Shown here: piece after piece, positions 1 to 64,000 of the stretch
Numbering within the stretch: position 1 is the stretch's first letter
Layout of the letters: every line of letters starts with the position of its first letter
Origin: Hyaloperonospora brassicae
Lineage: Eukaryota > Oomycota > Peronosporomycetes > Peronosporales > Peronosporaceae
DNA: 64,000 nucleotides
Direction of reading: 5' to 3'
Assembly: GCA_947650285.1 (NCBI GenBank)
Contig: CANTFL010000228.1
Location: 1-64,000 of the forward strand
Made by a program: the position numbers and the translations under genes
Notes under the pieces: generated by a model
The model's database searches: none
Seen by the model: only the letters and a program-made list of their open reading frames with translations
Told to the model about the DNA's origin: nothing

Positions 1-227
1 TGGTGAAGCAAGGCTACCTTCTCCCTTTCGGCGACAAGTTCATTTTGAATGAACTTGGCTATAGCGGCATGTTGTTGGCCTCTGTCTAGAGACTCCAACA
101 TGGCGCTAATGGCGAACTCGCCTACGGTAGAACTCATTCGTTCTACCGCACTCCATTCGATTTCACTCAAATGGGTAAACCCTTCACGCGTGGCGTGAAA
201 GGTCTCTTCATCGTCCAACATTTTCAT
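1..227 (-). CDS. Gypsy gag, N-terminal fragment (cut by window edge)
   Basis: On the minus strand an ATG at 227 opens a frame that stays open for about 75 codons to the window edge. The product closely matches the N-terminus of the gag protein of the intact gypsy element at 44295, with scattered substitutions, so this is a second copy of that family. It has the same local inverted repeats, for example the 9-bp arms around 125-148 and 40-60. The frame is undamaged in the visible part. The element continues to the left outside the window, so nothing can be said of its pol. Confidence 0.85.
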   Translation of the reverse strand, partial: MKMLDDEETFHATREGFTHLSEIEWSAVERMSSTVGEFAISAMLESLDRGQQHAAIAKFIQNELVAEREKVALLH

Positions 228-271
228 GTTGGATGTTGTGGTCCTTGGAAGGACTACAAAGTGCTACCAGG

Positions 272-665
272 CGTAACGGGGCACACCTTTGCGTGAACTT
301 AACGCAAGGGTTTCGGTGCGCCCGACAGACGTACACGAGGCAAACGAGGAAGCGTAGGTAAGGTAAAAGTAGAACTGTTATATTAATATAATTAAGTCTT
401 TTAACTACTGTCTCTCTGTTTGACTTAACTGAATTATACTAATCTAACTGAGTGTATGGTGACCGATCGTCACCACTCATTGCGCGCGTCTTGCGGCGAT
501 TGGTGAGTTGATATCATCAAGATATCAACCAATGAACAGACTCTTTGGTCGACCCATCAATATCACCACTATTGGTGATATTGTTATAGGAATATCCAAA
601 ATTATATACTTTATTGTCATTATCTCTCAAATGACAATTTCCATGTAACGGGCTGCCCCGTTACG
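272..665 (-). repeat. LTR of the minus-strand gypsy copy
   Basis: This is the 5' LTR of the element whose gag begins at 227. It aligns over its length with the 391-bp LTRs at 43860 and 51451 but with many substitutions and altered hairpin loops, so it is an older copy or another subfamily. The ends are degenerate: the expected terminal TG/CA read CG at both edges (CGTAACGGGG at 272, GTTACG at 665). Bases 228-271 are the leader and primer-binding region, which matches the leader of the intact element. Confidence 0.85.
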
Positions 666-1375
666 TAAAATTGATATTAAGTGGTTGGGCACTAAAAAGA
701 TTGTTCCAGTAGAGGTCCTTTGTTCGCTCCATTCATTGCTGCTTTATGACTACTAAAGTCTTTTCACAAGGGTTCAGTAATGATCAGATGTTTCCCACTA
801 CTATTCTAGTCGCGCGACACAAATTATTGAGTCCCTCAAGATGTATCACCTCATCGCGCATGAAAAGTCGTTCCATATTCCAGCATTAATCACCCGCTAA
901 ACAAGGCTCTACTTCGTCAACATTGGTAATCCGTCAATGAGCAAAACCTTAATTCCATTATATATATTCGGGAGGATATTTAAGCGGGGCTTTTCCCAAA
1001 CAATTTTTATGGACTTAAACTTCAGCGTCGTAATCTGTCTTCTTTATACACGAATCTGATTTGAAGATACAGACTAGATTCGGCTTTTTTAGTGCGTAAG
1101 CGCAATTTGTACTTTCATCAGCGGTATAACATTAGGTATAGATTTTGTTATATTACACGTTTGTGTCACATGTGAGATGTTCAGTTCGGACTTAGGTATA
1201 CAATACACACGGTTTATACAAGTCAATCGTACGTGTTTCTATCATACGAGATTTGGCACGTGACATCGTCTGTGACGACGTTCAATATTTCGATTACATG
1301 ACAAACATTTGGTGGGACATTGACTTTGCGGTTTACATTTACTGTTTATGTCGGACCATTGTTGCAATCAAATAA
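666..1375. other. AT-rich spacer, nothing recognised
   Basis: No open frame of note, no protein motif and no clear repeat. It lies between two LTR copies of the same family and may be old transposon debris. Confidence 0.5.
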
Positions 1376-1745
1376 TGTAACGGGGTGAGCCTGTTACATA
1401 ATATTACCATTTGTGAAAATGCGATTATAGAGGATATGATGCATAATATTCTTACACAATTGCTAAGTTCAGTGATATTGTTGCAGTGATCCAAAGGTAT
1501 ACTCATTGGTTGTTATACCATTACATCAACCCACCAATCGTTGCTAGACGCGCTCAATGGGTGGTTAGTAGACGTCACTGTACATGCTATAAATTAAGCA
1601 TAGTTAAGTTAGGACTAGAAGGACTAGACACAATCTAGGACTTGAGTATCATAATAAAGTTATATTTTTCCTTACTAAAGTTAGCTGTCTAGTACTACGT
1701 CTGCCTCTAAACGCGTACAGTGTACGCAATCTAATAAGGGCACAA
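1376..1745 (+). repeat. Decayed gypsy LTR
   Basis: It begins with the family terminus TGTAACGGGG and keeps recognisable blocks in the same order as the intact LTR: the CATTGGTTG block near 1505, ATCAACCCACCAATCG near 1527, the GACGCGC..AATG block and GACGTCAC near 1573. Most stems found in the young LTR are destroyed here. The right end is approximate. No gag or pol is seen on either side, so it may be a solo LTR or the edge of a deleted element. Confidence 0.65.
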
Positions 1746-2604
1746 GTTCTCATTGCAGTCAGTGAGAGCTTGCCAGGAACTTTTGTCAGTGTGTGGCTTC
1801 CAGTGCCCTATTTCAATCACTGCTTAGAGGAGCACTGATGCGGCTTAAACTATGTGTACTGCACCACCTAAAGTGTGTTTCTGTGGTATATACTCCGCAA
1901 AGAATAACGATGATGCTACTTGAATATATTTATACATTACCATCTAAAGTTTATTCAATGGATAAGATTGACTGGAACAACGGGCGTGACAAACAAATAC
2001 GGTCAGCCGCGGCGCACATGGCATAATACGAGGCGAAGCATTCCTTGAGGATTAAGAGTTTCATAAAGTAATTTATAGAATACATTGCTCCGAAAAAGCT
2101 GGCTCCGTACTAGAGTAATTTTTGAATTTACGATTTTAGATACCTCGTTGGGTGGTGAGAGTGTTACCTTGCATTCTACCAAACCGGTCCTCTATTTCTT
2201 TACCTTTTAACGCACTGTGGACAGGCTACTTCGATGTTTCCTAATTTGTAGGAGGGTGCTACCAAAATCTAAACCTCTAATAAAAGACGACGCCAAATCG
2301 TGAACATTTAAACTGCTTTGATCACGTCGGACGTTGTAGGCATTTCGAGTTGTCAAACGGGGCACCTCGCTATACTACTTACGGCATAAGCTATTCAATA
2401 CCATCGTGAAGTGTGACGCAGGCACAAAACCACACGAACCCTCGAGACTGTAGAAGAAGCGTACTCAGCAACTAACGTAAGAATTAGATGAAGGGGGGAA
2501 CAAGTGTAGTACAGTAATGTAATCCTGTAGTATAATCAAGTGTTCTTATTAAAGTGTCTTTTTCAACTTGCCTTAGCCATAAAGCATGCGAAGATACATG
2601 TAAA
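1746..2604. other. Spacer between decayed LTRs, nothing recognised
   Basis: No supported coding frame. A short open frame around 1793-2026 does not start at ATG and has no recognisable domain. Confidence 0.45.
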
Positions 2605-2806
2605 TAAATGCTGACAACCCATTGCGCGCGTCCTTACATTATTTGGACGTGCTGAAGGTTGATAAAAATGACCATATATCAACCAATAGGGAGAGACGCC
2701 ACAATATTGCCTGTCAAGATCAATATTCACGAACCGTCATCCGTTCGGTCAATATTCTCCATCATTATTTGCCAATGTCAATATCATGTCTCGGAGGACT
2801 CTGTTA
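2605..2806 (-). repeat. Fragment of a gypsy LTR
   Basis: It resembles the terminal half of the minus-strand LTR at 470-665. Shared blocks in order are CCATTGCGCGCGTC, the GGTTGATA....TATCAACCAAT stem, a GAGAGACG block, CAATATC motifs, and a degraded end at CTCTGTTAC. The other half of the LTR is missing or unrecognisable. Confidence 0.5.
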
Positions 2807-5516
2807 CAAGTTGAGTTGTCGACGTATCGACAGTTGTGAATCTTTGAGGTGCACTGCCTAACGAAGTTTAGCAAAAGCCCTTTGTTCGACTCCCAAATGT
2901 ACGTACTATCGTGCGCACTCACTTTGTCGTTGCTGTATACCAATAGGTTAAGGCCAACTGTGTCGTTGTGATTACTTCAGCGGTGTTGCCGATAGTATTC
3001 TGTCAGCAATACGCCTTACTACGGACAAACGATGCTACTCAATGCATTCGGTATCCTCTTGCAAGTTCTGCGGAGCACATACTGGCAGAGTACTTACTCG
3101 AAAGCACCGCCGTCGCTGCTACATTCGTCTCTTGCTCCTACGCTAAGGCAGAGCTACAACAGGGCGTCGACAAGACATGCTCTCTGTCAATGCCTTCGTT
3201 CCCATCATTCGTATCGTTGCTCTTACAAGCGTCAGCAGGAGCGTGCCAACCAGTGGGTTGTCACACACACACATACGCACCTGGTTGCCCAAACGTCGAG
3301 CAGCTCTAATTCGCGAGCGCAAACGGTGATATGATAACGTGGTTTGCACTCATAGTGTCTCTACGAGCTTCTGCCGCCGGCTCGGCTGTCGAAGCCATCT
3401 CCGGACGGGAGACGCTGCCGCAGACAATGGACGATGTCGAGGATCGCGATCCAGATCGCTCCCTCGTGCTCGTCCGGTGCGCTAGCTCACACCAACGTTC
3501 GTGCGCTTTGCTGAGGTCGCGTTTCCTTCGTTGCACCGTCACTTTTCATCTTACCAGCTATGGCGTCCGAGCTCGCGCTGGTCGCGTTCTGCCTGTGCCT
3601 TATCGGTCGGACAAACGCCATGATGTCACACGGCACGCTCGGCCTTTATCGTCATCCTACAAACGTGTCCAAAGGACTAGAGAAGAGCTGATTGCAATGG
3701 GTCTCTAGAGCCGCACTCCGTAGACGCTGCTCTCGTTCTTTTGACGTGGTCGCCGCCGTCTCGTGACTCGACACAAACGGTCCTGACTTGTGCACTTTTA
3801 TGAACGAGCAACAACGTAACAAGGATCGAAGCAGCTACCCCCACTACCATTGCCATCGTCATCACCACTGGACGCACGGCTCGGCACGTGCGCTTTGCAA
3901 AAAGCGACTTCCCCTGTCGTCGGACCGACTCCTTGCGACAATGTCAACTGCGAGCACGTCATGCCACGCTGTGTCTCTCGTCGTAAGCGGCAGCGCAGTC
4001 TCTGTGAATCGAGAGCGTTAGGTAACTTTGCAGTCTGTTGCCGCGTCGCGCACGTATCATTATGCGCCCTCGGGCGTGACGCGCGCGACTGTCCGTCACC
4101 ACTCAAATCACTCCGCGCGCACACTCTGACCAAAGGCGCGGGGCAAATAAATAGGCGGGTCTTTGCTTGCAACGGCGGTCGATCCACGGAAGGGTTCAGT
4201 GCAGTCAGTCAGTCAGTCAGTCAGTCAGTAAGTAAGTAGGAGAAGAGGCGAGAGAGAGACCTTATGTTTGTTCGTCCGAGTCCCCGCGCCGCCCGTCTGC
4301 CACCGCGACAAACTCGGGCCACCCATCGTGACGGCGTCCAGACATCTGGTCTCAGCTGCTCGAGACAGGAGTCGCCGTCCCCTTGCGCGACTTCTGCGAA
4401 CGCGGATGGCCGTCCCATCGATCGTCTCGCAGTGCACACACACACATATATCTAATGTACATGTACATGCGCCACCACATCGTGTCCCCCTTCGCTGCAG
4501 CAGACGTTGCGCCGGCTTAAACACGACACCACGTACTGCGCGTCTCGCTTCACGCTGCCGCCAGTCAATCCAACAGGTTCTGCCCTACGTGTCGTACTTG
4601 TCCCGCGTGCTCGTTGCTACACAGTGCACGTCGCTCGTGGCGTGCGCTTCTTGGCCAATATATGTAGCGCAAGTGCTGGCAAGTTGCAGGCGAAGATGCC
4701 GCGTGCACATGGCCTGTCCGTACACTTTGTGTCCATCTTCATCGGCCGAGACGTTCCCAGCGAGACAGACGCCATCACGGGACGGCCGAAGAAGAAGAAG
4801 AAGAAGAAAGTGCCCGCACACCTCATCTCCTCCCTCTGCTTCGCAGTCGTCGGCTTGAGCTCAGCCGAATGTTTCACTGATGGACGACGTACTTTCGTCC
4901 ATCCACTCCGCCACTCGGCCACTCACTCACTCACTTTGCCGCCGCTGTCCATTGATCCATTGATGCCCACCCACGTCGCTCGCCAACCACCAGACAGACA
5001 GACAGACGGACGAGCGCACGACAAACACCCGCTGCGCGTTCGTGCATCTGGTAGCGCACTGCTCGCGCTGCTCCTGCACGTCGCGTTTCGCGCAGAGCAT
5101 CCGACCGGCCATTGTCCCATCTCCCCACGCAGCGCCTCTGGTGCCCGACAACCCAACGACCGACTCGCGGCCAGTGCGGCTCTTTTCTACCGACGGCGAC
5201 GCCGACGACAGCGGCTGCCGTGCGAGAAGGAGGAGGAGGAAAACAAAAGCGGCCGAGTGCACGCACTCACTCACCTCGCTAGAAAACTACTGCCCCCACC
5301 TGCTGTCGCCCCCCTCTTTGGTCGCCCAATTTCCCATTCCCCTCTAGACATATATATATAGACACAGCTGACCGACACAGCGACTGACACACAGAGTGAT
5401 AGACCGACCGACACACAGAGTAATCGACACAGACGTAGAGACTTAGAGAGAGAGAGAGAGCCGTAGAGAGAGCCGTTCCGACAGTGACGTAGTGGGTCGT
5501 GGTCTGCGTCGCGAGA
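2807..5516. other. GC-rich upstream region with microsatellites
   Basis: This contains a (CAGT)n tract at about 4198-4238, a CA/TA run at about 4434-4452, (AAG)n at 4791-4808, a TATATA run at 5348-5360, degenerate GACCGACACACAGAG repeats at 5362-5420 and (GA)n at 5445-5460. Many open frames exist on both strands, as expected of GC-rich DNA, but none has a recognisable domain. The last part is likely the promoter and 5' leader of the START-FYVE gene. No convincing upstream exon was found. Confidence 0.5.
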
Positions 5517-8153
5517 ATGCCCAAGTCGCTGCCGCTGCCGCCGCACTACTTCCCGTGCCCTGCGCTCACGCCGCGCGAAGAACAGCACCTCGTGACGAAA
5601 GCGCGCGACTCGGCCAACGCGCTCATCGACGTCACGCGGAACCACGAGGGGCCCGTGCGGTGGGAAGCCGCGGGCGGCCACCGCGGCGTGCAGATGTACA
5701 AGGGCGAGGCGCGGTACCCCGAGGCAGTCGTGGGCGAAGCGCTCACGTACGGCTGCGGCGCGACGACGATCCGCTCGACGCTCGAGGAAGTGGCTGCGTT
5801 CTTTGACGTGAGTTCCGACGCGAAGCTCGCGGCGTTCGCGGCGTCGAGCGCCGACGTACTGGACGCGCAGCTGCTGTACGCGCTGACGGACACGGCGCTG
5901 CTGAACGACGACCGGCGCGCGCACGACCGCAGCCGTCCGAGTCGCGCGGGCGCGAGCAAACTCGGGCACGTGACGCAGGTGACGGTCAAGTGGTTTGCGT
6001 CCGAGATGCCGTCAAAGCTGCTGAAGCATCGGGACTTCCTCACGGTCGAGTGCCAGAGCACGTTCACGGACGTGAGCGGCCGACGGGGCTACGTGCGGTC
6101 GTACCACTCGATCAAGTTGCCCGCGTGCCCCGAGCTGAGCGACTACAGCCTCGTGCGCGGCAGTTTCTACCACACGGGCTACGTGTTTGTCGAGAGCGAG
6201 CGCCACGGCTTCCTCGACGTCATCTACAGCGGCCAAGTGAACATGAAGGGGAACGCCAAGATCCCCACGTCGCTCTTCATGACGATCCAGAAGAAGCGCT
6301 TGTCGAGCATTGCCGACCTCCCGCGCTTGATCACGCGGCGGCGACTCGGGGCCCAGCGGTTCCTCGGCGACCTCGAGATCGTGCCCAAGAGCCTCCGCGC
6401 GCGCTGCAACCTCTGCGCGACCAAGTTTGGCCTCATTACGCGCAAAGCGCGCTGCCGCAAGTGCGGCGAAGTCGTGTGCGCGTCGGCGTGCAGCACCGAG
6501 TGGGAGGTGTCGATCCCGGGCCAGGGCGTGCGCAAAGTCCGCGTGTGCTCCAAGTGCGCGCAGAACACGGACCTGCCCGAGCTCGACAACCTCCCGGCGA
6601 GCGAGCCGTACTCGGAGAGCGGCAGTGGGCTCGAAGACCTGGACGACGGACCGGTCCTGAGCGTGCGTGCCCCGGGGCACCAGTACGTGAAGAAGGGCAC
6701 GTCAGAGTCGTCGGTGCGGCGCGCGGGCGAGCCGAGTTCCGACAGTGACGTACTTGATGGCGACCGGCGTCGACGCTCTCATCGACGCGGCGGACGGTAC
6801 AGCCACAACGGCGACAAGCGACACAGCTTGGACGAAAGCTACTACGACACGGACCCCGAGCACACGGGAGGGGCTGGTGGGCTGCCGAGCGGAGACGACG
6901 CGCGACTGAGTCTCGACTCGGGCCACTACACGAACGACAGTGGGGAGCCCGACGAGACTTTGTCGCATCGGAGAAGGCGCGACGACCAGAGGTACGACCC
7001 GAGGAACCCCGACATGTACGACCATCAGACGTACGGCGCGTCGCCCCCTCAATTCCACGACGAAGAGCAGCGACGAGCGCTGCAGCGTCAACAGCGCGCG
7101 CTGCAGCAGCAACGAAACAAGCAGAGACTGTTGCAGCGCCAGCAACAGCAGCAGGAGGCGCTGATGCGCCGCCGGCAGCAACAAGGTCAGGACTCGGAGC
7201 ATTACCACGCAGGGTCAGAGGATTACATGAGCCACAGCGAGTTCAGCGACAGCCTCGCGAGCTCGGATGGACCGTCGTTCCTCACGTCGAGTCTATTAGC
7301 ACAGCACACGAAGCAGATGGGCAAACCTGGTCCAGTGACTCAAGACGAAAGGAATGCCGCGCAACTCGCTGTCCAGCAGCACCGGGAGCAGAGCGAGGGC
7401 AGGGCTACCAGCATTGACTTGAACGTCGCACTTGCTTCCCCAGCGCTCGGTCCAGAGCTCCGGCTGACGCAATTGGAGCAACTGCAGGTTCAACAGTGGG
7501 CAGAGCAAGAAGCTCGATTTCGTGACGAATCCATGCCGTCGCTCGACTTTGAGTTCCCCGAAGATTCGTCCGAGGCAACGATGCCAGTACTTCAGCTCCG
7601 GCGAAGTTTGAGCTGCGAGAGCTTTGCGACTTCGACTGATCTGGAGCTCCCATCGTTTTTTCGAAGTTCACGCAGCAGTGGGCGCTCGCACGATCGCCCA
7701 TCGCTTTTGCTTGGTGAATCGAGCCCTCCGTTTGTAGGTAAGGCGCGCGTGAACAATTCGGTACAAAGGACGGTGAGCGTTGTAGACGACGAGGACGGGG
7801 TGGACAATTTTATTGAAGGGCTGGCTCTCCACATGAGTTCGTTGCTCCGGCCAGAGGACTTGCGTCCTACGGAAGAGAGCATCAGGTTGTCAATTGACTC
7901 GATTGGCCAGGACCAAAGTGCCATGGGCGGCAGTGGCATTGTCGTTACGGACAACTTTGGCGCCTCGATCACGAAAAGCCGTACCGATCTGTCCAAGACG
8001 ACTATTGTGAAGCTGTACCAGCGAATTTTAGAACTGACGGACAAGCAGCACGAGTTGAAAGCGCAACCCGAGTCGGACTCTGATGAGAGGAAGGAAATCG
8101 CTCGCGAACTCGAAGGGCTGTATGCAAAGCTTCGCTTGGAAGTGGAAGTATAA
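5517..8153 (+). CDS. START-like / FYVE zinc-finger protein
   Basis: This is an intronless frame of 878 residues. The ATG at 5517 is chosen because the MPKSLPLPPHYF start with a proline/phenylalanine-rich opening is typical of oomycete START-FYVE proteins, and upstream codons lack an ATG. Residues about 20-285 form a START-like lipid-binding region. Residues about 296-350 are a FYVE-type zinc finger with paired cysteines (CNLC, CRKC, CASAC, CSKC). The rest is low-complexity: Ser/Asp/Arg-rich, then Gln/Arg-rich near 505-560, with a coiled coil at the end. FYVE fingers usually bind PI3P on endosomes, so a role in endosomal lipid sensing is inferred. The R(R/K)HHCR core common in FYVE domains is divergent (RKARCRKC), so PI3P binding is not certain. 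Such proteins are expanded in oomycetes. Confidence 0.9.
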   Translation: MPKSLPLPPHYFPCPALTPREEQHLVTKARDSANALIDVTRNHEGPVRWEAAGGHRGVQMYKGEARYPEAVVGEALTYGCGATTIRSTLEEVAAFFDVSSDAKLAAFAASSADVLDAQLLYALTDTALLNDDRRAHDRSRPSRAGASKLGHVTQVTVKWFASEMPSKLLKHRDFLTVECQSTFTDVSGRRGYVRSYHSIKLPACPELSDYSLVRGSFYHTGYVFVESERHGFLDVIYSGQVNMKGNAKIPTSLFMTIQKKRLSSIADLPRLITRRRLGAQRFLGDLEIVPKSLRARCNLCATKFGLITRKARCRKCGEVVCASACSTEWEVSIPGQGVRKVRVCSKCAQNTDLPELDNLPASEPYSESGSGLEDLDDGPVLSVRAPGHQYVKKGTSESSVRRAGEPSSDSDVLDGDRRRRSHRRGGRYSHNGDKRHSLDESYYDTDPEHTGGAGGLPSGDDARLSLDSGHYTNDSGEPDETLSHRRRRDDQRYDPRNPDMYDHQTYGASPPQFHDEEQRRALQRQQRALQQQRNKQRLLQRQQQQQEALMRRRQQQGQDSEHYHAGSEDYMSHSEFSDSLASSDGPSFLTSSLLAQHTKQMGKPGPVTQDERNAAQLAVQQHREQSEGRATSIDLNVALASPALGPELRLTQLEQLQVQQWAEQEARFRDESMPSLDFEFPEDSSEATMPVLQLRRSLSCESFATSTDLELPSFFRSSRSSGRSHDRPSLLLGESSPPFVGKARVNNSVQRTVSVVDDEDGVDNFIEGLALHMSSLLRPEDLRPTEESIRLSIDSIGQDQSAMGGSGIVVTDNFGASITKSRTDLSKTTIVKLYQRILELTDKQHELKAQPESDSDERKEIARELEGLYAKLRLEVEV

Positions 8154-10048
8154 TGAAGTGCTTGCCCGTTCAGGCCATTGGAAGCGGCGAAAACGTGATA
8201 CGGCATGCTCCGCTCTTTACCTGAGTGTGCTAGCGTCGACCGACTAATGCAGCATTACGGGTACTGTCAGGCTGCCGGAGTTTGTCAATGTCTGGATTTG
8301 GTCTTTGCTCCGAAGCTTGCAGAGTTATACCAAACAGGAACTCGTTCAGCATGGCGTTATGGCTTCATCTCATCGTACAACAGCCGCGTCTTGCCGTGTG
8401 CGCCATGAGAGCCAATGTTCATAGAGTACGTCACTCATGGGAGGAACCAGCACAAACTTGCGCGGTGTACCTAATAAGAATGCTATCAGTTTGATGTACT
8501 GCACGATGGACGCTATCTACTCACCTGTTTCACATATTCACCAGCAGCTCTTTCCTTCCTTTGCTTGCCGTGGCTTGTCGTCATTACATGATGCTGGCAA
8601 AAACACTTATACGCTTCCAGTTGTACGTGGTGTCAACTACGAATGCGATAAATTGAGCAGCTACTTTGGTTAAACCTTGCAAGAATGCGGCGTCAGACGA
8701 CTGCAAAGTCTTTTGCTTGTCTGCAGCACTTGGGTAGTTTTGTGATCGATAATCCAGTTATAATGAAGCAGTTTGCACAGAACAAAACAGGATCCCTTGC
8801 AGTGTTCTTCTACTTCTATCATCCCCAGTCTATTGCTCTGTTTGCTGAGTCATCAGCACGAAAAGCGTATCAAAGGCAGATGACCCTCAGCGAGCGTGGG
8901 AGTGATACCTCAGCAAGAACACCTCCAGGAAGGTGGTGCTCTCTAATGTCCCTGGCCGGCTGATTTATTGTGCTGCCTTCTTGTCGATAATAGTAGTGCC
9001 CTTCTCCCACGTCCGCTACTTAGCTGATCGGCGTCGCTGCTATTGACAATCAATAGTAAGCGGTTCTTGCGTCCCCGCAAAACGCGAGTGAATGGATCGT
9101 TCACTGTCTTTGCCTCTATACGCTTTCAGGTGTGTGTTGTTCGTCTCCAGATGCCCAAAGAGCTACAACAATCGGGGAAAATGACATGAAGTGACGGTCG
9201 CGAAGTCGACTGGAACCAGACGACTGGAACCGACAAAACGGATGGAGCTCAATCGAAAGAGCTCTCCCCATGATGAAGTCTTCGCATAGACTTTCGACCC
9301 CGACCAGTCGATTTGGTCGCCCGTCGAGCGGTGTTTACTACCTGGCACGGCGGATGGACGGCAGCCTAGCACACGATTGTTGCACGTTGCAGCGTGACTC
9401 TCACACCGGAACGAGATTTCGTCACGACTGTTCCAGAAAAGGGGAGGAAGGTACGTCGATCATGACCAAAGATACACCGTGCGTCCCCCGAAGAGGGCCG
9501 GGTCTGTACCAGCGTAGACAAAAGGGAGTCAGTGGTGGGCGAAGCACCAGCGTGCGTGCATCAGTCACAATGATGTCGCTCGGCACTAGAGCAGAAAGAG
9601 CGGTCCGATCGATGGCGGTCCGCGATCCAGGCTTCGAAACAGTATTTCGCGCCAATCTTCGACCTTCCTTGCGTGCCCCCCGAAGAACCCATCAAAACGA
9701 GGCGGAACGCGGAAGATGGGCCGCAGAAAACGTGGGCAAACTGTGCCTATGCGCACGCGGATCAGATAAAGTCGGAGGAGACAAGTTTGGTACCAATCTG
9801 ACAAGAAGCGGACACGCTTCTCCGAGCACCTCGTCGTGTGACTTTCCCGTGCTCGCTAGAGGCGCATGCGGTGGAGGTCTGCACTAAAGGCAGCAGATGA
9901 AGCATGAGCTACAGCGTAAGGTCAGTCAAAAGAGCGACCTGGAGTCGATAGATCGCCGCTAGTTGGGAGACGTAAGCAATTGAGGCCACGAGACGCCAGC
10001 GAAACTCGAACGTACTAGGAGGAGTTTCATGATCATCTATTGACATAT
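8154..10048. other. Intergenic, nothing recognised
   Basis: This is the 3' flank of the START-FYVE gene followed by unassigned sequence. An open frame of about 200 codons at 9270-9887 on the plus strand has no domain, biased Arg/Ser composition and open frames opposite it, so I do not call it. The right end adjoins the 3' end of the LINE remnant. Confidence 0.5.
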
Positions 10049-11830
10049 TTAATGTGGACAAGAGGTCTGAAAAATCCTGAGCCAGGATATGAGCGCCGGT
10101 CGCGGCAGCGGATCGTGGCTGACACCCGCGTAGGGCGGGTGTCCACGGGGCTCTTGAATCAGAAGTTCAAGACAGGCATGAAGTCGGGCCCCTCGTACGG
10201 CCGTAGCCGCGGCTCGATGCTCGCGTATTGCAATTGCCCGTAGCTGGCGAACACCGCGTGTCCAGTACATTTGGACACTTGCGGATGGAGTAGTCACGGC
10301 TCCTCTAAAGACCGCCGAGTTCCGCTCGGTCCACAAATGTTCTTGGCAGATGGAGCTCAATATGGACCAGATCCGTTCGAATTCTGTTGCTGCGGCGTCA
10401 GAGTCATCTTGAAAACGGCTTTGCAACCGCAAACTCAGCTGACGTGGAATGGGCGGGGCTTTGCGATTGGCGCAGTGCTGAAAGAAGGTGGAAAGAACTG
10501 CGTTCGTCGCACCCCCACCGGTCCAGTGTCCTATCAAGTGACACCAACACGCTTGCGCGATTGGGCACTCCCAGAAAATGTGCGCCGCAGTCTCTTTGCG
10601 TCCCCGGCAGTGCAGCACCGTACGACAACTGTTGTCCAGCGTGCGACCGGCATGGTATAGATTTAGCTGCTTTGTTGCGATACGATAGCATGTCCAGACT
10701 TGATACTCCGTTAGCCCGTTTGCGTGTTTCCAAACTTGGGAAGGCGTTTGATTTGATGCAGCTGACTGCCAACTATTCGATACCGCCTGCGCGTCATAGG
10801 CCTTCAACCAGGACTGGAGGCCAGGGTGCAGAAGGCGTTTATGAACGTGAAACGCTTGCTTCATAAGCGTTGTCCACACATCTACATTGGCCACCGTCTC
10901 TGGCACACTCCAAGGGAAACGGTGAAGCTCCGGGTGGGCATGAAACACCAAGGTACGATGGTACGAATGCTCCCAGTAGTTAGACACTTGCTGAGGCGAC
11001 CCCCGTAATTCTGGTAAATTCCCGTCAATCGACCAATGGATTCCATTGACATCTTGGCGGAGGCGAATCGCCGAGTTCGCGGACTCGACAGGGTCCCGAC
11101 AGGACCCGACAATTAAATCAGCTCGCACCCGGGACCATTTATAAGCGCGCCGAAACGGCGGTGGATGACGTAAGACGAGCCCGGGCTCTACCGGTCCCGC
11201 ACCGACAGCAAGGTGGGGTGACGAGAGCAGGATCGAAGTCGCCCAACGTTGTAATTTACAATGCAATGCCGAGACGAAGTACCGCCGAGAGACGGGAACG
11301 TAAAATGAAATTCATGTGACCCCAGTCGCCGAATGCACAGACTGCGCAGTGAACATGGAGGTATCCGGGCATATTTGGCCCGCTCTAGGGGCTTGCCGTC
11401 TGGCCCTTGAATCCAAGGATTGCCATCCCAGTGAAAGCGGCCCCAGAAAGCGGCTAATGTATCCATCCGGTGATCAGCAACAGCGGGATGGTCAGGAAAC
11501 GTTTGATGGTATGAAATTAACCATTCGTCACCGTCCCACTGACTGCTCGCCCCGACAGACATACGAGCGTGATGCGCGACCAATCTGGCCCGAATCGACA
11601 GCACTTGTTCAGGGGAGGGTGCTAGGAGCCGTTAACTCGAACGTACTATGCATGTTAGCTAGCCTCGTAACAACGCATTGTCCCTGATTAAGTTGCGAGC
11701 GTGAAACACAAGCAGAAGCTCTGAAGCACGCAAAGGTTTGGGAAGCACGACTGTAATTGGGAATGCCAGGCGTGTACCGTGGTACACGGTGCTCGCTGAT
11801 CCAGTCGTCAGTGTCGATGCAACCGCCAGG
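10049..11830 (-). mobile_element. LINE (non-LTR retrotransposon) 3' remnant
   Basis: An open frame from about 11266 to 10049 on the minus strand (about 405 codons, no ATG at its 5' end) encodes the C-terminal part of a LINE ORF2. The diagnostic feature is a zf-RVT type zinc-binding segment, C..VLHC...ETAAHIFWEC, near the middle, followed by the Arg-rich tail usual after it. Upstream sequence to about 11830 continues the protein only through frameshifts (frames around 11604-11188 and 11833-11609). The reverse-transcriptase core and ORF1 are absent, which is the usual 5' truncation. It is probably inactive. Confidence 0.7.
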
Positions 11831-13047
11831 CAAAACGCCCCTTCATTGGTATCCTTACGATCTCTTTACTACCTGCAGGCGACAGCAGGTGCAATGCGGC
11901 AAAGAGGAATCCAGTGGTAAGCGGGAGAAAGCCTGGAAAAGATCCGGCGATGGCGTTCGTGACAGAATTCATTTGTGCTGTCGCGAACGCGGCGGCTGGT
12001 CATTGACTGGACTAGCGCCGTCGCCGAAACGAGTAGGGTCAAAGAGAAGCAAGCAGGACACGACAAGGTCGGCCCGGTGTCGAAGTGGCAAAGACGGAGG
12101 CACAGATTTGCGTGTTCGTTGAGGCATATCGTCGGTCGAACAGTAGACGAGTGTTCCACAGGTTGCGTAGCCGAAGGCAGAAATGGCATGACATGTGCCT
12201 ACTCACGGACAAAAGACTCTCTTGCGTTCTTTCACGCTGATGACTCAACACCAGCGCGAAAGAACGCAAGTATTCGTATGAAGGCGACAGCCATCTAGAA
12301 TGGCGCATTGGCAGTCGACGTTCTCAGCTAAGCTAAAGCGATACTCAGTTACGACAACGTAAACGAGGCTGAGACCATAGGTTGCACACCCACATTTGCC
12401 ACTCTGCTGCTAAGCAGGTGGACAGACAACACAAACATGGGCGATCAGCGAAGGAACGCAAACGATCTTGCTGGTGCGAATCTGTCATACAGCCTCGTAT
12501 CATGCTTCGCCTCGAGCAATCGAGGCCGGACGTAAGATGGGTAGTAGCAGCAATCATTTCAGATGATGTCACGGACCTCATGAGCTCAACATGTGGACAT
12601 AACTCAAGCCAAGACTCGGCTAAGTGGGCACACATTTCTTGTGCCCCTTTGGTGGGAGAAGTTGCCCCCCCCATTATTACAGCATAGTTGTCAACAAGAA
12701 CCAGCTAGTGGTCGGTGTGCAATTCCGAGACGTCCAATTTGCAGATAGGGTTCTTCGTCAACTGCGCAAAGGAGGACAACCTATTGAGGGCAGTAGACAC
12801 AACCGAGATCTTGTTCATCGACAACCGTGCCGATGATCGTCACTTGTCGGGTTGAAGTGGTATTAAACAAACAGCAGAACTGAGACATTAAATCGCCTTC
12901 GCCATGTATGCGATAGAGCTGATTGCGCTGCATGCGACATTTGCAAATGCAGTGCATCCTCGGGAAGTAGTCCTCTATTCGATTCCAGTTCCAACAGGTG
13001 TCTACGATAATGTCCACCATCCTCACTTTTTAGGCATTGAGTCACAA
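11831..13047. other. Intergenic, target side of the copia insertion
   Basis: No recognised gene. Short open frames occur on both strands. One begins with ATG at 12904 and reads into the copia LTR; in the reconstructed empty site it would stop after a few more codons, so it is probably not a gene. Confidence 0.45.
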
Positions 13048-13052
13048 GTATC

Positions 13053-13306
13053 TGTTGATGGGTGCACTGTCAATGCACGGTCAACAAAGCCAACTGTGAT
13101 TTGCTACGCACAAGTGACAAGACAGCGATGATACGACAGGGTGTAAACGGTTCACGTGCAGTCTGATAATTCTAGAACTACCTTGAGTGTATGTTCTAGA
13201 ATCCATCAAGATCAGGGAAAGCTACAAGGTAGAAGAAGATAACACGACGAGTAAGTTCATAGGAAAACTAATTCAATACACTTTCCAATTTTCCTTCGAC
13301 ATAACA
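13053..13306 (+). repeat. Copia 5' LTR
   Basis: It starts TGTTGATGGG and ends CGACATAACA. It is identical by eye to 17040-17293. It should hold the element promoter and the transcription start, which I cannot place precisely. Confidence 0.95.
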
Positions 13307-13318
13307 GGTTATGAGCCC
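13307..13318 (+). other. Copia primer-binding site, half-tRNA iMet type
   Basis: Directly after the LTR the sequence GGTTATGAGCCC is the exact complement of the conserved initiator-tRNA-Met anticodon stem-loop (GGGCUCAUAACC, about nt 29-40). It does not match a tRNA 3' CCA end. Drosophila copia and yeast Ty5 are known to prime from a 5' half of tRNA-iMet cut in the anticodon loop; this site fits that scheme. Confidence 0.75.
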
Positions 13319-13352
13319 AAGAGCTTAAGGACCCCTGCCAGAAGCCAGTACG

Positions 13353-15029
13353 ATGAAGAAACCCGATGACCTGCTTGGAACAGACAACTACTTCCATTGG
13401 GAATTCAATATGAAGATGACACTTGCGAGGAAGGGCCTGCTAGAGCACATCTTGGAAGTGAAGTCGGAGCAGGAGATGACGGAGGATTGGAAGGTCAAGG
13501 ACATGAAGGCGTTTGCTATTATTGCTCAAGGGATCGAAGTAAAGCATCAGACGAAGATCCGACATGCTCGCACTGCGAAGGAAGCATGGGAAACACTACG
13601 CGACTACTACAACAAGACAAACCTTCAGAATCGAGTGGCACTGACACGTCGATTGCACGAATTTCGTATGGATGAGGGAGGCGACATGGTGAGCCACCTC
13701 GACCGTTTCGATGAACTTGTTTTGAGTATGGAGGCGGTGGGCGATACCATGGACGACGCACGCCAGATGACATTTCTGCTGAGTAGCTTACCGGCAGAGT
13801 ACGAGATGATTGTGTCCATCATTGAGAATTCCATGGGTGTGACGATGGTGGATGTGAAAGAAAAGCTGTTGAAGGAACACAAGAAGAAGCAGCAGCAAGA
13901 GGTCTCCGAAGGAGCTTTCCGCGTTGGTCGTGGAGGCCATAAACAGGATCGTGGTCGTGGAATGCGCAAACAACGTGGTGCAGAAGAGAGCTGGAAGAAG
14001 AAACAGCCGTTTCGTGGGAAGTGTCACCGCTGTAACAAGATCGGACACAAGCAGTTTGAGTGCCGATCTGCCACCAAGAATGATGGAAATGAAATGGCAT
14101 TCACGGCCACAAACGGATTAAAAAAAGGATGGTTGTTGGACAGCGGCGCCTCGTCACATATGACCCCAGCCGAAGAAGATTTCTTTGAGTACGAGAAATT
14201 GAGAGAAGCCATTCAAGTTCGCGTTGCCGATGGTGCGGTCATGAATGCAATTGGACGAGGAAGCATTCGATTTCGCTGTACGAATGGTACAGCAGTGACT
14301 GTGAATGAAGTATTGCACATTCCAACGCTGGACAGACGACTACTAGCGGTGCCCAAGATCGTCCAGCGTGGGTACAACGTTCGATTCGGTGAAAAATACT
14401 GCGGTATCTACAAGGATAATGTGTTGATGATTTCTGCGAAGCGCATGAGAAGCGTGTACACTCTTGATGTGGAGTATGAGCACGCGATGTTGGTAGAACA
14501 TGAAGACGCTGGTAACAAGTGGGAGCTGTGGCATGCACGAATGGGTCACATTAGCCACAACAAGTTTAAAAAGACAAAGGAGGCTACGGAAGGACTACCG
14601 AATGTAGTACCTGACACGAACAAGAATTTGTGTGGAGGGTGTCTACAAGGGAAACTGTGTGTCGCGAGTTTTCCACAAGAGTCGAAGACAAAGACAACGC
14701 AGCCACTGCAGCTTATTCACTCTGACGTCATGGGCCCTATGAAGAACCCAACTCCTGGTGGGTCACGATACGTATTGTCTCTCGTGGACGATTTTTCAAG
14801 ATTAGTGACTGTATATTTTCTGAAGTCCAAGAGTGAAGTACTGTCGAAGTTCATTGAATTTCGGACCGAGATGGAGCAGCAGGTGGTTTTTGTATTAAGG
14901 CCATACGTACTGACAATGGCGGTGAATACAAAAACAAGAGGTTTGCTTCGTACTGCAAGAAACACGGCATCATCCATCAGAAGACAGTACCCTACAGTCC
15001 TCAACAAAACGGTGTTGCTGAACGGATGA
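13353..15029 (+). CDS. Copia gag-protease-integrase (5' part of polyprotein)
   Basis: ATG at 13353. Residues about 1-190 are a UBN2/copia gag region. A CCHC zinc knuckle (CHRCNKIGHKQFEC) lies near nt 14020-14065 and the protease motif LLDSGASSH near 14135-14160. The gag-pre-integrase HARMGH segment follows near 14530, then the integrase core start (HSDVMGP...YVLSLVDDFSR) near 14715-14800. The frame is meaningful to about 14880. After this it runs on out of frame to 15029, because a single-base deletion (or 2-base insertion) has moved the true integrase frame to the next reading frame. Confidence 0.9.
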   Translation: MKKPDDLLGTDNYFHWEFNMKMTLARKGLLEHILEVKSEQEMTEDWKVKDMKAFAIIAQGIEVKHQTKIRHARTAKEAWETLRDYYNKTNLQNRVALTRRLHEFRMDEGGDMVSHLDRFDELVLSMEAVGDTMDDARQMTFLLSSLPAEYEMIVSIIENSMGVTMVDVKEKLLKEHKKKQQQEVSEGAFRVGRGGHKQDRGRGMRKQRGAEESWKKKQPFRGKCHRCNKIGHKQFECRSATKNDGNEMAFTATNGLKKGWLLDSGASSHMTPAEEDFFEYEKLREAIQVRVADGAVMNAIGRGSIRFRCTNGTAVTVNEVLHIPTLDRRLLAVPKIVQRGYNVRFGEKYCGIYKDNVLMISAKRMRSVYTLDVEYEHAMLVEHEDAGNKWELWHARMGHISHNKFKKTKEATEGLPNVVPDTNKNLCGGCLQGKLCVASFPQESKTKTTQPLQLIHSDVMGPMKNPTPGGSRYVLSLVDDFSRLVTVYFLKSKSEVLSKFIEFRTEMEQQVVFVLRPYVLTMAVNTKTRGLLRTARNTASSIRRQYPTVLNKTVLLNG

Positions 15030-17032
15030 ACCGTACGATTGTTGAGACGGCCAGAAGCATGATGCATTACAAGCGGGTGGCAAAGAAGTGGTGGGCCGAA
15101 GCTGTGAATACGGCGGTGTATTTACTTAACAGAACCACGAACTGCAATCACGAGGAGAAGACTCCTTTTGAACTGTGCTTTAAGACGAAGCCCGAAATTT
15201 CTCACCTACGTGTTCTTACTGACGATGCCAGTGGGAGAAGTGAATCCGGACCACGAGGAGGTGTTGATGAAATGCTACCAATTGAGCAACCTGTTCAGCT
15301 CTTGTTGGAAGACAATAACACTAGTACCACAACAGAAAACAGCATTGTGCCATACAATGAAAACCATGAAGCCAGTGGGAGTGAAGATGACGAACCTCCT
15401 TCCAAGCGATCGCGAATAAACAGCGATGTGGCATTGATAGCAGAAGTTGCCATGATAGCTCGTGATTTACCTGGCTCTTATGCGGAGGCAGTGAATGGAC
15501 CTGACAGATACCAATGGATTAAAGCTATTGAGAATGAATTTGCGGCTCATGAGCGTAACAAGACGTGGACACCAATTGTACGCAAGCCTGGAATGAAACC
15601 AATTGGATCGAAGTGGGTATGGGCTAAAAAGAGTGATGGTCGATACAAAGCACGACTTGTGGCGCTCGGATTCCTGCAACAATATGGTATCAACTTTTTC
15701 GAGACGTACGCGGCTGTCGCCAGTATGAACTCCATCAGGATGCTATTGTCGATTTGCTGCGCAGCAGGATATGTGATCGACCAGCTTGATGTTGATACGG
15801 CCTACCTGAATGCCGACCTACAAGAAGAAGTATACTTGTTACCACCCAAAGGGATGAAAATTGGCAGCGAGTTTGTACTTAAATTGAATCGCGCGCTTTA
15901 CGGACTTAAGCAGGCTGCAAATGCCTGGAATAAGACGATTCACAATGCATTACTGGAAATGGGATTTGTCGCGTGCGGTGCTGATCGATGCATATACAAG
16001 ATAAAGGATGGTGAAGGCTGGGCGTACGTGTGCTTATACGTTGATGATATGATTGTGGCTGCAAAAGAAGCAACCACGGTACGCAAGGTGAAAGAACAAA
16101 TCTCTCAGCGGTTTCAAACCAAAGACCTTGGTCCAGTGAAGCACTTGCTTGGAATGGAAGTTATGTACGACCGAAAGAAGCGTGAGATGTTTATTTCGCA
16201 ACAAAGATACATCGAGGAGACTGCAGACATGTTTGGACAGACTCAAGCCCGACCAACTGGTAACCCATGTGATCAGAGCATGAAACTGTCCAGCGCAAAC
16301 AGTCCAAAGTCCGATGTCGAAAGACAAGCCATGAGTCGTACACCGTACCGCCAATTGCTGGGACGACTGCTGTTTATAGTGACCACGACCAGACCAGACG
16401 CAGCATTTCCTGCGAGCCAACTTGGACGATTTGCAGAAAACCCTGGCTCACAACACTGGAAGGCACTGATCAAAGTGCTAAGATACCTCCGCTCGACGAG
16501 TGGTTTTGGATTACACTACAGTGTTGACAAACTACAGCAACAACTAACAGCGTATAGTGACGCCGATTGGGGAAACAGCTTGGACGACCGTCGATCGGTA
16601 TCTGGTGTTTTGCTGGTGCTTAATGGAGGCCCTGTTATATTTAAGTCTAAGTACCAACGCACCGTTGCATTGAGTACTTCTGAGGCTGAATACATGGCGC
16701 TAAGCATGTGCACTCAAGACATACTATGGGCAAGGATGTTAATGGCTGACCTCGGATTCGAGCAGAAGAATCCTACTGTCATCTACGAGGATAATCAAGG
16801 AGCCATTGCTCTCGCAACAAACCCAGGATACCATGCGCGGACTAAACACGTAGACATACGTCACCACTTTGTCCGAGAGAAAGTTCTGGCCGGTGATATA
16901 AAGGTGATCTACAAGGAGACGGAACATCAACTTGCCGACATACTAACGAAGGCACTCGGCACCAAGCGATTCCAGTACCTCCGTGCCGGAATGGACATCA
17001 AGGTACGTGATGGACCCGAGCATCAACAGTGA
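14882..17032 (+). CDS. Copia integrase tail, reverse transcriptase and RNase H
   Basis: In this frame the integrase core continues (IRTDNGGEYKNK near 14900, PYSPQQNGVAERMN near 14990-15035). An ATG in frame at 15026 is probably not a true start. After HLRV near 15205 the usual integrase C-terminal stretch appears missing, and an acidic linker with a KRSR motif follows. The reverse transcriptase has an intact YVDD at 16037-16048. RNase H (YSDADWGNSLDDRRS, later DNQGAIALA) runs to the stop at 17030-17032. The copy needs integrase from elsewhere. Confidence 0.9.
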   Translation, partial: GGFCIKAIRTDNGGEYKNKRFASYCKKHGIIHQKTVPYSPQQNGVAERMNRTIVETARSMMHYKRVAKKWWAEAVNTAVYLLNRTTNCNHEEKTPFELCFKTKPEISHLRVLTDDASGRSESGPRGGVDEMLPIEQPVQLLLEDNNTSTTTENSIVPYNENHEASGSEDDEPPSKRSRINSDVALIAEVAMIARDLPGSYAEAVNGPDRYQWIKAIENEFAAHERNKTWTPIVRKPGMKPIGSKWVWAKKSDGRYKARLVALGFLQQYGINFFETYAAVASMNSIRMLLSICCAAGYVIDQLDVDTAYLNADLQEEVYLLPPKGMKIGSEFVLKLNRALYGLKQAANAWNKTIHNALLEMGFVACGADRCIYKIKDGEGWAYVCLYVDDMIVAAKEATTVRKVKEQISQRFQTKDLGPVKHLLGMEVMYDRKKREMFISQQRYIEETADMFGQTQARPTGNPCDQSMKLSSANSPKSDVERQAMSRTPYRQLLGRLLFIVTTTRPDAAFPASQLGRFAENPGSQHWKALIKVLRYLRSTSGFGLHYSVDKLQQQLTAYSDADWGNSLDDRRSVSGVLLVLNGGPVIFKSKYQRTVALSTSEAEYMALSMCTQDILWARMLMADLGFEQKNPTVIYEDNQGAIALATNPGYHARTKHVDIRHHFVREKVLAGDIKVIYKETEHQLADILTKALGTKRFQYLRAGMDIKVRDGPEHQQ

Positions 17033-17039
17033 GTGGGAG
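17031..17039 (+). other. Copia polypurine tract
   Basis: GAGTGGGAG lies immediately before the 3' LTR and overlaps the stop codon of pol. This is the expected site for plus-strand priming. Confidence 0.75.
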
Positions 17040-17293
17040 TGTTGATGGGTGCACTGTCAATGCACGGTCAACAAAGCCAACTGTGATTTGCTACGCACAA
17101 GTGACAAGACAGCGATGATACGACAGGGTGTAAACGGTTCACGTGCAGTCTGATAATTCTAGAACTACCTTGAGTGTATGTTCTAGAATCCATCAAGATC
17201 AGGGAAAGCTACAAGGTAGAAGAAGATAACACGACGAGTAAGTTCATAGGAAAACTAATTCAATACACTTTCCAATTTTCCTTCGACATAACA
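17040..17293 (+). repeat. Copia 3' LTR
   Basis: 254 bp, identical by eye to the 5' LTR at 13053-13306. It is followed by the target duplication GTATC. Confidence 0.95.
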
Positions 17294-17298
17294 GTATC

Positions 17299-18849
17299 GA
17301 CGCAGAATGTGCAATGTAAACCACGCGGCACTTAAAGCGCACATCCATAACAGTGAAGTCAATCTACAAATCTCACTGTTAAAGCTACCTCAACAGATGG
17401 CATCGATACACATGTTCCGAAAGTTCGCACACACTGAATGTGCAGGCAAGAAGCGGTGAAACGAGAACTGTTTTCAAAATTAGAAAGACAACCAGATGAG
17501 ATATTTAGAGGAAACACTACCAATGGTATATTATTGTACGCAAAACATGTATGCCGACACTCATACAGGCCGACCACCTGCCCACACCTCATTGCACGCA
17601 TTTCCGTGAAAGGACTACATATGCAGAGGCAGAATGTTTTTCTGAGCCCGCCGGTAAGCAAATCGTCGTCATCTACGATCAAATGTTACCGTCAGGGGTA
17701 TAACTTCCTTTTGTACTTCAGTCTGCACTCAGATAGTTGAAAGCGGTTCCCTTGTATGGAATCTCACAAGAACTACTCATTGATGCCAAGTCCATGATAC
17801 GGGCTCACTCCGATACTCATTACTTGTTACATAATACCCTTTTGCAATATGCGGTGCATCCTAGTAAAACGGATCACCAAGATGGAGCTCCTGTGAAGTT
17901 TCGATTGATGCCAATGCCATATTACGACCTCACCCAAACTGATGAATTGTTATATACTTCACCTTTTTGCTATGCATCCGATGCATGGTTCCAATTCGAT
18001 TCGATAGAATAGATGAAGCACCCTACGCTGCAGTTATCTACACGAGTGCTGTGCTCGAGTAGTATCTGGGCATGTAAGAGATATGCACCACAACTGCTGC
18101 TTTGGCCCCTTTTATAGAAAAAAAGGCGAGAGCTAATTAGACTAATTAAGGCAGGAACGATCCTCTCATGACTTTCAAATGGCAGCCAGACCTGCTTGTA
18201 ACCTATGACAAATCAATTATGTTGGAAACGATCACAACGGTCTGAAAAACATTATGCGTTCAAGACAACTGAACGCTTCTTTTACTGCAACGTTATGAGC
18301 TGATGATCATAATCGGACGCCAATCCTTAGCATGTCGGTATTAAGATGTACTTGACCCCTGGTTGCTGGCAACGCAAAACAATGCGACTCCTGTGTGGCT
18401 TCTCGATAAGCTTCAGCGGCCGAGACCATAAACATGGCTTTGCAATGCATTCTTTGATGCATGTACTTGAGCTCACGAGTCGATCATCTATCTTCACGTT
18501 GCAGACCAGTGAGACACGCAATATGTTCTTGCGAAAAGTCACCACAGTCTCAATCTATTGCGACTTTGCTGTATGTAAGCGCTTGCGATTGCTAGTCGGA
18601 TGCAGTGGAAACCAGTTCCTCGTCCTGGTCCATTCAGTGTCTTCTGACTTCTCCATAAATTCGTATACCAACGCTTGCAAGAAATGCCAACACGCTCTCA
18701 TTACATACCCAACGCATTGAATACATGCAGACTGTGACTACCACGCAGTAGCCGCAATCCAACACTTCGATGTCGATGAAACAAAGACGCCACCAGCTTT
18801 GCTATACCTAGCCAGTGCAATACAGTTTGTCAGTAAAAGACACTTCTGA
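17299..18849. other. Intergenic, nothing recognised
   Basis: This is the right flank of the copia insertion and the 3' flank of the CUE-Smr gene. Several open frames of about 90-125 codons (for example 17438-17740 and 18346-18720) lack domains and conserved features. I cannot support a gene. Confidence 0.45.
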
Positions 18850-20870
18850 TCAGGACAAATCCGTCGAACGGAGTGGAAACACCGTCACTACGCCATGTAG
18901 CTCGCGAGATGCGATCTGGCGTCGGCTCAATGACAGCTGCAGCGCAGTGAGGATGCGTGGCTTGCCATGGATCGAGTGATGTCCAACACCACAGATCAGC
19001 AAGCACCGGCGAATGCGGTGTGTCTGGCAATACTCGATTGCTTCGCGAGCCACCCAGAGCGCTTCCATCACGATCATGCCATGCAGATCGATCGGCCGCT
19101 GGTGTCTATAGCGCGAATCAAATAAACAAACAAATTAGACGCTACTGACGCCATATGCGTTCACCATTACACCGTCTTCGCCAGCTCACTTGAGATGCTC
19201 TTCGTGCGCCAAAAAGTACTCGTGAGCCCACTGGCGCTGGGCATCACGATGTTCACGACGAGCCGTGCTCAATCTGGTCAGCAACGGCAGAATGCGTTAG
19301 ACGCCCTTCACCACTGCCCCACAATACAAAACAATCACTTACTCGCGAATACGCTCGCTTGCAAGAACGTGTTGACCGCGCCTGAATGACGCCAAAACGT
19401 CACAATAGCGATTGCTGAGTTTCTCTCGCGCTGCATTGACCTTATGCTTGCTAGAAACGAGCGTCCAGTTTTCAGTCTGTCCACCTTGACGTAACTTGCA
19501 AGTTGTCTTGGCAGCAGCAATCTCTTCCTCAGCTTCGGCAGCTTCAGCTGCTGCTTCCATTTCGTTCGCTGCACTTAGTGGAGGAGAATGCTGTTCAACG
19601 AGCGGCAAGTTATACACTTCACGCAGAGCGGCCTCTGTAACATCAGAGCTACACCCGTTCAAAATAAAAGTCTATCCACACACGAAAAAAGAGAAGAAAT
19701 CAAACCCACGGCATCTTCTACCACGACTCACATAACCTCACAATGATACCGTACAGTGTGAATGACGCTGCTGCTGACGCTCGGCAGTAACTTCTTCAGC
19801 CGCTCGAGCTTCAGCTGCGTCGTAATGCTCGACTCAAGACGGTGGCGATGATCCCACGCACTGTTCGCAGCCACTTCGCTGCCCTTACCCACGTGATCAC
19901 GCGCTGGCAGCGTCGGGAACGCTATCGACAAAGGCAAAGGTTTCGGCGGCGGTCTGTCATGCAACCGCACTTGAATCGGCTCGTGTGCTCTGCGTCGCTG
20001 CTGCTTCAGTGGGTTTCTCGCCTGTTGCGTTGGCACGCTGTACTTGCTGCCAGTCGCTAATGCTGGGAAATGTCCCAGTGACCCGACATCCGGTCCATTA
20101 ATAATCAGCTCCCGGTGTCGTGCAGCCGCACGTGCGTCGGCACTCACGACGGTCGCATAGCTCTGGACATGATCCAACGCGTGCAAATGCTGCAGCGCTT
20201 CGGCCGCTTTGTTCACGTCGTACTGGTGCCGGTCCAGCACGTCTTCGATCACGTCCACTTTGTAGTCTGGAAACAGCTCAAGCAGCAGCTGCAGTGGATG
20301 AACATCAGCATCCACTACAGCATTAGCATTGGCAGCATCGGCTTTCTCTCCTTCTTCTTCTTCTTCTCCTTCTTCTTCTTCGAGACGCAGCAACACCTGC
20401 TGAACAAAAGCGCCGTCCGTCGCAAGCAGACCGTCTCGCTCGGCATCAGGTAACTGCTCCAGAAGAGCAATGAACGAACTCTTGTGGTCGAGTCCCAAAC
20501 TGCTGCAGAGCTCGTGGAGCGCGAGCGTCGAGTGGGTCCGGCGCTCCTCCAGTGTCCGCTGCTCCTCTTCGCGCATCGTCTTGATGGCGACGAGGCTCAA
20601 AACTTCGTCCACTGCGCGCGACACGTCGCCGTCGCACGAGGTCAGCGCTCGGCTTACTTCAGCTCGCGTGACTTTCGACGGCCCCGGCACGCCGTAGGCG
20701 TCCAGCGGTGCAGTCATTTCCAGCACAACGTCCACGCGCGCGGCGGTCATTGCGTCTTCTGCGTCTGCGATACGGCACAGATCAAGTGACAGGTCCCCGT
20801 CGGCCGTCGACGGCAGCAAAGGCCGCGGCATATTCCGCGGCGCAGGAGGGGCGACGTCCGACGCTCTCAT
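18850..20870 (-). CDS. CUE - DUF1771 - Smr domain protein (four exons)
   Basis: Exons read as 20870-19732, 19648-19343, 19273-19190 and 19105-18850 (594 residues). Introns of 83, 69 and 84 nt all have GT...AG ends and preserve phase 2. The first exon holds a CUE-like three-helix motif (LLLELFPDYKVDVIEDVL...) and a glutamate run encoded by a TTC/CTC repeat at about 20348-20390. Exon 3 is a DUF1771 helix (ARREHRDAQRQWAHEYFLAH). Exon 4 is an Smr domain with the signature DLHGM and GVGHHSIHGKPRI. CUE domains bind ubiquitin and Smr domains act on nucleic acid, often as endonucleases in quality control (compare N4BP2 and yeast Cue2). A role in RNA or translation surveillance is inferred. The start at 20870 avoids overlap with the divergent gene; an upstream ATG at about 21051 in frame would overlap it. 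Confidence 0.85.
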
Positions 20871-21048
20871 TGCAGCGCACTTCAAAACGCCCGGCGACTG
20901 CTCGCGCGGCGCTGGCGAATGTACCAGCGCGAGGGTACAACGATGTGCACCACGCAAATGTCGTGTCGCCCGCGGTGTGGTGCGTCCTGGCGTTGCGCGC
21001 TGAAGTGCCGCGCGTGCGCTTACTTCACCATCTCCGCGACAAAGCGGC
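20871..21048. promoter_or_regulatory. Shared promoter between divergent genes
   Basis: Only 178 bp separate the start codons of the CUE-Smr gene (minus) and the RING ligase gene (plus), so the region must hold both promoters. It is GC-rich, without an obvious TATA box. Confidence 0.55.
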
Positions 21049-23547
21049 ATGAGCAGCGAGACCGGCCGCGTCGTGATGATCGTGCGCGCCGCGTCGCCCC
21101 GTCCCGACGCCGCGGCTGCTGCACCCGCCGAGCGCCCGCTCTCGCTCAACATTGGCGCAATGGAGGCCGACTGGCGGCAGCAGCAGTTCCAGCGCCAGCG
21201 CATGCAGCTCCTGAGCATGGCGATATTCCTCTGCTTCCTCGTGCTGTTTTTCGACAATCGCGCAGGGGACCTCCGGGCGAGCAGCCAAAGTAGCAGCAGT
21301 CGAAGTAGCAGCACGAGCTCGACGACCGCTGGGCCGTCTGCCAGCGGCGGCAGTGGCGCGTCGGGCCCGACGACCGCGGCGCGGAACCGCTACGCGCTGC
21401 CCCTCAGCGCCTTCAACGACACGGACCGCGTGCAGAAGATCGAGCAGTTGGAGCACCTGCTGCAGCTGCAAGACGGGTATAGGGCCAAGGAGCCGCCGCT
21501 GAACGTGACGGGCATTTACTCGGGCACGTGGGACGCGCTGCGGCCGGAAGACTATGACGCGACCAAGTACCAGTTCCAGGACATTGTCCCGTACTTGAAA
21601 GTGGACCGAGCGATCCAAGTGCAGCAGTACACGCAGCCTGTGGAGACGGGGCACACGTGGCTTTTTCTCAAGATGAAGGTGCCGGTTTCGAAAGAATTGA
21701 TGGACGAAGTGGCGTACGTGACGGGACAGCTGGTGATCTATGAAGAACAGGCGTCGCTTGCCGCGACGATTTTGCCCGTGCAGGGCGTGTTTCTCCGGAA
21801 ACTGGGCACGTTGACGCTGTTTGGCAATAGTCCGGACTCGAGTGTGCAGATTTTGTATCGGAGAGAGCATGGACGGCAGACAAACGGGACGCAAAGGGGG
21901 GCGATGAATGTGCTCTCTGCTTTGTTTGATGGTGTCGGGGAAGAGACTGGTGGCAAAGAGGAAGCAGATGGGAAGGTCGATTCGGAAAGTGTGCCAGGAC
22001 AAGCTAGAGCTGAGCTCATGGACCTTGGGGTGCTGGATGGCGTGCCGACTATCGAGAACCGAGACGAGTATGCAGCAGTCGATATCTCGCCGCCACGGCA
22101 TTCGTTCGTGTCGCGCTTTCGAAGCAGTGACTCGTTTAGTGACCAGTGCGTGAGCATCGTCGAGATGACATTGGTGAATGACACGAGTAAACCTGCGAGA
22201 AAAGACGGAGAGATTGATGAGAAGGATGACGCAGCGACCGCGCTCCAAAAGTCGATGCGCCATATGAAGCTAGAAGGGACGCTGGCTAGTGCGAATTGCG
22301 GACTGTATATGAAACTGGACACGACGTTCCAGGAGGAGAACCTGAACGTGTTCTTTGCTAAGGCTTCTCGTTACGCATTGATCATGACGTTCATAGCAAT
22401 GGCGGAAATCTACTTTCTGCTGCGGCAATTGCAAATTTCCAGTACACAAGCTACAGCGGCAAAGGTGTCGCTATTGACTATCGGACAGCAGGCTATTGTG
22501 GACTCGTACTTGTGTCTTGGCCACTTGACTGTGGGCATCGTGGCCCAGAATGTGTTTGCCGCCTTTGCTTCTGTCGCGTTTGTGAAGCTCATCATTTTCT
22601 CGGTGTTTGAGATGCGATATCTGCTCATCATTTGGAAGGCGCGGAGACCACAGGGGTTTTCGGAAGGCTGGCTCACACTTCGTCGTGAGCTCACGACACT
22701 GTACTCGCGCTTTTACCTATCTCTGCTGGTTGGGCTCTGCATATTCTACAACTGCTCGGTGAGATCAGTACTGAGCAAATTGCGTGCGGTTGTAGTGTGA
22801 CTCACATGATTTGTTCGTTATTGCAGAATCACTTGCCCGAGCTAGTGTTTATCTGCTACTCATTTTGGGTCCCTCAAATCGTTCACAATGTCCATAAGTA
22901 TGTGCTTCGATGTGATGCTTGTTCTGTGCGACTATCTGGTCTTGACGATCGTACTCAATGCTGTGCAATTAATTACAGGGAGGTGCGAAACGCGTTTGAT
23001 CTGGGATACCTGTACGGCATCAGCGCGCTGCGCTTATTTTTGCCGCTCTACTTCTACGGCTGTCCGGATAACTTTCTCACAGCCTTTCCGATGGTAAGCA
23101 CATATCGTGTTGCAAACACTCGTAGCAACCGAAAAGGATGACATGGGGATGACTGATATTGTTACGCGGGACTATGTGTTAATGGGTGTGTTGAAGTACG
23201 AGCGCAAGATGAACTCGCACTTTTGTTACGTACTAGCAGGGTGGGTGGGTCTGCAAGTGGGCATTCTGACGCTGCAGCAGAGATACGGTCCACGATTTTT
23301 TGTTCCTGCACGGTTTCTGCCTGTCAAGTATAATTACGAACGGCGCATTGATCTGCAGCAGTTGACACTGCTCAAGGGCGGTGACGATTCCATCGACTGC
23401 GTGATATGTATGGTAGAGCTTGAGATTGAAGCGCGTGACTACATGATTGCACCGTGCGACCATATTTTCCATTGCGAGTGCCTCCGGGGATGGATGCAAG
23501 TCAAGATGGAGTGTCCAACTTGTCGGCATGTCCTGCCTGAGCCTTAA
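21049..23547 (+). CDS. Tul1/Dsc1/FLY1-like transmembrane RING-H2 E3 ubiquitin ligase
   Basis: Proposed exons are 21049-22758, 22827-22897, 22979-23093 and 23137-23547 (768 residues). The N-terminus has a membrane segment near residues 53-70. A long lumenal region follows (ending near CGLYMKLDTTF), then several membrane helices (for example FFAKASRYALIMTFIAMAEI and the segment LVFICYSFWVPQIV across exon 2). The C-terminus is a RING-H2 finger: CVICMVE...CDHIFHCECLRGW...CPTC. This order is that of yeast Tul1 / fission-yeast Dsc1 / plant FLY1, Golgi or endosomal E3 ligases for membrane-protein quality control. The first two introns are solid. The third (43 nt, acceptor AAAAG) is less certain; a longer intron ending near 23207 would remove about 24 residues absent from relatives. 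Confidence 0.85.
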
Positions 23548-25965
23548 GTTGTGGTGAGCGCTTTGCGGTGATTGTTTATTCGGAAAGTCAATGGCGAGGG
23601 CCTCCATCATTGGCGAGATTAACGATGGAGCACCAAAGCCACAGACTTGTTGGTAGTCAGAGTCTTGCGTGTCTCGCAGCAAAGGATCGGGCGAAAGAGT
23701 GTAGAAGCGCGGATTGCAGGAAGCGTGGCTCACCTGCGTCAGCATTACGTTGCTTTCATGCTGCGATCGTCGACGGCTACTACCCGAAAGCTATTGTTTC
23801 ATCTCCGGTGATTGTATGGACAGCTTAGGTCATTTCGTTTGGTAAGAAGTCAATACGTTTGCCGGAAAGATATCCATGTACACGCCAGCTCCGGTTCGGC
23901 TGCAACCTTGATGGACTATGCGCGCGGTCGACCTGAGAGAGCGTTTCTTGGAACATGGTCCCCACGATGAGTGTTATGTGCAGGTTTACGCATTCTCCGC
24001 TCATGGAGTTGTGATCACGCGGTAGCTTCTACAAATAAGCACACCACTTGGATCTGACGTACGAGACACATTTGCAACGCATTGTTACAGAGACGTCACC
24101 AACGGTCTAGTTGGCAGCACCTCACAATCAAGCATGTACGTACGACTCTGGAAGGTCTCGTCTTCCGTTGAAGGAAAGGTGGAGCAGCAAGTAGTCCGTG
24201 TGTACTAAATTATTAGGCGATTGTGGTGACTAGACTTTGTAGTGAAGGATCAAGAAGTCATGGCACGTGCTTCCTGTTCCGATTACTTGATCGAAACGAA
24301 CCAAAGTCGGTCGAAAGGATGCACAGATGAGCCCGACACAAACCCCACAGACAAGTGCATCGCTCGCAACAAAGTTGTACCTGCCACCATCCGAGCCACC
24401 GTCTCGACCGACAGACAGAGCATAAGAGTTTCGAGTGGCTAACTTGACATTGAAAATGCAGCGAAATGCAGAGCCTCTTCAGGAACGGCGAGACTGATCT
24501 AGAGACAGAGTGGCTTTGCTCCGAGCATCTGCGGCAAACGCTATTGCGCTGGAATAAAAAAAAGCACAAGTGACGGGTCAGTACTGTACAAGCAGCTAAG
24601 CAGACTCATTGAGTTGATTGTAAAGCAAAAATATCTGCCGATCTTTCATTTCGAGTGAGCTAAACGTCGCCATGACACTAAGAATGTAGCAGACCACGCC
24701 AGACGTTTTGCATTTTACGCAACGTAAACGTCAAGTAGGCGAAAACAACCGAACTGGAACTCATGACGGTGTGTGTCGTGTCACGGCATCACTACTTTGT
24801 GCTCAGAAGGAGCGGAACAACAGGCACGTGTCGTCTTCGCCTATGCAATGAAAGCTTGTGATGTTGCTGTAAGCGTGGCCGAACTACAGACGCAAGAACT
24901 TCTTTAATCACAAGTTAGCAGCATGCAGAGTTCGTAATGCATGTAATTGGAATATAAATGACACACGGGTGACCGACTGTGGTCGTCCATGCATCGACGG
25001 ATGTACCACGAAGGCGATGTGCGCGCCCATTGCCGAAAGCATCCGATCATTTGTTTATTCTGTCAGACACACGGCAAGAGTATGTGTGGTGCCATCAACG
25101 AGCGTGGCAATACTGGTGAATGTAGACAGTACTACCAAGTTGCATCTGGGCAAAAGAATGTAAAAGTACAGGTGAAACGTATGCAATGTAAATCTCGTCT
25201 GTCGACACTAGACAAACATGCATTCCATCTGCACTGCAACTTGACCAGGTCAAATTGCGCATGGCGTACATCCCGTCTGCCCATCATCAAATACTGGTCC
25301 CATGTGGCGTCTGTATCTCCACGTCCCATCGGTCAAGACGTCTTGATGATCATCTGACATGGCGATCGTATCCCTCGCCCCAACTGTCAAGTTGTCACTT
25401 ATCCGTCAATCATGTGAGGTCTGTACTTACCCGTAACAGGTCTCGCACTTGAACCTCAACACCTTCATGACCTGTCAGAAACATTATCTTCAAACCGCGA
25501 TACGACATGGAACAATGTCAATGGCCTGGAGTGGTCAATAGCCATACAAAGCAATTGATTCGACAAGCAGCATTTGCGTCAGCTATCATTGCGTGCGGTC
25601 CGTAGGAAGTTTTGCGGGAAAAAGCAGATTCGATGTCGGTTGGTGCTTAGGTCCATGGTGGCTTCTTCTTTAGCCAGCAGTCACTTTTTGTATCTTGACC
25701 ATGTCCATCCATGCTGGCTCTCATTTAGCCAGCAGTTCCATCCTCTTTTTTTGTATCATGATTATGGGGCGACAGCACAAAAGCCCAAATTTTGCGCTTC
25801 GTGTTCCGCTTCTCGCTCGTCGTAAATTACGAAACAATAGCCCAAAACTCGAATCGATTCAGACTTATGTCTCTCTCTCTCTTCTCTCTCTCTCTCTCTC
25901 TCCACGAGGACGTCACTCTTTTGAAACGTACACACACCTCTCGTTACTCATTTGTGCATTCCTAA
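23548..25965. other. Intergenic, nothing recognised
   Basis: About 2.4 kb without a supported gene. A CT-rich microsatellite at about 25868-25903 lies just before the F-box-like gene, probably in its promoter or leader. Short open frames (24242-24442, 24989-25357) lack domains. Confidence 0.5.
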
Positions 25966-27591
25966 ATGGAAAGGCCCCACGACCCCAACGCCTTGCTGGC
26001 TCCTTTACCCTTTGTCCTCGGCCTCTGCTCGCTCTCGGACCTGCAGCAGCTGTCGCTCGTCTCACCCAGCGTATCGGCAGTGTGTGAACTCGAGTGGCGT
26101 CTGCGCACAATCGCGCGCTTTGGGGCGCTGCGCTTCGCCACGAGCCAATGGCGTCGCTGCTTTCTGCTGCGCTCGCGCTTCCAGTGCAGCGCCGTGGACC
26201 GCGTGACGGCGCGGGTGTACCTTATGAACGATCGGGGGGAAACGAGGTTTTTCACCACGGCGCGGGGCACCCCTCTACTGTGTTCACGCGAGCGCGCCGT
26301 GGTGTACAACCGGTGCAAGCGGATGTTTGACCTCTCCTTAAGAATAAATCGCTCCCTCCAGGACATCGCCACGCTCGTTCGCCTCGTCTCGGTCGACGAA
26401 GCACGTGGTCTATTGAACGAACACATTGGTCTCTTGGCCGCTGTAGCAGCGCTCAAGAGCTCACTGCAGTTCGAGAGCGACCTCTTTCAAGTGGTCCCAG
26501 CGCCCGTTCTGCTCGACACGAACGCACTCTTGAGACTGCGCCACCGGTTTGAAGCCGCCGAAGACGTTGCGTTCCTCCGGTCGTCAGTGCTTTTGATGCA
26601 AATTTGGGCCTCGATCGACGGACTCATTTATCGCCCGTTGGCGCCTCCGGCTGCCATTCAGTCGACGACGTTCAAGCAGAGGCAGCAGCCGAGCGGCGCA
26701 GACGGGGCGCACGTGGCAGAGTACGCGTCGATGAAGCTGCACGAGCTGTCGGGGCTGACCGTGCGCGTGGACGACGATACACTGCGGTACCGCCTGCAGG
26801 AGGACGCGCTGTGCGTCAATGCGCTCGTGAGCAACACGTACTTGCTCTACCTGTTCAATCCGCTGCAGTACCGTCCGCTCGAGTGGACGTTCGACGCACT
26901 GCTTCAAGTTGGCGACGCAACATATGCGCTGCCCGTGCAGCGCGAAGGTGTGGTGCTGAACGCGACGTCGTACGCACTGAGGATCTTTCTGTCGTACGGG
27001 AAGCTGCCCGACAAGTCGACAGCACTGTTGCCAACGGACGAAAGACCGATTGGCGACCACGAGCAAACGGATGGGGCAGCGGAAGGGACTGGTGCAGCGG
27101 CGGAAGACCCGATGCCTGGTGGTGCTAGGGAAGTGGAGAGCAGCAGGTCGCTGGGAATCCCGTATGACGGACAGCGCGAGGTTTTTGCGTTCCACTTGAC
27201 GGCCACGAACCGCATGTCGAAGAAAACGTGCGTCGTGGCGTCCAAAGCGACGAGTCTGTCGCTAGGACCACCATTACAGCCATCACTACCACGGAATGAA
27301 GAGCCGATCGGTGGTCAACGTCTTGGACATCAGAGTTTCGAGGTACCGTCAACAAAGTCTGACGGCTCGGTACAAGGTGACGAAACGGATGGCAGTGCGA
27401 GCTCTGCAACCTCAAGGGGCGATACATTGGCGCTCGAGCGACACGTGCACCTCCCGTTCGATGCCATGATCTGCTACTGTTTTGCTCCAAGTCGGTGTCT
27501 CCAGTACGTGGAGTTTGCAATCGGTTTCGAGTCGTTGATGCATCTGCTTGGTGTTGCCAATTTCCTTTCAGACGCTCTGGTTGCTTGTTAG
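25966..27591 (+). CDS. F-box-like protein of unknown function
   Basis: Intronless frame of 541 residues from ATG 25966. Residues about 8-45 (LLAPLPFVLGLCSLSDLQQLS...) resemble an F-box: a proline-containing helix and a 'SDLQQLSLVSPSV' segment typical of the Skp1-binding helix pair. The rest is not a recognised repeat domain. It is mixed alpha/beta with two low-complexity acidic Ser/Gly-rich linkers near residues 355-385 and 435-490. If the F-box assignment holds, the protein would be a substrate adaptor for an SCF ubiquitin ligase; this is inference from about 40 residues. It converges with the PhoD-like gene, with 134 bp between stops. Confidence 0.75.
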   Translation: MERPHDPNALLAPLPFVLGLCSLSDLQQLSLVSPSVSAVCELEWRLRTIARFGALRFATSQWRRCFLLRSRFQCSAVDRVTARVYLMNDRGETRFFTTARGTPLLCSRERAVVYNRCKRMFDLSLRINRSLQDIATLVRLVSVDEARGLLNEHIGLLAAVAALKSSLQFESDLFQVVPAPVLLDTNALLRLRHRFEAAEDVAFLRSSVLLMQIWASIDGLIYRPLAPPAAIQSTTFKQRQQPSGADGAHVAEYASMKLHELSGLTVRVDDDTLRYRLQEDALCVNALVSNTYLLYLFNPLQYRPLEWTFDALLQVGDATYALPVQREGVVLNATSYALRIFLSYGKLPDKSTALLPTDERPIGDHEQTDGAAEGTGAAAEDPMPGGAREVESSRSLGIPYDGQREVFAFHLTATNRMSKKTCVVASKATSLSLGPPLQPSLPRNEEPIGGQRLGHQSFEVPSTKSDGSVQGDETDGSASSATSRGDTLALERHVHLPFDAMICYCFAPSRCLQYVEFAIGFESLMHLLGVANFLSDALVAC

Positions 27592-27725
27592 CTGGAGAAA
27601 GAGCCGAGATGGACGCATGTGAGGCGACAAGGACCACCTGCTTGGCAGTATTTATACGATCATGAAAACAACAATGACAAGCGTGTACTTGCGGTGAAAT
27701 TGTACGCCCGCGGCCTCTTCCGAGT

Positions 27726-29431
27726 TTAGCTGTACTTTCGGGCGCGGAGAGCACGCTGGCGTCTGCTTCTCAACACGAAAAGGGCGATACCAATGGCTAT
27801 CACGACAGCCGCGATACCGCCATATCGCTTCGCTTTCTTCCACACGCGCATCAAAATGCGTACCGGGATGGGGGGTGGATAATACGGCGCCACAGGGGGA
27901 GTGCGCTCTGGATGGCAAGTGTCGTACTCGATCAGCATACCCCTGTCGATGTTCATACCTCGATAGTGAATGCACACGCGTCCGTGCTCGCCCCCTTCGT
28001 CCGTAATGTCCATGACAGCGTACTGGCCTGATCCAGCAAACGCACCATGGCTGTAGGGTCCGCCCTTGATCGATCCAGGACGTCCCAACGCAGCAGCATG
28101 GAGCACCGTCAAGTTTCCCGGACTATGGCGGCCATCGTCCACTGCCAACATGTGTGCATCTCCACTCACGATGACAATGGGTACCCACTTGTTGAGGCCG
28201 TGGGCCTTGATATAATTCACCAGCTCCTGTTGCTCGTGCACGAATTGCCCCCACTTGCGCTCGTCATCGAGCCACGGCATGGTGTTCACCCAGACAATCA
28301 GTCGAATGCTCGGGTCATTCGTCGCACGCACGAGCTCGGACTTGAACCACGCCTTCTGCTGTTTGCCCAGCACGGTCTTGGTCGGCGCAGCAGGAGCTGT
28401 ATTGGGCGTCCGCGCAGATCGCAGATCCGTGAGGAGATAGCGGACTCGACCGATCGTGAACGCCTGGTGCACGGTACTCGTTCGTGACCGGCCTCCGACC
28501 AGCGGGTAGTGCGGAACAGCTTCCCGATACGCTTGCACCGATGCGTTGCGACCCGGCGCAGTCGCGTCGCTATTGTCCGGACCAAAGTCGTGGTCGTCCC
28601 ACATGTAGGCGAACGGTACGTCCATGGCCAGCATTGCTTGGCCCGCAGGTGAGGCAAAGATCGAGTCATAGCCGTCTCGAAAGGCCGCGACGTCGTTCAC
28701 GATCAGGTTGTGGTAATGCAGATCGCCCGTGTGCACAAACAGCAGTGCGTCTTCGTGCCCAATGGCTTCAAACACCTGTCGACAACGATCGCAAGAGCAT
28801 TACAGAGCTCATGAGTGCACCAACACGCGGAGCGTACCCCCCCCCTCAATAAGAATGAACCGTAACCACCGCACGACCGACTTCCAACAAGCACCACATG
28901 TCAGCGTACCCGCGGATCGGATCGTTCGTCCGCACAGGAGGCAAAGGCCACGCGGTAGTCGTACGCAGTGCCTTCGGCTTTGGGTGTCCGGAAGCGTCCG
29001 CTCTTGACGACGGCCCCCGACTCGAGCAACGTCAGTTCGTAGCGGTACTCGCGATCACGATGTGGGAGTGCCGACAGGGTACACTGCACAACGCGCGAGG
29101 GCTCGTCCGCCGACGCACTGCGCTCTTCGCCTGCACCCGCTTCGCCTCCGTCCACTGTACTGCACGTGGCGATCGCCGAGTGGGGTTTCTCGCCGTCGCG
29201 CAGCGCGGGGAACGCGTAGAGCACAAAGTCGGCCGGGGCACAAGTGTACCCCTCGCGTACCCCACACTTGAACGTGATGGAGCGGGACGTCAACGCGCCG
29301 CTCCAAAGCCACAGCACATCGGTCGCGTGGCAAGCGCCGTCGGTCGTAGATGACGCAGCAGTTGGCGAGACGCGACAGGCGCTGGACAGCACACAGAGCG
29401 CTGCGAGAACGCGGCGCAGCTGCTGCTGCAT
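27726..29431 (-). CDS. PhoD-like alkaline phosphatase, secreted/membrane-anchored
   Basis: Two exons, 29431-28910 and 28775-27726, joined by a 134-nt GT-AG intron in phase 0 (523 residues). The N-terminus is a signal peptide (QLRRVLAALCVLSSACRVS). An N-terminal beta domain ends in FASCAD. Metallophosphatase motifs follow: HTGDLHYHN, YMWDDHDFGPDNSD, NTMPW and VIVSGDAHMLAVDD, the metal-binding set of the PhoD family. Near the C-terminus a hydrophobic helix (GGIAAVVIAIGIALFVL) is followed by a basic tail, giving a type I membrane protein with an outward-facing phosphatase. A role in phosphate release from phosphoesters or phospholipids is inferred from family knowledge. Confidence 0.9.
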
Positions 29432-29736
29432 GTTCGCTATGGATCTCTCTGGTCAAAAGGGTGCGACGACAGAGCCCTCAAGTTGCAACGTAACGTGCTC
29501 GCGGGGTATGTTATTCTTATGTGGAAGCTCGCAGTGTCAGCGGTTTGCTTTGTATAAAAAGCAATCGTGGCCCAAGAGCGATCACGTAGCAGCTACGCGT
29601 TTTTCTGTTGCCTCGATCGCAGTTGCAGGATCCATCGAAAAAAGCAGCACACACACGTGCAGCATACGCCTGCCTACCGACGGACCAGCAGTGCATCAAA
29701 CGCACGTCGGTTCTGGTGAAAAAAAGCAAAACTTGG
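29432..29736. other. Short intergenic region
   Basis: About 305 bp between the start of the PhoD-like gene and the end of the next minus-strand gene. It presumably holds the promoter of the former and the 3' end of the latter; no distinct motif seen. Confidence 0.45.
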
Positions 29737-31030
29737 CTACGGACCTAAGCGACAAAAAAGCGACCAAAAACCGGTAGCTGAGACATGGCTACATTGTGTG
29801 TGTACCCATGACGTGACGTTCATACGTGCTACGATACACTTACGCACCGTCTCAAGCTCAGGCTCCGCAATGCATTGATCGAGTTGGACGTGGAACTGGA
29901 ACACGTGCTCAAGCGCTTCGGTCATGACGGTCAGACGCCGTCGAAGCTGTTGGAACTGCATCAAAGCAAAAACGAGTGTGAAACAACAACCGCCGGACCG
30001 ATAGCGCAAGTGCGAGCGACAGTCTCCACAACTCACCGCTTGGCGCTCGACTGCAATGTCGTGTGCAGTCGCAGTGCGCTTCGTGGAAGCGTAGGGCCCA
30101 CGTTTCAGATTGTCTACGCGCGAGATCTGAAGCTGAACACGTACTCGTCAGCTGGATGGACAATGCTGTGTCAACTTGTACGAAAAAGACCCACCTGCCG
30201 TTCGGCCATGTCAACCTCTTGCCGAAGCTGCTCACGCTCGTCCAGCTTGGCCTGTACACACTGCAATGTCAGTGTGTTGCGCAAGCGCGATACGAATCCA
30301 TGAACGATGCACTGACCGCAAAGAGCTCGAGCTCTGCGAGCTTTCGACGGGTTTGCTTGGCCACCTTGTGCTCCAGGACGTTCTACACAGCAAGGAAAGG
30401 TAAGAAGAGGCTACAGGTGCTGCTGAAAGCCATCAACACGCGTACCTTCAGTTTTTCGATTGCTGCACAGCTCACGGATAGACTTGACGAGAGTTCCGGA
30501 AAAGGAGACGCCGGTGACTTGATCAGGTCCATGAACACTTCTTGCAAGCATGTCGTGCTCGAGTGCAGCTGGTCAAGTCCACAGAGAAGTTGATCGCGGT
30601 GCTCTGCGACGCTATGCAGGTGCTCTTGCAGCCTACTGAATCCTGCCTTCAGCCGCTCGTAGCGCGCCTCACCTACTTCAGCCGTGGTGAGCGTCGCGAC
30701 TGCTCCACTCCCGCCAACTTTGCCACGAACGTTTCGATGCAGCTTGCGCACAGCATCGAGGACGGATCGTGGAAGGGTTGCTGCACTGCGAGTCTTCGTT
30801 TTCCTACTGGCCATCACAGCACAACCTCCATCGTCAAGACTTGCGTCGTGTTTGTCCTCGATATGTCGGGCAGCCATGACATTGTCAACGTGGAGGTGTG
30901 CGAGGCTCAGCAACTGCTCGATTCCAGCTTGCGACGCCATCGGTTGGATATTTGCTGCAGACAGGGACGTCACTGCTTGACTGTCGAGCGACGTAACAGC
31001 TTCATACTGCCTACGTCCTGGGGACGCCAT
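29737..31030 (-). CDS. Coiled-coil protein of unknown function (six exons)
   Basis: Proposed exons are 31030-30446, 30382-30317, 30260-30195, 30132-30037, 29955-29844 and 29777-29737, giving 321 residues. Introns of 56-81 nt with GT-AG ends keep one frame throughout. The last junction is the weakest, since unspliced reading reaches the same stop. The N-terminal third is Ser/Ala-rich. From about residue 130 the protein is mostly helical with long heptad-like stretches (YERLKAGFSRLQEHLHSVAEH, then LEHKVAKQTRRKLAELELF, LDEREQLRQEV, LRRRLTVMTEALEHVF). This suggests a structural coiled-coil subunit, for instance of a kinetochore, tethering or BLOC-type complex; I cannot choose. It starts 175 bp after the stop of the upstream kinase gene. 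Confidence 0.65.
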
Positions 31031-31205
31031 GACTGAAAGTGACGACGGCATACGATTGCTTCTCATCTCTACCGGTTTGGAACTGCGGGATGTCAACAAC
31101 GACAAGCGTCCAAGCGAGAATAAGAAGACAGAGCTCATTAGCGGTTGGCTTGGCAACGACAGCACTCGTACCTGGCGTTTGGCATGGCCCACCCGACAAG
31201 ACGGC

Positions 31206-33586
31206 TTATGTGCAAAACCCATCCAGAAACGCGAAATGCGGCGCCACTTCGTCGACTGGGAGATGCAGCTGCTGGGCGAGAACCTCAGTCTTTCGCTTGC
31301 TGGAGGCATTTCGCGACCCATTCATCCCGTTCGTCAATGACAGGCGGCGAAAAGTATCCGCGTGATCGAGACACCAGCTCTGGGCCTTACTCGCGATGTT
31401 CCGCATTTCTTGGCGACTGCGTTCGATAGCCTCTGCTGTCCGTGGCTGTCGATCCTGGCTCAGTCGCACACCCGTTTGCTCTCTCGGCGACAAGCAGTTC
31501 CTCTTGATGAACGAATGCTCTAGCAGAATCGCCGCAGGAGGTCGATGCATCGGGTTCTTCTGTAAGCACTGTTCCAAGAAATCGCAAAGCTCCGGGGAGA
31601 ATCGATCGCCATAGTCTCGAAGTCGCGGCGAGGGCTGCTCTTGCACAGCTTGTACAACACCCCAGTAGCCTTCTTTTGCCGGAACAGGTAGCTTTCCAAT
31701 GGCGCAAGCCATGATCGCGAGTCCGAACGACCAGAGATCGGAGGGGTACGAGTACATGCCTCCGCTGATCCTTTCAGGCGCCATGTACCTGGTAGGAGTT
31801 TGCAATGTCAGCTCGGATGCAGCTCGATCGATACAAGCATAGCCAGATTGACGTACAAGAGCGTGCCTGTAAACGTTGTCGCCTTGGCCAAGGTGCTCTC
31901 GAGGTCGCGAGAGATCCCGAAGTCCGATATCTACAGTTCAATCAAAAGGTCAAGCATTTGTTACACATGATGGCATAACAACAGAGCAGGACGCTCGACA
32001 CGGTGCTCACCTTGACTTGACCTTGGTGATTAATGAGCATGTTGCTGAGCTTAATGTCTCGGTGCAACTGGTGGTGCTCATGCAAAAACGCTAGTCCTTT
32101 CAACCCGCACGCAGCAACATTTGCGATCTCCTTTTCCGACAAGCAGCCTTCTTTTCCTCCATCACCTTTGGTAGCAGACTGCACGTAGTCTTCCAGCGAT
32201 CCTCCATCCATGTACTCCAAGACGATCGAGACAGAACCCAGCTCTGGGTTGGTGTACGCGTCGTAGAAAACAACAAGCTCTTCGCATGCTGCTTGAGAAA
32301 CAGACGAGCTTGCCGAGGAAGCAGATGGGGAGGTGGCAGTTGCGAGCGGCACGAAGTTAATATACAGCGACTTGAGTTCGCGCACCATTTGGTGACGCTT
32401 CTTCTGATCGTACACGCGAATGACCTTTACAGCCACCAGGATGAACGTTGGCATGTATAGTGCCTTATAGACCTTGCCACCAGCTCCGTGACCAAGCTCC
32501 TCGAGCATCAGCAAGCAGTCTTTCGTACTGATTGCATCTGTGCTGCTGGATCCAAACTTTTTGCCGCTCGCTTGGCACTGCTTTGAGCTTGCAAAAGGCA
32601 CATTAGCAATACCGCGTGTCTGTCATCCGCAAAAGTTAGTACAAGGGTATCAGTCGATCAGCTGTGAATATCCTTAAGCGTCTCACATCGATCTCGAAGC
32701 CTTGTGTCTGCAGCGTGCCCGTTGCAGAGAAATCAAAAGAAGCTGCCACCGTCTTCGCGTCATGTTTGACCTGTGCAAGATCCAGTCCCAACATCTGTCG
32801 GCCGCCACGACCTCTTGCTACAACGCCAGCTGCATCATCTTCGCAGTAACCTCCATCCACGTCGATCTTCAGTGGCTTCAGTCCAACAGAGCTTAGACCC
32901 AATGCACGTCGTGGAGGTGCTGTCACCTCTACAGTCTCTACATTGACCCGGACATCAATGCCAATGGGACGTCTAGAGACGCGCGAGAGACGAAGCGGTG
33001 CCAAAGGCATTGCTTCAGATGCGGTCTTACTCGGGCGAGGCGAAAGCTCTTCTGCCCGCTGCAGTTTAAGCACTTCTCGCTGCAGTTTCTTCTTATGGCC
33101 GCGACTGACCCCCGCAGCGGCCTCCAAGAACGTATCTACACCCTGCGACGACTGCAACGTCGCTCCTGTGACCTGTTGTCGCTGTGCTTCGTCAACAAAC
33201 AGTCCCAACTCATGAGCGGTTAGCCAGTCGCACACGTCGCAGGTGTTCCATTCCGCAACGTCGCGAGTCGGACGTGGCGCAGCGCCCACAATTTCACCTT
33301 TGGGGGACTGAAGTCGTGACATGTGCTGCCGTTCGTGAAATTGCAAGTTCCCTTTTCGATGTCGGTGCGTGTCGCAGGTGGCACAGTACACGAGGCCGCA
33401 GTCGTGGCAGACCCATTCTGCGCCTTTGCGCTCGCACTCGTCACAGCGCTTCGACGCGACTGACGTTGCACATGAACTGTCCGACGGAGTGTCCGGTGGA
33501 CGTATTGTCACGACTTTGTCCGTCTTCACGTCCGCGTTGTGGGCGCACGCGGCAGTGGCCGCGCGAGGGGTTTTCTTCATGTCCAA
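31206..33586 (-). CDS. B-box zinc finger - SAM - MAPKK-like protein kinase
   Basis: Four exons, 33586-32687, 32619-32011, 31930-31857 and 31788-31206 (721 residues), with introns of 67, 80 and 68 nt and GT-AG ends. Residues about 45-90 are a B-box type zinc finger (CDECERKGAEWVCHDCG...CATC...H..H). Residues about 108-175 are a SAM domain. The C-terminal half is a kinase: LGHGAGGKVYKAL loop, VAVKVIRVY lysine, HRDIKLSN, DFG, and TFTGTLLYMAPER. The activation segment and YMAPERISGG form resemble MAP kinase kinases (STE7). The kinase keeps all catalytic residues. The protein probably acts in a signalling cascade with SAM-mediated oligomerisation. It is divergent from the CobW gene, with 478 bp between start codons. 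Confidence 0.9.
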
Positions 33587-34064
33587 ACAGTGCGATATCT
33601 TTTGGTCGACGGACTGTCAGAACAACTAAACAATAGCAAAACAAACCATTTGGTCTCTTTGACCCGCGCGCGAGTGCTACAGAAAAAGGCCAACTTTTAA
33701 ACTCGATTGATTGGGTCAGACGACAGAAGCAGCTGCGGCCAAAGAAAGAGATCGAGGCGATAGAAACGATATAAAACGTACAGCGACCGTTTGCACGGGT
33801 TACAAGAACAGAGCACACCAGACGCGAACCCATATGGTATCTTCAACGGCCGCCGGGTTTATGCACCAAAGATACTTTTTCTTTGGGATCCCGACAGCGC
33901 AGGCAAATAATTAAAACATATATAGAACACCACCGCACGGTTGAAGAAAAAAACGCAAAAATAGAACGACTACATTAAGAACGTTCTCGGAATTTCGAAG
34001 CGTGCGCTTGTCAACCCATCTCGCCCTTCTGCTTCCGCAACTCCTTCGGTCGAACGGGTCCGTC
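33587..34064. promoter_or_regulatory. Divergent promoter region
   Basis: 478 bp between the start codons of the kinase gene and the CobW-like gene. It is AT-richer than both coding regions. No motif could be assigned with confidence. Confidence 0.45.
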
Positions 34065-35459
34065 ATGTTACTTCTCTCTGTCGCCGCGACGATTCCCCGG
34101 CCGCCTGCAGCCACCGACGACATGTTCCAGGACGCGTCGACTTGCGCCTCGTCTCCTCGACCGCGTCGCGAATTCTATGCGCTTCTCGGCGCTGTGCTGC
34201 TCGCGCTCGTGCTCCTGTCGTTCGCGCTGGCGAATACCGTCGCGTGGTACCGTCAATTACGTCGGACCGACCGTATCCAGCGTAAAACCGACCAAGTAGC
34301 CGCTAAATCGGAGACGATTAACCGACGCACAGCGCCGGCGCCCGTACCAGTCACGATCTTAACTGGCTTTTTAGGGGCTGGGAAGACCACGTTATTGAAC
34401 CGGCTCTTGCTGGCCGAGAAGGCCCTGTTGCTGCCGTGTCGCAACATTTTGGTCCTGGAGAACGAGCTGGGCGCTGTGAGCATCGACCACGCGCTGCTTG
34501 AGACGGGCACGAAGCTCCAGGACACGGACCGAAGCAGTATCTACGTGCTCAAGAATGGCTGCATGTGCTGCTGCCTCGCGCCGGGCGGCAAAGGCACGGG
34601 CGGCGACGAGCTCGAGCGCATTTTGGACTACCTATTGGACCTCGCGGACGAGCAGCGGTTTGAGTATCTGATTGTGGAGACCTCTGGACTTGCGGACCCG
34701 GGACCGATTATTGAAACGTTTTTGAAACTGCGTGCGTCGCGGTTCCGACTGGATGCCGTGGTGACGATCGTCGACGTGAAAGCGACGCAGCGGTATTGGC
34801 ACGAGGCGGAAAAGCGGTTTGTGTTTCCGATCGAGTTGCAGCGCCAGTTGCTGTACGCGGATGTGGTCGTGATGAATAAACTGGATATGGCGACCAAAGA
34901 AGAGTATGCGAGATTGGAGGCGGCTCAGATGGCGATGAACCAAGAAGCTACAGTTTGTAGCTGCATTGACGCGGACGTCGATGTGACCAAGATCTTGAAT
35001 GTCAAGACGTTTGACGCCGTGCGGTTCAAGGCGCAGAGCACATCTGCTACGGAACAAGGCAGTGCAGGTGTGCAGACGCGAGGACTGCATACAGGGGGCA
35101 TCATGACGGTGCACTTTGAGGTGGAACGCGAGGTGGACATTGCTGCGTTTGGCGAGTGGCTTTCGGATGTGGTTACGCAGTATGTGAAAGGAGCTGACGT
35201 GCTGCGAGTGAAGGGCATTCTCGCTGTCACGGGAGATGCGCGAGACCGGCGCTGTGTTGTGCAGGGAGTGCTGGACACGTACACGATCGCGCCTGGATCG
35301 GTGTGGGAGGCTGGCGAGCAGCGCATGTCCCGTCTTGTGCTCATTGGTCAGGGTTTCGACCGGGCTGAGCTTGAGCGTGGCTTCCACAGTTGTCTGGTGG
35401 GAAATGGCAGCAACAATGCGGACGACGGGTTGGAGCAAGAGGACAAGGGCGCAGTCTGA
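34065..35459 (+). CDS. CobW/G3E-family GTPase with N-terminal membrane anchor
   Basis: Single-exon frame, 464 residues from ATG 34065; a second in-frame ATG at 34122 is possible. Upstream codons lack ATG. GTPase motifs are clear: VTILTGFLGAGKTTLLN (P-loop), NELGAVSID, ETSGLADPG, VVMNKLDM (NKxD). The zinc-binding CxCC motif of metallochaperone G3E GTPases is present (NGCMCCCL). The C-terminal CobW_C domain spans about residues 345-450. Family members (CBWD/ZNG1, YjiA, YeiR) deliver zinc or other metals to client enzymes. Unusually, residues about 38-60 form a hydrophobic helix (FYALLGAVLLALVLLSFALA) after a basic patch, so this copy is predicted to be membrane-anchored or targeted to an organelle. 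Confidence 0.9.
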   Translation: MLLLSVAATIPRPPAATDDMFQDASTCASSPRPRREFYALLGAVLLALVLLSFALANTVAWYRQLRRTDRIQRKTDQVAAKSETINRRTAPAPVPVTILTGFLGAGKTTLLNRLLLAEKALLLPCRNILVLENELGAVSIDHALLETGTKLQDTDRSSIYVLKNGCMCCCLAPGGKGTGGDELERILDYLLDLADEQRFEYLIVETSGLADPGPIIETFLKLRASRFRLDAVVTIVDVKATQRYWHEAEKRFVFPIELQRQLLYADVVVMNKLDMATKEEYARLEAAQMAMNQEATVCSCIDADVDVTKILNVKTFDAVRFKAQSTSATEQGSAGVQTRGLHTGGIMTVHFEVEREVDIAAFGEWLSDVVTQYVKGADVLRVKGILAVTGDARDRRCVVQGVLDTYTIAPGSVWEAGEQRMSRLVLIGQGFDRAELERGFHSCLVGNGSNNADDGLEQEDKGAV

Positions 35460-35763
35460 AGACGAAATTCGTGGTCACGCGTTGATGTTCGGTGGGTAAG
35501 AAAAGCAGGTACGAGACGTGGTGCCGCGTCTCAAGAAGAAGAAGAAGAAGAAGAAGTTGAGGCCAAGTGCTGTTTTGCGATTTTTAATGTGAGCGTTTTC
35601 CTCACCCGCGCGCTTGTAACCGATACACAGTCTGCATCAGCGCTCACGTATGTGCTCAGAGTGTGACAGACGGACCGCACGACGCACTTCTCACGGATCC
35701 ATTCCACGCTCACGCAACTGCGATGTCTTTGTTGACTTCGTCTCAGGTCCCGGCCAGTGATTC
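35460..35763. repeat. Convergent 3' region with (AAG)n microsatellite
   Basis: This lies between the stops of the CobW gene (plus) and the first GST gene (minus). It contains about eight AAG units at 35534-35558. Nothing else is recognised. Confidence 0.6.
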
Positions 35764-36432
35764 CTACGCGGTGAGGTCAAACTGCTTGATGAAACCCCTG
35801 AGCGCCTCGTGAATTTCGTCATCAAACGGCTGCGACCGCATGCGAGCCGTCCACGCACACACCTTCGGATACTTCGACAAGTCGTAGCCCATCACCTCGA
35901 GCTGGTCGATCTCGCAGTACGCCGTGTAGTCGGCGATGGTCGGGAAGTCAGTCTGCGCGACGTACTCCTTGACCAAGAGCTTCTCGAGCAGGCCAAACAC
36001 CTTCTCAATGAGCGCGTCTTTCTTCTCGAGTGCAGCCAAATCTTCGGGCGAAGCGGTCTTGAGCTTCTTGGCGAACTCGGGACGCAGCAAGTTGATCGTG
36101 AAGAGCCGCGTGTTGGTGTGGTGCCAGTGCAAGAACTCATTGATCTTCGCGCGCACCTTGAGCTCCTTCGGGTACAAGTCGTCTGGGCCAGTCCAGTCGT
36201 ACTTGTCACACAAGTACTGCAGGATGGCCATGCCTTCCGAAAGCACAAAGTCGTCGTCTTTGATGACTGGCACCAGACCGTTGGGGTTCATGGCGTGAAA
36301 CTCGTCCGACTTGATAAAGTCCGTGCCCGGGTTCACCGTCACGAGGTCATAGTCCACTCCCTTCACCTTGAGCACCCACGCCACGGAACGCGACGGTTGA
36401 CTGACGAGGTTGGCGTAAAGCGTGAGAGGCAT
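35764..36432 (-). CDS. Glutathione S-transferase, intronless
   Basis: 222 residues from ATG 36432. The N-terminal thioredoxin-like domain begins MPLTLYANLVSQPSRSVAWV, with a Ser in the position of the catalytic Ser of theta-type GSTs. It is followed by NGLVPVIKDDDFVLSE (cis-Pro and the glutathione-contact ESE-like turn, here LSEGMAI). The all-helical C-terminal domain contains HWHHTNTR and the conserved N-capping region TIADYTAYCEIDQL. Length fits the family. It probably conjugates glutathione to electrophiles or reduces peroxides in the cytosol. A paralogue with introns lies 366 bp upstream on the same strand. Confidence 0.95.
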   Translation of the reverse strand: MPLTLYANLVSQPSRSVAWVLKVKGVDYDLVTVNPGTDFIKSDEFHAMNPNGLVPVIKDDDFVLSEGMAILQYLCDKYDWTGPDDLYPKELKVRAKINEFLHWHHTNTRLFTINLLRPEFAKKLKTASPEDLAALEKKDALIEKVFGLLEKLLVKEYVAQTDFPTIADYTAYCEIDQLEVMGYDLSKYPKVCAWTARMRSQPFDDEIHEALRGFIKQFDLTA

Positions 36433-36797
36433 GACGGTCCAGTGGTGTCTGAACTGGAGACGGCAAGTTCAGGAATGAGGTCCACACACCCACTTTTTCT
36501 CGCTCGTGGCGATTGTCTCCAGTTCTGGCGAAGCGCAGCAGACCATGATGAGCGGTTACGGAATTCTTTGCGATCAGAGCCACCCGAAGAGACATCGATG
36601 CAGTAACGGCGACGCGGGTGAAGGATGCTCAACAGCATCTCGTCTCATTATAGCACAGGGCGATAGTGGGTGAGCGAGCGGCACCCCGTTTCATCGTGAA
36701 ACGGTCGCGCGAAACGCACGCTGCAAGCTGATCAAGATGTGCTTCGTTCAACTGCAGCCCTCTGCCATCGAACTCATCCCTGCCGCTCGTCCATGGA
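36433..36797. promoter_or_regulatory. GST intergenic region
   Basis: 365 bp between the start of the intronless GST and the end of its paralogue. It must hold the promoter of the former. No specific element recognised. Confidence 0.45.
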
Positions 36798-38049
36798 CTA
36801 CAGCTCGATCGTGTTTTTGACTCGAGCACGCAACCCAGCGTCTTGCAAGAAATCGTCGAGGTCTTTGCGCACGTCGTCGTGGAATGGAAGTTGCTGGCAA
36901 GGTACACAAACACAGTCGAGCATGCGTCCGGCAGTCAGTACCAGTGCTGCAACAAACAACTGCCTGCGCGGCACGACAGCAATAAACGGGTCAGCGAACC
37001 TTCATCCGTGCGATCCAGGCGGCCACTCGTTTATACTTGGCAAAGTCGTAGCCCATCATTTCCAGCTGATCGATCTCACAGTACGCTGCGTAGTCAGCCA
37101 CCGTTGGTGCATCAGTGTGAGCGACGTAGTCGTGATCGAGGAGGAACGACTCCAGCAGCGTCATCTCCTGCTCAATAAGTGCATCTGCGTTGTCCAGATG
37201 TGCTACATCGGCAGGCGAAGCCTTCTTCGTTGCCTTGGCCACGGCTGGACGCACGATCTGCGTTGTGAACAAGCGCGTATTGGTGTGGTGCCAGTGCAGG
37301 AACTCGTCCACCTTGGCACGTATCTGCATGTCAACTGGGCACAAGTCCGTCCAGCCAAACTTCACGGCGACGTACGTCAGGATGGCGTTGCTACAAACAG
37401 CAGAGCCAATTGCCAGTTAGTTGTCGGCACCGCGTCTGGCACTCATGCATCGCAGTCAAACGTGCAGTGAACAGTGAGCGTACCCTTCAAAGAGCAAAAA
37501 GTCATTGTCGCAGAGCACGGGCACGAGCGCGTTGGGGTTCCACGACTTGAACTGGTCCGACTTGATGAGCTTACCGCCAAATTCCACGTGCACGAACTCG
37601 TACTCAACGCCTTTGACCTTCAACACCCATGCAACTGCCATCCGCGACGAGCATCAGACGTTAGACGATACAAACCCCACACACTGCATCAGCCGAACAA
37701 ACGTTGTCGTTCACTTCGTACCTGCGCGACTGGGCTGACTCACCATATTGGCGTACAGTTTGAGCGATTTCGTCGCAGATGATGGCAAAGCCGCCACAAC
37801 ATCATCGTTCTCACTAGCTGCTGCTGCGGTCGGAGCTTTGTTGTCATCACTGGTTGCTGCTGTTGCTGTTGACGCATCAATATCATCCCTGGCTGCTGCT
37901 GCGGTCGGAGAGTCGTGATCATCACTAGCTGCTGCTGTTGTTGTTGCTGGTGCTGCTGCTGTTGTTGAGCTTTTGTTGGCCCGACGTGCGAATCGGTCTC
38001 GCGTCGCACTTGCAATGGCGTACGGTGTCAACAAGCTCCAACCTGCCAT
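36798..38049 (-). CDS. Glutathione S-transferase paralogue with N-terminal extension (four exons)
   Basis: Exons 38049-37722, 37634-37484, 37390-37000 and 36893-36798 give 321 residues. Introns of 87, 93 and 106 nt have GT-AG ends, and phase is kept throughout. From KSLKLYANMVSQPSRAVAWV onward the protein follows the neighbouring intronless GST, including HWHHTNTRLFT and TVADYAAYCEIDQLEMMGYD. Before that sits an extension of about 90 residues. Its first 27 residues (MAGWSLLTPYAIAS...RFARR) could be a mitochondrial or membrane targeting segment, and the rest is Ala/Thr/Asp/Ser-rich and encoded by degenerate GCT/GTT triplet repeats at about 37805-37972. ATG 38049 is the first in-frame ATG after the last upstream non-ATG codons. 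The paralogues arose by duplication with intron loss or gain. Confidence 0.85.
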
Positions 38050-38358
38050 GACGGAGACCACTACGCTTCGGTCAACGAACGAGTCAGTGAGTTGTAGTGC
38101 TTCGCGCAGACGAATTGGATTGTGGCGCTCGCCTGCACAGGTCTCTTCCCATTCGGTCGTGACGGAGCGAGGCACCGCAATCTCATCATTACAGCGTCAT
38201 TCTTCTTGGCAGATGGCCGTTGCCAGCTGCAAAGGTCTTTCAGCACACCACCACACATACCAAGCAACAGTCGGTGATAATGAACACAACGGTGCATGCC
38301 AAGTGAAGACTGTCTTGCTTACCATCGCCGCTACAGGTGCCTACGACGAGTCGTCTGT
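38050..38358. promoter_or_regulatory. Region between GST paralogue and NOA1-like gene
   Basis: 309 bp. It holds the promoter of the GST paralogue and the 3' end of the NOA1-like gene. No motif assigned. Confidence 0.4.
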
Positions 38359-40464
38359 CTAGCGTTTCCACGTTGCACTCTTCGATTCTGACAGCTCGAA
38401 TGGAAACAGCGGTGCGCGCGGAACGACCGAGAGGCCACGACACGTGTGCACAGAGATCTTGCCGCGGTTCAGCGTCCGTTGCGATGCTGTAGTGCCATCG
38501 AGGTCCATGGCTGTCACGGAGAGCCACCCAAAGCCTGGCAACTCGAGCTCTACTACAGTCGTGCGCTTGGGCTTCTTGTGCTTGGACTTCGTCAGCACAC
38601 TGTCGAGCACGTAGTCCTTCAAGTAGACATTCTGCGACTGCATGAGCGGACCAGTGAAACTCAAGGCGTCGAGACCACGTGGCGGTGAGAGAATCCCACC
38701 GGCGTGCTTGATGAACGTGTCTTCGGCGCCTGTCATCAAGCAAAAGGTCGTGATGCAAGGTATAGCACACGTTAGACCCACGCACGTGTACAAGTGCTAG
38801 AGCAAACTTACGTTCAGTGCTGGTGAGGTGGCCAGGCAGCACACCATACCACGATAACAGCAGCGTGTCCTTCTTGCCGTCACTTTCAGCCGCCTCATAG
38901 TCAAAACGCACGAGAGCACCGAGAAATAAACTGCGGCCTGGACGCACACGATACGTCGTGACCTGGACACAGAAGGCAAAGCACAAGGCAAGTTAGCATG
39001 GTTCATCCTATCCGGATCGTTATCGAGTAGTTGATGAGGTAAAATGCATGACGTGCCGGTAATTGCTTTGACGGAAACACAGTCTTCAGTTTGGTAGCGC
39101 CGTCGAGTGCAAGCACTTCGACGAGCTTCTGCCGCTTCGTGTCAGTAATCAGCCCGGGGGTGTCCAGGACGTTGAACGCTTCATTGCGCACCATGACTGG
39201 CACGTACTGGACGGCCAAAGTCGTGCCTGGAAGCGGCGACGTGGTCATCTCTCGATCTTCCTCTGCACTCGTCTCGATCATCTCTGGGTCCTCGCCTGGC
39301 GCAACGTAAAGCTCGCCATATGGAGTCGTAACAGTCGTCTCGCCAGATACTGACGCTCCTTTCTCGTCTTCAGCATTTGCTTCCTCGAGCAAACTGTCGT
39401 CCATGTTGAGCATCCTGGCTGTCTCTTCGTCCTCCAGCTCGGACAAGGACACTTCCGTCATCTTCATGTACTTGCGATGGTTGTGCTGCCACTTGCGATC
39501 GACCAAGTGCGAAAGAAACGAGTTCAGGAACGTCGACTTGCCCACGTTAGCAGCACCTACGACACATATATCGCGACCCTGGCGAAACTTGGCCACGTCT
39601 TCTACAACTTCTTTCATGCCGATCTTCTTCATTGCACTGATCAGGTAGATAGACAGCACATTGTCAATCCCAGCTTTCCTGTGACCGCACGATCGACAGA
39701 CACACACACACATCCATGTCAGTCACAGATGATAGTCTTCATCCTTTTGCCTTTCTCCTCCGTCGCAGCAACACAACATGAAGCATCAGCGCTTACACGG
39801 CCTCCTGCTTGATCCTCCTCATCAGCCGTCGAATGCCCGACTTGGTCGGCACCAGGTCGCCCTTGTTCACCACGAGCATCACTGGTTTGTTCCCAAACAC
39901 GTGACGTGCTTTGGGCAACAAACTTCCCGAAATGTCGAGAATGTCCACGAGCTGAATCATGAGCATATCTTGACTCCGGAGCTCCAGCACGCGCTTCTCG
40001 TACTCAGTGTACGGCATCTTCGCATCAGAGATCTTCCCGTACTGCGTCATCTGGAAACAGCGCTCGCAGCGCAGTCGCTTGAGGTCTTTCAAGTCCTGCA
40101 CGTTGTGCAGGAGCTGCTTGGGAAAGTATCCAATGCCCTTAGGCTCTTCGTACTGCAGCGCAATGCCGCAGCCACAGCACGTCCACTGCTCCATGAGCGA
40201 CACGTGGTTCAAGATCTGGTCGACGGTCACTTGTGGCGCCGTTGCCGTCGGTAGTGCATCTCGTGGCCGCCGATCGAGTGGCTCAGGTGCTCGAGACGAC
40301 GCAGTGGACGAGCCATTGCGGCGGCGAGAGAGCGCGTTGATAGACGTGTGACCACTCGATGGGTGCAGGAGATGCAGAGCAGTGTATGGACGAGCGGCTG
40401 TGCGTGGAGACGGCGCGAAGAAGCCACGCGAGCTGCGGCAGAGCAGCGACCGGAGGGACAGCAT
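38359..40464 (-). CDS. NOA1: NOA1/YqeH-type circularly permuted GTPase, mitochondrial
   Basis: Four exons: 40464-39797, 39678 to about 39053, 38962-38812 and 38729-38359; about 604 residues. The start MLSLRSLLCRSSRGFF.. is an Arg/Ser-rich mitochondrial presequence. A YqeH zinc finger follows (CCGCG...CERCF). The G motifs occur in permuted order: NKGDLVPT (G4) first, then GAANVGKSTFLN (G1), LPGTTL (G2) and DTPGLI (G3), the hallmark of this family. The C-terminal domain contains YRVRPGRSLFLGALVRFDYE. NOA1/YqeH proteins assist small-subunit mitoribosome assembly. Introns 1 and 3 are canonical and phase-consistent. The exon 2/3 junction is not resolved: the best GT donor (39052) is one base out of phase with the clear exon 3 frame. 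Confidence 0.85.
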
Positions 40465-42169
40465 GTTGTGGCCAGTCGATGGCGTGGTGCAATTTGGTGT
40501 GTCGATGATGTGGCACTGGTGTGGACACTCACGTTGCAAGGGACGACGGCCTTGTCGACGTGTATACGCACGTATACGGACCGAGTAGCAAACGGTTTGT
40601 TGTGGATGGTGAGCGTCGAGGTTTTTTCGCATGTTGCGATGTCCAAGTTTTATTTTAAATGTTAGACCAATTTTGAAACTGACAGAGCCATCTCACAAGG
40701 TCTATCGGAACACTGATTGTGATCATTAAGGGCCATTTGATGGGATCTCGTTGACGTTGCTGAGGTAGCAATATATGTCATTTACTGCAGCGACCGAACG
40801 CGAGAAGCGAAGTGCTGTTAGGTCTGGTGTTTGGAGCAATGGCAGACATTGCTACTCAGGAACATCGAAGTGCTATCAGAAAGCGATATGATTGGCACTT
40901 TTGTCAGCGAAGAATGCGAGCGACAGGTACACCGGGAAGTGTAGGGTCGTCACTTGATGGTTCGCATGTTCATTGCAAAAAATGCGAAATGCAAAAGGGA
41001 CCTCGCGATCGGTCACAGCAGAAGTTGGTAGAAGTAGTTTGCCGCTCTCTAGTCTATGTGTGATCAGGACTTGCTAATTTTGCAGTGAGACTCGGAGGTG
41101 GACCATGTGTCTCCAAGTTTAGCTGCACGAGTACAACATGTGGCCAAACGACACATCGCGCGGCGTGGCACAGCTACGATCACATCTGGCTTGTGTCGCG
41201 ATTTTGAGTTGATGCAAACAGAACGAGTTCATGATGACATCGTAAACAGAGATGAATGTGATATAGGTAGGTCGATCATCAATCTTCTTGAAATGTATGT
41301 GTGCATCCACGAAAGGCTTTTTGTAGTGGGTGCGAGACGAACTCGACCTATATGGCTGCGAATAGTAAGCATACGTTTGGTGCTGACGTGCTCTAGAAGG
41401 CGGCAAAAATGTATCCATACCGACACCCAGGAAACGTATGGTAGGATCTGCACCATACCGTAATGACGACCATAAGCTTTCGAAAAAGGCAAGAACGCAA
41501 CCAGCGATGCCACGAGGTCTACGCGACACTGAGGCATAGAAGAGTATATCATACCCTACACGAGAACGACGCTAAAGCCACATCCGTGAGTGCAATATAA
41601 GCGGCGCAACTTCTACCGGATGACGCAGCTTCATCGGGAACAGCATTCCCTGGTAATTTGTGTGACACGAAAAGACGCAGCACCGATCCATCATGTTTGA
41701 CGCATCCGGTCGTAGACAGATAGCGACATATGTGGTACAATGGACAAAGACAGACAAAGAACACGGTTGTCATGAATGGACCATCTTCGAGTTGTTGGTT
41801 CCTGACCTCGTTAGAATGGATACGTTGTCTGCTTGCGTACTCTCGCACTGGTCGTTCCGTGATCGATGCGGCGTGACCATCTCCGCTACCAGCACATCGC
41901 GTCATTACACTCGACTTCTTGTACGCAGACTGCAAGCTGGGAGAAGAACGACGGCTGTACACATAATCCGTAGTCGAACGTGGGTGGCTCTTGGGGATAT
42001 CACTTGCAAAAGTACCGTATCACGAGGCATCATCTGGTTGTGTCTGTGAGTGATGTGTGCACCCACCACTGCTCGAGACATGTCTCGCATTCCTCGATCC
42101 TGACAAGCGACTTGTGAAGTCAGAACGCTTTTCACTCCCTCAACCTCACGCTACTTCCACACCTCTCCC
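40465..42169. other. Intergenic; start of transposon-rich zone
   Basis: No supported gene. Overlapping open frames at 41549-41962 (minus) and 41693-42049 (plus) have no domains. A block at 41862-41921 resembles 43321-43380, suggesting an old duplication. The 60 bp before 42170 resemble the sequence before the intact homologue at 52787 (shared ACTCCCTCAACCTC), so this is the remains of its promoter. Confidence 0.5.
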
Positions 42170-42781
42170 ATGGACCTGTCCGAGATCCCGTTCAACGTTC
42201 CGATCATCATCCACTCGATCCGCATGCAGACCAATCTGTAGAACCCTCTCGGATCCAAGAAAGCGCGTTGCCTAACCAACAATCGGGACATGTACGAGCA
42301 CGTCATCTTGCACCGTGTGCGCGACGACAAGGTCGCTATCCAGTCTCGACGCAATGGTCGCTTCCTGCGAGTTCGCCCGTCTGGATTATGTATATTCGAC
42401 CTTACGGAACATGGTAACTGAGAACTCTTTACCATGGAGACGAACGCGGAGTGCTCTCTTTAATTTGTGTCGTGCCACACGGGAAAGTTTCTCAAGTGTG
42501 GCAGAAATGGTGTTCAGTGTACAGATCAAAGTTATGGAAATTTGCGAGCGTAGAAGATTATAGGGCCTCGCATCTCTGCTACCATCACTCCGATACAGCG
42601 TCATGCATCAAATCAACGGTTCGTCCTAGCCCATAAGGACTGTCTGAACTTGGTCGTGGAGCTTGCAAAGTGTGGCAAAACACCGGACGAGATCGAGCAG
42701 ATTGTGACGAGACTGTTTGACGGTCCAGCTGATCTTTATGCTTCAAGCTCGACGGTGGCCGTCCCAGTGGCAAAAGAGTAG
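42170..42781 (+). pseudogene. Decayed copy of the small beta-trefoil-like gene
   Basis: It aligns along its whole length (204 codons, one fewer than the intact gene at 52787) with the same start MDLS.IPFN.PII and the same end. It has at least four premature stops in the conserved frame, including TAG at 42239-42241 (CAG in the intact copy), TGA at 42419-42421 (TGG in the intact copy) and TAA at 42461-42463, plus another TAG further on. No net frameshift is evident. The stretch RDMYEHVILHRVRDDKVAIQ is perfectly kept, so inactivation looks fairly recent. Confidence 0.85.
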
Positions 42782-43854
42782 ACGCGACCACCGCACGCTT
42801 ACTTGCGCTCCAAGTCTTTGGTCAACAGTCTGTGGTCAATGGTTAGTCGTTGGTTAACATTGAGCAGTCAGACAGACAGTTAAGATAATAACCACCGCGA
42901 TTCGTGTCAGCTCACACATGGGGGTCCTCACGTCAATGGAGTTCGTCGTGAACTGTGTCGGGAAGACACCGACGCGAGAATATGTGAGTCGACCACGTAG
43001 TATATGGCCATGACGACATCCAAATTCAATCGCTTTTCGCTGGAGAACGCTTCCAGCTGGTGCATGGAGTTTGCAACATCGTCTTCCATGCGCCTGGTTT
43101 GTAGTAGCAGCGGCTAATGCAAAGTGTCGACGAGTGGTCGCTCTGATAGCGAAGAAAGCCTATTGGAAACAAGACCGGTGTTTCCACCAGGTCGATCATC
43201 CATCGCAGTCACGAAATCCTTGACACCACTTCCTACGAGGGCATCACGGGAGTGACAATACACCCGACGCATCATTATCAATACATCCGGCCCAACCACC
43301 AACATTGATGAGGTGTACGCAATCGATGCGGCCTGACCATCTCTGATATCATCCATTGCGTCCTTCCACTCGCCTCCTTGTGCCGAAAATAACTTGGCCT
43401 GACACATTCAAGTTTCTGGAAAGCTGCTTTACGAGATTGGCATGGATGTGTTTGACATCTCACGTTATCACAGGCAAAGGAACTTTGTGGAGCTGTCTTG
43501 ATCTGAAGAGGAAGCGTGGGGTGTAAGCAAACCGCCCATCAGACTCCTTACTTCCATTGTTTATGTGCATCGACAGCGTGAGACTTGCAAATTGTTTCTG
43601 AGGCAACTTCGAACTGATGTCTCTGAATTACGGTGCGTTGTATCCATACTTAGTACTGCCATGTGACACCACGCCTTTGGTTTGTAGAAGGGCCATCAAT
43701 TCTGTAAGGCTACGTGATGGACTTGCAGTGATAGTAAACAGAGAGAATAAATGAAGGAATGAAGGAACGCAGGCGGCACCGGACGTCGTCCTTGCTTGGG
43801 CCTCGCTTCATCGCAATCTGCCAGCCATGTCGACGGCCGTTTGTACGTGCAATG
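42782..43854. other. Left flank of the young gypsy element
   Basis: No supported gene. A block at 43321-43380 resembles 41862-41921, consistent with a local duplication that includes the region upstream of the beta-trefoil gene. The target duplication GTCAA at 43855-43859 follows. Confidence 0.45.
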
Positions 43855-43859
43855 GTCAA

Positions 43860-44250
43860 TGTAACGGGGCAGCCCGTTACATGAAATTGTCACTTTAAGG
43901 AAAGTGACAATAAAGAATATAAAGATGGATATTCTTTAAAACAATATCACCAAAGTGGTGATATTGAAGGGTCGACCAAAGGGTCTGTTCATTGGTTGAT
44001 ATCGTGATGATATCAACCCACCAATCGCCGCAAGACGCGCGCAATGAGTGGTGACGAGACGTCACCATACATGCAGTTATATTAGTATAATTGAATTAAG
44101 TCAAACGAAGAGACAGTAGTTTAAAGACTTAATTTATTAATATAACAGTTCTACTTTTACCCTACCTACGCTTCCTCGCTTGCCACGTGTACGTCCGTCG
44201 GGGCACCCAAATCCCTTGCGTTAAGTTACGCAAGGGTGTGCCCCGTTACA
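43860..44250 (+). repeat. Gypsy 5' LTR
   Basis: 391 bp, TGTAACGGGG...CCCCGTTACA, so the termini are 10-bp inverted repeats. It is identical by eye to 51451-51841. It contains strong stems, for example 11-bp arms ATTGTCACTTT/AAAGTGACAAT and 10-bp arms GGTTGATATC/GATATCAACC. Confidence 0.97.
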
Positions 44251-44252
44251 CC

Positions 44253-44270
44253 TGGTAGCACTTTGTAGTC
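44253..44270 (+). other. Probable gypsy primer-binding site
   Basis: Two bases after the LTR the sequence starts TGGTAGCACTTTGTAG, and TGG is what the complement of a tRNA CCA end gives. The same sequence follows the LTR of the minus-strand copy at 1-665. I cannot name the tRNA; initiator Met ends CUACCA and would pair over six bases only. Confidence 0.5.
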
Positions 44271-44294
44271 CTTCCAAGGACCACATCATCCAAC

Positions 44295-45428
44295 ATGAAC
44301 ATGTTGGATAAAGAAGACACCTTTCACGCCACGCGTGAAGGGTTTACCCATCTGAGTGACATCGAATGGGGTGCGGTAGAACGAATGAGTTCTACCGTAG
44401 GCGAACTCGTCGTCAGCACCATGTTGGAGTCTCTAGACAGAGACCAACAACATGCCGCTATCGCCAAGTTCATTCAAAATGAACTTGCCATCGAGAGGGA
44501 GAAAGTAGCCTTGCTTCACCAGCAAGGCTCTCAACAGGCCGAGCAGTTGAGAGAACTCGGTGCTCAACAGACGGAGCTGTTGAGACAGCAGCAATTCCAT
44601 GCTGCTGTGGGCGGGACGGCGCATGCGCGTCGTCCCAAAGTCATGAAAGTTGACATCTCCAAGTACAGTGGAGTCCCGGAGGACTCTCTGTTACTATGGT
44701 TTGTCGAACTCGACAGAGCCCTAAGGGCTCGTCGCGTCGAAGATGAGCAAATGAAACTCACATTTGCTCAGACCCACTTGGCAGGGCGTGCCAAAACTTG
44801 GTCCTTGGGACTCGAGAGTAGCGACCCAAATGTGTTTAGGTCGCTAGATGACTTCAAGTCCCGGCTCAGACAAACGTTTGAGCCGCCACGTGCTGAGTTC
44901 AGGGCTCGCTCAGAGCTCCTGAAACTGAAGCAGGGTAAGCGTGATGTGCACGCTTACGCACAACATATACGACTCCTTGCGAGTAGTATAACTGCCAACC
45001 CAGTACGTGAACACACGTTGATTACGGTGTTCATGCAAGGGCTCGCAGAAGGGCCCGTCAGGAGCCATCTGTTCCGCCTTGAGCTGAATACGCTTGAAGA
45101 AGCGATATCAGCCGCGGAACAGGAAGACTTTAGCATGAGACAGGCTCATTCTAGCTCAAACTCTTACCGTCCACCGAGACGACAAGAGATCGGAGGTCCA
45201 GAACCAATGGACCTCTGCTATGTTGAGAGCGAGAGACCTCGCTCTACAAACAACAAGCGATTGCAGAGGTGCAATCGCTGTCAGAAGTTAGGGCACTACG
45301 CATATGAGTGTAGTGCTCCACGTCCAGTACCAAACAGTACTGAGCGAAATGGACGACAATTTGCCATAAAGGGCAATAAGCGTGGGTCCAGCGCTGTTGC
45401 GAAACCACAACAGCGAGACGCACCATAA
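44295..45428 (+). CDS. Gypsy gag
   Basis: 377 residues from ATG 44295. It has an N-terminal coiled coil rich in Glu/Gln/Leu, then a retrotransposon gag core (residues about 115-260: WFVELDRALRARRVEDEQMK, FKSRLRQTFEPPRAEF, AYAQHIRLLASSI). One CCHC zinc knuckle follows (CNRCQKLGHYAYEC) near nt 45265-45310. Ends at TAA 45426-45428; the protease frame continues in the same reading frame directly after, so Gag-Pol could be made by stop-codon readthrough, or the stop is a mutation. The protein forms the virus-like particle. Confidence 0.9.
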   Translation: MNMLDKEDTFHATREGFTHLSDIEWGAVERMSSTVGELVVSTMLESLDRDQQHAAIAKFIQNELAIEREKVALLHQQGSQQAEQLRELGAQQTELLRQQQFHAAVGGTAHARRPKVMKVDISKYSGVPEDSLLLWFVELDRALRARRVEDEQMKLTFAQTHLAGRAKTWSLGLESSDPNVFRSLDDFKSRLRQTFEPPRAEFRARSELLKLKQGKRDVHAYAQHIRLLASSITANPVREHTLITVFMQGLAEGPVRSHLFRLELNTLEEAISAAEQEDFSMRQAHSSSNSYRPPRRQEIGGPEPMDLCYVESERPRSTNNKRLQRCNRCQKLGHYAYECSAPRPVPNSTERNGRQFAIKGNKRGSSAVAKPQQRDAP

Positions 45429-46826
45429 AAATGGTCGGGGTCAGTAGGGGCAGAGCGCCCTACTGATCCAGCAACCTCAAGAGGATTTGCAAAATTTTTG
45501 AAGAAGGTTGCTCCAGATACACAATCATTGTGTGTCTCTGCACCTGGTGATGACGTTTCGCTCATCACCTTGAAGTTGGAAGCGACATTTGATTTGTCGC
45601 TTCGTGCCCTAGTAGACTGTGGGGCGTCAAACAACTTTATTCGATGCCAGTCAATAGAGAGTCGTAGGCTCAAGTTCGATGAGCGCGACATTCCTCTCAC
45701 GAGGATGACGGTGCGCCTTGCAACAGGCGCATCGATTACCGTTGAGAAACGTGTAGTAGGAATCCACTACACGTTAGAGGGCGAACAGTACGATGATGAC
45801 TTCATCGTATTGGATCTGGATTACAAATTTGATGTCATCCTGGTATTACTTTGGCTCAGAAGGTACGAGCCAAGGGTGAGCTGGCAACATCGATCCGTGA
45901 AGATGCCTGCCGCTTGTTCATCAGATGGCCATCTGATGAACATCTTGGAGCGTCCACAAGCGTGTGGATGTTCTGCGAGTGAGTGCGATGGCCTCACTTG
46001 CGGTACGGTCGTTAGCACGACTGCACAAGATCACAGTGTAGTTGATCACTACACTGTGGAGCAAGCTCCCGGCGGCTGTACAGAAGTACAGGCTGCGCCG
46101 AAGGTCCACCACTCGAATAAGTCGAGTGGACCGGGACATGGATGCATGCCTAGCGGGCAGCATCTTAGAAGAAAGAAGTCTGTTGCCCCCAAGGGGCAAC
46201 ATGAAAATCCTAGGTCGACTGGAGAGTCGACCGTAGAGGATCGGTTCCTGACTGTGGTTGCACAGCCACAGTCGGAAGACGTCGAGGGAATAAGTCCCCA
46301 CGTACTTGAGGAAGGAATTCCTCAAGAGTCGCTTGCTGAGGGATTAGGCCCTCAGCAACCTGTGGAAGCAAGTTCCCAGGAAGAAACCGAGACGTTGAAC
46401 GTCTTGGTTAATGACGGATCAAGCGTAGGCGCTTATACGCTTGATCTGATTGTGCCTCCGAAGTTGACTTCGGAGATAACTCAGTTGCCAACGCTAGAAC
46501 CGAAACGGTTCTTGCGTGATCTGCGTAGTGGCAAAGTCAAGCAGATCTGCATACTCGTCACAGAGGACGAGTATGTGACTGACATTCGGTCGGCAACAGT
46601 ATTTGCTGAGAACGAACGGGTTCTCAGCAGCTCATCGATGTACGAAAGTGTCCTCGATGAGAAGACTCGGATTGAGCGATACGCGTCCCAATCCTGGGAG
46701 TCACTTCAGGCAAATCCTTTGTATAAGGATTCGATCGAATTCAGGGATGTGTTCCCTGAATCCGTACCTTGCGAGTTGCCTAAGGACAAAGGCACTCGAC
46801 ACGAGATCGAGCTCAAACCGGGCTAG
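45429..46826 (+). CDS. Gypsy aspartic protease region of pol
   Basis: It is in frame with gag, across the TAA. The retroviral-type protease carries VDCGASNNFI near 45615-45640 (Cys in place of Ser/Thr, common in this lineage) and the flap region ALATGASITVEKRVV. A linker of about 250 residues follows, and the frame ends at TAG 46824-46826. That stop falls within the KPG.KYC segment, which is the N-terminal edge of reverse transcriptase, and the same frame continues immediately after it. I therefore regard the TAG as a nonsense mutation. No ATG marks the start of this stretch. Confidence 0.85.
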   Translation, partial: KWSGSVGAERPTDPATSRGFAKFLKKVAPDTQSLCVSAPGDDVSLITLKLEATFDLSLRALVDCGASNNFIRCQSIESRRLKFDERDIPLTRMTVRLATGASITVEKRVVGIHYTLEGEQYDDDFIVLDLDYKFDVILVLLWLRRYEPRVSWQHRSVKMPAACSSDGHLMNILERPQACGCSASECDGLTCGTVVSTTAQDHSVVDHYTVEQAPGGCTEVQAAPKVHHSNKSSGPGHGCMPSGQHLRRKKSVAPKGQHENPRSTGESTVEDRFLTVVAQPQSEDVEGISPHVLEEGIPQESLAEGLGPQQPVEASSQEETETLNVLVNDGSSVGAYTLDLIVPPKLTSEITQLPTLEPKRFLRDLRSGKVKQICILVTEDEYVTDIRSATVFAENERVLSSSSMYESVLDEKTRIERYASQSWESLQANPLYKDSIEFRDVFPESVPCELPKDKGTRHEIELKPG

Positions 46827-49170
46827 AAATACTGTGTCATGAAGCAGTGGCCACTGCCTCGTGAACAAGTGATAGCGATCGACAAGTTCTTTGCCGACCG
46901 CTTAGCAGCGGGCCATGTGAGGGAATCAACATCCCCTCACAGCTCTCCGACCTTCTGTGTGCGAAAGGCCACAGGAGGGTGGCGGATAGTGCACGCATTC
47001 AACAAGTTGAATGATGCAACGGTACCGGCTCAGACGCCGATACCGAGGAAGGACGTAATCATAGATGGTATGTCAAAGAGTACCATCTTTTCGTCCATGG
47101 ATCTGATGGATGGGTTCTATCAGATTCTCATGCGTGAACGGGACATCCCGTTCACGGCAGTGAGTACCCCCAGCGGGATGCTGTGGGGGTGGCTAGTTAT
47201 GCCACAGGGGCTAAGCAATGCCCCTGCAACATTCAACAGATGTGTCACGACTATGTTGAGACCGGTGCGAGACTTCGCACCGAGTTGCTTCGTCGATGTA
47301 TTCGTCCATAGCCGGGCTATGGACGGAAAGACGGACGTTGAAGTTCACAGAACTCACGTTCGTCAGGTTCTTCAACTTATGCGCAAGCATAAGTTGTACG
47401 CCAACCTCAAGAAGTGTATATTCGCGGCTAGCAAAATACCACTTCTTGGGTGCATCGTGGGTAAACACGGCGTACGCCCTGATCCCGAAAAGATCAAGGC
47501 GATCACCGACTGGCCAGTGCCAGTCGATGTCAAGGGACTAAGGAAGTTCCTTGGTCTTGCTGCGTACTTGCACAAGTACTCGCGCAACTACGCCGAGATG
47601 ACTGTTCATCTTTCTTGCTTGCTCAAGGAAAATGTCAAGTGGTCATGGAACGCTGAGTGCCAGCGTTCCTTTGAAGGTATCAAGCGGAGCTTGATGCAAT
47701 CGCCGATCTTGGCGATTGCAGATCAGGACAGACCATTTCATGTGGTCTGTGACGCCAGCGATATCGCAATCGGCTTTGCGTTAATGCAGTTCGATGCAGA
47801 TGGCGCGGAGCGCGTCATCTGTTATCAGTCGCGTCAGCTGCAAGCAGCTGAGCGTAATTACCCAGTGCCTGACAAGAAACTCCTTGCCATTAAATACGCA
47901 CTGGCTAAGTTTCGCGTCTATCTCTTGGGAGATAGACCGTTTGTTGTCTACACGGACCATGCGTCATTACGCACGGCCGTAAACAGCCCACACCTCTCGC
48001 AAAGAATGGCGAGGTGGCTGTCTTTCTTCGCGGAGTATAACTTCTCCGTGGAGTATAAACCGGGACGACTCAATGTCGTCGCGGATGCTCTTTCGCGCCG
48101 GCCCGATTTCGCGCCGGACGCACAATCCAACAATGAGGATAAGCCCACTGTTGCGACACTGTCAGTCAGTGTCCCGTCGTCAAGTTTACTTGACGACGTA
48201 CGAAAGGCATACGCGGAAGATAGGGATCTTCTGCGATTGATGGATCATCTGGTGAATCCATCCAGTAAATCCATGAGGGATTTACCGGCTTTGTACCGAT
48301 CCTCATCGGATCGGTATAGTACACGCAACGGATTGCTGTACTATACAGCTGTTGCCGACGACACGCCTCGTGTCGTCGTACCCGCTCATCATGATTTGCG
48401 GTTGCGCATCATGTACGAGTGTCACGATGCCCCAACAAGCGGCCATCGTGTAAGGGAAAAGACTTACCTCACGGTAAGTCGTGACTTTTACTGGCCCCGC
48501 CAGTATCAGTTTGTTCGCAAGTACATACGTGCTTGCGAAGTTTGTCAACGGGTGAAGCCTAGTCCTTCATCCCGTGCGCCATTGCAGCCTCTGCCTGTTC
48601 CGACAGAGTGCTGGCAGTCCGTTTCAATGGACTTCGTCTTCGGGTTTCCCGAAGACGCTCACAAGAATAATGGTATTCTTGTGTTTGTAGACCGATTCAG
48701 CAAGATGGTCCATCTTGCTGCTGTCCCTGAGTCAATCAAGGCTCAAGGTTGTGCTCGTGTCTTTCTAGACACGGTCTTTAGACTCCACGGGTTACCCCGT
48801 GAACTCGTATCCGACCGTGACCCTCGGTTCACGGCGGAATTTTGGCAAACCGTGTTCCGTACTCTCGGAACACGATTGAAGATGTCCACTTCTGACCATC
48901 CAGAAACAGATGGTCAGACGGAACGTGCGAACCGTGTCCTCGAAGAGATCCTTCGAGGATATGTCCACTCGTTTCCGAGTTGGAGCGAATTCCTACCCAT
49001 GGTGGAATTCGCCATCAATAATTCGGTGCATGCTTCAACACAGCACACACCGTTTTACGTGAATGGCCTACGCCATCCACGTGTGCCCACCCTTCTCGAG
49101 TGTGACTCTTGGATAAGGGGGGAGGAACTCGCTCGAGCAAAAACCGTTTTGGCTCTTGCTCATCACGTGT
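46827..49170 (+). CDS. Gypsy reverse transcriptase - RNase H - integrase core
   Basis: Same frame as gag and protease. The reverse transcriptase contains SSMDLMDGFYQI and PQGLSNAPATFNR. The usual (Y/F)xDD box reads CFVDV at 47286-47300, with GTC (Val) at 47292-47294 where the first catalytic Asp is expected, so the enzyme should be inactive. RNase H (VVCDASDIAIGFALMQF, YTDHASLRTAV) follows. The integrase has an HHCC zinc region (about 48385-48555) and the DDE core (SMDFVFGFP, SDRDPRF, TDGQTERANR). The frame ceases to be meaningful near 49150-49190, where a frameshift moves the coding frame. Confidence 0.9.
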
Positions 49171-50341
49171 CGACGCTAACGTCGTCACGTATGATGCCGA
49201 TGTCGATCAAGTCGACATCGATGAAGAAGATCATCTCAGTAATAGCGGCGACGCTATTACTGACGCGGATGATGATGATGATGCTGGTATATTCAGCATC
49301 GTCAACGATTATGCCAGAGAGGAAAACGACAACCTCGCTAAAGAAGAGAAGAACCTCTTAGCAGTGCGCACGAAGCGCACTGAAATACACTTTAATGAGT
49401 CAGCAGAGAACTTCCTGCTGACTCGAGAAGCGGTAGTCCTTTTCGTTCAGGACTCCATCGCAAATGCGGTGGACCGTCAGAAACGGAACGCAGACAAGAA
49501 TGGAAGAGCAAATGTTATTTCATTTAAGTTTAACGACCTAGTACTACTGTCAACGGTAAACCTACCTGGACATGCAGTCACTAGTGTCGGCAGTAGCAAA
49601 CTACTGCCGAAATACATTGGGCCATTTCGAGTGTTGCATCGCAAGGGCAATGCATACACACTCGAATTGCCACGTAGGATGCGCACGCATCCTACGTTTT
49701 ACGTGGGGAGACTCAGGCCGTACTGTCAGTACGAGCCTTCTTCTTCCGATGAAGATAGCCCCCACGTTCAAGAACATCCATCAAGTTCTTGCGTTCGCGC
49801 TCCAGACGATCCGTCTGGTCGCGCAGATATATTACCTCGGTATTCAACCGAGATATCTCCCCGCGAGCTGTCGCCAGCTCGCCGAATAGGGAGCGGACAT
49901 CCCGCTCGACCTGAAGCTGCGCCGTGGCATAATCGGCGCGATCCCTCGCCCGATCAGCCTCGTGACCCTTGCGGTTCTTCCGCACGGTATCGGTCAAAGC
50001 TTAGCGCCGATCGCGCTCGTGCTTCAAGTCATCGCGCAATTCATCGATTGCGCGATCCATCTCGTAAGGGTCGAGATGGTAAACATAATCATCTGGAGGA
50101 GGTCTTTCCTCCTCCACCACATCCTTTGGTGGATGCTCACGGTGATCGACGCTTTCTAGTGGAGCGTATCTTGAATCACCGTGACGATTCAGGATCAAGG
50201 ACGAGCTACCTCGTCCAGTGGCGGGGGTATCCACCCTCTTGGAACAGCTGGGAGCCCCGCTCTCAGCTGTTGATGGATGTTGAAGGTCTCGTCCGCCAGT
50301 ATGACGAGACCCATCCGATGAGTCCTGTGGCCCATCGGTAA
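49170..50341 (+). CDS. Gypsy integrase C-terminus and chromodomain
   Basis: It lies one frame away from the preceding part. An acidic stretch (DADVDQVDIDEEDHL...) leads to the integrase C-terminal GPY/F-like region (LLPKYIGPFRVLHRKGNAY, near 49600-49660). A linker follows, then a chromodomain at about 50147-50330: VERILNHRDDSGSRTSYLVQ, WRGYPPSWNSWEPR. Chromodomains direct integration to particular chromatin marks and define chromoviruses. The 3' 630 bp overlap the antisense frame on the other strand. The exact left limit is set by the frameshift and is approximate. Confidence 0.85.
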
Positions 50342-51320
50342 ACACGCGCCCAAGGCGCTTGTAGACGGATTGCAAGTTTGCAATCGCGTCACGCATCTCA
50401 GCCGAGATGTGTGCCCTTCCCCAGGGCGAATTTAGGGAGTACACATCCCTATGTGCACGCTGCGAGTTGTCAACACAATTCGCACAAGGGTCTCCCCATG
50501 TGAGGCAAGGAATGCCTGCCTCACTCGATAAACAATGCAACCGGTACCTAGCACCGGTTGGCGTTCGCCGTTCGAACCTGAGGCGTGTTGCCTCAAGTTT
50601 CTTGAGCCACCCTTCTCGTCCAAAATTCTTTACGTTTTGGACGAACGCGTTCCACGCAGCCAAAAGCGATGTTTTGTCACGCTTTTGGTTGCTGTTGTAC
50701 CATCGATGTCTAAGAAAGACATCGAGATAAAAATCTTCTTCAGCGCGAAAGTTCTTCGCGCTGGAACTCAAGCCGTGAAGCTCGGTTGCATCGAATAAGG
50801 GTATTCGATGGTTTTGGCCTGTCTCGTGAGACAGGCTATTGATGAGTTGTTCGGGCAAACGCCACGGCTTCAACTCATAACGCTTCACAGTGGTACCCTT
50901 GTCGGTACCACGGCTCCCAGATTGACGACGGCTCGCACCATCGTCATCACGCTCGTGCGAAGACGCACGAGCCGGCGGTGGTGAAGAATAGAACTTACCA
51001 CCCTGATCATCATCATCATCACTGCCGAACAGACTGTGATGCAAATCACGAGTCCGTTCGTTCGACAGTGGTCTTGGCGAATACTGAGGCGTCGCCGGTG
51101 AGCGAGACGCCTCTGGAGCATTGCCCGAGTCAGACACGTCTGACTCGCCAGAGTAGATGACCTCTACATCAGGGTCATCGTGCGCACGCGGTGTGATACC
51201 GCGTGCACCTGCAGCACCTGTTGCTGCAGGCGAAGAAGAGGCGGCAGACGACGAAGCGTCTGCCGCAGAGGCTTGCACAGCACCAGGCTGTGTGGGTCTT
51301 AAGTCACCTCGCATAGACAT
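49713..51320 (-). CDS. Antisense open frame of the gypsy element
   Basis: On the opposite strand to gag-pol an ATG at 51320, 130 bp inside the 3' LTR, opens 439 codons to TAA at 50001-50003. The same frame then stays open for a further 95 codons to 49713, so the original product was probably about 535 residues with one nonsense change. The N-terminal 150 residues are Ala/Ser/Asp-rich and acidic. Residues about 165-345 look globular, with many aromatic residues and several Cys (CLSSEAG, CLTWGDPCANCVDN). The C-terminus is a strong coiled coil (LQVERDVRSLFGELATARGE...LERERKNL). No known family is recognised. The last 630 bp are antisense to the integrase tail and chromodomain. Confidence 0.65.
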
Positions 51321-51439
51321 GTTAACTATGCGAGGTCAAGCGGAAAGTGAATGGAACGGACCCAACAAGTGCTCCCTGTCCCAATGGTGGCCAACGGGTG
51401 GCCTCCATGTTTTCGATAGTCACACGGTGACTATCAGTT

Positions 51440-51450
51440 AAGGGGGGTGA
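51440..51450 (+). other. Gypsy polypurine tract
   Basis: AAGGGGGGTGA lies directly before the 3' LTR. This is the expected plus-strand primer. Confidence 0.8.
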
Positions 51451-51841
51451 TGTAACGGGGCAGCCCGTTACATGAAATTGTCACTTTAAGGAAAGTGACA
51501 ATAAAGAATATAAAGATGGATATTCTTTAAAACAATATCACCAAAGTGGTGATATTGAAGGGTCGACCAAAGGGTCTGTTCATTGGTTGATATCGTGATG
51601 ATATCAACCCACCAATCGCCGCAAGACGCGCGCAATGAGTGGTGACGAGACGTCACCATACATGCAGTTATATTAGTATAATTGAATTAAGTCAAACGAA
51701 GAGACAGTAGTTTAAAGACTTAATTTATTAATATAACAGTTCTACTTTTACCCTACCTACGCTTCCTCGCTTGCCACGTGTACGTCCGTCGGGGCACCCA
51801 AATCCCTTGCGTTAAGTTACGCAAGGGTGTGCCCCGTTACA
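51451..51841 (+). repeat. Gypsy 3' LTR
   Basis: 391 bp, no difference from the 5' LTR found by eye. It is followed by the target duplication GTCAA at 51842-51846. Confidence 0.97.
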
Positions 51842-51846
51842 GTCAA

Positions 51847-52786
51847 CCCACATAAGTCATGGCTACCAATTATGTTATGGACGTATAGATGGTAAGCATT
51901 GGACTGATCGGAAAGCAAGTACGGCCCCGTTGTTACATCATTCGTGAAGATTAGCACAAGTGTGGTGTTTCATTCATTAACAGAGTGCGGTCAGACTGGA
52001 TACTCACATCTCTATGCAGAGCTACCGCAACATCATTCAAGTTGAAATACCGAATTTGGAAGAAGAGACTATGGGAGTTCTGCACAGAGAGCAGGCACGA
52101 CTAAGGGGGAAAGAAAGAATACGTACGCAATACCTGAGGGTTATAAGCAACAATCACCCACGACAAACTGGGTATTGCCCTCACTATAGACGCTGCCGAC
52201 AAATGTCGAGGGGGAAGAAAATGACATTGCGCTAATTATGACAGGTCGACGCGACCTTCGACAAGAAGACACTGAGGTAAACTTATTGACTATGATGATG
52301 CAAGCTAGGTAGCATATCATTCCAATGACTTCTGTAATACATCGACCGCGATCAGTGTATCTCAATGACAGAAACACGGATACCGCAATTTGACATGTTT
52401 GAGCCGTTGGTTTGCGACTGCACTGGAATCGATGGGGCTTGCGTCAGATTCTTGCCGACCGTTCCCGCGAAACGTCTCACTCTGGTGGGATGGCGCATAT
52501 CATCTATGAGACTGGTATCGTAATTTCAATTTCGACTCGTTACCGCATTGACGAGACCGTTGGAGGTGACCGCAACGTCAGTATTTTCACTCAGATCGTT
52601 TGTACTACCGTCAGTCTTGGCATCAGGCTCGTTATGCACATTACAACGGCATCATCGAGTTTCTCTGCAATAGCTTTGTCTACCGCTTTTTATACGAAAA
52701 GATCTTGAATAGCTCCTGGCGAGTGATCACTAAATCAAAACGCATTTTACTCCCTCAACCTCGCACGCTGCTACCACATCTCTACC
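51847..52786. other. Upstream region of the beta-trefoil gene
   Basis: No supported gene. The last 60 bp (about 52727-52786) match the region before the pseudogene at 42170 (shared CTCCCTCAACCTC block) and are the likely core promoter or leader. Confidence 0.45.
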
Positions 52787-53401
52787 ATGGACCTGTCCGA
52801 TATTCCGTTCAACACGCCGATCATCATGCAATCCCTTCACACGCAGAAGAATTTGCAGAACCCTCCCGGATCCAAGATAGCCCGTTGCGTGACCGACAAT
52901 CGGGACATGTACGAGCACGTCATCTTGCACCGCGTGCGCGACGATAAGGTCGCTATCCAGTCCCGACGCAACGTTCACTTCCTGCGAGTTCGCCCGTCTG
53001 GAATATGTATGTTTGTCCTTACGGAAATTGCTTACTGGGATCTCTTTACCATGGAGACTAACGCAGAGTGCTCTCTTCACATTGTGTCGCACTACACGGG
53101 AAAGGTCCTCCAGTGCGCCGACAATGGCGTCGTCGAGTGTGCCAAGCACAATGGTGGGGATAGGGTAGCGTGGAGGATTGTCGAGCCCCGCACCAGTGCT
53201 ACCATCACTCCTATTCAGGAGCATGCATTGAACTCGCGCTACGCCTTAGTCGATAAGGATCGCCAAAACTTTGTCATGGAGCTGACGAAGAATGGTAAAA
53301 CACCGGACGAGATCGAGCAGATCGTGACGAGACTGTTTGACGGCCCAGCTGATGTTTCTGCTTCCAGCTCGACAGCAGCCGTGCCGGCTGCAAAGAAGTA
53401 G
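52787..53401 (+). CDS. Small conserved protein, probable beta-trefoil/fascin-like fold
   Basis: Intronless frame of 204 residues from ATG 52787, in a clear context (CTACCATGG). Residues about 1-145 contain repeated beta-type segments (VILHRVRDDKVAIQSRRNVH, FLRVRPSGICMF, LFTMETNAECSLHIVSHYTG, VAWRIVEP). These resemble fascin- or ricin-type beta-trefoil repeats, where 'VAIQS..N..FLRV' and 'W.I.EP' are common. The C-terminal 45 residues form a helix (GKTPDEIEQIVTRLFDG) and a Ser/Ala tail ending KK. There is no signal peptide. Function unknown; actin or carbohydrate binding would be guesses. A pseudogene copy is at 42170, and the pair is now split by the gypsy insertion. Confidence 0.8.
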   Translation: MDLSDIPFNTPIIMQSLHTQKNLQNPPGSKIARCVTDNRDMYEHVILHRVRDDKVAIQSRRNVHFLRVRPSGICMFVLTEIAYWDLFTMETNAECSLHIVSHYTGKVLQCADNGVVECAKHNGGDRVAWRIVEPRTSATITPIQEHALNSRYALVDKDRQNFVMELTKNGKTPDEIEQIVTRLFDGPADVSASSSTAAVPAAKK

Positions 53402-54500
53402 GCTTGGTATGACGCACTCGCTTCAGAACATGTGGCCGTAATGTCGTAAGTCCAGTCACGCTGCGCATGTAATAGGTCATGCGAAACGCGAGCACGATGA
53501 TGCAGTAAACAGATTGTATGTAGCCAGATCAATGCTTGCCATCCATACAACATACTTGACGCTATGTCTTATTCAGCATGTGAATGTTGACATTAACATA
53601 AGAATAGGCCCCACCGGTTTCAGGTCCATTGATGCGCAACTTCAATCTGCACATTGTAATCGTTGAACTTCCAAGACGTTGCTCAAAGTCATGTTCAGGG
53701 AGGATTCTGTGCTGACCATTAAGATATACAGGAAGTAAATATGCCTGGCCTCCTGCAAAAGGATTGGGAGTATCAGAAGTGGGTTGACCTTGTTGCGTGA
53801 CGTTACTGAGAAATTGAATGCCAATGTGGAGATTGTTTTAGCGGATACGGCTTACTACTTTCACCTTAAAGCGTCATATCGCGAGATCATCACTCACATC
53901 GTCTGATGCGGGCGTAATTGGCAAAACGTTGGACATTTAATGATATTGGACATTGTGTCAGCCATCGACATCACTAATCCCGATGGCAACTGCGCGCAGT
54001 GAATGGTGAGTAGGTAGCCAGCATATATAAATATATATACATATATGTGTTTGTTGTTAGAAACGATCGAGCTAAATCTACAAGATACCGCATCATAGAC
54101 ATTACGTTCACCAAAAAACAGGAGGTGTCTCCCTTTTTTTCTGTACAGCTAAGCGTCACCTTCAATTTACTGCGCCTTCTTACGTATGTCTACGACGACG
54201 CGTCTACGTTGGAATCAGCGTGTCAAAGTATACTGGGTCTGCAGAAACGAAACGCCTCATCATAGTGGCTCTGTTAGGTAATCGATGGCGGTGAATTATG
54301 TGACTGGACCACTTATGAGAGAGATTTGGATGTCACCCTTAAGGTTAGATCATAAATCAGTGACTGAGCAAGTCAATCTGGTGGTCTACGCCTTCATTTC
54401 GATATAAAAGAAATTGACTGTTGCTGAAACCAGCACTTCCATCTCTGGATGATGATTAAAACATCAAATTTCGCGCGTACGGGTCCTTCCAGCAGCGATA
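53402..54500. other. Downstream region, possible gene debris
   Basis: A short coding-like stretch ends with a stop at about 53905 (LRDVTEKLNANVEIVLADTA... in the plus strand from about 53793). It has stops upstream and no known domain, so it may be a pseudogene remnant. Short TATATA runs lie near 54021-54045. Confidence 0.35.
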
Positions 54501-57500
54501 ATTGCGAGTCGACTGGTGATCTCACCGTTTGCCTGTCAGGAAAACATCATCAATGTAATTAGATTGAACACAGCAGCGTCGTGATAAAATATACTTTCGA
54601 TGTACACGTGGTGCGAAGACAGTGTTTTGTTGACAGACTGTTCACCAATTTTACAGCAAGACTCAGAAGCAACATGATTCGTGCCCACACAATGCCCTTA
54701 TGTAAGATAGCACCCACCTTCATTAATGCGTGACCTTTATCTGCTGGAACTTCCTGAACTAGATTCAAAGTCAAGAAAAAGAGATGTCGAGGCGACCAGA
54801 TATCTAGCGATAAATAATCTCTCCAGACACCTTTTCCGATCACATATCGTAAGGGTCTTCTTTTTTCTCTTGCGATGCTACATCTATACGAGAAAAGTGA
54901 AGGTGCCAATTTGCTTATGTGATGACAGTCATAAGTATACTATCATCGAGACAGACCAAAACATCATACGTTACAACATAAATTGTATCTGGGCACAATT
55001 CACCTGTACATATACATTGGAAGGAATTGCACAGCTAGCGGTGTAAGCAAGTGCACCCGATATTTTACGTACAATAAGTACCAGAACCGTGTAATCTATG
55101 TTTATTATGAAATCGATAGAATGTACGACCTCCATTTTATCTTGCCATTAATATATTTCATCGTTAGGCTCTACCAGCCAAATCAATATTTAGACGTATC
55201 TCATAGCTTCCTTATACCCCTTTTCGTATGTGTGTATTTGCTAATGTAGATATTTAGAATCACAATCATGTAAAATGTCATTCGACTCGCATGTGCCATT
55301 ATTCGTTATCCGTCTTTTACATCTAAAGGAAAAGTTTACATTGACAATATATTATAGCAAATGTCATGCAACGGCTACCCCTTTACAATTCTCGCCTTTA
55401 TTTGAAAAGTGTTAACATAACTTCAGTCTTTTTTCACACTTGATATTCACCATAAATGTGCCTCTATTTTGTCAATAAAACTCATTTTACCCTTACCTCG
55501 CAAGCATGGGGACGTGAGTAGAACGGTAACACCAAGACTTTTATGTCTTGATGTGTAGTGTTCTGTTGCAAAGCCACATAGCTGACGTTGTTCGTATCGG
55601 CCAAGTGACGAGACGGTAAGAATATGACATGGTGTAGACGGTATTATACACGCAAGCCCGAATGTATTTGGAACGAAAAGTGCAGGTTGTAAATTTTCGT
55701 CTTACCCTAAACGAAATGGGTGATGTGGCATAATTAAATGGCTATTTTGCTAATTAAAAGAGAAGGCATCGATTTATTTCTTTTCATACTCCCGTTAAAT
55801 CAAGTCACTGCCGTTAGATGCAAATTGTAAACAGACCTTTCGGTAAACGTTGATGGGTAATAAAATCTGCTGGAATGGAAACATAAATACGGATTTGTTT
55901 TTAACTTCTCCGTAGACGTTGTATCACAATCAATAATCCAATATTGATACCTAGTATTTCTTACATACTTCTTGAGTTAAAACGCATGGCTACCAAATAT
56001 TTTACTGCACACATATTGGCAAGGTCAAAATGAGTACATCTTCAGACAGTAGTAGCAAATAATATGTATTACAATATGATATCGTCTTACAAAAAGAATA
56101 CAATGCCAGCAGATGCCCTCCAATATTTTCGATATTGTAATTTCATATATACATATCTATATAATTATATAATTGATACTGGCGTAAAAGTTGTTGTATA
56201 GGAAACGCCTCGACGTGGAAGCGGCTTTCGAAAATGTACACTTAAACGAAGAGCTATATGCGACATGGATACAATTATGCTCAGCGTGGTGGATAGTTAT
56301 GCGCGATACAGCGATTACTATGGTGTAGTCGAAGAATCCAGTACGCATACGGTAGCAAAAGAGATTGCAAACTAAGGACCTATACACATGCACTTTGCAT
56401 CTTGCCATCCAGCGCTCGCACGACCTAAAACAACAAACGTGGCACCTAGTTTGCAATCTTTTTGACTAGTGTTTAAAACTAGCTAAACGATTGTGATAAA
56501 TTGATGTGGTATGAGTACAAACTACACATCATGATTGCTTCGAGCACTTATATATTCTCATATTGTGGTTTTGTCATCTACAATACACGTTTCGATAGCA
56601 AAGAGATTTAACGCGACATATAATACATTACACCTTGCAACTTTTGGTAGCGCTATAAGTGAATGTCGTTTACGATTTTTATCGGTGTGTGCGACGGAAC
56701 AAACCAGCCAATAAATGCATTGTACACGATTTCGTACTGCAAAAGCGTTCCTGCTACTGAATACGATCAGTCGGCGCTCATGACAATGCTTAAGTTATCA
56801 AGAAGTATCGAAAGAGGATTTGCGTGGACAATTTAAACACAAGTTAATGACGTTCCAGAAGAATTTGGCTTCTGAAAAGTTTGTCTAGCTATTTAAAGAG
56901 GATTTAAAAGTTAAGGATATAAAAATGGAGAAATAATTGGTCCTATTAATAAGAGATGCACAAATATACTCTGTCCATGTATTCAAGTATGCTGAGTTGA
57001 ATCTAGTATAAGTATATGATTTCATGTATATAATTTAAGTTAATTCACACTTATACACTATATATGCAAGTGTTCTGGCGGGTACTATTTATGAGTTGGG
57101 TAAACATCTAAAATGTTACATAAGAAAAGATGGTTGCTACCAATTTTGTTAAGTGCGATAGCGAATGCTTCTAAGGCACGAAATTCTGCACGATAGGAAG
57201 AAAACTTTATTCGACCAAGAACATGTTAATTGAATTGATGGATGACAACTATCTGCAAGTTATGCCCGCGACGCAACATTTATCCTACTTATAGTCAAAG
57301 ACATATTGGCCATTTAAAGTATTGAGCTAGTCAATTGAAACTTCGAGTTGTGAATCGAAGCGAGTTTGAAATAGTGATGCGTAATGTCTTTACGATATTA
57401 AACCATGTGATCTAGCGTGACTACAACTCAGTTGCAATCCATTAGTAAGAATCAGGAGGAACGATACAGATAAAAAAGGATGAGGTTTGTCGTATTCATT

Positions 57501-60500
57501 TTTGTGGCAAGCGATATTTTCTTTGCCCAAAACATAAGAAATGTATCTTGCATATTCATAATAGACGATTAAGAATTCATGTTTTGGTAGACTAATGGCG
57601 CGACATATTTTCTTGTTAAATTTGGTATGCTTTCGGTCATTATTAGCATAGAGGAATCGCTATAAGATTTGTTATATGTAGATAGAAAGACGTTGAGGTC
57701 TTTTGTAAGAATAATGTTTACTTTACATGAATAAGCGAGCAGACAATGAGACTTTGAATCCGCTCCTCCTTAGTAAAGTATCATAGAAAAGCTTATTAGA
57801 CGTCGAAGCACGTTTCGGATGTACAATGTATTTTGCGGTAAAAAATAAGGTCGTGACACTCATCGTTTTTTCCTTGATAAATACAACGGCTATACCATCC
57901 AACTTGCAATTTATGTCATAGAAAAAGCAGTATTCGAAAGTAAAAACAGGTAATTAGTTCTTACTCAATCATGCTGGTAATTAATATATCATACCACAGT
58001 GAAAAAAGGTCAAAACCAGCATCACAAGTCCAAAAAAGATACATAAATTTAGCTTATAATCGATCGTGCTGGTATTCAATGTATTGAACAACAATGAATG
58101 GTACCGAAGGGTAGTGGGTAATGGTATACACTTTACACTACTGTCACGTTGTCAGTAGTAGACGTAGTAGTGCAGAAGCAGATGAGAGTAAAAAGCATCG
58201 CTGCTACATAACGGAACGCGTAATCACGCATGAAGCAACAACGAATGAAAATATGTCAGACTGCTGAAGACATGGATCGCTTCGAGATAAATTTATCATG
58301 CGGAAAACCACTAAAATGTGTTACGAATCTATCAAATTTGCCCCGTAAATTCTACCCGAGCCTTATTAAGTGCAACAATTTAATTGGCAGATTCCATCGA
58401 CGATATAGTGACAAATAAAATATTTAAGTTGAAGTGGTATATCAAGATGAAATTCAACAACTTTTAACATATATTTTCGCAACAAAATATAATACGAAAT
58501 TGGTAATGAAATTCGCACTTAAATATATGTCCTGCAGCAGTTCCCGGGTGTAAAGTGCTATAGCTGCTGAAATGTTCTCAGTATTGTGACTATAGGGTCA
58601 AATAATCATCAAATTTACATAAATTTTATCTTAAGCAGACCAACAACGGGGAGTGAGATGTGCTCATACAACCTAAATAAGATATCAAGGCAATTAGCTC
58701 GTATTATTATCGGATCGAGCAACCAGTGTTACTGATGTTGAGTAAAGACAAGTGCACTTGCAGTACATTCACTCCTATTGTAAACAAAATGAAAAGGTAT
58801 TGATCGCACAAATATGGTACAAACTGGGATGTCGCAGAAAAAACATACCAGTGGTGACTTTATCTTGATCAGGAGACTACATATATATAAATAAGATACA
58901 TAAATTATATCGTGAGCTACATTCATTCCATGTAAGTGCTTAGCCAAGGCATAATATTTCTTCAAGGATAATGTAATTTTGTGCAAACATCGCATACAAG
59001 GGATCTGTGGCGTCGCCGCTAAAACGGCTACGCGCACATGCCACTATATACTCTAGGTGATTTGGAAAAGCGAGTTTGAGGGAGGTCTGCGTCAAGAGCT
59101 AGTCATTTCATTTAAGAAAAAGGCGCTAATCATGAAAGGAGACGAAGTTTGATCGATAGATATCCCCACTTCGGCCCAAAATTATTCTGAATTTCTAGCT
59201 AGATGAGTTGGCCGACAGATTGTACGAATGCCCCGATTAAATACGAGATACCGATATAAATATAGCACTCATAATGAAGGTAGGCGACCTATCGAACTCT
59301 TTAAAACAAATTTACGGATGTTATACACGAATTTAGAGACGCATAATTATTACAGAAGGCGATAATCAACGCGATGAAACGACATAATATTGTGGCGACA
59401 GGGATCGAATTACATCATTAGACTGTAGAGCAGACACAACTATAGGTTAAACACTACGTAGAGAACGAAGCTGTGTGAGAAATATTTAAGCAGGTTGAGC
59501 ACCACTTCTGGGCAATTTGGAGCTCTAGAGACAGCTGCGCGGAGTATTCCAATTATAGGCAAGCTGGCTGGACTCCCTCCGACCCAGGCTAATAGAAGTG
59601 AAACTTCAATTGCATTATAACGTGGAGCAAATGTTGCGTCCAGTTAAAATTGTATTTTCATTACACAAAAAACATCTGTGAGATCTATGGTCAATTATTT
59701 GTAAAAATCTAAAATTACCGCGAATCTGCATTGGTCGACAAGATTTTTGTAGGAGGAAAATGTATTACGCAGTTTAAAAGCTCAATTGATTATCAAGTTC
59801 AGATCAGGTCTGTCAAGCGAAGCTTAATTGGCGCGTAAGTTGCATCGAATGGAGCGAAAAACCTCCAAATGTTTTTGAAGCAAGCTAATTAAACGCAAGA
59901 GCTGCGCTTAAAAGAGATGTACCTGCAATCAAAGACATCGAACTAAACAAGATATTGTATTGGTCTCGTCTCTTAGTCTTGCGTGTCCTAGTGAGCTCAA
60001 TGCGTGTGGACGTATCGTGCCACAAAACCTCCGGTCACCTTGATTAGAGCCTCCTTTCTTTATTTTTCCCCTAACAAAGTCATCCGTCACCAACTACTTC
60101 AATTCTTGTGTAGCACTTCCACAGTCAATCCATCTTCGCGTCTTTTAATCTTGCGCTTCACTCTTGTCTTCAGCACATGCGCCGTCTCCATCATTGTTCC
60201 TGCAGGACCTTCGGCGCCTACGTATGCCTGACAAGCCTTCACTGGCGGAGTACCCGTTGCACAAGTCGATCCTTGACGTGATGTCTTAGGGAGAGGCTTG
60301 GCGAGTTCTGATCTGACATCATTTGTATTCTTCTACATATCTCTTAATATCGGCAGGTCCAGGGGAGCACAGGAGTCCCCTGGGCCTTCCGATCTTAAAA
60401 GCTAGCTATCATATTCGATTTGCCTCACATTTTGCATGATTGCAAAAATCTCGGTGTGGTCACAAGGCACTTAGAAGGGGCCTTCATGTGCAACATCGTT

Positions 60501-61158
60501 TCGTACTAATTCAATTTTATGCTTGCAAAATCATTCAAATATGTGTCTTCCCTCATAACTAACCATAATTTGTTTTGAAAGACATATAATAGATATCGCG
60601 TCCACAAGGTGCCGACAAATTGGTCATGGATTTGATGACGACGAGAGGGCTCCAGCAGTGGGTATTTCAATGGAAAAGTGCATTTTACTTCATCTAGCGC
60701 GTGCACGGACTTACCAATCTTTTAGAACTCACTACAACTACACATCTAAGACGCCACTGTGAAAAAACCTGGCAGAAAGATCATCGGCCAGTAAAATGGC
60801 GTTGGCGATGACAGCTCCATTTAAAATATTTACTAGTTCAGTTTTCTAGATTTGAGCGCAATGAGAGATAGACGATGACATGAGCTTACAAAACGGATGT
60901 TCATACTTGTTCCGATCTATGTAGTACAAACATTAGAAACCCTAGCTTGAGCCAGCAATTAGCCTTGACGCTACATGGAGTAAGTGGCCAAAAATTTGAG
61001 CATATCACAATAACTCAAATGTGAATCGGGAATCTGGGAATTTTGACTCTCAAGAAATATGACCACGGCAAAATTGTCGCACAAAGATGTTGTAATTTGG
61101 AGCAGGGTCTGAGTAGAACATATAAATAAAGCGATAGAAAAAGCTGGATAAACTAGGA
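54501..61158. other. AT-rich gene-poor region
   Basis: About 6.6 kb clearly richer in A+T than the rest of the window (roughly two thirds by eye), with no open frame above about 115 codons and no domain except the remnant at 60099-60340. No tandem repeat array and no clear LTR ends were found. It may be heavily mutated transposon sequence. The transition from normal composition is at about 54.5-55 kb. Confidence 0.55.
60099..60335 (-). pseudogene. Isolated coding remnant, unknown
   Basis: On the minus strand about 78 codons are open with coding-like composition and normal GC inside AT-rich DNA, ending at TGA 60099-60101. Recognisable text includes VKACQAYVGAEGPAGTMMET and KTRVKRKIKRREDG. Upstream codons contain stops. 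It might be the end of a transposon protein or of a host exon; I do not recognise it. Confidence 0.35.
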
Positions 61159-61761
61159 TGTAATGATTATTGAGTCAAGCACTCATAAGGAATATAAACG
61201 TGAAATGAAACAAACGGAGAACAGCTATACCTGTAGCGGTGCTACACAGCTCTTTAAGACAGAGGAAGACTTAATGCTAAATGAGAAACTTTGGTTTTAC
61301 GTACCCGATCAAAAATTCAACAGCTCCGAGAGCCAAGGTTTGGTTCAAAGAATCCGACTCAGAGAGTCAACAAGCTCAGAGAGCTTACGGTACCTATTCC
61401 GGGGGGGGCCAAACGATTCAAAGAATCAAACGCACAGAGTGCACAAGGAGTAGCTGCCTAAATAAGGCGTTGCTACCTCCTTAACGATCACAAGACGCCT
61501 CAAGAGGCACGTGTCTATTGGATCAAAATGGGAACTGAACTTTATTTCTTCTTTTAACCTAAAAGAACACCTTAGAACAACGGAATTCACCTACTCGCTA
61601 ATGTCCTATATAAACGTTTCAAAAGATCTCGTAATCAATGGCTAACAGACATCAGTCTTCAACAATTGAAACTGTGTTAGAATATTACTTAAAAGGGGAT
61701 CTCATCCCTTGTGTGTACCACACCTATTGTCGACTACCAGTCGACGTGTAACCCCGTTACA
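61159..61761 (-). repeat. Probable 3' LTR of a second gypsy family
   Basis: On the minus strand the LTR starts TGTAACGGGGTTACACG at 61761, directly after a polypurine tract (complement of CCCTCCCCCACC, 61762-61773). The far end is placed at 61159, where the plus strand reads TGTAATGATT, giving matching TGTAA.. inverted ends and about 603 bp. The right boundary is good, the left boundary tentative. The first ten bases match the other gypsy family, but the remainder does not. Confidence 0.5.
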
Positions 61762-61773
61762 CCCTCCCCCACC
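61762..61773 (-). other. Polypurine tract of the second gypsy element
   Basis: On the minus strand GGTGGGGGAGGG abuts the LTR start TGTAACGGGG. Confidence 0.7.
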
Positions 61774-61869
61774 AGACTGACGTTTCCACAAAACGTCAAT
61801 CGAGATCTTTCCCCGAAGAGGACGGTGTGTGCGCGCTTCAACCTTACGGTTGGCAAAACACAAAACACC

Positions 61870-63169
61870 ATGGCATCGCCACCCCATGAGTCCTCGACTC
61901 TCTCGTCCTACCTCGGCATCGATGTGGAGGTGGATAATTGTAGCGATACCGATATTTATGGTGAAGAGAGGACAATGTCCGACTCACCAGTGCAAGAAGC
62001 ACCGCCTCATACTGCACCGAACCCATTTGCCGAGCGTGGCGAAGCCAACGCGCCATCGGCGCCGCCTCATACACCCATCGTGGGCGATACCATCATCATC
62101 AACCCGCTCGATGAGCAACAACAGCTGGATATCCAATGAGAGGAGAGCGCTCAGCGCCGTATGCAGCTTTCTGCAACCCTTGAGGGTCGTCGTGGCTATC
62201 TTTTCACCCACCCGGTGTAGAAGAGCGTATACGCCAAACGACAGGTCGTTATTTGACAACGTGGGCCATTGGCGCAGAGCCAAAATCTTCTGATGAGGTG
62301 GCGAGTCGACAGGTACTTCGTGAGAGATACCTGCAACCTCACTTGACGACTCAAAGTCAATGCAAGTTGCGACTCGACACGCAAACACGGGGTGCACCGG
62401 TTCCACCGATGAAGGTTATATCCACCTCTTATTCGAAGGCGAATCTCAGGAGGAAGAAGACAACGCTTTTGTTCGCTGGGTGCATCGGAAACAACACATC
62501 AGCAGCGTGTTGGCTCTCAGAGCAAGTGCCGATGTGGTAGATGTTCGTCTAGAACGAAAGTGTCGGTATGATTAAGCCAAGCTTAAAGTTAGAGGCCAGT
62601 TGCGAACTCGCACACGCTATGCTCCGGCTGTGCCGATTGATGTGGGTGTCGGTCAATCGGTACCCAACTACCCACCTGCCTCCACCATTATTGGTGAGAA
62701 GCGCTCTCGGTCGAGGGATGACCCCTGCCACGATGTTCAAGGAGATCAACGGCGTATGGGCAATCCTGTCGAAGGGGTGTCTCGAACTCCTACTAGTTCT
62801 CCGACTCCGGGTACACTCGCCACTTCACCAGATACTGGTATTGACCCTAACGACGACGTCGTTTCAGGAGTCGCTCCACATGGAACTGGCGGTTCCCTTT
62901 CTCATCGAGCAGCGTCGGAGTTGGTCGGTATAGCGAAGGAGGAGCATGAGAAGGTGCTTCTCGAGCTAAGTGGTCTCCGTGAGACATTGGGTAAGACCCA
63001 AAGTTTGTTTGACGCGATGCGGGACCTTGTCCAGGTGTTGGAGTTGGGCCAAGCCCGGATGGAGGCTCAGCTTGACCTCCTGATGCGGATTCAAAAACCG
63101 ATGGAAAGGCCAACCTATGTTGCGCAAGCGACTCCAAGTTCAATTGGGACGGATCGCGATACGGATTAA
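61870..63169 (+). pseudogene. Antisense coding region of the second gypsy element (broken)
   Basis: It runs opposite to pol, with an ATG at 61870, 109 bp inside the LTR. The frame runs to TGA 62137-62139 and is resumed beyond it (EESAQRRMQLSATLEGRRGY). It then continues through about three frameshifts (frames 62200-62370, 62360-62575) into an open stretch of about 190 codons, 62600-63169. The N-terminus is acidic and Pro/Ser-rich (SSTLSSYLGIDVEV...). The C-terminal part contains a Lys/Arg motif (GEKRSRSRDD) and a strong coiled coil (EEHEKVLLELSGLRETLGKT...). It ends opposite the integrase C-terminal region. The layout matches the antisense frame of the first gypsy family, although I see no clear residue-level similarity. 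Confidence 0.55.
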
Positions 63170-64000
63170 GCAAGCCAACGTAGAACACGTGGTGTGTGCG
63201 CAGTTTGCGCGGAAGATTGAGCGTACACGCAAGTCCCTTCTTGGAGACGACCGTGAATGGTCCAATGAAGCGTGGACGCACTTTTGTCTTTAAGACGGCG
63301 GACATTACATTTGTAGGTAGGTTTTTAGCATTGAGTAGAACTTGGTCTTCGACCTCATAACGTTCAATACAACCTCTGCCTTCAGCATAAGATTTTTCCT
63401 TCTGCTTGTCTTGGCTATCAGCCAGTGCGTCACTTACGTGTCGTAACACATTCAAGCGCGTTGCGAGAAACTCGCTTTTCTGTTTATGAACAGTAGAAGG
63501 GCTGATATCAGCAAGCCGATCGGCAACTCCTCCCCCACCAATCCCTGAACCACGCAGTGGTAGCGTTAACGAAACGCGAGGGTGTGTGAGACCATTCACG
63601 TAAAACGGTGTGTAGCCGGTGGAGGCATGCACGGCTTTATTCAACGCAAACTCAACGACGGGGAGCATCGAACTCCAACGCTTAGGCATTTCAGCGCAAA
63701 AACTGCGCAAGATGTCACCGATGATGCGATTCACTCGCTCGGTTTGACCATCAGTCTGCGGATGATCCGCTGTGGACATGTCCAAACGTGTGCCGAGCAC
63801 CATTAAGATGGATTTCCAAAACTTTCCAGTGAAGCGAGGATCTTTTTCAGAGACAATTGACAACGACATACCGTGTTGTCGAAACACTCGATAGATAAAC
63901 AGCGTAGCTGTACCCTCACCATCAATGGTATCTGGAACCGCTGCTAAATAAGCCATCTTGCTCAAACGGTCAACAAAGACCACAATACCCGTATTTACAT
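62780..64000 (-). CDS. Second gypsy element: integrase and broken chromodomain (cut by window edge)
   Basis: Reading leftwards from the window edge, the frame shows the integrase core (FVDRLSKMAYLAAVPDTIDG, SEKDPRFTGKFW, HPQTDGQTERVNRI), the C-terminal region (VLKTKVRPRFIGPFTVVSKK, LRTHHVFYVGLLNP) and a Pro-rich linker. A chromodomain follows (GNRQFHVERLLKR). The open frame stops at TAG 62847-62849 inside the chromodomain. The same frame then continues recognisably (GQYQYLVKWRVYPESEN) to two further stops near 62795. The chromodomain is therefore broken in this copy. The family differs from the element at 43860-51841. Confidence 0.85.

Follow-up and report, generated by a model that had tools for sequence, protein, structure and literature searches.

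Perfect short hairpins saturate a chromodomain Ty3/gypsy element of Hyaloperonospora brassicae

Background

In RNA phage genomes, plus and minus strands are kept apart by the secondary structure that each of them forms, and quasi-palindrome correction by template switching would give inverted repeats that are perfect and short-looped, whichever strand is involved. GORS is a property of positive-strand RNA virus genomes, in which folding energy lies >3% beyond that of shuffled sequence along the genome; 18 transcripts range from -3.6 to 16.0% beyond shuffled, values obtained with another window size and program than ours (PMC3950689).

Here we describe a retrotransposon, family A, in a 64,000-nucleotide stretch of Hyaloperonospora brassicae DNA (contig CANTFL010000228.1, hereafter the window), for which the open-licence PMC literature yielded no description of a comparably hairpin-saturated element. 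As in RNA phages, annealing would be impeded if both strands fold locally; family A, however, is a retrotransposon, for which RNA replication is not known. It shares with template-switch palindromes the perfect inverted repeats with short loops, but gives no sign of the one-arm runs and arm bias expected of them. With GORS it has in common folding beyond shuffled genome-wide, coding sequence included, and occurrence in some related genomes but not in others; it differs in its perfect short stems of family-specific length, the likeness of its strands and its LTR retrotransposon host.

Identity and anatomy of the element

Judged by its LTRs, target-site copy, domain order and homology matches, family A is a chromodomain Ty3/gypsy element, with the following features:

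43855..43859, + strand: left target-site copy, 5-bp, gtcaa (read from the sequence)
43860..51841, + strand: Ty3/gypsy element, family A (domain matches), perfect local hairpins throughout
43860..44250, + strand: 5' LTR, TGTAAC...GTTACA, a repeat identical to the 3' LTR
43859-43882, 43886-43911, 43911-43938, 43942-43966, 43994-44018, 44049-44067 and 44213-44236: hairpins of the 5' LTR
44295..45428, + strand: gag ORF (Retrotrans_gag, Ty3_capsid; zinc knuckle under its cut-off), 7 stems with arms of at least 9
45498..46826, + strand: ORF with retroviral aspartyl protease domain (RVP_2, domain match)
46839..49361, + strand: ORF with RT, RNase H and integrase (domain match)
49109..50341, + strand: ORF with SH3_Tf2-1 and chromodomain (domain match)
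50001..51320, - strand: antisense ORF, 439 codons, whose variation among copies shows coding constraint
51451..51841, + strand: 3' LTR, same sequence and hairpins as the 5' LTR
51842..51846, + strand: right target-site copy, 5-bp, gtcaa (read from the sequence)
1..664, - strand: older copy of the family A LTR and start, 90.7% identical, hairpins partly decayed

The LTR ends (TG...CA), the short target-site copy and the order gag, protease, RT, RNase H, integrase, chromodomain are all those of Ty3/gypsy chromoviruses, from which family A departs in its hairpin saturation and in the constrained antisense ORF of its 3' part. Variable sites in this ORF number 20, 18 and 41 at codon positions 1-3 (copies of the 3' set, from which L021 and L028 were dropped), and relatives are present in downy mildews. 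The RT/RNase H/integrase frame is interrupted in the window copy, other copies having longer open frames; the identity of its two LTRs points to a recent round of copying. Searches of viral-contig and genome-contig collections gave 0 confirmed loci for relatives, and the homology search yielded relatives at the protein level only. A curated RNA family was rejected, Rfam giving 0 matches over 43500-52200.

Hairpin content

Between 43859 and 51841 we count 70 perfect inverted repeats with arms of at least 9 and loops of at most 12, whereas 100 dinucleotide-preserving shuffles average 0.39 (maximum 2), in keeping with the 0.4 that the initial annotation had expected by chance; with arms of at least 10 there are 40, against a shuffle mean of 0.13 and a maximum of 1 (both LTRs counted in each case). 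The shuffle control proposed there was also run at codon level, and again falls far short of the observed stems: in 200 synonymous-codon shuffles of each region, the 7 stems (arm at least 9) of gag compare with a mean of 0.11 (maximum 2), the 28 of pr-pol with 0.43 (maximum 4) and the 6 of the chromodomain tail with 0.17 (maximum 2). The rest of the window, family A and the 664-nt old copy excepted, holds 0-1 such stems per 2-kb bin.

Chance, base composition and codon choice as sources are ruled out by the dinucleotide and synonymous shuffles. The synonymous-codon choice that had been offered as a cause is thus excluded, since synonymous shuffles abolish the signal and the non-coding LTR and leader are at least as dense in hairpins as the genes (about 16 stems with arms of at least 8 per kb in LTR plus leader, as in the 3' part past the sense ORF, versus 11.9 per kb in pr-pol).

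With one LTR left out, arms of 8, 9, 10, 11, 12 and 14 bp occur 30, 29, 23, 9, 2 and 1 times, so that family A stems have a preferred arm length of 8-10 bp, and extension past 10 bp (6/25) is as chance predicts. These 94 stems in 7,591 nt amount to one perfect hairpin per ~80 nt; all have loops of 0-12, mostly 2-8 nt, and only 10 further stems have loops of 13-30, compared with ~1.5 expected. Spacing is not more even than random within family A, with gaps of up to 217 nt. Individual hairpins, for which no strand applies, include:

44374..44397: arm 9, loop 6
45919..45938: perfect 20-nt palindrome
46032..46058: arm 11, loop 5
48175..48198: arm 11, loop 2; both sides changed at the same place in locus L033
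48635..48657: arm 10, loop 3
48660..48683: arm 10, loop 4
48698..48720: arm 11, loop 1
49236..49263: helix 39, arm 12, loop 4; two-sided changes in 4/12 pairs, the highest of all
50616..50644: arm 10, loop 9
51306..51336: arm 11, loop 9

The hairpins first listed from the letters alone are real: 20 of 21 are perfect, with arms of at least 9 and correctly placed ends, six of them extending 1-2 bp further per side, and the other, given as 44746-44770, is a perfect inverted repeat whose actual ends are 44744-44770. Arms and loops are unlike between hairpins, which bears out the annotation's view that this is not one repeated motif and rules out a single motif as the source; nor was a loop motif common to the hairpins seen by eye.

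A second family with shorter stems

The initial annotation, judging by eye, had found the hairpins wanting in the copia element, host genes and second gypsy family. This holds for the copia element and host stretches of the same genome, which have no hairpin excess, but not for the second gypsy family, if the element at 61.2-64 kb was meant:

61766..64000, + strand: beginning of a family B element that runs off the end of the window, with 5-bp stems in excess (31 vs 9.8) and an LTR-like end just before it

Family B, a sister family of A, is known from 61.8-64 kb of the window and from six loci, which are near-copies of each other and hence not independent (one, L044, lies in the other orientation). 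Its use as a hairpin-free control was ruled out, the counts behind it having covered arms of at least 7 only. Stems of 5 bp saturate family B, whereas longer stems are avoided, a sixth pair being present in 8/75 and 5/30 stems versus 25% by chance. Stem length is therefore family-specific, at 5 bp in B and 8-10 bp in A.

Predicted folding

Predicted folding of family A exceeds that of shuffled sequence by 44.9% on one strand and 44.6% on the other (62 windows per strand), compared with 2.9% for copia and -0.2% for the host stretch. Both values are far above the >3% given for GORS and also far exceed the highest value among the 18 viral transcripts, although methods differ (PMC3950689). Since family A is an LTR retrotransposon and not an RNA virus, we regard it as GORS-like in working and do not file it as a member. 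Fewer open 21-nt stretches than in shuffled sequence, as evasion of small RNAs would entail, are predicted on both strands of family A (6.3 vs 13.8% and 7.8 vs 14.3%) and likewise in family B (7.4 vs 18.4%). However, a GC-rich host stretch has 21-mers whose folding is almost as strong (mean -2.47, family A -2.65), so that self-folding against small RNAs is by itself a weak reason. Nearly all pairs in family A stems are Watson-Crick, with close to full symmetry between strands, and G-U is almost as rare in them as A-C.

Evolution of pairing among copies

The alignment comprised 45 sequences. L001-L008, which duplicate the places of the window copy and of L009-L015, were not among them, and neither were the six loci of family B; L021 was removed later because of an insertion, and counts of branch, tandem and young-copy changes were made without it. 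The test for two-sided changes used 18 of the 45 aligned sequences, with the structure of the window copy and G-U counted as a pair, and found 19 cells, compared with 4.8 in shuffled data (reached by 0/500 shuffles) and 3-11 in slid controls; one of its five measures runs opposite, with 64 further pair types vs 66.6 shuffled. In family B, no two-sided Watson-Crick change occurs in the 820 nt compared. The ratio of regain to loss rates in family A is 2.2 on terminal branches, 6.6 on internal ones and 19.7 on deep ones, against a rough neutral expectation of about one third; these counts use per-column parsimony with root branches left out, and would be too high, for gains as for losses, if subfamilies have recombined. 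Pairing is regained and compensated in spreading lineages and mostly lost in stranded copies. Branch changes do not favour loss of pairing to G-T over loss to A-C, and mismatches lean mildly towards G-T (49 vs 30, p 0.02, two counts pooled by hand), a hint of some sense-strand preference.

Explanations considered

Several processes may explain this pattern. One is purely mutational: during reverse transcription the new strand would fold back and use one arm as template for the other, across ~10 nt in family A or 5 nt in family B, so that imperfect palindromes become perfect, to no use. Stems that are perfect, strand-blind, Watson-Crick and alike in coding and non-coding parts agree with such copying, as does chance-level extension past 10 bp in family A; moreover, private changes of young copies fall somewhat less often in stems (25/116 vs 30% expected, p 0.054), and in one hairpin three neighbouring pairs were gained in a single arm on one branch. 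Yet that hairpin apart, no one-arm clusters of change stand out, tandem changes show no excess in stems (32/442 vs 70/1,117 elsewhere), and the 59 pair gains on internal branches, 29 in the 5' and 30 in the 3' arm, give no sign that one arm is preferentially rewritten. The recently copied window element also retains 14/496 broken pairs, and the avoidance of a sixth pair in family B is left unexplained. We consider fold-back copying rather unlikely; the self-templated switching by reverse transcriptase put forward in the initial annotation is accordingly disfavoured, and were the cause mutational it would point to a reverse transcriptase constantly rewriting its own genome into palindromes.

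The annotation's other proposal, selection for a folded nucleic acid, is supported by the regained and compensated pairs, but its sense-RNA form fares less well. A compact, stable or packageable genomic RNA, whose fold aids packaging, dimer formation or RNA survival, would account for element-wide structure far beyond shuffled, for compensation and for the mild G-T lean; against it stand the scarcity of G-U, the lack of preference for loss to G-T, the equal folding of the strands, the lack of a shared loop motif by eye and the predominance of short loops (94 vs 10 stems), since long-range pairing would also be expected of a compact fold. We judge selection on the sense RNA alone clearly unlikely. 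Improbable, in our estimate, is a role in single-stranded DNA, with hairpins that protect or mark DNA in the cDNA during replication or in the chromosomal copy. Watson-Crick-only, strand-symmetric stems that extend into the LTRs would suit it, but 5-bp stems are weak in DNA, and we are aware of no reason why cDNA should require dozens of hairpins that differ from one another.

Our preferred reading, possible rather than probable, is that self-folding of both strands is selected, perhaps against strand annealing and small-RNA targeting. Selection would act on both strands simultaneously, and sense and antisense transcripts would fold into small hairpins while emerging, the mostly 2-8 nt loops suiting fast local folding and the antisense gene of the 3' part giving a reason for both strands to matter. 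At their length the stems would not pass for long double-stranded RNA, and pairing of the folded strands with each other and with small RNAs would be slow, such that the element would yield less double-stranded RNA and present a poorer target for host silencing. In its support we count the enrichment over shuffles, folding excess, two-sided changes, regain ratios, scarce G-U, the lack of preference for loss to G-T, the 5-bp stop of family B, the antisense constraint and the rarity of predicted open 21-nt stretches; against it, the random-like hairpin spacing, the mild G-T lean and the lack of two-sided change in family B. Also in its favour, small RNAs of Phytophthora infestans map in the majority to transposons, mainly LTR retrotransposons; they match copia too (PMC3522703), yet the copia element of the present genome is without the structure, which also counts against selection on both strands.

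A broader proposition, which we find somewhat doubtful, is a hairpin rule of the gypsy elements in this downy mildew, with family-specific stem length and simultaneous selection on both strands, which would shield them generally from host RNA silencing or from pairing of sense with antisense. If true, a mobile element would be constrained along its whole sequence in a way independent of motif or protein. Two sister families of differing stem length and a copia element free of the trait, in one genome, are naturally matched material for asking what purpose genome-wide nucleic-acid structure serves, and family A demonstrates how densely protein-coding sequence is able to carry perfect hairpins, at about one every 80 nt.

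A hairpin-saturated Ty3/gypsy family

The host belongs to the downy mildews (a CobW-like host protein from the window finds its best matches in Peronospora matthiolae and Hyaloperonospora arabidopsidis, at 78% each), and the element at issue, the window copy of family A, was delimited as follows.

43860-51841: Ty3/gypsy retrotransposon, family A (from LTRs, target-site copy and domains)

Its LTRs are an identical pair of 391 nt each with a 5-bp target-site copy, and it carries gag, protease, RT, RNase H, integrase, an SH3-like domain and a chromodomain. The pol frame is broken in this copy; in others, open frames run longer, reaching 1,666 codons among those listed. In a genome of 100.6 Mb and 898 contigs, at least 40 places were scored; one is the window and the rest match at 97-98% identity. 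Hairpins have partly decayed in an older copy at 1-664. A remnant of another LTR (1374-1800; 73% identical to the family A LTR over 223 nt) shows no stem excess today, and 39 other genomic places match it at 72-83%. Two copies of a 670-nt repeat (42117-42781 and 52732-53401; 80% identical) flank the inserted element, with no hairpin excess around them.

The element contains 70 perfect inverted repeats with arms of at least 9 bp and loops of at most 12 nt, both LTRs included, against a mean of 0.39 and a maximum of 2 in 100 dinucleotide shuffles. The initial annotation had named 21 such hairpins by eye, of which 20 are perfect as given and one lies two bases off; it had also judged the copia element and host genes to lack the trait, and counts bear this out, the excess being absent from the copia element, from host stretches and from sequence adjoining the family A element. 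A lone mild excess at 19000-20000, adjoining an ORF with a CUE domain (10 stems of at least 5 bp vs 4.0 expected, z 3.3), may be chance among 64 bins.

Arm lengths peak at 8-10 bp and are scarce above 11, loops peak at 4-6 nt, and the commonest total span is 23-24 nt (35 of 92 hairpins with arms of at least 8 bp). Stems of this arm length number 94 with loops of 0-12 nt and 10 with loops of 13-30 nt, where about 1.5 are expected. Over 62 windows of 240 nt, folding energy exceeds that of shuffled sequence by 44.9% on the plus strand and 44.6% on the minus strand (mean z -7.1 and -7.6).

Synonymous-codon choice, proposed earlier as a possible cause, does not account for the hairpins. Synonymous-codon shuffles of the gag, pr-pol and chromodomain-tail genes give 0.11, 0.43 and 0.17 against 7, 28 and 6 observed; stems with arms of at least 8 bp are denser in the non-coding LTR and leader (16 per kb) than in pr-pol (11.9 per kb); and, within genes, the phase that opposes third codon positions is the rarer (20 vs 37 and 33; 394 vs 433 and 486 in shuffles). 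Coding thus limits the hairpins rather than causing them.

Maintenance of pairing

At the genomic locus L033, which shares 89% identity with the window copy, 71 stems with arms of at least 6 bp lie in 3,303 nt (58 in 3,085 nt in the aligned part of the window copy), several at the same place with both sides altered. For 345 pairs defined on the window copy, 96.8% of cells in an 18-sequence alignment are paired, a figure biased toward the source copy, vs 31.5-40.2% with slid (shifted) partners. Two-sided changes occupy 19 cells; shuffles give 4.8, none of 500 attaining 19, and slid partners give 3-11. A 44-sequence tree places 59 regained pairs, 86 lost pairs and 8 double changes on internal branches, and 51, 306 and 5 on terminal ones. 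Scaled to broken and whole pairs, the regain/loss rate is 6.6 on internal branches, 19.7 on the deep branch and 2.2 on terminal branches, where we estimate about 1/3 without selection. Among 20 young copies, five keep intact all of the 495-496 pairs defined on a close relative.

A fold required in sense RNA only should tolerate G-U. Mismatches inside stems, where G-T is infrequent, are only somewhat more often G-T than A-C (11 v 4 in one count, 20 v 12 in another), and pair losses to G-T and A-C stand in the same proportion on internal (20 v 30) and terminal (71 v 116) branches. What seems to be demanded is Watson-Crick pairing on each of the two strands; any preference for the sense strand is slight at most (49 v 30, p 0.02, from counts combined by hand). 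The terminal surplus of A-C losses, taken from the pol region of loci L029-L058 and L009-L028, may point to strand-biased mutation in family A.

Perfect, strand-blind hairpins would also be produced by fold-back copying during reverse transcription, an explanation we regard as unlikely. It predicts runs of change in one arm, yet adjacent changes show no excess in stems (32 of 442, vs 70 of 1,117 elsewhere), although in one hairpin a single branch added three neighbouring pairs, all through the same arm. Nor do regained pairs show the preferred arm it predicts (29 v 30), and the window copy retains 14 broken pairs among 496 despite a recent round of reverse transcription, as suggested by its identical LTRs. 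In its favour, private changes of young copies are scarcer in stems (25 of 116 vs 30% expected, p 0.054).

A sister family with 5-bp stems

Six of the 30 loci from an RNase H search (L037, L044 and L050-L053) belong to a sister family, family B, and five of these align to family A with roughly 72% identity across some 270 nt. A further copy lies in the window.

61190-64000: family B element, truncated at the edge of the window (from 87-89% identity to family B loci over 820 nt and a 5-bp stem excess)

An SH3_Tf2-1 domain lies on a minus-strand ORF of this copy.

Family B appears empty when only arms of at least 7 bp are counted. With exact arm lengths and loops of 3-9 nt, L050 holds 71 stems of 5 bp vs 14.0 expected (z 15.7), alongside 103 of 4 bp (55.6 expected), 8 of 6 bp (3.8 expected) and none longer. 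Stems of 5 bp number 55 in L037 (14.5 expected), 60 in L044 (14.0 expected) and 31 in the window copy from 61766 (9.8 expected), whose single longer stem is of 8 bp. The next outer pair is Watson-Crick in only 8 of 75 (L050), 9 of 63 (L037) and 5 of 30 (window copy) cases, below the chance quarter (p 0.003 for L050; p 0.002 for L050 and window copy pooled), so that stems above 5 bp are avoided. In family A, 8-bp stems mostly extend (51 of 70) and 10-bp stems extend at the chance rate (6 of 25). The two families share a common habit with different stem lengths. Paired sites of family B are altered less than the rest, and no two-sided Watson-Crick change was found in the 820 nt compared; compensation is therefore shown for family A alone.

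An antisense gene and possible shielding

The 3' part of the family A element also contains an antisense frame.

50001-51320, minus strand: antisense ORF of 439 codons (from third-position bias and downy-mildew relatives)

This ORF is under coding constraint, with 20, 18 and 41 variable sites at codon positions 1, 2 and 3 among 19 copies (p 0.0007), and 16 of the 19 keep 329 or more codons of its frame open within the 1.1-kb tail. It has no Pfam match; the proteins listed as related number 16, and where a species is named it is Hyaloperonospora brassicae, H. arabidopsidis or Peronospora matthiolae.

Given such a gene, transcripts of opposite sense could encounter each other; folding of both into hairpins might then delay their annealing and make small RNAs pair with them less well. 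Hairpins could in this way shield both strands: predicted 21-nt stretches open at probability above 0.001 make up 6.3% of the plus strand (13.8% shuffled) and 7.8% of the minus strand (14.3% shuffled). Counting against shielding, the copia element of the same genome lacks hairpins, hairpin spacing in family A is random with gaps of up to 217 nt, and 21-mers from a GC-rich host stretch fold nearly equally well.

Comparison with known structures

In open-licence papers, we found no description of such structure in a retrotransposon with a family-set stem length. The nearest known counterpart is the genome-scale ordered RNA structure that persistent RNA viruses show; one study gives -3.6 to 16.0% over 18 transcripts (PMC3950689). 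The six family B loci (8.5-14.9% past shuffled, strand as read) lie inside this range and family A far higher, in a comparison across differing window sizes and folding programs. Unlike the viral case, the structure here belongs to a retrotransposon, and stem length is fixed by family.
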